Positions 1-48,279 of a stretch of DNA of 48,279 nucleotides are shown one piece after another (the first letter of the stretch is position 1; every line of letters begins with the position of its first letter). The stretch is from positions 1-48,279 of the forward strand of contig PMSS01000069.1 in the NCBI GenBank assembly GCA_003167515.1, in the 5' to 3' direction. The position numbers were made by a program, and so were the translations under genes. The notes below the pieces were generated by a model. It made no database searches and was not told the DNA's origin. It saw nothing but the letters and a program-made list of their open reading frames with translations. Source of the stretch: Acidobacterium sp. GTDB lineage: Bacteria; Acidobacteriota; Terriglobia; Terriglobales; Acidobacteriaceae.

Positions 1-53
1 AAACGAATTAATGACTCAGGACACTAGGCAACATCGGCCTGCCAAACAAGGTC

Positions 54-320
54 ATGTTTGGAATGGTGTCCGTCGCGCAAATGATTCTGATGGGCGGGAT
101 CGATGCGTTAATCGGAATGGATATTCTAGGCATGGGCGACTTCGCCGTAACGCATTACGGCGGGAAAACGACATTTTCATTTTGTTCCCCTTCGCGAAGA
201 GAGATTGACTTCGTGACTGAACTCAAGAGGATGGGAATGTTTAGCCAGAAACCTGCGAAGAACGCATTTTGCCCTTGCGGGAGTGGCAAAAAATACAAGA
301 GCTGTCATGGCCGTGTGTAG
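54..320 (+). pseudogene. C-terminal fragment of a retropepsin-like aspartyl protease-type protein with SEC-C zinc motif
   Basis: IDALIGMDILGMGDFAVTHYGGKTTFSFCSPS resembles the C-terminal half of bacterial retropepsin-like domains; ends with SEC-C motif CPCGSGKKYKSCHG. In-frame stop at 12-14 leaves only about 100 residues; N-terminal domain absent in this frame. Confidence 0.5.
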
Positions 321-429
321 TCGCCGGTAGTGGCCGGAGTTGCGCTCCTACGGAGTGAGCATTCCGACCGCGGGGAAAGTGAGTTGTGGTGCTGCCGCCG
401 CCGCAGCTTTCTGTAAGACCCCAATCTCT

Positions 430-1161
430 TCAGCCAGCATAAAGGGAGACGGGGGCGGTGTCAGAAGTGACGCTGACGCGGTAGAGGGGATCCTCGGCGG
501 CAAGGGTTATGCTGTTGCCGGTGACCAGCGGGAGGGGTTGCGTGTAGCCCTTCGCCTGATCCCATTCGTCCTGGAAGGGGAGCTTTTTAGGGTCGTCGGC
601 AGGGGGCAGGACGACGCGCATGGGGTCCTGAGGACTGCGCGGGATGATGCCGAATTGCTTGCCGTCGACTTCGTAGCTTTTATCGATGTAGATGGAGGGC
701 AGGAACTCGAGGTTGAAGCCGGCGCGTCCGGCGAGCTTTTCGGGGAGGGGCTCGTCGAGGTTGACGCTGACGCGGACACCGCCAGGCTCGGCGGTGACCT
801 CGAGGGTGTAATCCATCTGATAGGCGGGAAAGGCGAGGTTTGCGGTGAGGCGGTTGTGGTCCTTATCGGCGTCGCGGCTTTTGAATTGGGAGACGACGTC
901 CCACTGCTCGGGCGTGGGGACGAGGCGGATGTCGCCATTGGTGGCGATGCGTTGACCGTGCAGGATGATCTGCATGGCGCCGTTCTTCTCATCGACGAAG
1001 ACGGGATGGTACGTGCTTTGGTAGAGGATGACGCTGAACCCCTGGGTGTCGAGGTAGCCGTTGTCGGTGACGTGCATTTCGGGGTCGGCGGCGAGGGCCG
1101 GCAAAGCAGCAAACAGGACGGCGAAGAGAAGAGCCTGGGGCCGCAGCGGTATGGAGGGCAT
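430..1161 (-). CDS. Secreted protein resembling the N-terminal domain of GH9-type glycoside hydrolases; probably C-terminally truncated
   Basis: Signal peptide (LRPQALLFAVLFAALPALA) then NGYLDTQGFSVILYQ...HGQRIATNGDIRLVPTPEQWD...GFNLEFLPSIYIDKSYEVDGK; ORF stops at SVSLYAG without a catalytic domain. Confidence 0.5.
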   Translation of the reverse strand: MPSIPLRPQALLFAVLFAALPALAADPEMHVTDNGYLDTQGFSVILYQSTYHPVFVDEKNGAMQIILHGQRIATNGDIRLVPTPEQWDVVSQFKSRDADKDHNRLTANLAFPAYQMDYTLEVTAEPGGVRVSVNLDEPLPEKLAGRAGFNLEFLPSIYIDKSYEVDGKQFGIIPRSPQDPMRVVLPPADDPKKLPFQDEWDQAKGYTQPLPLVTGNSITLAAEDPLYRVSVTSDTAPVSLYAG

Positions 1162-1403
1162 GAGATTGCCGGACTTTCCAGCGTTGGAGTCAGGTGCTTT
1201 CAACGCTCGCAAAAGCAGCCGTGTGGGTGGGCTGCCGGGATTGGTTGCGCGCTTCCGAGCTTTGTCCCGTGTGCGCGGAAGCCGTGGACGGGATTTTGTA
1301 TTCAACTGGAGCTTTATACACCCGGGCGCTGGAGGAGGGGCGGAGGATGTCAGATGTCATTCCATGGCTCTGGTTCGCTTTTTGCTTGTGTAGCAGGTCT
1401 CCT

Positions 1404-1703
1404 TCAGCGCTCTTTAGATTTGCGGCGCGGGGAGCGAACGATGCGCTGCATGAAGAAGTACATCGTTGCGAGGCAAAGCAAGAACACCAGCCCCATTAAG
1501 TAGCCGGGGACCCAGGCCGGAATACCCGGAATCAGGAACAGAAATGCGGTCACGAGAAACACCAAGACTGTGATGACTCCGCATTCGACGAGTCTGTTTC
1601 CAGGATTTCGCCTGAAGGTCCCCCAGAACGAAGAACCGTATAGCAAGAGAACAACCAGCCCACCAGCAATTGTTTGCCACGCATTGGAGGGCAGACTCAT
1701 CAT
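1404..1703 (-). CDS. Small membrane protein (about 99 aa)
   Basis: MMSLPSNAWQTIAGGLVVLLLYGSS...; three hydrophobic segments; start overlaps upstream GH78 stop (ATGA). Confidence 0.6.
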   Translation of the reverse strand: MMSLPSNAWQTIAGGLVVLLLYGSSFWGTFRRNPGNRLVECGVITVLVFLVTAFLFLIPGIPAWVPGYLMGLVFLLCLATMYFFMQRIVRSPRRKSKER

Positions 1704-4174
1704 TCGCGGATCTCGTAGTGGCCCGGGGTGAGATGGAGGGACAGGCGGGAGCCATTTTCGGTTGGGGTACCGGAGGTTGAGGTTCCGTTGACCTGGATGT
1801 GATCCGTGCCGGATTTGACTGGGAAGAGGATGGTGGCTTCGACTCCTTCGGGAATGTCGATGGTGGCGCGGAGGGCTTGGTTCTCTTTGCCCTTGCCCTC
1901 TTTGTGCATGTCGACTTTGATGAGGCCGTGGGGGGTGGGTTCGGCTCCGCGTGCCCAGTCCAGATCGGCCAGCTCGGGGCGGATGGTGGTTTCTTTGAAG
2001 CCGGCTGCTGTGGGGTAGATGCCGAGCACCTGCTCCATGAGCCACCAGGCGGGGGCGCTCGACCAGCCGTGGGCGAGAGAGATGCGGTAGCCTGCGGTGT
2101 CGTCGGCCTGGAGATCGACGTGGGGATCGTCCTTGGGCCAGGCTGGGTCGTAGGCTTCCCAGAAGCTGGTCGCGCCTTCTTTGATCATGCCGCCCCAGTA
2201 CTCGCGAATCCAGGCAAGGGCCGCGTCGCGATGGCCGGTACGGGCGAGCGCATCGAGCACATAGGAGCCGTAGTAGGGGGAGATGACGTCGGGGCGCCAG
2301 GTGGGCTTGCCGACGTTCGAGAGCACGTTCTGCCAGATGGATGCGTACTGATCGGTGGTGGCGACGCCGGAGATGATGGCCATGGCGTTGGTTTGCCAGC
2401 GGGGGCCGAAGGATCCGTTGGCGAATTGCGCGGACTGGCTGGCTTTGGCGAGTTGGTCGGCGCGCTGGGTGAAGTGGTCGGCGTTCTGGGTGTCGCCGAG
2501 TTCCTGGAGGAGGCGCACGCCAGCTCGGTAGGCGCGGACGTATTCGAGGGTGGTGGCGGCGCGTGTTTCGGCGGTGGCTCCGTTGAGGTCGAGGGCCCAG
2601 TCAACGTAGAGCCACTCATTGGTGTGGTTGATGAAGTTGTTCTGGGCGTCGAAATCCTGGTCCATGAAGCGGAGCAGTCCAACGATTTGATCGTGCATGG
2701 AGGAGAGGTATTCTTTGCGGCCGGTGTGCAGGTAGTAGTGCTCGAGTTCGGTGAACCAGTAGGAGGAGTAGCCTGGAATGCCGTTGACGTGTTCCTTAAT
2801 CGGCAGCGGGCCGATGAGGCGGGTGAGCGTGTCTTCGATGAGGAACTGGTCGGCGAAGACGTCGTCGATGACGCGTCCGCTGACGTCGGTGTCGCCCATC
2901 CAGCGGCCGCGATCGCGCTTGGGGGCGTCCCATATGTCGTCCTGCATGCAGAGATGGCTGGTGTAAGCGCCGGTTTCCCAGATGCGGTTGAGGAGCGGGT
3001 CGGAGGACTCAAAGGAGCCCTGGTAGTGGACCGGGTAGTAGATGTCTTCGAGGCGGATGGTCTTGAAGCGCAGGATGTGCGGGCCTGCGAGAAAGCGGAC
3101 GCGGGCGTAGCGGAAGGCGGATTTGGGGCCGACACCGGCGCCGTGCGGAGGGAGATGCAGGAGGTCGACGCCGAGGTAGGGCTCGTCATTCACCTCACCG
3201 AGCGATTCGCCATAGGCAATGGAGACAGTGATGGGACCGTCGGAGTCGGAGATGAGCTGGAGGCGGCCGGTGACTTCGCGGCCGAAGTCGAGGGTGATGT
3301 AGGGGACCTCGTCGTCCATGGTGTAACGGCCTTCGGGAGGGAGTGTGACGTAGAACTCGTGAGCAGGGTCGGGATCATAGCCTTGGCGGGAAAGCGTGTC
3401 GGCGAACATCATGACGCTGTGACCGTAATAGAAGTCGTGAACGGTAACAGCGCCGAGATAGGTATGGGCGAGGAAGGGCGAGACGCCTTCATAACCGGGC
3501 CAGTCGTAGAGGCCGGCGTCGTCGTTCCACTGGAGGAAGTCGATGTTGCTCTCGATGCCGCCGCGGGCGATGACGGCAGGCCAGGAGCTGTCGTCGAAAT
3601 TCGCGGCTTCCCACCCTTTCACGTGCTCGGTTGAAACTTTCCAGCCGGGACCGCTGATGAGGAGCGCGGGAGCGAGGACGCCGGGAGATGCGGGGACGAT
3701 TTTAGCGACCAGCTCGGATCCGCGAGAGGCTTCGATGCCGATGTCGTTGTCGCCGGGTTGCAGGAGCTTCGCGATGGACAACGCGAAGACCTGAGATTTG
3801 AGCCGGGAATAGCGATCGCGCGTGAACTGACCGGCGAGGCCGCCGTTGATGAAGACATTCGCGGAGCCTGGACCCGCGAGATAAAGGGTGGCCTCCTGGG
3901 GAACCGTGTCGAGGTGCACATGCACCCGGAAATATCGCACCGCAGCGGGCTTGCCTTCATCGTTGTCGGAGCCTTCGGGCTTGTTCTCTCGGCTCCAGAT
4001 GTATTGCTCGGGGAGAGGCTGGTGGAAGGAGGAGAAGAGGACGGGATTCTCGATGGAGCGGGTGGGGTCGAGCTGGCCGAGGGGTGGCGTGTCCGGCGTT
4101 GCCTGGGCTTTCAATATAGAGGGGGTGGGGCAGGCGGCGAGCAGAAGCAGCGACAGGAGGGCGGAACGGCGCAT
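1700..4174 (-). CDS. Alpha-L-rhamnosidase-like glycoside hydrolase (GH78 type)
   Basis: Signal peptide; QDDIWDAPKRDRGRWMGDTDVSGRV and six-hairpin glycosidase features; ORF may start at 4192. Confidence 0.8.
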   Translation of the reverse strand: MRRSALLSLLLLAACPTPSILKAQATPDTPPLGQLDPTRSIENPVLFSSFHQPLPEQYIWSRENKPEGSDNDEGKPAAVRYFRVHVHLDTVPQEATLYLAGPGSANVFINGGLAGQFTRDRYSRLKSQVFALSIAKLLQPGDNDIGIEASRGSELVAKIVPASPGVLAPALLISGPGWKVSTEHVKGWEAANFDDSSWPAVIARGGIESNIDFLQWNDDAGLYDWPGYEGVSPFLAHTYLGAVTVHDFYYGHSVMMFADTLSRQGYDPDPAHEFYVTLPPEGRYTMDDEVPYITLDFGREVTGRLQLISDSDGPITVSIAYGESLGEVNDEPYLGVDLLHLPPHGAGVGPKSAFRYARVRFLAGPHILRFKTIRLEDIYYPVHYQGSFESSDPLLNRIWETGAYTSHLCMQDDIWDAPKRDRGRWMGDTDVSGRVIDDVFADQFLIEDTLTRLIGPLPIKEHVNGIPGYSSYWFTELEHYYLHTGRKEYLSSMHDQIVGLLRFMDQDFDAQNNFINHTNEWLYVDWALDLNGATAETRAATTLEYVRAYRAGVRLLQELGDTQNADHFTQRADQLAKASQSAQFANGSFGPRWQTNAMAIISGVATTDQYASIWQNVLSNVGKPTWRPDVISPYYGSYVLDALARTGHRDAALAWIREYWGGMIKEGATSFWEAYDPAWPKDDPHVDLQADDTAGYRISLAHGWSSAPAWWLMEQVLGIYPTAAGFKETTIRPELADLDWARGAEPTPHGLIKVDMHKEGKGKENQALRATIDIPEGVEATILFPVKSGTDHIQVNGTSTSGTPTENGSRLSLHLTPGHYEIRE

Positions 4175-4472
4175 GGTGGGATGCTCCTTCATGCGGGGAG
4201 TGTTGGACGCAAGAGCCGAAGTTATGCGCTGCGGGGTGGGTTGTCAATTGGGTGGGGGTGTCGTGATACTCTCATGGCTCCTGAGGGATAACGGGCCGCT
4301 GCGCTGTGGGATCCAGATGCGGGCTTGCGGCGAGCGGCTGGCCGCGGGCAACCCGAAGTTCCTCTTCCCTTCCCCATAGCGGTTCGCGGACTTCTTTGCG
4401 GGCCTCCCTTGCGCGATGCGCGGAGTTCAACCTGAACGTGGTCGTTAACCGCTCCCCCGGAAAAGACAAACC

Positions 4473-4976
4473 ATGATCCTCGGAATGATTCTTGGAATGA
4501 GTCTCGCCCGATTCACGCAGTTCCACGTGGCGATCAGCATTTTTGCGATTGGCGCGGGATTTCTGGCGGTTTTTGGCATGCTGGCTGCGAAGCGATTGCC
4601 GCTGCTGACGGCGCTTTTTCTGATCACGACAGCGGCGACGAGTATCACAGGATTCATGTTTCCCTACCACGGCGTGACACCGGGGATCGTGGTCGGGATC
4701 TTGTCGTTGATTGTTCTGCTTTTCGCGGTGGTTGCCCTCTACGGCGGGCATCTGGCGGGAGGCTGGCGCGGGACGTATGTGATCACAGCGATTCTGGCGC
4801 TTTATCTGAACTTTTTCGTGCTGATCGCACAGTCGTTTGAGAAGGTGCCGGCGCTGCATGCACTGGCGCCGACGGGGAAGGAGATGCCGTTCAAGGTGGC
4901 GGAACTGGTGGCGCTGGTTGTTTTTGTGCTGCTGACCATCGTGTCGTACCGGAGGTTTCATCCGAAGGTGGATTGA
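4473..4976 (+). CDS. Small integral membrane protein, unknown function
   Basis: 167 aa, four to five hydrophobic helices. Confidence 0.65.
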   Translation: MILGMILGMSLARFTQFHVAISIFAIGAGFLAVFGMLAAKRLPLLTALFLITTAATSITGFMFPYHGVTPGIVVGILSLIVLLFAVVALYGGHLAGGWRGTYVITAILALYLNFFVLIAQSFEKVPALHALAPTGKEMPFKVAELVALVVFVLLTIVSYRRFHPKVD

Positions 4977-5806
4977 GCGACGCCAAAGGCGCTGATGACC
5001 TTCGTGTCTGGCGGATGGGTGCGGCAGCACGGTGGAACGCGCTAGGATGTAGGGTGGTCGAGCGGGGCGAGAACGGACACCGGGAGCGGGCTGTGGTCTG
5101 CCTGTCCGGGGGAATGGATTCGTGTGTGTGCGCCGCGCTGGCGGCGCGCGAATACGATGCCTACGCTCTGCACTGCAGCTATGGTCAGCGCACGGAGGAG
5201 CGGGAGCTCGAGGCGGCGCATGGAGTGGCCGATGCGCTGGGGTTTCGCGATTTTCTACGGCTGCGACTCGATCTGTTCCGGCGCATCGGCGGATCGGCAC
5301 TGACGGACGCGCGGATTCAGGTGCCGGAAGCAGCGGCAAGCGGGGCGGGGATTGGCGCGGAGATTCCGGTCACTTACGTTCCGTTTCGCAACGCGCATTT
5401 TCTGGCGGCTGCGGTGAGCTGGGCCGAGGTGCTGGGCGCGAGAACGGTGTTCATAGGGGCGGTGGAGCAGGACAGCTCCGGTTACCCGGATTGCCGGCCG
5501 GAGTATTACGCGGCGTTTCAGGAGCTGATTCGCAGAGGAACGCGCGACGGCGACATCGTTATGAGGACGCCGCTCATCCATATGCGGAAGAAGGAGATCG
5601 TGGCGCTTGGGCTTGAACTGGCCGCGCCACTGGATTTAACGTGGTCATGCTATTCGGGGCAGGAGGCTGCGTGCGGTGTGTGCGAGAGCTGCGTGCTGCG
5701 TCTGCGCGCCTTCGAGCAGGCCGGAGTGAAGGATCCGATCCGTTACGCGAAGAGGTGGGATTCGTTAACGGGAACGGGGGAGACAAGTCAGGAGGGCGCG
5801 GCATAA
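4973..5806 (+). CDS. queC: 7-cyano-7-deazaguanine synthase QueC
   Basis: PP-loop VVCLSGGMDS; HCSYGQRTEERELEAA; VPFRNAHFLAAA; C-terminal zinc site CYSGQEAACGVCESC. Start uncertain (TTG 4973, ATG 5015 or GTG about 5092). Confidence 0.9.
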   Translation: MSDAKGADDLRVWRMGAAARWNALGCRVVERGENGHRERAVVCLSGGMDSCVCAALAAREYDAYALHCSYGQRTEERELEAAHGVADALGFRDFLRLRLDLFRRIGGSALTDARIQVPEAAASGAGIGAEIPVTYVPFRNAHFLAAAVSWAEVLGARTVFIGAVEQDSSGYPDCRPEYYAAFQELIRRGTRDGDIVMRTPLIHMRKKEIVALGLELAAPLDLTWSCYSGQEAACGVCESCVLRLRAFEQAGVKDPIRYAKRWDSLTGTGETSQEGAA

Positions 5807-5834
5807 CCGCGCCCTCCAACAGAGAGGAATAATT

Positions 5835-6968
5835 ATGAGGAGAGCGAACATTTGGCCACGCCTGACGATGGCCGCTTTACTTGCCGCAGCGCTGCCGCTG
5901 TCGGCGCCCTATATCGGAGCTCAAACCGCCGGCGCAACGGCGAAAATCCACGGACAGGTGATCGATCCGACCGGCGCACCGATGATTGGAGGTGGGACGA
6001 TCTCTCTTTACGAGGGCGGCATGACCTCGCCGAACCAGGAAGCGAAATACACGTTTCCGGTGGACACCGAGGGGAACTACAAAGGCGAAGTGGCCCCCGG
6101 CACGTATACGATCGCTTTCCGTAAGCCTGACACGCCGAAGGATAAAGTGGTGGATCAGATCGACGGCGTGAAGGTGGTGGCGGGCACCGATACGGAGCAG
6201 AATGACGATCTGTCGCGGCCGGATTACATAAAAATCCTGACACCGGAGCAACGCAAGGCGCTTGAGGAGACGAAGGCGAAGAACGCGAGCATTCTGAAGG
6301 AGAATTCGCAAATCAAGAACCTGAACGCCGACCTGGCGAAGGCACGGCAGGACGACAAAGACAAGAATTATGCGGATGCCGCGGCTCTGATGCAGAAAGA
6401 TGCGACCCTGAAGCCGGACGCTGCCGTGTTATGGGTGGAACTGGGACTGGCGCAGCGTGGGCTGAAGCAATGGTCGGACGCCGAGACCTCGTTGCAGAAG
6501 GGTTTGGCGCTGGATCAGGCTGGGAAGAAGCCGGATCCGAATATGCAGGGCGCGGCGAATGACGCGCTGGGCGAAGCGCTGGCATCGGATGGGAAAATTC
6601 CTGAGTCGCAGGCAGCCTACGATGCCGCCGGAAAAGTGAATCCCGCGAGCGCAGGGATGTACTACCAGAACGAGACGATCGTGATGCAGCGCATCGGGCA
6701 GACAGACGCAACGGTGGCATCCGCGGACAAGGCGATTGCGGCCGATCCGAAGCGGCCAATTCCTTATTACCTGAAGGGGCAGGCGCTGATCAGCAAAGCG
6801 ACGGTCGATTCGAAGACGGGGAAGATCGTGGCGCCGCCGGGATGCCAGGAGGCTTATCAGAAGTATCTGGAGCTGGATCCAACTGGACCGTTCGCGGCCG
6901 ACGCGAAACAGGTGCTGACAGAGATGAACCAGACGCCGTCAAGCGCTAAGGCTTCGAAGAAACACTAA
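5835..6968 (+). CDS. Secreted carboxypeptidase-regulatory-like plus TPR protein
   Basis: Signal peptide; IHGQVIDPTGAPMIGGGTISLYEGG domain; C-terminal TPR-like helices. Confidence 0.75.
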   Translation: MRRANIWPRLTMAALLAAALPLSAPYIGAQTAGATAKIHGQVIDPTGAPMIGGGTISLYEGGMTSPNQEAKYTFPVDTEGNYKGEVAPGTYTIAFRKPDTPKDKVVDQIDGVKVVAGTDTEQNDDLSRPDYIKILTPEQRKALEETKAKNASILKENSQIKNLNADLAKARQDDKDKNYADAAALMQKDATLKPDAAVLWVELGLAQRGLKQWSDAETSLQKGLALDQAGKKPDPNMQGAANDALGEALASDGKIPESQAAYDAAGKVNPASAGMYYQNETIVMQRIGQTDATVASADKAIAADPKRPIPYYLKGQALISKATVDSKTGKIVAPPGCQEAYQKYLELDPTGPFAADAKQVLTEMNQTPSSAKASKKH

Positions 6969-6984
6969 CTCTCAGGACGGAGCG

Positions 6985-7036
6985 AAAAAGAGCGCCGGTT
7001 CCCGCAGATTGCGAGGCGGGGACGGCGCTCTTTTAT
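6985..7036 (+). terminator. Rho-independent terminator after the TPR gene
   Basis: AAAAGAGCGCCG ... CGGCGCTCTTTT perfect 12-bp stem (6986-6997 / 7023-7034) with inner CCCGC/GCGGG pairing, followed by ATTTT. Confidence 0.75.
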
Positions 7037-7049
7037 TTTGCGACAATCG

Positions 7050-8303
7050 ATGCGGATGAGCGGTGAGTCGCCAACCATGGTGCTGAGTTATGACGAGGCT
7101 GCCGCCGTGGTGCGGCGTGAGGCGGAGCTGGCGGTTGCGGGAAGGCATCGGGCGGTGGAGCGGGTTCCCTTGCGTGGGGCGGCCGGGCGCGTGCTGGCGG
7201 AGGCGGTGGTTGCGGATCGGGATCAGCCGCCGTTTGACCGCTCGACGCGGGATGGATTCGCCTGCCGGGCTGGGGAGTTGCAGGCGGGTGCGCTGCGGGT
7301 GGCGGGGCAGATGCGCGCGGGCGAGGCGTGGAGGGGCGGCGCGATCGGGCCGGGCGAAGCGATTGAGATTATGACCGGGGCGGCAGTGCCTCCGGGCGCC
7401 GACTGCGTGGTGATGGTGGAGCACGTCGCCGTTGCCGATGGGCAAGTGAGCCTGGCGGGGGCACGCCCGATGGCGTCCGGGCTGGCGTCGGGGGAGAACA
7501 TTGTGCCGGCCGGGGCCGAGGCGCGTATGGGAGATGTTGTGATCCCGGTGGGACGGCGACTGGGGGCGACGGAAATTGCCGCAGCGGCTGCTTGTGGGGC
7601 AGCGGTGCTGCCGGTTTTCGCCAGGCCGAAGGTGGCGATCCTGTCAACGGGGGATGAACTGGTGGACGTGGCGGAGAAGCCGCTGGCGCATCAGATTCGT
7701 AACTCAAACAGTTACTCATTGGCGGCGCAGGTGGGGGCGGCGGGAGGCGAGCCGGTGATTCTTGCCGTCGTGCGGGACGACAGAGTGGAGACGGAGCAGG
7801 CGATTCGAGAGGCTTTGAGCTGCGATCTGGTGCTGCTGACGGGTGGCGTGTCGATGGGGAAGTTTGATTTCGTGGAGCAGGCGCTGGTCGTCTTGGGCGC
7901 GGAGTTTTTCTTTACGGGGGCGCTGATTCAGCCGGGCAAGCCCGTGGTCTTTGGAAAACTGCCGGGGGCTTATTTTTTTGGGTTGCCGGGTAATCCGATA
8001 TCGACCATTGTGACGTTTGCGCTGTTCGCGGCACCGCTGTTGCGCGCGCTGGGCGGCGAGAGCCAGGGCGGGCCGCGCTTTGGGATGGCTCGACTGGATG
8101 AGGATGTACGGGTGAAGCCTGGGCTCACGCGCTTTTTGCCGGCGCAGGTGGAGAGCGATGTTCGCGGCGCGCGGTTGCGGCGGATTGGGTGGCAGGGTTC
8201 GGGGGATTTGGCTGCAGCCGCACAGGCGAATGGGTTTCTGGTGGTGCCGGAGACGACGGAGCGGATGACGGCCGGGGAAATTGTAACGGTGATTGAGATT
8301 TAA
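7050..8303 (+). CDS. moeA: Molybdopterin molybdenumtransferase MoeA
   Basis: DQPPFDRSTRDGFA; EIMTGAAVPPGADCVVMVE; ILSTGDELV; LLTGGVSMGKFDFV; FGLPGNPIS. Confidence 0.92.
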   Translation: MRMSGESPTMVLSYDEAAAVVRREAELAVAGRHRAVERVPLRGAAGRVLAEAVVADRDQPPFDRSTRDGFACRAGELQAGALRVAGQMRAGEAWRGGAIGPGEAIEIMTGAAVPPGADCVVMVEHVAVADGQVSLAGARPMASGLASGENIVPAGAEARMGDVVIPVGRRLGATEIAAAAACGAAVLPVFARPKVAILSTGDELVDVAEKPLAHQIRNSNSYSLAAQVGAAGGEPVILAVVRDDRVETEQAIREALSCDLVLLTGGVSMGKFDFVEQALVVLGAEFFFTGALIQPGKPVVFGKLPGAYFFGLPGNPISTIVTFALFAAPLLRALGGESQGGPRFGMARLDEDVRVKPGLTRFLPAQVESDVRGARLRRIGWQGSGDLAAAAQANGFLVVPETTERMTAGEIVTVIEI

Positions 8304-8343
8304 GTGGAGCCGGTAGCCGGGAGCCGGGAGCACGCAGACCCCG

Positions 8344-9171
8344 TCAGTCGAGCCGGTAAGCGCGGGCGGCGGTGTCGTGGAAGAGAGCCTGGCGTTCGGC
8401 GGCGGAAAGCGTTTGGGCGAAGCGTTCGACGGTGCGGACCCAGTTAGCGTAGGTGATGGCGACGCGGCAGACGGGCCAGTCGGAGCCGAACATGAGACGC
8501 GCGGGACCGAAGGCCGCGAGTGCGGCTTCAACGTAGGGCAGGATTTGTTCATAGGTCCAGGCGGCGTAGTCCGCTTCGGTGACCACTCCGGAAAGTTTGC
8601 AGAAGACGTTGGGGCGTTGTGCGAGCTGGACCAGGTTGCGCGCCCATGGTTCGAATTCGCCTGCGCGAATGGGGGGCTTGGCGATGTGATCGAGGACGAA
8701 GACCTGGTTCGGGTGGCGATCGACGAAGCGGATGGCGGCGGGCAGCTGGTGATGGACGATGAGGATGTCGTAGGCGAGATTTCGGTTGCGGAGCTGCGCG
8801 ATGCCGGCGTTGAAGTCGGGGCCGTGCATGTATTCGTCGGGCTCGCCCTGCAGGACGTGGCGAACCGATTTCAGAGCGGGGTCGGCCGCGAGGCGGTCGA
8901 GCACGTCGCCGAGGGCGGGGTCGATGAGGGGGACCCAGCCGACGACGCCGGCGATCCAGGAGTGAGCCGCAGCCATCGCCAACAGCCACTCGGTCTCGGC
9001 GAGGGTCTGGCGCGCCTGCACAGAGACAACGCGGTCGATGCCGGCGGTGGCGATTTCGTGCGCAAGGTCACTGGGGAGAAAATCGCGGCGGATGGACGCC
9101 ATGGCGTCGTCGATCCAGCCATACTCCGCGGAGGTGTAGCGCCAGAAGTGATGGTGCGCGTCGATGCGCAT
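8344..9171 (-). CDS. Amidohydrolase family protein, L-fuconolactonase-like
   Basis: MRIDAHHHFWRY N-terminus; VLDHIAKPPIRAG; MFGSDWPVC near the C-terminus. Confidence 0.85.
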   Translation of the reverse strand: MRIDAHHHFWRYTSAEYGWIDDAMASIRRDFLPSDLAHEIATAGIDRVVSVQARQTLAETEWLLAMAAAHSWIAGVVGWVPLIDPALGDVLDRLAADPALKSVRHVLQGEPDEYMHGPDFNAGIAQLRNRNLAYDILIVHHQLPAAIRFVDRHPNQVFVLDHIAKPPIRAGEFEPWARNLVQLAQRPNVFCKLSGVVTEADYAAWTYEQILPYVEAALAAFGPARLMFGSDWPVCRVAITYANWVRTVERFAQTLSAAERQALFHDTAARAYRLD

Positions 9172-9639
9172 AGGGCTCGGTGCGATTGTAGCCGCGGCAT
9201 AACGGATACCAAAAACAAGCAGCGAGGCCGCATCGGCGATGTTCATACCGCCAGGCCAGGCTGGCCTTCGCCTGGTTTGGGTGTGGCGTAAGGTTTGGTG
9301 CGGGGTTGGATTTGGATGTGGGGCTGGTTGGTGGGCATCCTCATGCGCGGTTCGGAACGGAAGTCCATCGCACTCCCGAAGCTGAGGGCATGGCAGGAGC
9401 CATGTTTTTTCCGCACGCTGTAAAGCTGTGCCCCTTCAGGACAGCCGAGTTTTTCAGCAGACTGTGAAGTCGCGGCAAACCACCGAACAGTTCTTTAGCG
9501 AGCTTCAGAGACAGGACGCTAGTGGCCTGTCGCTAAAAAATCGTTCCTGGTAGAGATCCCAACCGCCCCCCGGTCTCAAGAGCGAAACGTGGGGCACCCG
9601 ATTTCGCGGCAACGTGAACGAAATCCCTGGTCCACCAGG

Positions 9640-10593
9640 TCAGGCTGGCCTTTCTTTTTTCGCTGCTTCGACGTCCGCCTGATGCGCCAGGCGCAGCGCG
9701 TGGCGCGTTGCTGAATATTGCGCTCCGGCGAGCAGCAGCAGTCCGGTGAGGAAGGCCCAGATCATGAGGCTCACGGAGACCTCGAATGGTCCGTAGACGG
9801 ATTGAAGATCGAGATGGGGCAGGACCAGGATGTAGATCAGCCGCGCCACATCCCACAGCAGCCCGGTAATCACAGCGGTCGGCAGCACGGCACGGATGGG
9901 CAGCCAGCGGTTGGGCAGGATCCAGTACACGACGAAGAACATGCTGACGCTCAGGAACGCGACGGCAATCTGCAGAAAGATTTCGTGGATGAATGTGTAG
10001 ACTGCGTTTTGTGTGTGGCCGAAAAACAGGAACCTCAGGATGCCGCTTTGCGCGGTCGCCGCGCCGATCGCCAGCAGGACGAGGAGCCCGATCAGGAAGG
10101 CGAGGCCGAGCGAGACGAGCTGGTTCATCAGGTAGGAGCGGTTTTTTTTCACGCCCCACACCCGGTTCAGCGCCACTTCGAGGGGCATAAAAATGCCGGT
10201 CGAGGAGATCAGGAGCATGATGACTGAGGCCACCTGGACGCTTCCTCGTGGATGAACGAGCAGGCTCATGTTACGGACGACGAAATCCTGGTTCGAGGGC
10301 AGAACGTCGCGCAGCAGGCCGCCAATTTCCTTCACCATTGCAGGGGAGTGGAAGAGCCGCTGGGCGACGGTGAACATCATGACGATGAAAGGGAATATGG
10401 AGAGGATGGTATTGGCGGCGACGCTGAAGGCGTAGGTATGTACTTCAGTCTGGGCGAGATAGCGGGCCAAGGCCGCCAGCACGGGCCACCATCCGCGACG
10501 CTCGGGACGCGCGGGCGGTTGGGGAGCCTCGGGCGGCAGTGCGTCGGGGGCGTCAGAGAGCGGTGAGGGCTGGATTTCGACTTTCTCAGCCAT
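9640..10593 (-). CDS. YihY/BrkB family inner membrane protein
   Basis: HTYAFSVAANTILSIFPFIVMM; VALNRVWGVKKNRSYLMNQL; multiple TM segments. Confidence 0.85.
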   Translation of the reverse strand: MAEKVEIQPSPLSDAPDALPPEAPQPPARPERRGWWPVLAALARYLAQTEVHTYAFSVAANTILSIFPFIVMMFTVAQRLFHSPAMVKEIGGLLRDVLPSNQDFVVRNMSLLVHPRGSVQVASVIMLLISSTGIFMPLEVALNRVWGVKKNRSYLMNQLVSLGLAFLIGLLVLLAIGAATAQSGILRFLFFGHTQNAVYTFIHEIFLQIAVAFLSVSMFFVVYWILPNRWLPIRAVLPTAVITGLLWDVARLIYILVLPHLDLQSVYGPFEVSVSLMIWAFLTGLLLLAGAQYSATRHALRLAHQADVEAAKKERPA

Positions 10594-10868
10594 AGGTGAA
10601 CTGGCAAAAGCGTAACAGACCAGCCTGGAGTGGCAGATGTCCGGTCCTGGGACACACGCGGACAGACGCGCAGAGGCTCTACGGGCAGCACGAAAGTAGC
10701 ATGTACTACCGTAACCTCATGAAAATTGCCGGTTTCCCTCAACAATTTTTCCTTGATTTCACATTCGTTTCCTGCCATAACAGGTACACGAATTCCGTCC
10801 CCCAGGAATGGAATCGCAATTGAGAAGGCCAGTTCCTGATGTATTTGAATGTTTGCCGCCGCGCCCGC

Positions 10869-10922
10869 CGGGTAATCCCGTGAGCTGCCCCAAACCGCCG
10901 ATGAAGGCGGGCAAAGGCAGCT
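10869..10922 (+). ncRNA. Candidate structured RNA / 5' leader upstream of the cold-shock gene (unclassified)
   Basis: CGGG-TAAT-CCCG hairpin followed by AGCTGCC-ccaaa-CCGCC-GATGAA-GGCGG-gcaaa-GGCAGCT, two perfect nested stems with a symmetric 5/5 internal loop. Confidence 0.4.
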
Positions 10923-11008
10923 TTTGGTGTCTCTGGTTCTTGTTACATCCGTAATGGAATTGGAGAAGCCGGGCTAACGCGGAGGCAACAAACGATGAAG
11001 GAGTCCCA

Positions 11009-11218
11009 GTGAAAGAGAATGGCGTAGTGAAGTGGTTCAACGGAGCTAAGGGATACGGGTTCATCCAGCGGTCAAGCGGCGAAGACGTTTTTGTACACTT
11101 CTCCGCTATCCAGGATTCGGGGTACAGGACGCTGAATGAGGGCGAAGCGGTCGAGTTCGAGTGCCAGCAGGGACCAAAAGGGCTGAGCGCCGCGAACGTC
11201 GTCCGCAATGGCGCCTGA
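11009..11218 (+). CDS. Cold-shock domain protein
   Basis: [33 protein letters not shown] start preceded by GGAG. Confidence 0.93.
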
Positions 11219-11349
11219 TTCGGCTTCCGCTGCGCGGTTTCGCACTCCCCAGGCTCGCCGCGTAGCTTACTGCCGCCTGTGAATGCCGCAGGGGACAATC
11301 TGCCTTGGCAAGGTTCCATCGACGATTCGGAGTTGCTGTCCCCCTCGCT

Positions 11350-12453
11350 CTAATCCCGTCGCAGATTTTCGACTGCCCAACTTGCCGTTTCGGCGAGGAC
11401 GGGATCGGTGTCTTCGGCCCACTGGCTAAGGAGCGGAAGGAATCGCTGTTGGCCGCTGTTGCCCATGGCGATGGCGAGGTTGCGCCGGAATCCGGAGAAT
11501 TTTGTGCGGCGGACGGGTGAGCCGTTGAACCAGCGGCCGAACGCGTCTTCGTCCATCTCCGCCAGCCATTCGAGCGCGGGATTCACCAGAGCCGCGCGCG
11601 GCGCGAGGTCTGGATCGGCGGCGATGGGGGCGCGGCGATTCCACGGGCACACGTCCTGGCAGATGTCGCAGCCGACGACCTGGCGGCCGATGGCTGGGCG
11701 CAGGGCTTCGGGTATCGCGCCGCGCTTTTCGATTGTCAGGTAGGAGATGCAGCGGGTGGCATCCATCTGGCGCGGACCGGTCAGCGCCTGGGTGGGGCAG
11801 GCGTCGATGCAGCGCGTGCAGGAGCCGCAGCGGTCGGGCGCCAGCTGGAGTGCGTGAGAGGTTGGAATTTCAAGGGAAGTGACGATCACTCCCAGGAAGA
11901 GCCACGAGCCGAGGTGCTGGTTCAGGATGCAGGTGTTCTTGCCGACGAAGCCGATGCCGGCATAGCGGGCGTAGACGCGCTCGACGACAGGGCCGGTGTC
12001 GACGAAGCAGCGAGACCCGAACGGGCCGAGGGTGGTGGTGAGGTTTTCGCGGAGCTTTTCGAGGCGGCGTAAGAGGACCTTGTGGTAGTCGGAGGGGCAG
12101 CCTTCTTCCGCGTGGCCAGTCCAGGCGTAGCGGGCGATCCAGGCGCTGGCTTCCGGGGCGGGATCGATGGAGCGCGGCTCGGCGGAGTTGTAGTTCGCTG
12201 CGCATACAATCACAGACCGCGCCCACGGCAGCGCAACGCGGACGGAGGAGCGGACCAACTGGCCGGACTCATCCCGGCGCTTGAGGTAATCCATCTCTCC
12301 GGCGTGCCCGGCTTCGACCCAGTCGGCGAAACGGCTGCGTTCTTCGTGGTCTTCGGGTGAGCCTGGAGCGGGCACTGGGGCGATTCCGGCGGCGGCGAAA
12401 CCGGCCTGGCGCGCCTGCGAATCGAGTAAATCCAGCATGGTGGATGAATTCAT
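11350..12453 (-). CDS. queG: Epoxyqueuosine reductase QueG
   Basis: 4Fe-4S ferredoxin motifs CGSCTRCIDACPTQA and CDICQDVCPWNRR; YARYAGIGFVGKNTCI. Confidence 0.92.
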   Translation of the reverse strand: MNSSTMLDLLDSQARQAGFAAAGIAPVPAPGSPEDHEERSRFADWVEAGHAGEMDYLKRRDESGQLVRSSVRVALPWARSVIVCAANYNSAEPRSIDPAPEASAWIARYAWTGHAEEGCPSDYHKVLLRRLEKLRENLTTTLGPFGSRCFVDTGPVVERVYARYAGIGFVGKNTCILNQHLGSWLFLGVIVTSLEIPTSHALQLAPDRCGSCTRCIDACPTQALTGPRQMDATRCISYLTIEKRGAIPEALRPAIGRQVVGCDICQDVCPWNRRAPIAADPDLAPRAALVNPALEWLAEMDEDAFGRWFNGSPVRRTKFSGFRRNLAIAMGNSGQQRFLPLLSQWAEDTDPVLAETASWAVENLRRD

Positions 12454-12556
12454 AGGGATGCGGCGGGTTTTTCGTGGGGTGGCGTATCCTGCTGAGCGCG
12501 CAGGCCCCGGTCCCCTTTTCAGAGTACCTGCGTCCGGGGCCCTGTCTCTTCTTGTC

Positions 12557-12585
12557 TTGCCGCCCGCAGGGTTCCCCCGTATACT
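12557..12585 (+). promoter_or_regulatory. Candidate sigma70 promoter upstream of comF
   Basis: TTGCCG - 17 bp - TATACT. Confidence 0.4.
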
Positions 12586-12695
12586 GCACGCAAAGAGGGG
12601 CGGTCTGCCGTTCCTCCGAAACGAGGTGTGTCTTCAGTCAGAGTCTTTCCCTGACGAGCGAAGTTCCGCCATCCGACGTATCGGTTTGGCGCGCT

Positions 12696-13616
12696 GTGGT
12701 TCGCGTGCTTCGAAGTACCGCGCGCACTTCGATTCTGGGCACCCTTGATAGTCTTACCTCCGTAATTTTTCCCTCCGACTGCCGCGTTTGCGGCCTCCCG
12801 CTTGCTGGTTTCACCCTCCTGCCCATCTGCTCCTGCTGTTGGAACGATCTGCCCGTGCAAACCGGAGCGCTCTGCGCCTGCTGTGGCGAGGCATTGTCTT
12901 CGGAACCGATGGGTTCAGAGCCAGGACTTGCCGCGCGGATGCTTTGCCGGCCCTGTCGCGTCGTGCCGCCTGATTTCGAGAAGGCCGTCGCTCATGGTGT
13001 CTACACGGGCAAGCTCAGGACCCTGCTGCACCTGCTCAAGTACGACGGCATGGAGCCGCTGGCGAAACGGCTGGGCGCGCTGTTGGCCGAGCAGGTTGTT
13101 GCTATACCCGATCTCCCCAACGATCTGGTGGCTGTTCCGGTTCCGCTGTTCGGAAAGAAGCTGCGCAGCCGTGGGTTCAACCAGTCGGAGCTGCTGGCGC
13201 GGGGCCTGCTGGGGGCATTGCGTCAGCGGCGGCCGGACTTGCGGATCAAACTTGCGTCCGCGCTGCTGGTGAGGCGGCGTGCGACCGAGAGTCAGGCGGG
13301 TCTGGACCCGCACGAGCGGCGCGCGAATGTTCGTGGCGCTTTTTTTGTTCCGCGGCCAGAGGTGGTTCGGGGACGCAACGTGATCCTGATCGACGACATT
13401 TACACCACGGGCGCCACGGCGCGCGCCTGCTCCGCTGCGTTGCGAAAGGCGGGAGCCGCGTCGATCCGGGTGGCCACGGTGGCACGCGCGCAGATCGAAT
13501 TCGCGCCGCAGCCTGAAGATTTGCATTTGCGGGAGCCGGAACGCGCCGAGCTTCCCATGGAAGAAGACTTTACGTTCTGGGAGGAAGGCCGTACCCATCC
13601 CGTCACGCCAACATAG
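12696..13616 (+). CDS. ComF family phosphoribosyltransferase-like protein
   Basis: Paired Cys motifs CRVCG, CSCCWNDLP, CACCGEAL, CRPC; PRPP site NVILIDDIYTTGATA. Start uncertain (GTG 12696 chosen; ORF is open from 12474). Confidence 0.85.
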   Translation: MVRVLRSTARTSILGTLDSLTSVIFPSDCRVCGLPLAGFTLLPICSCCWNDLPVQTGALCACCGEALSSEPMGSEPGLAARMLCRPCRVVPPDFEKAVAHGVYTGKLRTLLHLLKYDGMEPLAKRLGALLAEQVVAIPDLPNDLVAVPVPLFGKKLRSRGFNQSELLARGLLGALRQRRPDLRIKLASALLVRRRATESQAGLDPHERRANVRGAFFVPRPEVVRGRNVILIDDIYTTGATARACSAALRKAGAASIRVATVARAQIEFAPQPEDLHLREPERAELPMEEDFTFWEEGRTHPVTPT

Positions 13617-13709
13617 GGGGCGATGGGATCCCTGGGCCAGGTTTCGACTGGCGGTGTTCGAAAATAGCTGCCCGAGCCGGCAACTCGGGCCACCTGAGAC
13701 GGAGGCATT

Positions 13710-14372
13710 ATGTCGTTGGGGAAAGCTGGTGTTCACGCTCGAAGACAAAGTCTGGGCAAATCGCCGGGTATGGCCCATGCCAAGGCGGAAGGCTATATCG
13801 GCACCCACGGCGGCACGCATGGCGGCGAAGGCCTGCGGGTCGTCAAAACCACCCAGGCGCTGCAGACGCCGGTGCTGGTGCTCAACGCCTCCTATGAGCC
13901 GATTAATATTTGCGGCGCTCGGCGCGCCCTGGTTCTGGTGCTGAAGGGCGTCGCTCGCACCGAAGAAGAGCAGGGCCTCGAGCTGCACTCCGCGCGCGTG
14001 CGCATGGCCATGCCCTCCGTTATCCGTTTGCTTGAGTACCGCCGCATTCCGCATCAGACGCGGGCGCTCTCGCGCAAGAACATCCTGCTGCGCGATCGCA
14101 ACACCTGCCAGTACTGTGGAGTGATTCTGCCGTCAGCGGAGTTGACGCTCGACCACGTGATCCCGCGTTCGCGCGGGGGCCTGTCAACCTGGGAAAACCT
14201 GGTTGCGGCTTGCCACGCGTGCAATCGCCGCAAGGGGAATCATCTGCTCCACGAGCAGGAGCACATGAAGCTGCAGCGCGAGCCGCGGCCGTTCACGCTG
14301 CACACCAGCCGTCACATTATGCGGATGATTGGGCACTCGGACTCGAAGTGGCGGAAGTATTTGTACTACTGA
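13710..14372 (+). CDS. HNH endonuclease
   Basis: [12 protein letters not shown]...[13 protein letters not shown]...[15 protein letters not shown]. Confidence 0.9.
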
Positions 14373-14393
14373 TCGACCGCGGTCTCGATTGCC

Positions 14394-14591
14394 TTACCAG
14401 ACCCTGGCCAGGTTCTCCACGCTCTGGCGATAGTCTTCCTGCTCGATCCTGCTGCGCACGCCGAATTCAGTCAGCACCGTCATCATCTGTCCCACAGGAA
14501 GCCCGGCCGACTCAGCCGCCCGGCCCAACGACGCCTCACCTTTCCGATATCTTTCGACAGCCAGAAGAACTTGCGCTGATGACGACGCCAT
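14394..14591 (-). CDS. UPF0175-like small antitoxin/regulator
   Basis: 65 aa: AVERYRKGEASLGRAAESAGLPVGQMMTVLTEFGV. Confidence 0.55.
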   Translation of the reverse strand: MASSSAQVLLAVERYRKGEASLGRAAESAGLPVGQMMTVLTEFGVRSRIEQEDYRQSVENLARVW

Positions 14592-14616
14592 GATGTCGCC
14601 CTCCCCTGCCGGTATT

Positions 14617-16206
14617 TTAGTTCTCGGGCAGAATTGCGAGGCGCCCTGACTCCTGCTGCTGCCCGTCGCGGAGAAAGGCGGGAGCCACATACGCCGGCCC
14701 CCATGCCGGCGCCCGCAGCTCCGGCATCGGCTTAGCCTGAAAGAGCCTCTTACATTGCCTGGCCGTCCAGCGCGCCCACTTCCTCGACTTCTTGCGCCGG
14801 GCGCTGTCGCTCGAAATGCCGGTGCCTGCATACATCTGCCGGTAGAGCTTCGACAGAAAGATAAAGGCGATCCGCGACGTGATGTTCGGACAGCAGGCAG
14901 ACCGCTCCCAAATCGCCGGCCAGTTATAAAACCGGTCCCAAACCTTCTGGGTCCGCTCGCGAATTTCATCCGAGCTCATCGAAGGATGCGGCGTAAACAT
15001 CTTCGGCCGAGACTCCCAGGGAATCAGCCAGTAGCGCGTGATCGGCACGCCGCCCACCATGGCCGGATCGACGGATTGCTGCTTTTCCCAGCGCATAAAA
15101 TCCACGGTGCCTGGGAACGGCGTCATCATCACGAACTGGGCAAAGGTCACGCCGGCCTTCATCGCCATATCGACGGTTGCATCGAAGGTCGCCGGCTTGT
15201 CGGTGGGCAGGCCGAAGATGAACGATCCAAGCACGTGCACCCCGTGCGATTTGAATTTCTGCAGTTGCGTGGCCAGCGCGTCGCCGGAATAGTTCCAGTC
15301 CTTATAGACCGCTTTCAGTCCCTCGGGCGTGACCGCCTCCACACCCACCAGTGCTCCCCTGATGTTGGCCTTGCGCATGGCGTCCAGATAGTCGCCATCC
15401 TCGCCGGCTTCCATGGTGATCTGAGTGAAGAAGACCATGTCCTGGGGCAGCTTGGCCAGCTCTTCCATCAGTTGCAGGCGCTCGGTGCGGATGGCGGTCA
15501 ACTCTTCCACCTTCGCGAGATTGTTCTGCTCGCGTGCCAGACGCAGATCGGTGAGCGTCACCGGGTAAAAATTGTCGTCGGCGAGCGCGATGAACCTAAA
15601 GCCCAGCCGCCGCAGATTCACGATTTCGTCAATCACGCTCTGATAGCGGCGCTGCCGGGGCTGCTGTCCGTCGGTCCGCCACACGCTGCAAAATGAGCAA
15701 TGCTTGGGACAGCCGCGAATCGTCTGCACGGAAGCCCACATGTACTTTTCGGGCTGCATCAGGTCCCAGCGTGCAGGCAGGAAGTCGGTCCCGGAGATGC
15801 GGCCGCCTTCATAGACTCTCTCGGGATGGCCACCGAGGCAGTCCGTCACGACCTTGCTCCACACCAGATCGCCGTCGCCCTTGACCACTGCGTGCGCCTC
15901 GCCGTGCTCCAGCGCTTCCTCGGGATAAAGAGTGGCATGAATGCCGCCATAGACGACCCATGCTCCTCGTTCGCGCGCCATCTTTCCTACCTGGTATCCG
16001 CGCAGAGCATTGCCGGTATGCACGCTGATGCCGACGATATCGCCGGCCTGAATGCGGTCAGGAACAATCTGCTCCAGCGACTCGTCGACGAGAATCGGGT
16101 CTCCCACCAAGGCAGGTGTGGCGGCCGCCAGAACAAACAGCCACCGCGGCGTGATCACGGCCGTGCCAAACGAATTGTCGCTGGGATTCACGAGAAAAAC
16201 ACTCAT
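14617..16206 (-). CDS. B12-binding domain radical SAM protein
   Basis: N-terminal cobalamin-binding-like region; RGCPKHCSFC (CxxxCxxC); FGLPTDKPATF. Confidence 0.88.
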   Translation of the reverse strand: MSVFLVNPSDNSFGTAVITPRWLFVLAAATPALVGDPILVDESLEQIVPDRIQAGDIVGISVHTGNALRGYQVGKMARERGAWVVYGGIHATLYPEEALEHGEAHAVVKGDGDLVWSKVVTDCLGGHPERVYEGGRISGTDFLPARWDLMQPEKYMWASVQTIRGCPKHCSFCSVWRTDGQQPRQRRYQSVIDEIVNLRRLGFRFIALADDNFYPVTLTDLRLAREQNNLAKVEELTAIRTERLQLMEELAKLPQDMVFFTQITMEAGEDGDYLDAMRKANIRGALVGVEAVTPEGLKAVYKDWNYSGDALATQLQKFKSHGVHVLGSFIFGLPTDKPATFDATVDMAMKAGVTFAQFVMMTPFPGTVDFMRWEKQQSVDPAMVGGVPITRYWLIPWESRPKMFTPHPSMSSDEIRERTQKVWDRFYNWPAIWERSACCPNITSRIAFIFLSKLYRQMYAGTGISSDSARRKKSRKWARWTARQCKRLFQAKPMPELRAPAWGPAYVAPAFLRDGQQQESGRLAILPEN

Positions 16207-16484
16207 CGAGCCTAACCTTTCCTGTGCGGCGGCGGCCTTAAGAGAGCGTCTCGCAGGTTGTTGTGAAACTTGCTGGGGTTCGATCCTGGAAGGGGCCAGT
16301 GCGCCTGGCGTCCCAACCGACTTTTCCCCGATCATACGCGCCAAAATACGCCATTGGATATCGGGGAGCGTAAGAATTTCGCAATTTGTCAGCGAGATTG
16401 CCACTCGCCCGTTTGTGGCGGATTTGCAAAATCGAGGACTGGGGCAGCCCGTAACATCAGGGAAGAAGCTCTGGAATCCGCAGT

Positions 16485-17000
16485 TTATCTTTTCGGCACC
16501 TTCGGTTCCGCCAGCACTTTGAGGCATTTTTCGATCCGCCGCGCTCGCGTCTCCGGCTTCTTTGCCTGTTCGATCCCGTCCACCAGCTCTTTTCGACGAG
16601 AGTACGACAGTGCTCCGAAAGCGCCCTTCACCCTGCCCTTCGCGGCCAGGGCCTTCTTCAAATCCGCCGGGACCGTAACCGTCCGCTCGGCGGTGTCCAG
16701 CTCCATCATAACCTTCACCACATCTCCGACACCGGCTCCGGCAGCCGCGCGCAGAGTCTGATTGACAGCCATGTAGTGGGTGCCGTCGCCGCGCGGCAGA
16801 ATCGAGTTGCGATACGCGACGCCGTTGATCGTTCCGCGCACGGCAACGCGACCCTTCGAGCCGAAAACCTGCGCGACGGTGAAGGGAATCGGCAAGTGCG
16901 TCCACGCGCCCCCGGGTCCGCGCCCAATCAGCTCGATAGTGAACGTCTGCTTCAAGGTTTTTCCAGCGGCGAACCGGCGGGCGCAGGCGGTTTCGTCCAT
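16485..17000 (-). CDS. DUF1905 / YdeI-OmpD-associated domain protein
   Basis: KTLKQTFTIELIGRGPGGAWTHLPIPFTVAQVFGSKGRVAVRGTING; C-terminal YSRRKELVDGIEQAKKPETRARRIEK. Start approximate. Confidence 0.75.
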   Translation of the reverse strand: MDETACARRFAAGKTLKQTFTIELIGRGPGGAWTHLPIPFTVAQVFGSKGRVAVRGTINGVAYRNSILPRGDGTHYMAVNQTLRAAAGAGVGDVVKVMMELDTAERTVTVPADLKKALAAKGRVKGAFGALSYSRRKELVDGIEQAKKPETRARRIEKCLKVLAEPKVPKR

Positions 17001-17365
17001 CCCGTATCGCAGTAGACGCTCCACTTCTTCACCTTGCCATCGTGCACTTCCGCCAGCCACGCGGCGGTCACGTGCCAGCTTTGCGGAAGGACGCGCTCGT
17101 CCACTTTCCACTTGCCGCCCGCTTCGCCGAACAGGGCCACGCGGCAACCATCCACAAACGCCGCGCCAACGCGAATCCAGTAGCCGGGATAAGCGTCGAA
17201 GAAGTGCCGCCATCCCGTGATCATTTTCTCGGCGCCGGAGAAACTTCTGCCGTTGGCATCGGTAAACGTATGGTCTTCGGTCATGGCATCGCGCATGGCG
17301 CCGAGATCCTCTGTGTTGATGGCCTTTACGAACGCGCTCGCGACATCGATGGGTGTAGCGGGCAT
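16952..17365 (-). CDS. SnoaL/NTF2-like family protein
   Basis: MPATPIDVASAFVKAINTEDLGAMRDAMTEDHTFTDANGRSFSGAEKM. Confidence 0.8.
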   Translation of the reverse strand: MPATPIDVASAFVKAINTEDLGAMRDAMTEDHTFTDANGRSFSGAEKMITGWRHFFDAYPGYWIRVGAAFVDGCRVALFGEAGGKWKVDERVLPQSWHVTAAWLAEVHDGKVKKWSVYCDTGWTKPPAPAGSPLEKP

Positions 17366-17478
17366 GGTTCCTCCTCGGTTGAGGCGAAGATATCATTGTT
17401 CAAAATGTTTTCGATGTGAAAACACCAGTGAATTAAAGTTGATACCTGGGTAAGATGCGGGGTTGCCATGCGCGCGGC

Positions 17479-17522
17479 GCTATTCCCAGCGGCGGAACAT
17501 GAGCGAGCCGTTGGTGCCGCCG
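17479..17522 (-). repeat. Partial duplicate of the fabF 3' end (last 13 codons plus stop)
   Basis: 41/44 identical to 18395-18438, same orientation; encodes GGTNGSLMFRRWE* versus GGTNGSLIFRRWE* in fabF. Confidence 0.9.
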
Positions 17523-17536
17523 GCGATCAGAAGGGG

Positions 17537-17920
17537 TCAGGCAATCTTGTAGGCGTAGGCATCGTCGATGACGCGATCACCCCACCTTTGTCCGCCCAGG
17601 CGCATCCCGACGACGCTCGCAGCTTTGCCGAACATCTTGCGCAGTTCCCGGACAAAGGGATCGGTCGTCTTCATGATTAGAATCGCGGGGCTCTCGCGCA
17701 CGGTGAAACCTGCCTGATTGAGGGCTCGGATGACTCGGAGGTAGGCATCGCCGGGACTCAGAGGGTCGAGTTTCCGCGAAGCGACCACAAAGCGCCAGTC
17801 CTCGTATTCGGGGAAGTGGACCCAGAGAGCTAGCGCAAGCGGCAGCCCGTTGTCCTCCAGTGCCAGGACGATCTTTTCGCCCTTCTTCAGGTCGAGATCT
17901 ACCAAAGTTGCTTTATCCAT
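17537..17920 (-). CDS. Uncharacterised 127-aa protein, partner of HEPN protein
   Basis: ORF MDKATLVDLDLKKGEKIVLALEDNG...; start lies 22 nt inside the upstream HEPN ORF. Confidence 0.65.
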   Translation of the reverse strand: MDKATLVDLDLKKGEKIVLALEDNGLPLALALWVHFPEYEDWRFVVASRKLDPLSPGDAYLRVIRALNQAGFTVRESPAILIMKTTDPFVRELRKMFGKAASVVGMRLGGQRWGDRVIDDAYAYKIA

Positions 17921-18312
17921 GGGAGTAGCCCGTGATGTTCCTCCATTATGGCATCGAGGAAGGCCCTGCAACTGGCCCGGTCCACAGTCCTGTAGCGGCT
18001 GTCCTCGGACCAGGCCGTAACGATCTCCCAATTCCTTTGGAAGATATCGTCGCCGCTGGACCGTCGAAGGCGGGCATCATCGATTCCCGCAACGACGAGG
18101 AGCTTTCTGAGGTCGTGGGTCCAGGAATCGTCGACGATCTTCTTATCGGGGAATTCGTAGCGGCTGAACCGTTTTGCGATGCAGGCTTTGAGGGCGCATT
18201 CGACCGCGTAGCCCGCAAGATAGTACGCTCCGCTGAATTGTCGCGCGCGCGATAACACCTGAGCTTCGCGGAGCCGAGTGTTTGCCAGCGCCTGCAGATC
18301 GCGTCGGTTCAC
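17899..18312 (-). CDS. HEPN domain-containing protein
   Basis: LANTRLREAQVLSRARQFSGAYYLAGYAVECALKACIAKR...WTHDLRKLL typical of HEPN proteins. Confidence 0.8.
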   Translation of the reverse strand: MNRRDLQALANTRLREAQVLSRARQFSGAYYLAGYAVECALKACIAKRFSRYEFPDKKIVDDSWTHDLRKLLVVAGIDDARLRRSSGDDIFQRNWEIVTAWSEDSRYRTVDRASCRAFLDAIMEEHHGLLPWIKQLW

Positions 18313-18394
18313 TGCGCCGATTGTAAGAAGCTAACGGCGGAAGGAGGGGAGAATTCGGCCGCGACAAGAAACGGGGGTAACGGACCGCGTTGCC

Positions 18395-18438
18395 GCTATT
18401 CCCAGCGGCGGAAGATGAGGGAACCGTTGGTGCCGCCG
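18395..18438 (-). repeat. fabF 3' end, inner copy of the 44-bp direct repeat
   Basis: Matches 17479-17522 (3 mismatches). Confidence 0.9.
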
Positions 18439-19640
18439 AATCCGAAGGAGTTCGACAGCGCGATGTGAATCGGCCCCTTCTGCGGCGTGTTCGGCACGTA
18501 GTTCAGCACGCACTCCGGATCGACGTTGTCGAGATTCGCCGTTGGCGGAGCAGTCTGGTTGATCAGCGCCAGAATCGTGATGCCGGCCTCGAGTCCTCCT
18601 GCGCCACCCAGCAAATGCCCGGTCATGGACTTCGTCGAGCTGACCTTCAATGTGTGACTCGTCGCATGCTCGCCGAAGATGCGCTGCATGGCCTTCGACT
18701 CCACCACATCGCCCAGCGTCGTCGAGGTGGCATGCGCGTTCACGTAGTCCACCTGTTGCGGCTCGATCTTCGCGGACTTCAGAGCGTTGGCCATGGCGCG
18801 GAAGCAGCCGTCGCCGTCTACCGGCATGCCTGTGATGTGGTACGCGTCGGCGCTCATCCCGTAGCCGATAATCTCCGCGAGAATCTTCGCCCCGCGCGAC
18901 TTCGCGTGCTCCAGCTCTTCGAGGATCAGAATCCCCGCGCCCTCGCCGACGACAAATCCATCGCGATCCTTATCGAAGGGCCGGCAGGCGTGCGCAGGAT
19001 CGTCGTTGCGCGTCGAGAGTGCCCGCATCGCGGCAAATCCGCCAACGCCCATCGGTGTGATCGCCGCCTCCGAGCCGCCTGCGATCATCACATCGGCGTC
19101 GCCGCGCTCGATGATCCGATACGCATCGCCAATGGAGTGAGCGCTGGTAGTGCAGGCGGTCGCGGTCGCCTCGTTCGGACCCTTCGCGCCATAGCGAATG
19201 CTCACCTGTCCTGCCGCCAGGTTGATGATGGCTGCCGGTATGAAAAAGGGAGAGATCTTGCGCGGGCCGCCCTGCAGCATATTGTTGTGCTCGCGCTCGA
19301 TAACGTCGAATCCGCCGATGCCCGAGCCGATGAAGACGCCGACCCGTTCGGCATTGGCCGGCGTGACCTTGAGCCCGGAGCTCTCCATCGCCTCGTGCGT
19401 CGCCGCCAGCGCCAGATGGATAAAGCGTCCCATCTTGCGCGCTTCCTTCTTGTCCACGAATTGCAGAGGGTCGAAGTTTTTAACTTCGGCGGCGAACGTG
19501 ACAGAAAAGGCGGTGGTGTCGAAGCTCGTGATCGTGGCGATCCCGCTTTTTGCCGCCAGCAGGTTGTTCCAGATCTCGGGAGCTGTATGGCCTACGCCGG
19601 ATATCAGCCCGAGCCCGGTGACAACGACACGTCGTTGCAA
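18396..19640 (-). CDS. fabF: Beta-ketoacyl-ACP synthase II
   Basis: RRVVVTGLGLISGVGHTAPEIWNNLLAAKSGI; ACTTSAHSIGDAYRII; NAHATSTTLGD; SNSFGFGGTNGSLIFRRWE. Confidence 0.96.
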   Translation of the reverse strand: MQRRVVVTGLGLISGVGHTAPEIWNNLLAAKSGIATITSFDTTAFSVTFAAEVKNFDPLQFVDKKEARKMGRFIHLALAATHEAMESSGLKVTPANAERVGVFIGSGIGGFDVIEREHNNMLQGGPRKISPFFIPAAIINLAAGQVSIRYGAKGPNEATATACTTSAHSIGDAYRIIERGDADVMIAGGSEAAITPMGVGGFAAMRALSTRNDDPAHACRPFDKDRDGFVVGEGAGILILEELEHAKSRGAKILAEIIGYGMSADAYHITGMPVDGDGCFRAMANALKSAKIEPQQVDYVNAHATSTTLGDVVESKAMQRIFGEHATSHTLKVSSTKSMTGHLLGGAGGLEAGITILALINQTAPPTANLDNVDPECVLNYVPNTPQKGPIHIALSNSFGFGGTNGSLIFRRWE

Positions 19641-19642
19641 GT

Positions 19643-19891
19643 TTACTTGCCGCCTTTCGCGTTCTTATCGATGTAATCGATCGCGTCTTTGACGGTCTTG
19701 ATCTTCTCGGCGTCCTCGTCGGGAATTTCGAGGTCGAAGGCTTCCTCAAACTGCATTACCAGCTCGACCACGTCGAGTGAGTCCGCGCCCAGATCTTCCT
19801 GGAACGAAGCAGTGGGTGTCACCTCGGCTTCGTCCACCTGCAGCTGCTCGACAATGATCTGCTTAACCTTTTCTTCCACACCTGATGCCAT
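19643..19891 (-). CDS. acpP: Acyl carrier protein
   Basis: [36 protein letters not shown], phosphopantetheine DSL motif. Confidence 0.96.
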
Positions 19892-20181
19892 GCGTCTCTC
19901 CTGTGGTACTCCGTTCACGTTGATGCTGAAATCGGGAGGGGGGGATGTGACGCCTCCGCGCGCGGGCGCCTAGGTTCGGTGCGAACACACCGGGCCGCAG
20001 CTCCGAAATTCCAAGTCTACTGACGCCTCCTGGTAGTGTAAAGCGGATGGAAGGCCAGGCGGCGTCTTACTCAAAGCCATGATGCGCCGTGGCGGGAAAG
20101 GACTCAGGCCGCGGCATCTGCTACCGTGAAGAATCCCCGCAGCAACTGCGCCAAAAGATCGCCCAACGGAGGACTCAGCGA

Positions 20182-21870
20182 ATGACTGCAATCAGGCCGG
20201 GCCTTGTTTCTCTGCTCTGCGCAATTATCTCTGTCGCTGCCCCCGCGCAGGACCGCTCCTATGGGCGATCGGTCGTCTCCACGCCCTACGGCATTGTGGC
20301 CACCACCTGGGTGCAGGCTTCGCAGGCCGGGGCGCGCATCCTTGAGCAGGGCGGCTCTGCCATCGATGCGGCCATCGCTGCCAATGCGGTTCTCAACGTC
20401 TCAGAGCCCATGACGAACGGCATGGGGGGCGACCTCTTCGCTATTTACTGGGAGGCGAAAACCGGCAGGCTCTACGGCCTGAACGCGAGCGGCTGGGCTC
20501 CGCAGGCGCTGACGATTGAGCACCTCAAGGCGAAAGGCGTTACCTCCATGCCGCAGACGGGCATCGATTCCGTCACGGTTCCCGGCATGGTCGATGGCTG
20601 GACGAAGCTGCATGCCCGATGGGGCAAGCTTCCGTGGCACGAGCTCTTCGAGCCCGCTATTTTCTATGCGGATCATGGCATCACCGTCCCCGAGATGATC
20701 CACGACTACTGGGCGCCTTTGGATGCGGAACTCCGCGCGAACGCCGAAAGCCGCCGCGTTTTTCTTCCCAACGACCAGGTTCCCGCCACGGGCCAGCTTT
20801 TCTTCGATCCCGAGCTTGCCAACGCGCTCCGCCTGATCGCCGACCATGGCGAAGATGCTTTCTATAAGGGAGCCATCGGTCAGGCCATTCTGAAGACGTC
20901 GGGCGAGCAGGGCGGCACGATGACCGCGGACGATCTGGCGCAATACTCGGCGGAGTGGGTTGAGCCGATCCACACAACCTACCGCGATTGGACCATCTAC
21001 GAAATTCCGCCCAACGGCGACGGCATGGCTGCGCTTGAAATGCTTAACATCATGGGGCAGTTTCCTCCCGATCCCGCCGGCCCGCACAGCTCCGGTGAGT
21101 TGCACACCCGCATCGAGGCCATGAAGCTCGCGTATGCCGATGTGAAGGCTTACGATGGCGATCCGCGGTTTGCCAAAATTCCTGTGGACCAGCTGCTCTC
21201 GAAGTCCTTCGCCGCGACCCGTGCCAAAAGCATCGACCCCGCCCGCGCCAACTGCAGCGTCGCGCCCGGATCCCTCTCCGGCAGCGACACCACCTACCTC
21301 ACCGTAGTGGACAGCGACGGCAACATCCTCTCCTTCATCCAGAGCAATTACTCCTCCTTCGGTTCCGGCATCACCGTCGACGGCATGGGCTTCGTTCTGC
21401 AGAACCGCGGCGGGCTGTTTTCCCTCAACCCGCAATCGCCCAACGCGCTCGCCGGCCGCAAGCGGCCGCTCCACACCATCATTCCCGGCTTCATGCAGCG
21501 CGGGGACGAGCATATCGGCTTCGGCATCATGGGTGGGTGGAATCAGCCGCTGGCCCACGCTCAGTTCGTCTCGAACCTGGTTGATTACCACATGAACATC
21601 CAGGGCGCTCTGGAGGAACCCCGCTTTACCGTCAACGCCAAACTGGGCTGCAACATCGTCATCGAGTCGCGGGTCACGCCGGCCTCCATCGATGCGCTCA
21701 CGAAGATGGGCCATGTCCTCGAAGTCCGCAAGGAGTACACGACCGCGATGGGCAGGGGCCAGGCCGTCCTCCACAACAGCGCGACGGGCATCAACTACGG
21801 AGCCTCCGACCCGCGCGCCGACGGCGCCGCCATCCCGGAGTCGCCAAAATTTCCGGGCACGGGTCACTGA
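20182..21870 (+). CDS. ggt: Gamma-glutamyltransferase
   Basis: Signal peptide; GGSAIDAAIAANAVLNVSEPMTNGMGGDLFA; autoprocessing-type region SGSDTTYLTVVDSDGN. Confidence 0.92.
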   Translation: MTAIRPGLVSLLCAIISVAAPAQDRSYGRSVVSTPYGIVATTWVQASQAGARILEQGGSAIDAAIAANAVLNVSEPMTNGMGGDLFAIYWEAKTGRLYGLNASGWAPQALTIEHLKAKGVTSMPQTGIDSVTVPGMVDGWTKLHARWGKLPWHELFEPAIFYADHGITVPEMIHDYWAPLDAELRANAESRRVFLPNDQVPATGQLFFDPELANALRLIADHGEDAFYKGAIGQAILKTSGEQGGTMTADDLAQYSAEWVEPIHTTYRDWTIYEIPPNGDGMAALEMLNIMGQFPPDPAGPHSSGELHTRIEAMKLAYADVKAYDGDPRFAKIPVDQLLSKSFAATRAKSIDPARANCSVAPGSLSGSDTTYLTVVDSDGNILSFIQSNYSSFGSGITVDGMGFVLQNRGGLFSLNPQSPNALAGRKRPLHTIIPGFMQRGDEHIGFGIMGGWNQPLAHAQFVSNLVDYHMNIQGALEEPRFTVNAKLGCNIVIESRVTPASIDALTKMGHVLEVRKEYTTAMGRGQAVLHNSATGINYGASDPRADGAAIPESPKFPGTGH

Positions 21871-21875
21871 GCACC

Positions 21876-21915
21876 CAGCACCTGGATCACCTTTGCAGCA
21901 CCCGGATCACCTTTG
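21876..21915. repeat. Two-unit 20-bp tandem repeat
   Basis: CAGCACCTGGATCACCTTTG / CAGCACCCGGATCACCTTTG, one mismatch. Confidence 0.85.
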
Positions 21916-21991
21916 CCCAGAACGGGAATCAGCCTGGTTAACTCTAAAAAATACGTCCGCCCCAAAGCCATTTCGGGGTTATAGTCTTCGA

Positions 21992-22540
21992 ATGCTTCCC
22001 ATCACAGCGGTGTTGGCCGGGGTGGCCCTTGGTGCGCTCGCGGCGTGGCTCCTCGCGGGCTGGCGCTACGCCGCCGAGATCGCCCGGACCGGACGTGCGC
22101 TGGACGCGGCTCTTCGTGACAAGCAATCCGCTGAAACGGCGAAGGCTGTTTTGCAGGGCAAACTCGACGCGATGGAACAAATGAGAGGGTCGATGAAGGA
22201 GACCTTCGACTCCCTGGCGGCCAAGGCTCTGCAGGACAACAACCGGAACTTCCTCGCCATTGCGCAACTGGAGCTTGGAAGACAGCAGTCATTCGCCACC
22301 AGCAACCTCGATCACCGAGAGAAGGCCATCGCCAATCTGCTGACGCCGATTCAGGAGAAGTTCGACGAATTCCAGGAGAAAGTGGCGAGTCTCGAAAAAG
22401 ACAACATCGAAGCCCGCACCGAATTGAAGGCGCAGATCGAAAATCTCCGCTCCCTTAACGAGCTGTTGAGATGGGCGGCCTCCGAGGTGTCAGACCCCAC
22501 CACGGAAAAGCGTCCGGTTGCCCAGCGGCTGTCGGCTTAG
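21992..22540 (+). CDS. Truncated RmuC paralogue (TM plus coiled-coil only)
   Basis: 182 aa; MKETFDSLAAKALQDNNRNFLAIAQLELGRQQ parallels MQDSFDSLAFKALQRNNQTFLDLAKEKLGAQQ of the next gene; lacks the nuclease-like domain. Confidence 0.75.
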   Translation: MLPITAVLAGVALGALAAWLLAGWRYAAEIARTGRALDAALRDKQSAETAKAVLQGKLDAMEQMRGSMKETFDSLAAKALQDNNRNFLAIAQLELGRQQSFATSNLDHREKAIANLLTPIQEKFDEFQEKVASLEKDNIEARTELKAQIENLRSLNELLRWAASEVSDPTTEKRPVAQRLSA

Positions 22541-22663
22541 CAAAGACCTGGCGATCGCTGCGGATCAGATCCCCGGGGGAAATTCAAACCCAGGGGGAAT
22601 CAAGCCGGTTAACTCTGGAAAACCTGGCCTTTTGCGGCGGCGCGACGGCGTTAGACTCAGGCC

Positions 22664-24043
22664 ATGCTCCTCCCCGCATTGGCCCTCTTCGCCGGTTTAG
22701 TTGTCGGTGCGCTCATCACCTGGCTGGTCGCCGGCAATCGCGCAAACGCCGAACGCCAGCGCGCAGAATCGCTTGCCGCCGAGCTGGTTGAGAAAAATCG
22801 GGCGCTCGATGCGGAGCGCGCTCATGCGTCGATGCTCGAAAAAGAGGCGGCTCGGCTCGAAGAACGTCTCAAGGCCGAGAAGGAAGCTCTCGAACAAGCC
22901 CGCAAGTCGATGCAGGATTCCTTCGATTCTCTGGCCTTCAAAGCTTTGCAGCGAAACAACCAAACGTTCCTGGATTTGGCGAAGGAGAAGCTGGGCGCAC
23001 AACAGGCGGACGCGGAACAGGCCCTCGAAACCAAAGAGACCGCAATCAAGACGCTTCTAAAGCCTGTGGGAGAGGCGCTCGAAAAGCTCCGGGCCACAAC
23101 TCAGGATCTCGAAGTTAAACGCGAAGGGGCGTATGAGGCGGTCCTGGGAGCGGTAAAGGGCGTTGCCGAAGTCAGCGATCGTCTCGGCGCCGGCACGCGC
23201 CAGCTCATGGAAGCGTTGCGTCGCCCGCAGGTGCGCGGCAACTGGGGCCAGGAGCAGCTGGAGCGTTGCATCGAGTATGCCGGCATGGTCGAGCATGTCT
23301 CCTTCGATAAGGAAGTCGTGACGGCGGAAGGCATGCGCCCGGACTGCGTCGTGCACCTTCCCAACGATCGCAAAATCGTCATTGACGTGAAAACGCCGCT
23401 GGAAGCGTTGCTGAACGCCGGCAACTGCACCGACGAGGCCGATCGCGAACTTTGGCTGGCTGCGCACGCCCGCAACGTCCGCGATCACCTGAAGAGTCTC
23501 TCCCTGAAGGCCTACTCGAAGCAGTTCCGCGACTCCCCGGATTTCATCGTGTGCTTTCTTCCCAGCGAAGCTTCGTTTAGCGCGGCGCTCGAACAGGACG
23601 CCGATCTGATCGAGTATGCCAGCAGGGCCAATGTGATACTCGCCACGCCGACGACGCTTATCGCACTCCTTAAAGCGGTCGCCTACGGTTGGCAGCAGAT
23701 GGAAGTGACCCGCAATGCCATCGCCATTCAGGACGCGGCGAAAAAGCTCTATGAGAAGCTGACCACAGCTCGAAATTACTTCGATCGGCTGGGTAATTCG
23801 CTAAAGAATTCGATGACTCAATACAACAGTCTCGTGGGATGTGTGGAAGGCCGCGACAGCATCTTCGATCAGGCCCGCAGGATGCATGAATTGGGAATCG
23901 GCGAGGACGAAATTGCAGAGACTGCGCCCATTCTGGAGCCCACCGCGCGCGAGCTGAAGGCCGATGACTGGCAGCCGGATCCGCAGATAGAGCTCGACCT
24001 GGCCGCGGTCGCCGAAGAAAACACGGTGGGCCAAACGAAATAG
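22664..24043 (+). CDS. rmuC: DNA recombination protein RmuC
   Basis: N-terminal TM, coiled coil, GNWGQEQLERCIEYAGM, DCVVHLPNDRKIVIDVKTPLEA. Confidence 0.93.
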   Translation: MLLPALALFAGLVVGALITWLVAGNRANAERQRAESLAAELVEKNRALDAERAHASMLEKEAARLEERLKAEKEALEQARKSMQDSFDSLAFKALQRNNQTFLDLAKEKLGAQQADAEQALETKETAIKTLLKPVGEALEKLRATTQDLEVKREGAYEAVLGAVKGVAEVSDRLGAGTRQLMEALRRPQVRGNWGQEQLERCIEYAGMVEHVSFDKEVVTAEGMRPDCVVHLPNDRKIVIDVKTPLEALLNAGNCTDEADRELWLAAHARNVRDHLKSLSLKAYSKQFRDSPDFIVCFLPSEASFSAALEQDADLIEYASRANVILATPTTLIALLKAVAYGWQQMEVTRNAIAIQDAAKKLYEKLTTARNYFDRLGNSLKNSMTQYNSLVGCVEGRDSIFDQARRMHELGIGEDEIAETAPILEPTARELKADDWQPDPQIELDLAAVAEENTVGQTK

Positions 24044-24113
24044 CCCGGCGCTTGTTCCCGCGGCGTTGGATGCTGAAAGCGAGCCTTGCAGCAACACGAC
24101 CGGCTACCCGGAA

Positions 24114-24692
24114 TCAGGGCTCTGGCACATCGATTGCGAACGCCTGGCGAACGCGCTCCCAGGTGACGAAAAAATCCTCCGGCAGAACGCGCGTCTCGCC
24201 CACCACCGTCATGAAATTCGTGTCGCCCGCCCATCGGGGCAGAGCATGGAGGTGCAGATGCGCGGCGACGCCGGCTCCGGCCGACTTGCCCAGGTTGAGT
24301 CCGAAATTGAATCCATCCGGCCGATATACCTCATTCAGGGCCACCTCGGAACGCTGCGCCAGGCGCGTCATCTCTTGAACTGTTTCGCCGGGAAGCGCCG
24401 CCAGCGAAGCCTGGTGCTCGTACGGCACCACCATGATGTGGCCGGAGGTGTACGGAAATCGATTGACACAGATGTAATTGTGTTTCGCCCGCAGCACAAT
24501 GCCGGCGGCGCGCTCGGCCGCGGTGCGGTCCATGCCGTGCTCAGTCGCGTAATCCGCGGCCGCGATCATGTTGCAGAAGACGCAGCCCGTATCCCCGGGC
24601 CATGCGTAAAGCTCTTCAGGAATGCCCGCCCGCTTCTTCCTGTCCCCTTCGGTGACGTAGTTATAGCGCCACGGTGTCCACAGGTAGTCCAC
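24114..24692 (-). CDS. HIT family protein
   Basis: GCVFCNMI; AGVAAHLHLHALPRW (HxHxH); GTG start. Confidence 0.88.
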   Translation of the reverse strand: MDYLWTPWRYNYVTEGDRKKRAGIPEELYAWPGDTGCVFCNMIAAADYATEHGMDRTAAERAAGIVLRAKHNYICVNRFPYTSGHIMVVPYEHQASLAALPGETVQEMTRLAQRSEVALNEVYRPDGFNFGLNLGKSAGAGVAAHLHLHALPRWAGDTNFMTVVGETRVLPEDFFVTWERVRQAFAIDVPEP

Positions 24693-24727
24693 GGGCGAAG
24701 TATATCCCGAGGCTGCGACGGGCCAGG

Positions 24728-26272
24728 TTAGCGCGGGAGCGTCACTTCCGTCTGCAGCGCCTGCACCTTGCTGTGCTTCGTCGAATAGGTGAAGTAGATC
24801 ACCAGACCGATGACCAGCCAGATGCCGACCACCTCCCAGGTGAGCAGGGGCAAATTGACCATGAGATAAAACGCGCTGATCACGCCGAGGATGGGAATGA
24901 GTGGCACCATCGGGGTGCGGAAGGGGCGCTCCATGTCGGGATGGCGCACGCGGAGCACCCACACGCCGGCTGAGACGATGGCGAAGGCCAGCAGCGTGCC
25001 CATGTTGACCAGCTCGGCCAGCTTCCCGATAGGGAGGAACGCCGGCAGGAACGCCACGATCGTTCCCACAACGATGTTCGAGATCCACGGAGTGCGGAAT
25101 TTCGGATGAATATCGCTCGCCCACTTCCACAGCAGCCCATCGCGGGACATCGAGAAGAACACACGGCTCTGGCCGAGCAGCATCACCAGCATCACGGTAC
25201 CGAGGCCGAAGACCGCGCCGATCTTCACCAGCAGGCTGCCCCACGTCACGCCCGTTGCATCGATGCCCAGCGCCACAGGCTGCGCCACGTTCAGCTCGCG
25301 GTAGTTCACCAGGCCCGTCAGCGTCAGCGAAACGGCGATGTAGAGGATGGTGCAGATCACCAGCGATCCCAGGATGCCGATGGGCATATCCCGCTGCGGA
25401 TTCTTCGCTTCCTGAGCAGCGGTTGAAACCGCGTCGAATCCGATGTAGGCGAAGAAGACCGACGATGCGCCGGCGACGATGCCGTTGATGCCGAACGCGC
25501 CTCGACCCTGACTGGGGGGGATGAACGGATGCCAGTTGGCAGCGGCCAGGTGCGGATGGTGGAAGAGGAAGTTGATGCCGAGAACGAGGAAAATACCGAC
25601 CACAGCAAGCTTGACGAAGACGATCCCGGAGTTCAGGTTGGCGGATTCCTTGATGCCGCGAACGAGAACGGCGGTGACACCGACGATGGCGAAGAACGCG
25701 ACCAGATTACAGATGCCGACGACGTGCGGCAGGCCCGTCGTTGCAACATTCATGGGCAGCGACATGGCCGGCATCCAGTTGCCGTGATAGAGGTAAATGT
25801 CGTTGCCGTACGTCGTGGTGAAGCGGGCCAGACCCGGGCTGGGCGTGAAGCCGAGTTGCGAGAGCAGACTGAGAAAATAGCCCGACCAACCCGAAGCCAC
25901 TGTAGCCGCGCCAAACGCGTACTCCAGACACAGGTCCCAGCCGATGATCCACGCCACCAGCTCGCCCAGCGTAGCGTAGCCGTACGTATAGGCTGAACCA
26001 GCAATCGGGATGATGGACGCGAACTCCGCGTAGCAGAGGCCAGCGAAGGCGCAGGTGATGCCCGCGACGACGAAGCTCAGCGCGACCGCGGGACCTGCAT
26101 GCAGAGCAGCCGCCTGCCCCGTGAGCACAAAGATGCCCGCGCCGATAATGGCGCCGATTCCCAGCGTGATGAGATTGACCGGACCGAGCGAGCGCCGCAG
26201 CGTGTGCTCGCCTTCCTCACCGGCTTCCTTACTCAGAAGGGAAAGGGGCTTGACGGCAAAAAGCTTAACCAT
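24728..26272 (-). CDS. APC-family amino acid permease
   Basis: LGIGAIIGAGIFVLTG; about 12 TM segments; VFFAYIGFDAVSTAAQEAKNPQRDMP. Confidence 0.9.
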   Translation of the reverse strand: MVKLFAVKPLSLLSKEAGEEGEHTLRRSLGPVNLITLGIGAIIGAGIFVLTGQAAALHAGPAVALSFVVAGITCAFAGLCYAEFASIIPIAGSAYTYGYATLGELVAWIIGWDLCLEYAFGAATVASGWSGYFLSLLSQLGFTPSPGLARFTTTYGNDIYLYHGNWMPAMSLPMNVATTGLPHVVGICNLVAFFAIVGVTAVLVRGIKESANLNSGIVFVKLAVVGIFLVLGINFLFHHPHLAAANWHPFIPPSQGRGAFGINGIVAGASSVFFAYIGFDAVSTAAQEAKNPQRDMPIGILGSLVICTILYIAVSLTLTGLVNYRELNVAQPVALGIDATGVTWGSLLVKIGAVFGLGTVMLVMLLGQSRVFFSMSRDGLLWKWASDIHPKFRTPWISNIVVGTIVAFLPAFLPIGKLAELVNMGTLLAFAIVSAGVWVLRVRHPDMERPFRTPMVPLIPILGVISAFYLMVNLPLLTWEVVGIWLVIGLVIYFTYSTKHSKVQALQTEVTLPR

Positions 26273-27863
26273 TCTCGGCTGTTCCTCCTGGAATTTCCCC
26301 GGACGACGAGGCCGGCTGCGAATCGGAAACCGCTTTGCGGGACCACACGGCAAACACTGGAATGCCCAGCAGCACGATCACCAGTCCCGGCCATGTGTAC
26401 TGCGGTTTGTAGCGCAATAATACGATACAAATCCACGCCGCCATCAAAATATAGATGGCAGGCAGCACCGGATACCCGATCGCCCGATACGGCCGCTCCG
26501 CCTCAGGCCGCTTCGCCCGCAGCACAAACAGGCACAGGATGGTCAGGATGTAGAAGATCAGCTCCGTGCAGATGATGTAGTCGAGGAGCTGCCCGTACGA
26601 TCCGGAGATGCAGAGCACGCAGGTCCACAGCGCCTGCACGATCAGCGCCGCTACCGGCGTATGCCACCTGGGGTGCAACTTCCCGGCGGCCTTGAAGAAG
26701 AGCCCATCGCGGCTCATCGCGTAATACACACGAGCGCCGGCCAGGGTGAGGCCATTCGCACAGCCGAAGGTGGAAATCAGAATCGCGCCCGCCATCAGGT
26801 AGGCACCGGCGTGGGAGAAAATCTGCTGCAGCGCCGCTGTGGCCACGCGATCTTCCGAGGCATATTGAATCCCGCGCGCCGCGATGGTTGTCCCCTGCGG
26901 ATCGCCGTGCAGCGGCAGCGCCATCAGGTAGACAAAGTTCGCCAGGATGTAGAGCCCCAGCACCAGCGTTGTGCCCATCGCCAGCGACAGCGGAAGATTT
27001 CTCTTAGGATTCCGCACCTCGCCCGCTGTGTAGGTCACGTTGTTCCACGCATCGGCCGAAAACAGCGAGCCCGTCTGCACCACAGCCAGAATCGTCAGCA
27101 GACCCACCATCGCCATCGGTCCGCCTACTCCCACCTGCACGGCGTGCATGCTGTGCCAGCCCGCCCAGAAATTTGCTCCAAAATTTGCGTGGATCGCGGC
27201 CGCATTCCGGCCGAAGAAGATGCCCAGAATCACCAGCCCCAGCACAGCAGCGGTCTTTGCCGTCGTAAAGACGTTCTGGACGAGAGCGCCGAGCTTTACG
27301 CCGAAGATGTTTACCACAGCGAGCAACAGGATGATCACGATGCCCGCGAGGTTCGCGGTGCTCAAGCCGATGTCCATGTTGCCCAGCACCATCGGCCCGA
27401 CTTTCCACGCCGGAACCCGCCCAATGTGCCAAACCCAGTTTGTCGTCGAAACCGAAGGGAAGAAGACGCCGAGAAATTTGCCGAACGCCACGGCCACGGC
27501 CGCGATCGTCCCCGTCTGGATCACGAGAAACAGGGTCCATCCAAACAGGAATCCCCAGATGCGCCCCAGCGCTTCGCGCAGATAGATGTATTGTCCGCCC
27601 GCGCCCGGCATCATCGCCGCCAGTTCGCCATAACTGAGCGCGCCGATGATGGTCATCACCGCCGTAACAAGCCACGCGCCGATCAGCAACGCGGGCGATC
27701 CCACGCCGCGGCTGATATCCGCGGGGACAAGGAAGATGCCCGACCCGATCATCGACCCGACGACGATCGCCGTCGCGCTGAAGAGGCCAAGGCTCGCTAC
27801 AAAGCCTGTTTTCCCCTCCGGTTTTCCGGAAGAAGGAGCCGAAGTGGCGGACGGGGAACTCAC
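26265..27863 (-). CDS. APC-family amino acid permease
   Basis: VVGSMIGSGIFLVPADI; multiple TM segments; GTG start; overlaps the next permease by 8 nt. Confidence 0.88.
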   Translation of the reverse strand: MSSPSATSAPSSGKPEGKTGFVASLGLFSATAIVVGSMIGSGIFLVPADISRGVGSPALLIGAWLVTAVMTIIGALSYGELAAMMPGAGGQYIYLREALGRIWGFLFGWTLFLVIQTGTIAAVAVAFGKFLGVFFPSVSTTNWVWHIGRVPAWKVGPMVLGNMDIGLSTANLAGIVIILLLAVVNIFGVKLGALVQNVFTTAKTAAVLGLVILGIFFGRNAAAIHANFGANFWAGWHSMHAVQVGVGGPMAMVGLLTILAVVQTGSLFSADAWNNVTYTAGEVRNPKRNLPLSLAMGTTLVLGLYILANFVYLMALPLHGDPQGTTIAARGIQYASEDRVATAALQQIFSHAGAYLMAGAILISTFGCANGLTLAGARVYYAMSRDGLFFKAAGKLHPRWHTPVAALIVQALWTCVLCISGSYGQLLDYIICTELIFYILTILCLFVLRAKRPEAERPYRAIGYPVLPAIYILMAAWICIVLLRYKPQYTWPGLVIVLLGIPVFAVWSRKAVSDSQPASSSGEIPGGTAENG

Positions 27864-27876
27864 GTGTCCTACAGTT

Positions 27877-28572
27877 CTACTTGAAAATTTCGAGAAAGTC
27901 TTTCGCTGATTGCGCTGGCGACGGCCCCAGCCGCCCGCCCATCCCAAAAATCGCGGAAATCACCGCCATGGAGTCCGCGCCTGCCTCGTAGACCGCTGGC
28001 GCGTTCTCTCTGGTGATTCCGCCAATCGCAACCAGAGGCTTATCGGTCAGCGCACTTGCCCGCCGCACGCCTTCGAGGCCGATCACCGGGGAAGTATCGA
28101 ACTTGCTGGCCGTCGCAAACACCGGCCCAATGGCGATATAGTCCACCGGTTCGGCATCCGCGACGATAACCTGCTGGTCAGTATGGGTCGAGAACCCCAC
28201 CATGGCCATTGACCCCACCAACAAACGTGCCTGCTTCGGTGACAAATCGTCCTGACCGATATGAATCCCGTCCCATCCTGCCTCGTTCACCAGCGCAGCG
28301 CGGTCGTTCAGGATGAGCTGCATCTGGTTCGGGCCCGCTGCCTCCCGCATTGCCAGCGCGTCTGCGGATACCACGGCGTCTGCGTCGCGCTTATTCCGAT
28401 ACTGCAGGATCTCGACGCCCGCATCGGACAGCTCCCGCACCAGCCGGCGCAGCAGATTACGGCGCTTGTCGGAGTCTGCGTCCACGCCCCGCAACACCAG
28501 CTCCGCATCGAGGATCGGATACAGCCTCGGAAAACGTCCCCTATCGCCCCTGCTCCACCGAATCTGATCCAT
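27877..28572 (-). CDS. thiE: Thiamine-phosphate synthase
   Basis: ILQYRNKR; ILNDRAALVNEAGWDGIHIGQDDL; DYIAIGPVFATASK; VAIGGI. Confidence 0.92.
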   Translation of the reverse strand: MDQIRWSRGDRGRFPRLYPILDAELVLRGVDADSDKRRNLLRRLVRELSDAGVEILQYRNKRDADAVVSADALAMREAAGPNQMQLILNDRAALVNEAGWDGIHIGQDDLSPKQARLLVGSMAMVGFSTHTDQQVIVADAEPVDYIAIGPVFATASKFDTSPVIGLEGVRRASALTDKPLVAIGGITRENAPAVYEAGADSMAVISAIFGMGGRLGPSPAQSAKDFLEIFK

Positions 28573-28674
28573 CATGAGTCGCCTTTGCGCAGACGCGTGG
28601 GCAGAGAAAAGCCCTGCCACGCAGCAGCGTAACAGGGCCTGTTTTTTCCGATGTGTTATAGCGGTCGGGCCGAA

Positions 28675-29595
28675 CTACTGCGGAACCACGCTCAGAGTCA
28701 TCTGCGAACCGCTCTCGAGGCTGACGTTTCTGCCGTGACCGGTCAGCATCGTCGCAGTCGACGAGCCCGCTGACCCGCCGATGCCGCCGTTCGCCGCGCC
28801 AACCGTTGCGTTCACGGTGTTGAAGGTCACGCCGTTCAGGTTTCCGACCGGCAATGCCTGCCCGGACGGCCCGGCGTTCAGCCCGGCCGTATTGTTCAGG
28901 GGCGTACCGTCCGCGGCCAGATGGCCGGCGCCATTCATAGCAGCGCCCGAAGGAACGTTGTTACCGAGGCCGCCAGCTGTCGTGCCCACCGTACCGGGGA
29001 CCGCGCCGGAGACGCCTCCCACTGATGCGTGGCCGCTGCCGCCGCTGCGCGCCATCGAATCGGCGCCCACGGGACTCATCGCGCTACTCGCCATCATGTC
29101 GTCGGAGCTGCTGGCCGCCATCGCCGCCGGCGCCGAAAGCGATTGCATCGTCGCGTGAACAGGCACCTCGCGCCCATCCTTCAGCACCGCATGATCGAAA
29201 GCAAATGCGAGGTGCGAATCATGAATGTCGTGGGATTTCGCCTGCACATCCGTCACGTGTCCGACCAGCTTCGATCCCTTCGGCAGCTTCGTGCCATCCG
29301 CCAGCCGCGCCTCACTCGTGGTTTTCGCGACTACCTGATCGCCGGCCTTCGCATCCTTCGTATCGATCTTCTTCGACAACTCAGCCGAAACATTCGTCGC
29401 CTGCGCTGCCGACGCGGGTGCCTGACCGGTCTGGGCTGCGGCGTATTCGCTCCCCGCAGCCGAAGTTTCGGCGCCACCGCTCTGCGCCGATCCCGCTGCG
29501 CTCGCCGCTCCGCTGGTCGCGGCCGATTGCGCACTGGCCGCCACAGTCATCGCCGCAACGGCAACCCATGTAGTAAACGCTGCTTTCATCTTCAT
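28675..29595 (-). CDS. Secreted Ala/Gly/Ser-rich protein
   Basis: Signal peptide MKMKAAFTTWVAVAAMTVAASAQ; low-complexity N- and C-terminal regions around KLPKGSKLVGHVTDVQAK. Confidence 0.7.
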   Translation of the reverse strand: MKMKAAFTTWVAVAAMTVAASAQSAATSGAASAAGSAQSGGAETSAAGSEYAAAQTGQAPASAAQATNVSAELSKKIDTKDAKAGDQVVAKTTSEARLADGTKLPKGSKLVGHVTDVQAKSHDIHDSHLAFAFDHAVLKDGREVPVHATMQSLSAPAAMAASSSDDMMASSAMSPVGADSMARSGGSGHASVGGVSGAVPGTVGTTAGGLGNNVPSGAAMNGAGHLAADGTPLNNTAGLNAGPSGQALPVGNLNGVTFNTVNATVGAANGGIGGSAGSSTATMLTGHGRNVSLESGSQMTLSVVPQ

Positions 29596-29886
29596 ACCCT
29601 CACCTGAAAATCGTTCGCGCCCGCGAAGGTCTCTGCGCAGGGCATTTGCCGCGATTCGATGCAGAATGCTCTTCTTCCGGTTGGAGTAGGCCAGCTTCCA
29701 CTTTCGGGGGATTACGGCAGGAACCACCGGCCAGTGCTTACCTGAACCGGGTCGGCAAACTGCAATGAAACTTGTGAAAGAGAAGATTCCCGAATCCGAC
29801 ATTGGAGGTATTCGGAGATTGGAGGTACACGGATCGGGCGCACAAACAAGTCCACTGTGGCCATACCTTCAATGAAGGCGGTCGTC

Positions 29887-30099
29887 CTAGTTAAACGGGA
29901 TCGAAACCGCAGGCCTACCGACAACTACCTTGTCGTTGCAGACGTGTTTCGCCTCCAGGCGCAGCCGATCCGCCGGAGTTTTGTAGGCTCCGATGGTGGT
30001 CATGCAGAAACGGCAAACCAGAAGGGTGGAAACGCTCGCCAACCGCACCGGGGGGAGCTGCGTTGGTATTACATGCGTCGTTTTTACGGATGGGTTCAT
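29887..30099 (-). CDS. Possible 70-aa small protein, no recognised family
   Basis: ATG preceded on the minus strand by GAGGAGAGAGCG (strong Shine-Dalgarno-like). Confidence 0.35.
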   Translation of the reverse strand: MNPSVKTTHVIPTQLPPVRLASVSTLLVCRFCMTTIGAYKTPADRLRLEAKHVCNDKVVVGRPAVSIPFN

Positions 30100-30417
30100 C
30101 GCTCTCTCCTCGACAGAGTCGCGACGTGCGGGCCCTGAACCTCGATTTGTAGCTCTTTCGAAATCATTATCTCACGCAATCGTCACACGCGCGGCGCAGG
30201 CTAGTGCCAAAATTATTACAAGGAATAGTTACTAACGGGTGTCTCTATGTCCACTCCTTGCCACAACTTCGCCAACGGTGCGCGGGAAATTCCCGAAATG
30301 GGATGCATTTCCGTTTTCCACAGTTGGCTCAAATCCCTCCACATCCCGCAGATTCTTAACTCTTCCCAATTCCGAACCGATAGGTGTTCCAGGGAGAAAC
30401 TTCCCCGCGGAGACTTC

Positions 30418-31476
30418 ATGCCTGCGAACACAATTACGGTGAGCACCAGCCCCGTGGTCCTCATCGGGTGCTCCAACCCCGGCTTAACCGATTTTCTGGC
30501 TGCTACCCTGGAGTCCTGGCACTATCAGATCGAAGTGGCGCACAACGGGACCGAAGCTCTCACGCGCATAGAAGGGGCCGAGCCGGCCTCGATCGCTCTG
30601 CTGGACATGGATTTGCCCGGCCCAGGGGCGGTCGAAATCGTGTGGGAAGTTCGGCGCCGCCACGAAGAGCGCCGGACCTGGATCATCCTGTTCGGCAGTC
30701 CGGCCGGCAAGGACCAGGCCGGCAAGGATCAGGCCGGGCCGGATAGAGCCCGGACCGATCGAGCCCGGGCCGATCAAGCCCGGGCCGCCCTCGACTGTGG
30801 TGGCGACGATTTCCTCCTGGTGACAGCCGACACGGCGGATCTGAGGGTCCGCATCCGGGTCGCCGAGCGGGTGCTGGCGTTGACCAGCCGGGTTCGGAAA
30901 CAGTCGGCCGAGCTCCGCTACCACGTCACCCACGATGGCCTCACCGGCCTCTGGAATCGTGAAGCGCTCATCAGCCTGATCTTTCAGGAAACCGACCGGG
31001 TGCAACGGATGAAAACAGCGCTGAGTCTGATGCTGCTCGACCTCGATGACTTTTCCCGCGTGAATCACGATTACGGGTACGAAACCGGCGACCGCGTCCT
31101 CATCGAGTTGGCGAACCGCTTCCGCCGGCAACAGCGGAGCTACGATCTCATCGGCCGTTGTGGCGAGGATGAGTTTCTTCTCGCCCTGCCCGGGTGCAAC
31201 CTCGAAAGCGCAACCTTACTCGCCGATCGCATCCGCACGTCGATCCTCGCGCGGCCCTTCGCCCTCGATCACGACGCAACGACTCTGACCGCCAGCTTTG
31301 GTGTTGCGATCAGCCGCGGGCGTTCCCCGCTCGTGGTCCTGCGCGAAGCCGAGCGCGCCCTCGCAGAGGCGAAGCTTGCGGGCAAAAACTGCGTGCGCGG
31401 CGCCGTGCCGGGGGCGCTTTTGTCCGAACCGCTGCTCGCCCTTGACGGATCATCCTCCGAGCCAGGGGCGGACTAG
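30418..31476 (+). CDS. Response-regulator receiver plus GGDEF domain protein
   Basis: REC-like VVLIGCSNPGLTDFLAATLESW...IALLDMDLPGPG; GGDEF domain HDGLTGLWNREALISLI...LLDLDDFSRVNHDYGYETGDRVLIELANRF...GRCGEDEFLLALPG. Confidence 0.85.
   Translation: MPANTITVSTSPVVLIGCSNPGLTDFLAATLESWHYQIEVAHNGTEALTRIEGAEPASIALLDMDLPGPGAVEIVWEVRRRHEERRTWIILFGSPAGKDQAGKDQAGPDRARTDRARADQARAALDCGGDDFLLVTADTADLRVRIRVAERVLALTSRVRKQSAELRYHVTHDGLTGLWNREALISLIFQETDRVQRMKTALSLMLLDLDDFSRVNHDYGYETGDRVLIELANRFRRQQRSYDLIGRCGEDEFLLALPGCNLESATLLADRIRTSILARPFALDHDATTLTASFGVAISRGRSPLVVLREAERALAEAKLAGKNCVRGAVPGALLSEPLLALDGSSSEPGAD
30706..30780 (+). repeat. Five degenerate 15-bp in-frame tandem repeats
   Basis: Units encode GKDQA, GKDQA, GPDRA, RTDRA, RADQA. 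Confidence 0.85.
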
Positions 31477-31671
31477 CAACCATCCTCGCGAATCGTTGAA
31501 AGATGTGGCCGTCGCAGCGAAAGAAGAGCCAACCAGTCCGGCTGAAAATGATCCTGTCCCTTAACGTTCGCGCCGGGCGTTGAGCCGAGGCTCAATAATA
31601 ATGTCCACCAAACCCGCTATTTTCGCGCCTCCCTGTAAACTTGCACCGTGAAATCCCGTCTATCTGGTCGC

Positions 31672-32289
31672 ATGGAAGAGATTGCCACCACCCGGGCGAG
31701 CATGCTCTCCGGGGGCTCCGGCGCCGGCAACGAGCTCGCCATTGAAAAACGGGAGCAGGCCATGCTGGAGCTCGCCGACTTCGACGAAGTCGTGCGTGTC
31801 TACCGGCCGCGCATCCTGCGCTTTCTGCTCTCTTCGCTGACGGATCGCGATGCCGCCGAGTCGCTCACCCAGGAATGCTTTATGAAAGCCTGGAGCGCAC
31901 GGCATCAGTTCCGCGGCGACTCGAGCCTGAGCACCTGGCTGACGCGCATCGCCGTCAACCTGATGCGCGACCACCTGCGCAGCCGCAGTCTGCGCTTCTG
32001 GCAAAAGACGCGCGGCACGTCGCTCGATGTGATGGACATCAGCGACTGGGTGCCTGACGGCCGCGGTACGCCGGAGAGTTTGGCCGTCGCCCGCGACCGC
32101 GTTGCCGCGGTCTGGGAAGCGGTAAGGGATTTGTCCGCGCAGCAGCGCACTGTATTCGTGCTGCGCTTTGTCGAGGAACTGGAGCTGGATGAGATTGCAG
32201 TCACCATCGGGATGAACCTCAGTACGGTGAAATCTCACCTGTATCGGGCGCTTGCCATCATTCGCGAGCGTATGGGAGGAGCGAAATGA
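31672..32289 (+). CDS. ECF-type RNA polymerase sigma factor
   Basis: RFLLSSLTDRDAAESLTQECFMKAW; LSAQQRTVFVLRFVEELELDEIAVTIGMNLSTVKSHLYRAL. Start may be 31648. Confidence 0.92.
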   Translation: MEEIATTRASMLSGGSGAGNELAIEKREQAMLELADFDEVVRVYRPRILRFLLSSLTDRDAAESLTQECFMKAWSARHQFRGDSSLSTWLTRIAVNLMRDHLRSRSLRFWQKTRGTSLDVMDISDWVPDGRGTPESLAVARDRVAAVWEAVRDLSAQQRTVFVLRFVEELELDEIAVTIGMNLSTVKSHLYRALAIIRERMGGAK

Positions 32290-32771
32290 AATTCCGCAGA
32301 GACGCTGTCGCAGACAACACGGCCAATGAGACGCGGGAAGAAGTCCGCGAAATCGCGGAGGCGCTGAGCCTCTATCGCTCGGCCATGCAGCACATTGCGG
32401 AACGCGAAGCCGCGCGTCCCCTTACTCCCGGACTCGCTCAGACGATCGCCGATCGCCGTCCCGCCAGGACCATCCCCTTCGGCCTGCTTCTGGCGCCCGC
32501 GCTTACGGCCGCAGTCGTCGCCGCTGTGCTGGTGCCGGTTTACGGCCACTTCCATCACCAACATGGTGCACCGCCCGCGCCGATCGTGATCGCTGCGCAG
32601 CAGAATCCCAACGATACCCACGCCGCGGTGGACGACACCGCGCTGATGAACCAGATCGACAGCGAAGTGTCTGAGGATGTGCCGGACGCGCTGCGGCCAC
32701 TCGCCGATCTGAGCGACCAAACCACGACCACCAGTGCTGTTTCGGAGAAGAATAATGCCACACAGGAATAG
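32286..32771 (+). CDS. Putative membrane-anchored anti-sigma factor-like protein
   Basis: 161 aa, cytoplasmic N-terminus, single TM (FGLLLAPALTAAVVAAVLVPVYG), ATGA overlap with the sigma gene. Confidence 0.6.
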   Translation: MKFRRDAVADNTANETREEVREIAEALSLYRSAMQHIAEREAARPLTPGLAQTIADRRPARTIPFGLLLAPALTAAVVAAVLVPVYGHFHHQHGAPPAPIVIAAQQNPNDTHAAVDDTALMNQIDSEVSEDVPDALRPLADLSDQTTTTSAVSEKNNATQE

Positions 32772-33462
32772 GTTTCTGGCTGTCACATTGTTTTGTTTGA
32801 TTGCTTCAGGGCTGGCCTTCGCCCAGGGCTTCGATGGACCCTTGTCTGGCGGGGGAGGACCGGATCCGGGACAAGGCCCCGGTGAGGGACCAGGACAGGG
32901 ACCCGGCAGGGGCGGCTTCGGGGCGCCTCCCATGGAGCGCGCCTTCCACGACGGTCACTTCGGCCGCTGGTGGAACGATCCTCAGATGGCGCAGCAGCTC
33001 GGCCTCACCGATCAGCAGAAGAAGCAGATGGACGACATCTTTCTGCAGCACCGGTTGAAGCTCATCGACCTCAACGCCAACCTGGAGAAGCAGGAGACAC
33101 TGCTGCATCCGCTGATCGAAGCCGACCAGCCGGACGAGGCGAAGATTCTCTCGCAGATCGACGCCGTCGCTCAGGCCCGCGCCGACCTCGAGAAAGCCAA
33201 CGCGCGGATGCTGTTCGATATTCGCAAGGCGCTGACGCCGGATCAATGGCAGAAGCTGAAGGCGATGCGGGAAGAGCATCGGCCGGGCAAGATGATGCGC
33301 GACGGGCGCGGCGGCCCTGGCGGTCCCGGGGGCTCCGGTGGGCCAGATGGTCAGAACCGGTGGCGGAAGCAACGTCAGGGACCTCCGCCGGATGGCTCAG
33401 CGCCCACGCCTCCGCCCACTCCTCAGGGTCAGGCTCCGGCTCCTCCATCGTCGGACGATTAA
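32755..33462 (+). CDS. Spy/CpxP-like periplasmic protein with Gly/Pro-rich flanks
   Basis: Signal peptide; LGLTDQQKKQMDDIFLQHRLKLIDLNANLEKQE; LTPDQWQKLKAMR. Confidence 0.78.
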   Translation: MPHRNRFLAVTLFCLIASGLAFAQGFDGPLSGGGGPDPGQGPGEGPGQGPGRGGFGAPPMERAFHDGHFGRWWNDPQMAQQLGLTDQQKKQMDDIFLQHRLKLIDLNANLEKQETLLHPLIEADQPDEAKILSQIDAVAQARADLEKANARMLFDIRKALTPDQWQKLKAMREEHRPGKMMRDGRGGPGGPGGSGGPDGQNRWRKQRQGPPPDGSAPTPPPTPQGQAPAPPSSDD

Positions 33463-33483
33463 TCCCTGGGCAGAACCAACCAA

Positions 33484-33510
33484 GGGGCGGCGCAAAGCCG
33501 CTCCTTTTTT
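33484..33510 (+). terminator. Rho-independent terminator after the Spy-like gene
   Basis: GGGGCGGC-GCAAA-GCCGCTCC-TTTTTT. Confidence 0.88.
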
Positions 33511-33590
33511 CTGCCAAAAGTCAAGGTCTCGGGCTCCGAATTGCAGCACGAAAGTCCTGTCCTATTTTCATTCTGTTCATGCTCCGTCAA

Positions 33591-33619
33591 TTGACATGCC
33601 CATAGTGCGGCACTATAGT
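33591..33619 (+). promoter_or_regulatory. Consensus-like sigma70 promoter upstream of rpsA
   Basis: TTGACA - 17 bp - TATAGT, about 310 nt upstream of the rpsA ATG. Confidence 0.7.
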
Positions 33620-33936
33620 TTTTACAGGGGGTTTGCGCGCTCGGGATTCATGGCGCTGACCTTCCGATCACCACTCCTGTTCATTCCTGCCCCGCGGATG
33701 TTCCAGTCTGGAGATAGATGTTGCGATCCCACGCGCACCGTCTCCGACGGCTTGCTCCGCCTGGGCTGGAACGATCAGTTGAGGCGATCCCCGAACTTCG
33801 CCGAGAACCGCGCCGGGTTCCACCCCCGCCGCTAACGGCGAAGAAAACTGCAGCAGAGATCCGGCCACGCCGTTGAGCCAGGTTTCGCGCTGCGGGGCGG
33901 AATCCGGGAGCCGCCGCCTCAATCCCGGAGCTGTCT

Positions 33937-35847
33937 ATGGCACACGTCCTCAATCCTGAACAAACCGAGAGCACCCCTCTGAACACCGAACTGGAAACCC
34001 CAACGCTGGAAGCACCGCCGGAACAGTCCGAGCCGTCGGCTGAAACCACCTCTAACCCCGAAGCCTCCTACGAGACGACGAACCACGAAGCGCCGGCCGC
34101 AACACTGGCTGAAGTGCATGCTGTCGAGGAATCGCCCGAGCCGCATCACGACGAGCCCGACCTCAGCATGGAAGACTTCGCCTCCGCGCTCGAGTCCTTC
34201 GACCGCGAACAGGCTGCTGAAGCTGCTGCTCAGGCCTTCGACGATTCCGCGATTGTCACCGGTACGGTCATCAAGCTGACGGACAAGCACGTGGTTGTCG
34301 ACGTGGGCATGAAGTCCGAAGGGCTTATCCCCCTCGAGCAGGTTCTGGACCACACGGGCCAGCCGAAGCTGAAGCCCGGCGACAGTGTCGATGTCGTGAT
34401 CGAGCGCGAGGAGCCCGAAGGCGGCTACCTGCTCGGCTACGAAAAGGCTCAGCGGCTCCGCGTGTGGGATACGGTCGAGAAGGCGCACAACGAGAAGACT
34501 CCGATCACGGGTATCGTGGTGGGCCGCGTCAAGGGCGGCCTCACGGTTGACATCGGCATCAAGGCATTCCTGCCCGGCTCGCAGCTCGAACTGCGTCCGG
34601 TGCGCAATCTTGACGCATATATCGGCCAACCCATTCAGGTCCGCGTCATCAAGCTGAACAAGAAGCGCGGCAACGTGGTCGTTTCGCGTAAGGAGATTCT
34701 CGAGGAAGAGCAGACGGAGCGGCGCTCCCATACCCTCGAGCACCTCGAAGAGGGCGCGATCCTCACCGGCACTGTCAAGAACCTCACCGACTACGGCGCT
34801 TTCGTCGATCTCGGTGGCATTGATGGCCTCCTCCATATCACCGATATGTCATGGGGCCGGCTCACCCATCCCCGCGACCTCGTCAATGTGGGCGATGAGA
34901 TCCAGGTCAAGGTTCTCAAGTTCGATAAAGAGAAGCAGCGCGTTTCGCTCGGCTTCAAACAGCTCACGCCCGATCCCTGGCTCGACGCCGCAGAGCGCTA
35001 TCCCATCGGCGCGCGCGTTCACGGCCGCGTGCTCAGCGTGACCGACTACGGCGCTTTTGTGGAGCTGGAGCAGGGCATCGAAGGTCTCGTACACGTCTCC
35101 GAAATGACGTGGTCGAAGCGCATGAAGCATCCGTCGAAGCTGGTTAAGCCCGGCGACGATGTCGAGACGGTCATTCTCGCCGTCAACCCCGCCGACCGGC
35201 GCATTTCGCTCGGCATGAAGCAGCTCCTCGAAAATCCCTGGGAGCATTTGGGCGACAAATACCCGACTGGCGCAACCGTGGAAGGCCGCGTTCGCAACCT
35301 GACCGACTTCGGCGCCTTCATCGAAATTGAAGATGGTATCGACGGCTTGGTGCATGTCAGCAATTTGAGCTGGACCAAGCGCGTGAAGCATCCCTCCGAA
35401 GTCCTGAAGAAGGGGGAGAAAGTCCGCGCTGTGGTGCTCGGGGTTGAGCCGGAGAATCGCCGGCTGTCGCTCGGCATCAAGCAGCTGCAGCCCGATGTCT
35501 GGGAGACGTTCTTCGCGCAGCATCGCGTGGGCGACGTGGTCAAGGGCAAAGTGCTCCGGACCGCGCAGTTCGGCGCTTTCGTCGAAATAGCCGAGGGGGT
35601 GGAAGGCCTGTGCCACGTCTCCGAAGCCACCGACGGGCATGGCGCGCCGATCAAGCTCGAACAGGGAAGCGAGCACGAGTTCAAGATCATCCGCTTGAAC
35701 CCGGAAGAGAAGAAGGTCGCGCTCAGCATCCGTGCCGTTAGCGGCGAAGAAGCCAGCCGCGCCGACGTGGAAGCCTACAAACAGCCGGTCGTCTCCAGCT
35801 CAACCACCACGCTCGGCGACCTGGTCCACTGGAAGCGCGAGAAGTAA
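33937..35847 (+). CDS. rpsA: 30S ribosomal protein S1
   Basis: Tandem S1/OB repeats (GTVKNLTDYGAFVDLGGIDGLLHITDMSW, GRVLSVTDYGAFVELEQGIEGLVHVSEMTW, GRVRNLTDFGAFIEIEDGIDGLVHVSNLSW). Confidence 0.95.
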   Translation: MAHVLNPEQTESTPLNTELETPTLEAPPEQSEPSAETTSNPEASYETTNHEAPAATLAEVHAVEESPEPHHDEPDLSMEDFASALESFDREQAAEAAAQAFDDSAIVTGTVIKLTDKHVVVDVGMKSEGLIPLEQVLDHTGQPKLKPGDSVDVVIEREEPEGGYLLGYEKAQRLRVWDTVEKAHNEKTPITGIVVGRVKGGLTVDIGIKAFLPGSQLELRPVRNLDAYIGQPIQVRVIKLNKKRGNVVVSRKEILEEEQTERRSHTLEHLEEGAILTGTVKNLTDYGAFVDLGGIDGLLHITDMSWGRLTHPRDLVNVGDEIQVKVLKFDKEKQRVSLGFKQLTPDPWLDAAERYPIGARVHGRVLSVTDYGAFVELEQGIEGLVHVSEMTWSKRMKHPSKLVKPGDDVETVILAVNPADRRISLGMKQLLENPWEHLGDKYPTGATVEGRVRNLTDFGAFIEIEDGIDGLVHVSNLSWTKRVKHPSEVLKKGEKVRAVVLGVEPENRRLSLGIKQLQPDVWETFFAQHRVGDVVKGKVLRTAQFGAFVEIAEGVEGLCHVSEATDGHGAPIKLEQGSEHEFKIIRLNPEEKKVALSIRAVSGEEASRADVEAYKQPVVSSSTTTLGDLVHWKREK

Positions 35848-35872
35848 CCGCTCCAGCTTCGCGTCAAACGGG

Positions 35873-35905
35873 AACGCCACCCTTCCGGGTGGCGTTTCGC
35901 TTTTG
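35873..35905 (+). terminator. Rho-independent terminator after rpsA
   Basis: AACGCCACCC-TTCC-GGGTGGCGTT followed by TCGCTTTT. Confidence 0.85.
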
Positions 35906-35928
35906 CGGATCAGATCCGTGGTGCGTTT

Positions 35929-36330
35929 TCACTTAAAGTGCAGATCGATGTACACCTGCTTGCGCGAATCGAACGAACTGACCTCTTTGGTTGGGCTCTT
36001 CTTCCCCTTGTACGCCGCCCACAGCGTGTAATCCGTGTCCGCGGAGAGCGCTGCGAATCGGTAGGTTCCGTCGCTCGCCGAAATAAACGTCTTCACGTCG
36101 TTGTTCCGCGAGTTCTGCAAATAGACGATCGCTCCCTGGATCGTTGCATCTTTGCCGTCGTAGACCTTGCCCTGCAGATTCTTCAGCCCATAATCCTGCG
36201 CGCGCCCCATGGACACGAGCGCAGCCATCAGCGTCAGAAGCACAGCCCAACAACCCAGACTCCAAGCCAGGCGCGTCGCAGACATCGCAGACATCGAAAG
36301 TCCCCAACAAACTTGCCGGTTATCCCTCAT
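35929..36330 (-). CDS. Secreted carboxypeptidase-regulatory-like domain protein
   Basis: NLQGKVYDGKDATIQGAIVYLQNSRNNDVKTFISASDGTYRFAALSADTDYTLWA. Confidence 0.72.
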   Translation of the reverse strand: MRDNRQVCWGLSMSAMSATRLAWSLGCWAVLLTLMAALVSMGRAQDYGLKNLQGKVYDGKDATIQGAIVYLQNSRNNDVKTFISASDGTYRFAALSADTDYTLWAAYKGKKSPTKEVSSFDSRKQVYIDLHFK

Positions 36331-36512
36331 TCTTCTTCCTCTTCTGTCGGCTCTTCCTCGTCTTCATAGCCCTCTTCTACCTTGGACAATTCCAACGGAT
36401 CGGTGGCCACCACCTCATACTCCGTCCCGCACTCGTCGCAGACGATGATGTCCCCTTCCTCCACTTCTTCTTCATCGAAGTCGAGAGCGGTTTCGCATTC
36501 AGGGCAAATCAT
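36327..36512 (-). CDS. LysW-like zinc-ribbon acidic protein
   Basis: MICPECETALDFDEEEVEEGDIIVCDECGTEYEVVATDPLELSKVEEG, two CxxC pairs, Glu-rich C-terminus EEEPTEEEEE. Confidence 0.72.
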   Translation of the reverse strand: MICPECETALDFDEEEVEEGDIIVCDECGTEYEVVATDPLELSKVEEGYEDEEEPTEEEEE

Positions 36513-36717
36513 GAATCCCTCCACCAGGAGAAATGAATTCCAGGTCAATCACAATGACGTTGCTTGTCTGAAAAATGTTGGCGGCAGTTTTCCTCGAATG
36601 CCCCGTCACTATCCTGCTGCCCGGTTGGTTTGCTGGTGCCTCCGCTAGTTTTGAGGAGAATCGCCCCGCACGTCAAGCGTGCGCTCGAATCCCCGCCTGG
36701 GGCATACTCGATTAGAC

Positions 36718-38283
36718 ATGAACTGTCAGCGTATCTCCGCCTGCCTCCTGCTCCTTCCAGCGTTGCTTCCTGTGCCCCTCGCTGCCCATGGCCAGTCGCG
36801 CGCATTTTCCGGCGGCGCCTCGCACCGCGATCTGGATGCCATCGGTGCTCCCATCCGGCCGATGCCGGCCGATCCAGCGATCGCCCATGCGATTTCTCAA
36901 ATTTCGCCCGCACAGATTCAGCATACGATTGCCACCCTCGTCTCGTTCCATAACCGTAGTACTGTTTCCAGTACAGAAAAAGATCTGCCTTCCGGCACCG
37001 GCGTGAGCGCCGCCGCTGACTGGATCGAATCGCAGTTTAAGGAAATCTCCGCCGCCTGTAACGGCTGTCTTGAGGTCCGCCGCGATTCCTTCATCCAGCC
37101 TGCGGGAACCGGCCCCAATGCCCGCGTCGTCCAGCCTACGCCTCTCACCAACGTCTATGCTGTGATGCGCGGCAACGATCCATCGCAGGCGTCAAGAATG
37201 ATCCTTGTCACCGGACATTATGACTCGCGCGCCACCGACGTGATGGACACCCACAGCGAAGCGCCCGGCGCCAACGACGACGCCAGCGGCGTTGCCGTCA
37301 GTCTCGAATGCGCGCGCTCCCTCTCCAAACTCAAACTCCCCGCCACCCTCATCTTCGTCGCCGTCGCTGGCGAGGAGCAGGGCCTGTTCGGCAGCAAGCA
37401 TCTCGCCGACCTCGCCAAACAGCAGGACTGGCATTTGGAAGCCGTTCTCAACAACGACATCGTCGGCGGCAATCGCACTCCCCCACCCCCGCGAGGGGGC
37501 TCGCCGGGGACCCCGGATCCCAGCGACAAATTCCAGGATCCCCACGCCGTCCGCGTCTTCTCAGAAAGCATTCCCTCCAACGCTCCGCCTGAGGAGATTC
37601 GCCGCATCCTGCAGCTCGGCTACGAGAGCGATTCGCCCTCGCGCGAGCTCTCCCGCGCCATCGTCGACGTGGCCCGCACCTACACGGCGCGCCCTATCCC
37701 TTCGAGCCTCAGGCCGGCGCTTGAATTTCGCCGCGACCGCTTCCTCCGGGGCGGCGATCACACCTCTTTCAGTCTGGATGGATTCGCCGCGGTCCGCTTC
37801 ACCGAGTGGCGCGAGGACTTTAACCATCAGCACCAGAACGTGCGTGTCGAAGACGGCGTCCAGTACGGGGACCTCCTCAAATATGTAGACTTCGACTACG
37901 TCGCCCGCGTCGCGCGCCTCAATGCCGCAACCATGGCGGAACTTGGCGCTGCTCCGCCTGAGCCCATCACCGTCCAGTACCCAGCCGAGAAGGGGTTCAG
38001 CAACGCGCTGAACAACACCACGATCCAGTGGACCGGCGGTGTCAACGCTCCCGCCGATACGCACTATGAAATCGTCTGGCGCACGCTCGACGCGCCCGAC
38101 TGGCAGCGTTCGATCCCGGCGGATAAGCTCGGCACGGTGACCGACGGCAAGTTTTCCTCAACGCCCGACGGACAGTTTTCCGTGCAGCTCCCCATCTCGA
38201 AAGACAACGTCATCTTTGGGGTTCGCGCCGTCGATGGCCGCGGCCATCGCAGCCCGGCGGTTGTACCGTGGCCGGCGCGATAG
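36718..38283 (+). CDS. M28-family zinc peptidase
   Basis: Signal peptide; VTGHYDSRA; SEAPGANDDASGVAVSLECAR; VAGEEQGLFGSKHLA. Confidence 0.86.
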   Translation: MNCQRISACLLLLPALLPVPLAAHGQSRAFSGGASHRDLDAIGAPIRPMPADPAIAHAISQISPAQIQHTIATLVSFHNRSTVSSTEKDLPSGTGVSAAADWIESQFKEISAACNGCLEVRRDSFIQPAGTGPNARVVQPTPLTNVYAVMRGNDPSQASRMILVTGHYDSRATDVMDTHSEAPGANDDASGVAVSLECARSLSKLKLPATLIFVAVAGEEQGLFGSKHLADLAKQQDWHLEAVLNNDIVGGNRTPPPPRGGSPGTPDPSDKFQDPHAVRVFSESIPSNAPPEEIRRILQLGYESDSPSRELSRAIVDVARTYTARPIPSSLRPALEFRRDRFLRGGDHTSFSLDGFAAVRFTEWREDFNHQHQNVRVEDGVQYGDLLKYVDFDYVARVARLNAATMAELGAAPPEPITVQYPAEKGFSNALNNTTIQWTGGVNAPADTHYEIVWRTLDAPDWQRSIPADKLGTVTDGKFSSTPDGQFSVQLPISKDNVIFGVRAVDGRGHRSPAVVPWPAR

Positions 38284-38598
38284 CCCTAAACGAGGATCCT
38301 CTCGAGGTCTCGCGCGCCTCTGCAGCACACGCACGACCAGAAGCAGCTCCGCATCCGCTCGATAGAAAACCAATAGCTTCCTGAATCCGTGCACCGGGAA
38401 AACGCGCGTGCCCTTCAGAGCGGCGCTGTTCCAGCGGCAGCGCCAGCCCGCGCCAGGATGTTCGGCGAGAAATTCAAAGGTCTCTTCCGCAGACTGGATA
38501 AAACGAAGCCCGAGATCGATGTTGACTCTGACAGTGTAGTAATCGGCTAATGCTTCGAGATCCCGATCGGCTTCCGGAGTCGGTCGGTAGCGCGTCAA
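38158..38598 (-). CDS. ParE/RelE-type toxin
   Basis: YRPTPEADRDLEALADYYTVR...AEETFEFLAEHPGAGWR...GTRVFPVHGFRKLLVFYRADAELLLVVRVLQRRAR; TTG start. Confidence 0.8.
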   Translation of the reverse strand: MTRYRPTPEADRDLEALADYYTVRVNIDLGLRFIQSAEETFEFLAEHPGAGWRCRWNSAALKGTRVFPVHGFRKLLVFYRADAELLLVVRVLQRRARPREDPRLGLSRRPRYNRRAAMAAAIDGANPKDDVVFRDGELHGKLSVGR

Positions 38599-38945
38599 CC
38601 AGTGGCTGCCTTCTTGCGGTGCCGCCGCAGCAGATCGGCACGCTTACGATCCCAGTAAGACTCGTCAGGAGTAATCGGCGGGCCGGAAGCGAGCCCCGCA
38701 AGCAGCTCATCTTCAAGTTCGCTCTGTCCCGAGCGGTTTAGGAGACTCGCGGATTTACTGCCACGCTCTGCCGGCTCTATGCGAAGCGCTCTTCGCCTCG
38801 TTCGCAGATAGCCGTTCTCCGCAAGGTAGTGCCGCAAGGCAGCCTGGACCACCGCTGTCAGGGAGGGCGGCGCATCCTGGGCATCGATATAGCTCTCCAC
38901 GGCTCGAGTCAGATCGTCGGGAATCGTAATGGTGGCGCGCCTCAT
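38595..38945 (-). CDS. Ribbon-helix-helix antitoxin
   Basis: MRRATITIPDDLTRAVESYIDAQ; overlaps toxin start by 4 nt. Confidence 0.78.
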   Translation of the reverse strand: MRRATITIPDDLTRAVESYIDAQDAPPSLTAVVQAALRHYLAENGYLRTRRRALRIEPAERGSKSASLLNRSGQSELEDELLAGLASGPPITPDESYWDRKRADLLRRHRKKAATG

Positions 38946-39040
38946 GAATCCAGCTTAGCACCAGTTGGTGAAAGTGGTGAGATTTGTGACCTCTGGCTCG
39001 CGGCCAGAGAGCCCCGGCCACGAGTGAGACAATATCCCCT

Positions 39041-39784
39041 GTGCCTCGTCTCTCCAGCGGCGTCCTCGGCTTCCCCGATTTTCGCGGCTTCACGCGCAGC
39101 CTTGTTCTCTGGAATCTGGGCGCGTTCTTCGCGCTGCTGATCCTCGGCGTCGCGGCGAAGGGGTTCGCCGGCCAGCTCATCGTCATCTTCGCCCTCGATC
39201 CGAACCAGGTCCTCCATGCCGGATGGATCTGGCAGCTGCTCACCTACTGCTTCATCCACACCGGCATCCTCGGCACCGCCTTCGAACTGCTCTCCCTCTG
39301 GTTCCTCGGCAGCTTCCTCGAATCGAACCACGGCGCACGCTGGCTCGCCGAAATTTTCTTCGTCTCGGTTTTGGGAGCGGGCCTGGCCGCAGTGGCGCTC
39401 TCGCTCGCCATGTCCGGCTCCGGCGCGTTGCTCTACGGCTGCTACGGCGGCATCTTCGGCCTGCTCATCGCCTTCGGCGTGCTCTACGCCGATATGCCGT
39501 TCATGATGTTTCCGCTGCCGATTTCCATCAAGGCCAAATACCTCGTCGCCGTCTACATGCTCATCGCGCTGGCCATGCTGTTCTCATCGCAAAAGGTCTT
39601 CGCCTTTTCGCAGCTGGGCGGCGCGCTCTTCGGATACCTCTACATCAAATTCTCCCCGCGCCGCGGCTTCGCCAATGCCGGCAGCGAAACCGTCTACGGT
39701 CTGCGCAACCGCTATTACCGCTGGAAGCGGCGGCGCGCTGCAAAGAAATTCGAAGTCTACATGCGGAAACGCCGCGACAATTAG
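39041..39784 (+). CDS. Rhomboid-like membrane protein, predicted catalytically inactive
   Basis: WQLLTYCFIHTGILGTAFELLSLWFLG...GCYGGIFGLL...SQLGGALFGYLYIKF; GTG start. Confidence 0.78.
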   Translation: MPRLSSGVLGFPDFRGFTRSLVLWNLGAFFALLILGVAAKGFAGQLIVIFALDPNQVLHAGWIWQLLTYCFIHTGILGTAFELLSLWFLGSFLESNHGARWLAEIFFVSVLGAGLAAVALSLAMSGSGALLYGCYGGIFGLLIAFGVLYADMPFMMFPLPISIKAKYLVAVYMLIALAMLFSSQKVFAFSQLGGALFGYLYIKFSPRRGFANAGSETVYGLRNRYYRWKRRRAAKKFEVYMRKRRDN

Positions 39785-40212
39785 ACCCGGATCAGCGCAA
39801 TCCCCGACTCCGGATCCATCTGCTTCTGCAAATGCACAGGGCTCTCGGTCAGGATCACCTCGCACGTCGGCCGGATCTTTGCCTCGAGAAGATGCCCACC
39901 ATGCGCTGTCCCGTCGCGCCTGCCGATCACTACATGCGCATGCACCTGAGGCTCGCCATCCTTCACCGCAATATCCCCGATCAGAGACAGCAGCTCCACC
40001 TGCTCCTCAAGCTGCACCGCCGTCTCATACTTCTTCGTCTCCCAGTTGAACCAGCCCAGCTTGACGGACGATAAAGCCCCAATCGCCTTGAAGCTCGACC
40101 CCTCAAGCTTCTGCTCCTGCGCAAACTTCTTCAGCCCCGACGCCAGCTCATCGCCCGTCTCGAAAATCAGGACGTAGGTCCTCGGTCGTTCCTCCAGCAC
40201 CTTGTGTCGCAC
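39781..40212 (-). CDS. PPC/DUF296 domain protein
   Basis: TYVLIFETGDELASGLKKFAQEQKLEGSSFKAIGALSSVKLGWF...VHAHVVIGRRDGTAHGGHLLEA. Confidence 0.86.
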   Translation of the reverse strand: MRHKVLEERPRTYVLIFETGDELASGLKKFAQEQKLEGSSFKAIGALSSVKLGWFNWETKKYETAVQLEEQVELLSLIGDIAVKDGEPQVHAHVVIGRRDGTAHGGHLLEAKIRPTCEVILTESPVHLQKQMDPESGIALIRV

Positions 40213-40345
40213 GGTTTCCTCCCTGCATTGGTTACCACAGTCGTGGCACTTGATTCATCGGATGCTTCCAATCCCGAAAGAAGAGCGTGCATTTGCCCCT
40301 CCCCACTCCGCATCCATACAATCAATCTCGGAACGTCCTCCCTCC

Positions 40346-41179
40346 ATGACCGATCAGCCCGACTACAATCCGCCGCCGATTTCTCCGGCGTGGGCAAAAA
40401 CGGAGCTGGCGCGCCACCCTCAGAGGCCCTACCCGATGGACTTCATCGAGCGGATTTTCACCGATTTCAGCGAGATTCACGGCGACCGCCTGTTCGGCGA
40501 CGATCCGGCGATGGCCTGTGGCATGGCTCGGTTCGACGGTCAGGAAGTGATGGTGATCGCCAACCTCAAAGGCCGCTCCACGAAGGAAAAAGTACACCGC
40601 CGCTTCGGCATGCCCAATCCAGAGGGCTATCGCAAAGCCCTGCGGTGCATGAAGCTCGCCGAGAAGTTCAGCCGTCCCGTGATCTCCATCATCGACGTCC
40701 CGGCCGCCTATCCCGGCGTGGGAGCCGAGGAGCGCGGGCAGGCTGAAGCCATCGCGCGCAACCTGCGCGAAATGTCCCGGCTGCGTGTCCCAACCATCGC
40801 CGCCATCACCGGCGAAGGTGGCTCCGGAGGCGCGCTGGGCCTGGCCCTCGCCGATCGGGTCCTCATCCTCGAAGACGCCATTTACTCCGTGATTCCGCCC
40901 GAGGGATGCGCGGCCATCCTCTGGCGCGATGCTGCTTTCAAGAGCCAGGCCGCCGAGGCCATGCGCATCTCCGCTCCCGATGTCCACGCGCTCGGCTGCG
41001 TCGACGACATCGTGCCCGAACCTGCGGCCGGCGCGCACACCGATCCCTCCGGAGCCGCCGAGCTTCTGGCCGAGAAGCTCCGCTGGCATCTCAACGAACT
41101 CAAATCGCTGCCACTCGACGAGCTTCTGCGCCTTCGCTACGACAAGTTCCGCAACATCGCCCAGTTCTACACCGTCTGA
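40346..41179 (+). CDS. accA: Acetyl-CoA carboxylase carboxyltransferase subunit alpha
   Basis: HPQRPYPMDFIERIFTDFSEIHGDRLFGDDPAM; GEGGSGGALGLALADRVLILEDAIYSVIPPEGCAAILWRD. Confidence 0.95.
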   Translation: MTDQPDYNPPPISPAWAKTELARHPQRPYPMDFIERIFTDFSEIHGDRLFGDDPAMACGMARFDGQEVMVIANLKGRSTKEKVHRRFGMPNPEGYRKALRCMKLAEKFSRPVISIIDVPAAYPGVGAEERGQAEAIARNLREMSRLRVPTIAAITGEGGSGGALGLALADRVLILEDAIYSVIPPEGCAAILWRDAAFKSQAAEAMRISAPDVHALGCVDDIVPEPAAGAHTDPSGAAELLAEKLRWHLNELKSLPLDELLRLRYDKFRNIAQFYTV

Positions 41180-41266
41180 TCTCGGGCCGGTATCGAAAAT
41201 AGCCCTGATGAATTCCATCCTAATGATTTCCATCGACGGCGCACCTTTACTTTTCGGAGCAACCGC

Positions 41267-42304
41267 GTGACCTTCCTCGAGCGCCTGCGCGCGCTGGTGT
41301 GGTTTCTCCTCGCTGCCGCATGGTTTCTCTTCTCCGACCTGGTGGCGTCGCGCGCCGCCGCTGGCCTTACCTCCGGCGACTTTGAGGAGCCCCTCTACCG
41401 CATCCTGCTCCTCTTTCTGCTGATCGTCGGCTACTGGATCATGAGCCGCCTCGGCCAGCGTCGCATGGATCCGGCGAAAGCGACAGCTCTGGTCGCGCGT
41501 CCGGGGTGGGTCGGCGAATTCGCGCTCGGCGCCGCGCTCGGCTGGGCCGGCGTCCTCGCCTGTGTGCTGCCCGCGGCTCTCATCGGCGGCCTGGTCATTA
41601 CTGTCTTCACCAACGAGCATCAGTTCTTCGTCGCGGTGCTCGACCTCATCGCCCTTGCTGCCGGCACCCTCGCCATCGAAGTCGCGTTTCGTGGCTATCC
41701 TTTTCTGCGGCTCGTCGAAGCCATGGGCGCGCCGCTCGGCGCCTTCTTCATGGCCGTGGTCTACGCCATCTGGCGCACGCACACCGCCACGGCCTCTGTC
41801 CTCGTTTCCTTTTTCCTGGGATTAATCATCGCGCTCGCTGTTCTGCGCACGCGCGCTCTCTGGGTTGGCTGGGGATTCCACTTCGCCTGGATAGCCACCA
41901 TGAGCATGCTCTTCGGCCTGCCCATTTCCGGCTCGATGAACTACTCGCCCATTTTCGTCACCAACGCGGTTGGCCCGGCATGGATCACCGGCGGCAGCCA
42001 GGGCCCCGAGGGCTCCGCCTTCGCCGTCCTGGTCTCATTTCTGCTGCCTTTCTGGATGGTCCGCCTCACCGGCGACCTGAAGCACAAGTATGGCTACGCG
42101 GAAATCGTCCCCGCCGGCATCCCTGTCGATATTGATGCGGCAGCCCGCCAGCAACACGAAGCCGCAATGGGCGAAGCCGAACCCCCGCCGCCAGGTCTGG
42201 TGCAGATTCTTCCCGCAGAGCCGCACGCGCCCATAAATCCGCCGCAGTCTGCGGAGCCGGCTGTCCCAGGCGACGAAGCGCCGCCTGGGGATGAGCCTCG
42301 CTAA
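41267..42304 (+). CDS. CPBP-family intramembrane metalloprotease-like protein
   Basis: IEVAFRGYPFLRLVEAMG and WGFHFAW; multiple TM segments; GTG start. Confidence 0.75.
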   Translation: MTFLERLRALVWFLLAAAWFLFSDLVASRAAAGLTSGDFEEPLYRILLLFLLIVGYWIMSRLGQRRMDPAKATALVARPGWVGEFALGAALGWAGVLACVLPAALIGGLVITVFTNEHQFFVAVLDLIALAAGTLAIEVAFRGYPFLRLVEAMGAPLGAFFMAVVYAIWRTHTATASVLVSFFLGLIIALAVLRTRALWVGWGFHFAWIATMSMLFGLPISGSMNYSPIFVTNAVGPAWITGGSQGPEGSAFAVLVSFLLPFWMVRLTGDLKHKYGYAEIVPAGIPVDIDAAARQQHEAAMGEAEPPPPGLVQILPAEPHAPINPPQSAEPAVPGDEAPPGDEPR

Positions 42305-42315
42305 GTTCCGGCTGC

Positions 42316-42966
42316 CTACCGCTGCGCTCCATGAGGTGCGGGGAAGAAGAAGCGATTTCCGGCCTGCGCCATGTTTGCTTCCTCTACATCGCTGCTCCGC
42401 CGGCCCGCATGCTGACGAGCAAAGGCCTCGAGCTTCTCAAACGATGCTTCGCCCAGCTCATGCTTCAGCCGAGTGATGGTCTCGGCGACAATCGGCTCGC
42501 CCTGATGGTCCAGCGAATCCAGTTTCGCCATCTGGGCGGCTGCGCCCGTCGAAGACTGGACCAGAAAGCGCCCGCCGCTCCACCCGAGGGTGTCGTGCAT
42601 CTGGTCGCTCCATGCGTCGATCCGTGCGCTGCCGTCGAGGAGGATGGAGTAGGCAATGCGCCACTCATCGTCGGAAAGCCCGATCGACAGGCGATTCACC
42701 TTCCTCCAGTCCACTCTGAATTCCTTTTCACCGGCAGCCTCTTTCCGGGCCTGGAGGTCATCGAAACCGATCTCCTGAATGAGCGCTGCGAAGGTATCGG
42801 CGTGGCCCGGCCTCTGGATCGGCACCACGGAACTCGCCGCCAGAGCGACCTGAGTCTGCCCCGCGGGACTCGCATTCTGCGCGCGAAGTGGTGCACTCAT
42901 GACCAGGGCGCAAATCACCCCAGCAGGAACGGCAAGCAAACGTGTAAGACCTGAGAACCCTGGCAT
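42316..42966 (-). CDS. Secreted protein of unknown function
   Basis: Signal peptide GLTRLLAVPAGVICALVMSAPLRAQ; 216 aa. Confidence 0.65.
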   Translation of the reverse strand: MPGFSGLTRLLAVPAGVICALVMSAPLRAQNASPAGQTQVALAASSVVPIQRPGHADTFAALIQEIGFDDLQARKEAAGEKEFRVDWRKVNRLSIGLSDDEWRIAYSILLDGSARIDAWSDQMHDTLGWSGGRFLVQSSTGAAAQMAKLDSLDHQGEPIVAETITRLKHELGEASFEKLEAFARQHAGRRSSDVEEANMAQAGNRFFFPAPHGAQR

Positions 42967-43005
42967 AGACCTTTCCTTTCAGTCGTGCAATTTTCCTTAC
43001 TGACC

Positions 43006-43581
43006 TCAACGAATCCTGTAACGAATACCCGCGCTCACGCTGAGGTTCGTCGCCGAACCATACGTGAACCCGGGCCAGTACTGAACTTCCGCATCTATCA
43101 GCCGCAGCCGAATACGCTGGTTCACCCGGTAATCCATCCCCGCGCCGGGCGCCATGACAAAGTAATTTCCCCATGCATAGTGGTAGGGAAAGTTGAAGTA
43201 CCCATCGCCGATGAGAAACTTCGCGTAGGGCCGGAATTTTGCGTCGTTGTCGATCGCGCCCAGCTGATACCGCGGCCCGATCAAATACGTCGTCGCGTGC
43301 GTATCTTCTACCTGGCGCAGAACCGCCCAGTTGGTCTCGCCTTCGATCCCATACCGCCATGTGAAGTTAGCATCGACAAAAGCAGTTCCTCCGAGCAGCC
43401 AGTGCTGCCCATACTGCAGCCGCGTAGCGTTGAAGCTGCCACCCACCGCCAGGGACGACCAATCCCCCGTCGCCGATTCAGGGGACTGTGCGCGCGCCTC
43501 GACGAGCCCGCTCATCAATCCGGCCAACAGCAGAGCGCAGGTTGCCCACTTGCGATTCTTCCTGATCCGCGCGCCGCTCAT
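43006..43581 (-). CDS. Outer-membrane beta-barrel-like protein
   Basis: Signal peptide; alternating beta pattern; C-terminal SVSAGIRYRIR. Confidence 0.72.
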   Translation of the reverse strand: MSGARIRKNRKWATCALLLAGLMSGLVEARAQSPESATGDWSSLAVGGSFNATRLQYGQHWLLGGTAFVDANFTWRYGIEGETNWAVLRQVEDTHATTYLIGPRYQLGAIDNDAKFRPYAKFLIGDGYFNFPYHYAWGNYFVMAPGAGMDYRVNQRIRLRLIDAEVQYWPGFTYGSATNLSVSAGIRYRIR

Positions 43582-46500
43582 TGGGTCACCGTCACCGTGA
43601 GATTCGCCACGTGCGTGACTCCCGTCTGTTCGCCGGTAGCCGTCACCTGGATGACGTAGTTCCCCGGCTTAGCGCTGTTCAGTGAGAACCCGCCGCAGCC
43701 CGCCATCAGAAACGTGGTGCCCGCCAGCATCGCGATCAATACCAGCACCCGGAGCGCCGCTGCCTGTTTGCGGAAGCGCCAGAAGGCAAACCCAAAGAGC
43801 GCTGCTCCCGGAAACACGCAGGCCGCCAGCAAGCCGTTGCCGCTGCCCGGCATCTCGTTCTTCGCCTGCGTCCCCGAAGCCAGCGGCGAATTCGTGTCGA
43901 CCGTCAGCTGCACCGATGCCGTTCCATTCGCGTTCAGCGAAAGATCGTTGCTGGCGAAGTTGCAGGTCACCGAATACGGCAGCGAGTCGCATCCCAGTGC
44001 GATTTTGTCCGTGAAGTCGTTCTCCGACCCGAGATTGATGGTCACGGTCGCCGATTGCGTGGTCGGAATGCTGAGCGTAGTCGGGTTCAGCGCGATCGTG
44101 AATTCCGTGGCCTGCGCCACGGTCACCGAGACAGCATTCGAAACCGACGGCGCATTCAGCGCGTCGCCGCTGTAGTGCGCTGTGATGCTGTACGATCCCT
44201 GGCTCGGATTGATCGTCAGCGTCGCGGTGCCGTTGGTTCCCACCGTCGCCGAGCCCAGCGTTGCCGTCCCGTTCATGTAGGTGATGGTGCCCGTGACCGG
44301 GCCGCCGCTCGTCGACGTGGTCGTCGTCAGCAGGGTGAGCTCCTGGTCCGTGGTCAGGCTGGTCGCCGAGGCCGCGAGCGACGTCTGTGTGCCGTACGCC
44401 GTCACTGTCACGGTCACCGCTGTTGAGTTGCTTCCCGCGTCGTTCGCGTCGCCTCCGTACGTAGCCGTGATGGTGTGCTGCCCAACCGCCAGCGAGGACG
44501 TGCTGTACGTCGCCACGCCGTTGCCGTTCACAGCCAGCGACGCCAGCGTGTTTGTCCCATCAAAGAACGTCACGTTGCCGGTGGGCACGCCGCCGTTACC
44601 GGCCACGGTCGCCGTAAGTGTCACCGAGTTAGTCACCACCACCGACGCGCTGCTCGCCGTGAGCTTCACGCTGGTTGTGGCCTGGATCACCGTCAGCGCC
44701 AGTCCCGCCGAAGTACTCGCAGTGTCGTTCGCGTCTCCCTGGTACCCTGCCGTGATCGTGTACGCACCCACCGCCAGCGTCGATGTCGATAGAGTCGCGA
44801 CCCCGGAGGCGTTCAGTGCGCCTGCGCCCAGCAGCGTGCTCCCGTTGTAGAAGTTCACCGTACCTGCGGCCACGCCGGCATTCGCTGTTACCGTCGCGGT
44901 CAGCGTCACTGTCTTGCCCGCGATCGCCGGATCGGCGCTGGCGGTCAGCGCCGTCGTCGTCGACGCAATGTTCACCGTCTGAGTCAGCGTCGCCGATGTG
45001 CTGCTGAAGTCATTCTTATCGCCGGCGTACGTTGCGCTGATCGTATGCGCACCCGCGGACAGCGTCGAAGTCTGGAATGTCGCAGTCGCGCTGGCTGTCC
45101 CGGAGGCCGCCAGTGTGCCTGTGCCGATCTGCGTGGTGCCGTCGTAGAACGCTACGGTTCCCGCAGGCACAATCGTCCCCGTCGCCACCACCACCGCCGT
45201 GAAGGTCACCGGTGAACCGTGGATCGATGGATTCACGCTGGATGCGAGGGTGGTCATCGTGGTTTGCTCCACGATCTGCGTCAGCGGCGGAGAGGATGCG
45301 CTGACGTTGTTCGAGTCGGTGTAGCTCGCGGTGATGGGATTGCTGCCCACCGGCAGCCCAGCCGTCGCATAAGTCGCAACGCCGCTACCGTTCAGCGTGC
45401 CGCTGCCGAGGTAGGTCGCTCCGTTGTAGAAGGTCACCGAACCAGTTACCGGAATCCCTCCCGACACCGTGACCGTCGCGGTAAACGTCACCGTCGAGGC
45501 GAACGCCGAGGTGTCGTTCGGGCTGGAGCTGGCAATCGTCACCGTCACCTGCTCCTGCACCACCTGCGAAAGGGGATTCGAAGCCGACGCGCTGTAATAG
45601 GTGTCTCCGCTGTAATTCGCGGTGATGACGTGCGTGCCCACCGCCAGCGTGCTCAGCTGGAGGCTCGCGTTGCCGGCCCCGTTGAGGGTCTGGGCCGTGC
45701 CGAGCGGATTGGTCTTCCCCTGGAACGTGTCCGTGAACGTCACCGTTCCCGTTGGTGTTCCCTGCGATGAGTTGGGGTCCTGTTTCACCGAGACGTTCAG
45801 CGTCACAGTCTGCCCGTACGGCGCGGGGTTCAGGCTCGAGCTGAGGGTCACAATCGCCCCGTTCAGACCAAGGGCCTGGCCCACGACCGAAATATCCAGA
45901 GGCGAATCCGCCGGATTACCCGTCAGATTGACATTCCCTACCAGGGGATCCGGCAACGGGGTGGCCGTGCTGGTGGGCGCAAACTCCGCCGACACCGTGC
46001 ACTGCGCGTCGACAGCCAGGCTGGCGGTCGTGCTGCACGCGCCGGTTCCTGAAGCCACGGCGGCATTCGCATCGGGCGCAATTGCGGTCAACGTCAGTGC
46101 CGCATTGCCGTCGTTTTCGACGATCTGTGTCTGCGGCGCACTCACCTGGTTCAGAAACAGTTCCGGCGTAAAGAACAAGGTCGCCGCGTCCGCTGCAACC
46201 TTTCGAATGATGTGATCGTAGTACTCGGCGATCAGAAGATTTCCGCTTGCATCCACCGCGATCGCATACGGCGCGTAAATCCCCGCCCCGGTCGCAATGC
46301 CGCCTCCGCTGAAGGCGTCGCCGTTCTGATCGTTGCCGAAGCCGTAATCGGATTTTCCGTCGCCGTAAACAACCTGCTGATTCGACCCGGCGATAGTTGT
46401 AATCGTGCCCGCCACCGCGTTGACTTTGCGCACGACGTAGTTGCGGGCGTCGGCAATGTAGACGTTCCCTGCTGGATCGCACGCTACGCCCAGCGGCGAA

Positions 46501-47729
46501 TACAACTCAGCCGATGTGGCCGCGCTGCCGTCGCCGGAATACCCTGACGCGCCCGTGCTGCCGGCATAGGTGCTGATGGTTCCGCTGGTGTTGACTTTCC
46601 GCACTGTCTCATTGCCGGAGTCCGCAATGTAGAGGTTGCCCGCATAGTCGAGCGCCAGGCTATAGGGCGCGTTCAGCTCCGCGTGAATGGCCGGCCCGCT
46701 GTCGCCGGAGGAGCCCGCAACGCCAGTTGCATTGCCAGCGATCGTAGCAATATTCCCGGTGGCCACCATAACCTCGCGCACCGCGTTGTTGTCGGTATCC
46801 GCGATATACAGGTCGCCCGCCGTATCTACGGTGACGTTCTGGGGCGAGTTCAGAGTTGACGCAGTGGCCGCGCTTCCGTCTCCCGTGTAGCCCGGCGTTC
46901 CGTTGCCGGCGACCGTAACGATGTTCCCTGTCGTCAGGTTCACTCTGCGAACAACGTTGTTATTCGTATCCGCGATATAAAGGTTGCCGGCGCCGTCGAT
47001 CGCAATGTCGCCCGGCTGGTTCAGCGACGTGCTCGTTGCCACCGTCGCCGCCGCGTCATAGCCAGCGCTCCCATTCCCGGCCACTGTGGTAATCGTCCCC
47101 GCATTCGGCCCCGCGGCGAAAACTTCGCGCACCCGGTTGTGGTGCGAGTCCGCGATGAACAGATCGCCCGCTCCATCGAATGCGACTCCAGAAGGGAGAT
47201 ACAGATCCGCCTGAGTTGCAGGCTGGCCGTCGTTCACCTTCGTCCAGGCGCCATCCTGGCCGGCCACGATGCTGATTGCTCCCGGCACCATCACGCCCAG
47301 CGAACCTTCTCCGATGCCTGTCAGGAATGCCGTGCCCAGCGTGTTGTTGCCCGCATCCAGCAGCACCACGGCGCCGTTGCGCGGCCCCGGATACTTTGGA
47401 AGGAACGCCACCGTCACCGAGCAGGAGCCGGAACTGATCCCCGCGCAATTGTCCGTGCCGGATTCGGTGAAGTCCAGATTCGGCGCACCCAGGGTCAGCA
47501 CTTCGACCTTAGCCACCGTCCCCGCATTCTGCACGCTCACCGTGACGGTTTGTGCCGTCGGCGTGGAAGTTCCCACGGCTGTCGGAGCGAAAATCGTCTG
47601 GGCCTGCGCCGTGAAAGCACCCATCATTCCAAAGGCCGCAAGGGTCATCAGGACAGGAAATAACGTTTTCGTAAACAGGGCCGTCAGAGCGCGTCTTGAA
47701 GCCAGGCAGAAGCAAGGCAGAACCGACAT
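43578..47729 (-). CDS. Large NHL-repeat / bacterial Ig-like repeat surface protein
   Basis: Signal peptide; tandem NHL units (TTVAGNGSAGYDA...LNQPGDIAIDGAGNLYIADTNNNVVRRV); about six Ig-like repeats (VTLTATV...GTVNFYNGSTLLG...TITAGYQGDAND); C-terminal TM hairpin. Confidence 0.86.
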   Translation of the reverse strand: MSVLPCFCLASRRALTALFTKTLFPVLMTLAAFGMMGAFTAQAQTIFAPTAVGTSTPTAQTVTVSVQNAGTVAKVEVLTLGAPNLDFTESGTDNCAGISSGSCSVTVAFLPKYPGPRNGAVVLLDAGNNTLGTAFLTGIGEGSLGVMVPGAISIVAGQDGAWTKVNDGQPATQADLYLPSGVAFDGAGDLFIADSHHNRVREVFAAGPNAGTITTVAGNGSAGYDAAATVATSTSLNQPGDIAIDGAGNLYIADTNNNVVRRVNLTTGNIVTVAGNGTPGYTGDGSAATASTLNSPQNVTVDTAGDLYIADTDNNAVREVMVATGNIATIAGNATGVAGSSGDSGPAIHAELNAPYSLALDYAGNLYIADSGNETVRKVNTSGTISTYAGSTGASGYSGDGSAATSAELYSPLGVACDPAGNVYIADARNYVVRKVNAVAGTITTIAGSNQQVVYGDGKSDYGFGNDQNGDAFSGGGIATGAGIYAPYAIAVDASGNLLIAEYYDHIIRKVAADAATLFFTPELFLNQVSAPQTQIVENDGNAALTLTAIAPDANAAVASGTGACSTTASLAVDAQCTVSAEFAPTSTATPLPDPLVGNVNLTGNPADSPLDISVVGQALGLNGAIVTLSSSLNPAPYGQTVTLNVSVKQDPNSSQGTPTGTVTFTDTFQGKTNPLGTAQTLNGAGNASLQLSTLAVGTHVITANYSGDTYYSASASNPLSQVVQEQVTVTIASSSPNDTSAFASTVTFTATVTVSGGIPVTGSVTFYNGATYLGSGTLNGSGVATYATAGLPVGSNPITASYTDSNNVSASSPPLTQIVEQTTMTTLASSVNPSIHGSPVTFTAVVVATGTIVPAGTVAFYDGTTQIGTGTLAASGTASATATFQTSTLSAGAHTISATYAGDKNDFSSTSATLTQTVNIASTTTALTASADPAIAGKTVTLTATVTANAGVAAGTVNFYNGSTLLGAGALNASGVATLSTSTLAVGAYTITAGYQGDANDTASTSAGLALTVIQATTSVKLTASSASVVVTNSVTLTATVAGNGGVPTGNVTFFDGTNTLASLAVNGNGVATYSTSSLAVGQHTITATYGGDANDAGSNSTAVTVTVTAYGTQTSLAASATSLTTDQELTLLTTTTSTSGGPVTGTITYMNGTATLGSATVGTNGTATLTINPSQGSYSITAHYSGDALNAPSVSNAVSVTVAQATEFTIALNPTTLSIPTTQSATVTINLGSENDFTDKIALGCDSLPYSVTCNFASNDLSLNANGTASVQLTVDTNSPLASGTQAKNEMPGSGNGLLAACVFPGAALFGFAFWRFRKQAAALRVLVLIAMLAGTTFLMAGCGGFSLNSAKPGNYVIQVTATGEQTGVTHVANLTVTVTQ

Positions 47730-47992
47730 GCTGATTCCTCGTTGTGATTTCTCTGCCGAAGCTCCGCAGGCGGGATGGCGAATCAGGCAGAGGGCAGCAG
47801 GGAGAGCTCCTGACTTATCGGCAGCTTGATGCGCTCGTTACAGTCAGTCCCTGTTACCAATATGCTCGAACCGTAACACGTTAAGTCACCTTAAGAGAAT
47901 TACCTTGGTAAGGGTTCGGTGGTACTTTTGTGCGACTGCGACACAGATGTGTCAGAATCGGGAACGGTTGAGGGAGAACGGGTTACTTCAGG

Positions 47993-48035
47993 GAGGAAAT
48001 TTCCTCAGTTTTTGCACCAGAAAGGCTGCAAAAAC
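47993..48035. promoter_or_regulatory. Inverted-repeat cluster in intergenic region
   Basis: GAGGAAATTTCCTC (47993-48006) and GTTTTTGCA-N10-TGCAAAAAC (48008-48035). Confidence 0.4.
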
Positions 48036-48279
48036 AGAGAATCGGGCCTACTCAGTAGGGTGAGCCCGGGAGGATTTGGGACCTGAGCCGACCAACGCGC
48101 CGCTGGGTTCGCGGTCACGCAGGGCAGGAAGTACCCTAGACCTATATTCCTGGACCTATACGAGGTGAGCGCTGTGAAGCCGAACAGCAAGGGCGTCGAT
48201 CCGGCGCTGCCGACCGTCATCCTGTTAAGCCAGGGTGACGATTGAGGAAGTCCTCAGATGGGATGGTGGGCCCGGAGGG

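Follow-up and report, generated by a model that had tools for sequence, protein, structure and literature searches.

A widespread two-gene module of a PF05168 HEPN protein and a partner of an unnamed family

Among predicted toxin-antitoxin systems, HEPN-MNT is described as the most abundant, and PF05168 modules with a linked MNT are classed as such systems (PMC7641770). The window analyzed here, a 48,279-nucleotide stretch of DNA from Acidobacterium sp., encodes a PF05168 HEPN protein whose gene overlaps that of a protein from an unnamed family. What is this partner, and do the two proteins act together? A preliminary description of the locus proposed that the pair may be a variant of toxin-antitoxin or defence modules in which the partner is of a new family. 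We found that the pair is a widespread two-gene module, portable across many bacterial phyla and E. coli prophages.

Overlap and pairing of the two genes

Both genes are located on the minus strand. The HEPN gene (17899..18312) starts with GTG and encodes 137 residues. The partner gene (17537..17920) starts with ATG and encodes 127 residues. The sequence places 22 nucleotides in both genes (17899..17920, minus strand). This overlap, already reported in the preliminary description, is exact, with bases 17899-17920 belonging to both reading frames. The HEPN gene ends with ..CCA TGG ATA AAG CAA CTT TGG TAG and the partner gene begins with ATG GAT AAA GCA ACT TTG GTA G... The partner ATG is composed of the last base of HEPN codon 131 and the TG of Trp132 (..A-TGG..), and the TTG-GTA of partner Leu6 and Val7 comes from reading HEPN Trp137 and the stop codon in another frame. 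Trp132 is kept in 73 of 74 HEPN homologues and Trp137 in 67 of 74, and the overlap is therefore locked. The near-invariant L6 and V7 of the partner were rejected as functional evidence, since both are dictated by HEPN Trp137 and the stop codon. The partner segment carrying them is predicted to be disordered, and residues 1-7 have low confidence in the AlphaFold2 model.

Of 129 loci, 118 have an overlap of exactly 22 nt, which is common to 85 non-redundant partners. Those of the departing loci that were examined are frameshifted or shifted versions, with the partner still there. At L039 the partner was not found and the HEPN match is located at a contig edge, and L044 has a diverged reading frame with the same overlap. 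HEPN precedes the partner in every ordered locus.

Among 100 related genomes, HEPN is present in 19 and the partner in 17, and all 20 partner sites have HEPN alongside. A search of viral contigs with the partner profile gave no match, and HEPN was therefore taken as the bait. The HEPN-fetched set contains 113 loci, 33 in viral contigs and the best 80 of 320 in a species-level genome collection. These best 80 of 320 include HEPN homologues in at least seven phyla. The main groups are Acidobacteriota, Cyanobacteriota, Planctomycetota, Bacteroidota, Pseudomonadota, Thermodesulfobacteriota and Chloroflexi, with single records in Armatimonadetes, KSB1 and Myxococcota. A hold-out partner profile, for which only 12 sequences from the class of the window were used, recovered the partner in 111 of the 113 loci at E <1e-3. 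The preliminary description had allowed for a HEPN that occurs alone in most relatives; in this co-occurrence survey it does not occur alone.

Both genes are under purifying selection, with dN/dS values against the nearest relative of 0.16 for HEPN and 0.11 for the partner when the overlap is excluded. The distance matrices of the two proteins are correlated (Mantel r 0.51; null maximum 0.10 in 500 permutations). Mean column identity over 74 sequences is 50% for HEPN and 30% for the partner. The fixed overlap, the purifying selection on both genes and the correlated matrices indicate that the pair is not due to chance. A type II-like toxin-antitoxin layout is observed: the two genes are small, co-directional and overlapping, their pairing is near-obligate, and the unit is patchy and mobile.

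Several metagenome-assembled genomes contain broken copies. The partner is frameshifted and HEPN intact at L082 (genome G001), and HEPN is interrupted and the partner intact at L117 and L157. Assembly error is possible in these cases.

Structural and sequence features of HEPN and its partner

The window HEPN matches PF05168 with an E-value of 2.4e-5 (24.9 bits, cut-off 22). Its predicted model folds as HEPN (pLDDT 96.6), and the best PDB neighbours are the HEPN proteins ST0689, TT1696 and AF0298. The profile match, the all-helical fold and an invariant Ex3K in helix 2 (E38-x3-K42) are the hallmarks of the HEPN superfamily. Thirteen residues are invariant in the 74 homologues: R13, L20, Y31, G34, Y35, E38, K42, P55, H66, L71, W101, R106 and Y107. 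None of the 74 has a histidine at the spacing required for an Rx4-6H RNase motif at R106-Y107. R-x4-6-H is found anywhere in 28 of 74, compared to a mean of 36 in shuffled sequences. These counts are in line with the preliminary description, which saw no clear Rx4-6H motif.

PF05168 proteins often lack the Rx4-6H histidine, yet keep another conserved histidine that could serve, and AbiV keeps an alternative conserved histidine at the same position (Anantharaman et al. 2013, PMC3710099). A HEPN that lacks Rx4-6H can still be toxic, perhaps through a non-catalytic action (PMC3710099). E38/K42, H66 (in THDL) and R106-Y107 line up with their counterparts in MNT-linked PF05168 HEPNs that the same genomes encode (hhalign E 6.6e-5). 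These residues appear to form the alternative site that has been noted in PF05168 and AbiV. Catalysis by HEPN is plausible from its sequence, because E38/K42, H66 and R106-Y107 are kept, an alternative histidine occurs in PF05168 and AbiV, and PDB entry 9bj6 names AbiV as an RNase of a two-component antiphage system.

AbiV of Lactococcus is similar to HEPN in having no Rx4-6H and an alternative conserved histidine at the HEPN-T position (PMC3710099 Table 1), and its structure (9bj6) is a weak fold neighbour of the HEPN model. However, AbiV chains are longer and have no sequence match, and no partner homologue was identified there. The window HEPN also scores against PDC-M28A, a PADLOC candidate (E 8.6e-7), whereas the partners of all subgroups match no PDC-M28 model. 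PDC-M28B was rejected as an identity for the partner, and the PDC-M28A match probably reflects the shared HEPN family only. A second HEPN subgroup, of the GYAVELALKARIC type (L038, L043, L044 and L045), has more diverged partners, whose overlap with HEPN is again 22 nt or else 4 nt. The family probably extends beyond what was surveyed.

Searches of Pfam, PADLOC, NCBIfam and PHROGs gave no match for the window partner, and no PDB sequence matched it in a meaningful way. Across 74 diverse members of its family, Pfam gave scattered weak matches, the best with an E-value of 0.0076 and each Pfam family matched by at most two members. Conserved residues are G14, L21, A31, W33, W42, Y60, R107, D120 and Y124. 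The AlphaFold2 model is confident (pLDDT 90, pTM 0.84), with a predicted alpha-beta-beta-alpha-beta-alpha core followed by a C-terminal beta-hairpin. Foldseek found nothing significant for it (best PDB E 0.017). Matches resembling BolA, KH, RimP, MntA and RsfS all have query TM-scores of about 0.43 or lower.

The preliminary description had found no MNT motif in the partner, and the family agrees. GSx10DxD is present in 3 of 74 members and judged spurious there. A diverged MNT was rejected, as the motif is absent and hhalign against local Polbeta proteins was null (probability <0.5%). The weak structural matches to MntA rank beside those to BolA, KH and RimP, and no MNT identity is claimed from them. 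RsfS was rejected by a null hhalign profile comparison (probability <0.5%). The BolA family is absent from 41 related genomes.

Partners at L014, L016-L018, L041 and L042 are 191-215 residues long, with about 70 additional residues at the C-terminus; this region of the L016 partner, the one scanned, has no Pfam match. On a Deinococcus plasmid (L161:5381-6763), the partner domain is fused to a C-terminal DUF3800.

Class II of HEPN-MNT (HepT-MntA, type VII) is among the closest known systems. It is likewise a two-gene operon with a PF05168 HEPN, the E..K, THDL and RY elements align, and Rx4H is missing from HEPN in both (PMC7641770). In contrast, the partner in our pair is not MNT, with no GSx10DxD and no profile similarity. 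The gene order also differs. HEPN is upstream here, whereas MNT is upstream in a canonical module on contig C470 of the host genome (G000) and generally (PMC3710099; PMC7641770). For L. pneumophila, however, a HEPN-MNT operon has been described, with 8 bp of overlap. Judged by these sequence features, our pair is not HEPN-MNT, because neither its partner nor its gene order is that of HEPN-MNT. No description of it was found in searches of open-licence papers.

Carriage, insertion sites and expression signals

At 99% identity or higher, the pair is present in 190 of 5,426 complete E. coli genomes. It is annotated as 'HEPN domain-containing protein' and 'hypothetical protein' among the entries listed. 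The accessions of the E. coli prophage pair are WP_001038620 and WP_000520500. The E. coli E2865 copy belongs to a lambdoid prophage at tRNA-Arg, where it occupies the nin region with replication protein P on one side and ninE/rusA on the other. Two copies from the 190 genomes were examined, and both reside in the nin region of a lambdoid prophage. Together with the 33 viral contigs, these two copies indicate carriage by prophages as accessory cargo. The prophage at L163 (E. coli 2013C-3342) is without its integrase-to-replication region and the pair is still intact. The pair is also found on Klebsiella phage Kp4864-1 and on an Acinetobacter johnsonii plasmid. The prophage forms belong to phrog_5737 (HEPN, E 9e-96) and phrog_5760 (partner, E 4e-90), both families without assigned function; the window partner falls short of phrog_5760.

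Within the genus of the window, the pair is inserted cleanly, with fabF on one side and a SnoaL-like gene on the other. The order fabF-pair-SnoaL-like gene is found in G000, G004 and G005, and the two flanking genes are directly adjacent, with the pair absent, in G003, G007 and G011. The insertion directly follows the native fabF (18396-19640, minus strand), whose 3' end (18394..18438, minus strand) marks the near boundary. A second copy of this 3' end, 93% identical over 45 nt (17478..17522, minus strand), is located just past the partner at the far boundary. The upstream gene end is similarly repeated in G005 (36 nt at 92%) and L079 (36 nt). No recombinase was identified within the unit. The duplicated gene-end layout suggests an unexplained cassette insertion by a unit without a recombinase of its own. 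Short exact repeats of 28 and 18 nt are laid out as in the window at L017 and L045, respectively. At L138, in a deltaproteobacterial metagenome-assembled genome, the pair is bracketed by two copies of a 76-nt imperfect direct repeat, one 311-386 nt ahead of HEPN and the other 472-546 nt beyond the partner. The repeat contains a palindrome and is perhaps a mobile-cassette site.

The host genome contains two more diverged HEPN copies, on contigs C396 and C41, and its canonical MNT-then-HEPN module provides a natural comparison. Elsewhere, the chromosomal neighbours are ordinary metabolic or housekeeping genes, and no association of the chromosomal copies with defence islands was found. Among 128 neighbour reading frames from 40 loci, surveyed without a matched control set, no clustering of defence genes was found. 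Neither a third gene nor any defence gene is repeatedly found next to the pair in this set, and the PADLOC matches are each in a single member and mostly to generic proteins.

A -10-like hexamer, TACAAT (18320..18325, minus strand), ends 7 nt before the HEPN GTG and may be part of a leaderless promoter. Of 117 loci from several phyla, 23 have TANNNT at its peak position of -12 with respect to the HEPN start, and 14 have a Shine-Dalgarno-like tetramer in the usual window before HEPN. A simple sigma-70 scan upstream of HEPN found no -35 and no full promoter. These signals suggest that the unit often has a promoter of its own, from which HEPN would be transcribed without a leader.

Possible functions of the pair

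With qualifications, the reading first proposed is the best of those considered: the pair would be a toxin-antitoxin or defence module of a variant kind, whose partner represents a new family. The partner belongs to no known MNT or antitoxin family, and the new family stands. A local variant does not, as the unit is widespread in prophages, plasmids and many phyla.

We give an even chance to a mobile two-gene module in which the two proteins act together. It is supported by the near-obligate pairing, co-evolution, purifying selection, mobility and the residue match to MNT-linked HEPNs. The naming of AbiV as an RNase in 9bj6 and the treatment of MNT-linked PF05168 modules as toxin-antitoxin modules (PMC7641770) are consistent with it. 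The sequences suggest that the pair is most likely an RNase-type HEPN effector and a cognate non-MNT regulator. We infer toxicity and defence, and a toxin-antitoxin or defence function would be the best explanation, with confidence about evenly balanced.

In such a module, the operon would be transcribed from its own promoter just upstream of HEPN, and the partner would be made by translational coupling through the fixed overlap, linking the amounts of the two proteins. They would form a complex, in which the non-MNT alpha/beta partner may keep HEPN inactive by binding and not by AMPylation of a HEPN tyrosine, a mark of type VII systems. When the balance is disturbed, for instance by phage infection, HEPN would act on RNA through E38/K42, H66 and R106-Y107, which may stop growth or phage production. 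A bolder version is tentative and has well below an even chance. Here the pair would be a new type of phylum-spanning, prophage-borne anti-phage or superinfection-exclusion system, with an alternative-site (E38/H66/R106) RNase HEPN and an infection-sensing partner of an undescribed family in a cassette of about 0.9 kb.

Several observations argue against the module reading. Without Rx4-6H, a PF05168 HEPN may lack catalytic activity (PMC3710099). The first gene of toxin-antitoxin operons usually encodes the antitoxin (PMC3710099), and this order is reversed. The chromosomal neighbours are housekeeping genes, not defence islands, and the fold matches of the partner are weak. In G001 a frameshifted partner accompanies an intact HEPN, which would not readily be tolerated with a strong toxin; a sequencing error or an attenuated HEPN is possible there.

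A HEPN without nuclease activity could form an obligate heterodimer with the partner, HEPN binding the substrate or nucleotide and the partner serving as enzyme or sensor. Such a pair would make or sense a small molecule or modify a target, and the partner may have a nucleotidyltransferase-like fold that decayed past recognition. PF05168 HEPNs without Rx4-6H do include proposed substrate-binding subunits (PMC3710099). The element order of the partner and its matches to MntA (E 0.06-0.07), polymerase beta and RsfS, all with low TM-scores, point the same way. However, BolA- and KH-like folds score equally or better, the only GSx10DxD occurrences are the three spurious ones, and the Polbeta and RsfS comparisons were null. 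We consider the heterodimer rather unlikely.

A pair of accessory genes with a regulatory or metabolic role, spreading as a cassette and serving no toxin or defence function, would account for the housekeeping surroundings and the lack of a recurring third or defence gene. Carriage in the prophage nin region and on plasmids, patchy presence at the same locus in congeners, and several divergent copies in one genome are instead typical of conflict modules, in which the HEPN family is recurrent (PMC3710099). The accessory role is improbable. It is very doubtful that the active or phage-sensing role falls to the partner, with HEPN as its inhibitor or scaffold, an arrangement that would fit the usual antitoxin-first order (PMC3710099), the faster divergence of the partner, as in sensors, its DUF3800 fusion and its C-terminal extensions, but the partner has no obvious catalytic constellation and HEPN has 13 invariant residues that include E, K, H and R.

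The HEPN of our module belongs to the same family as that of HEPN-MNT and is joined to a different, unnamed partner in at least seven phyla and in E. coli lambdoid prophages. The protein-family libraries that were searched assign this partner no function. The existence of a ready E. coli version makes the pair simple to test. If it is toxic or defensive, it would bring a new partner family to HEPN biology, and would probe directly whether PF05168 HEPNs without Rx4-6H are catalytic.
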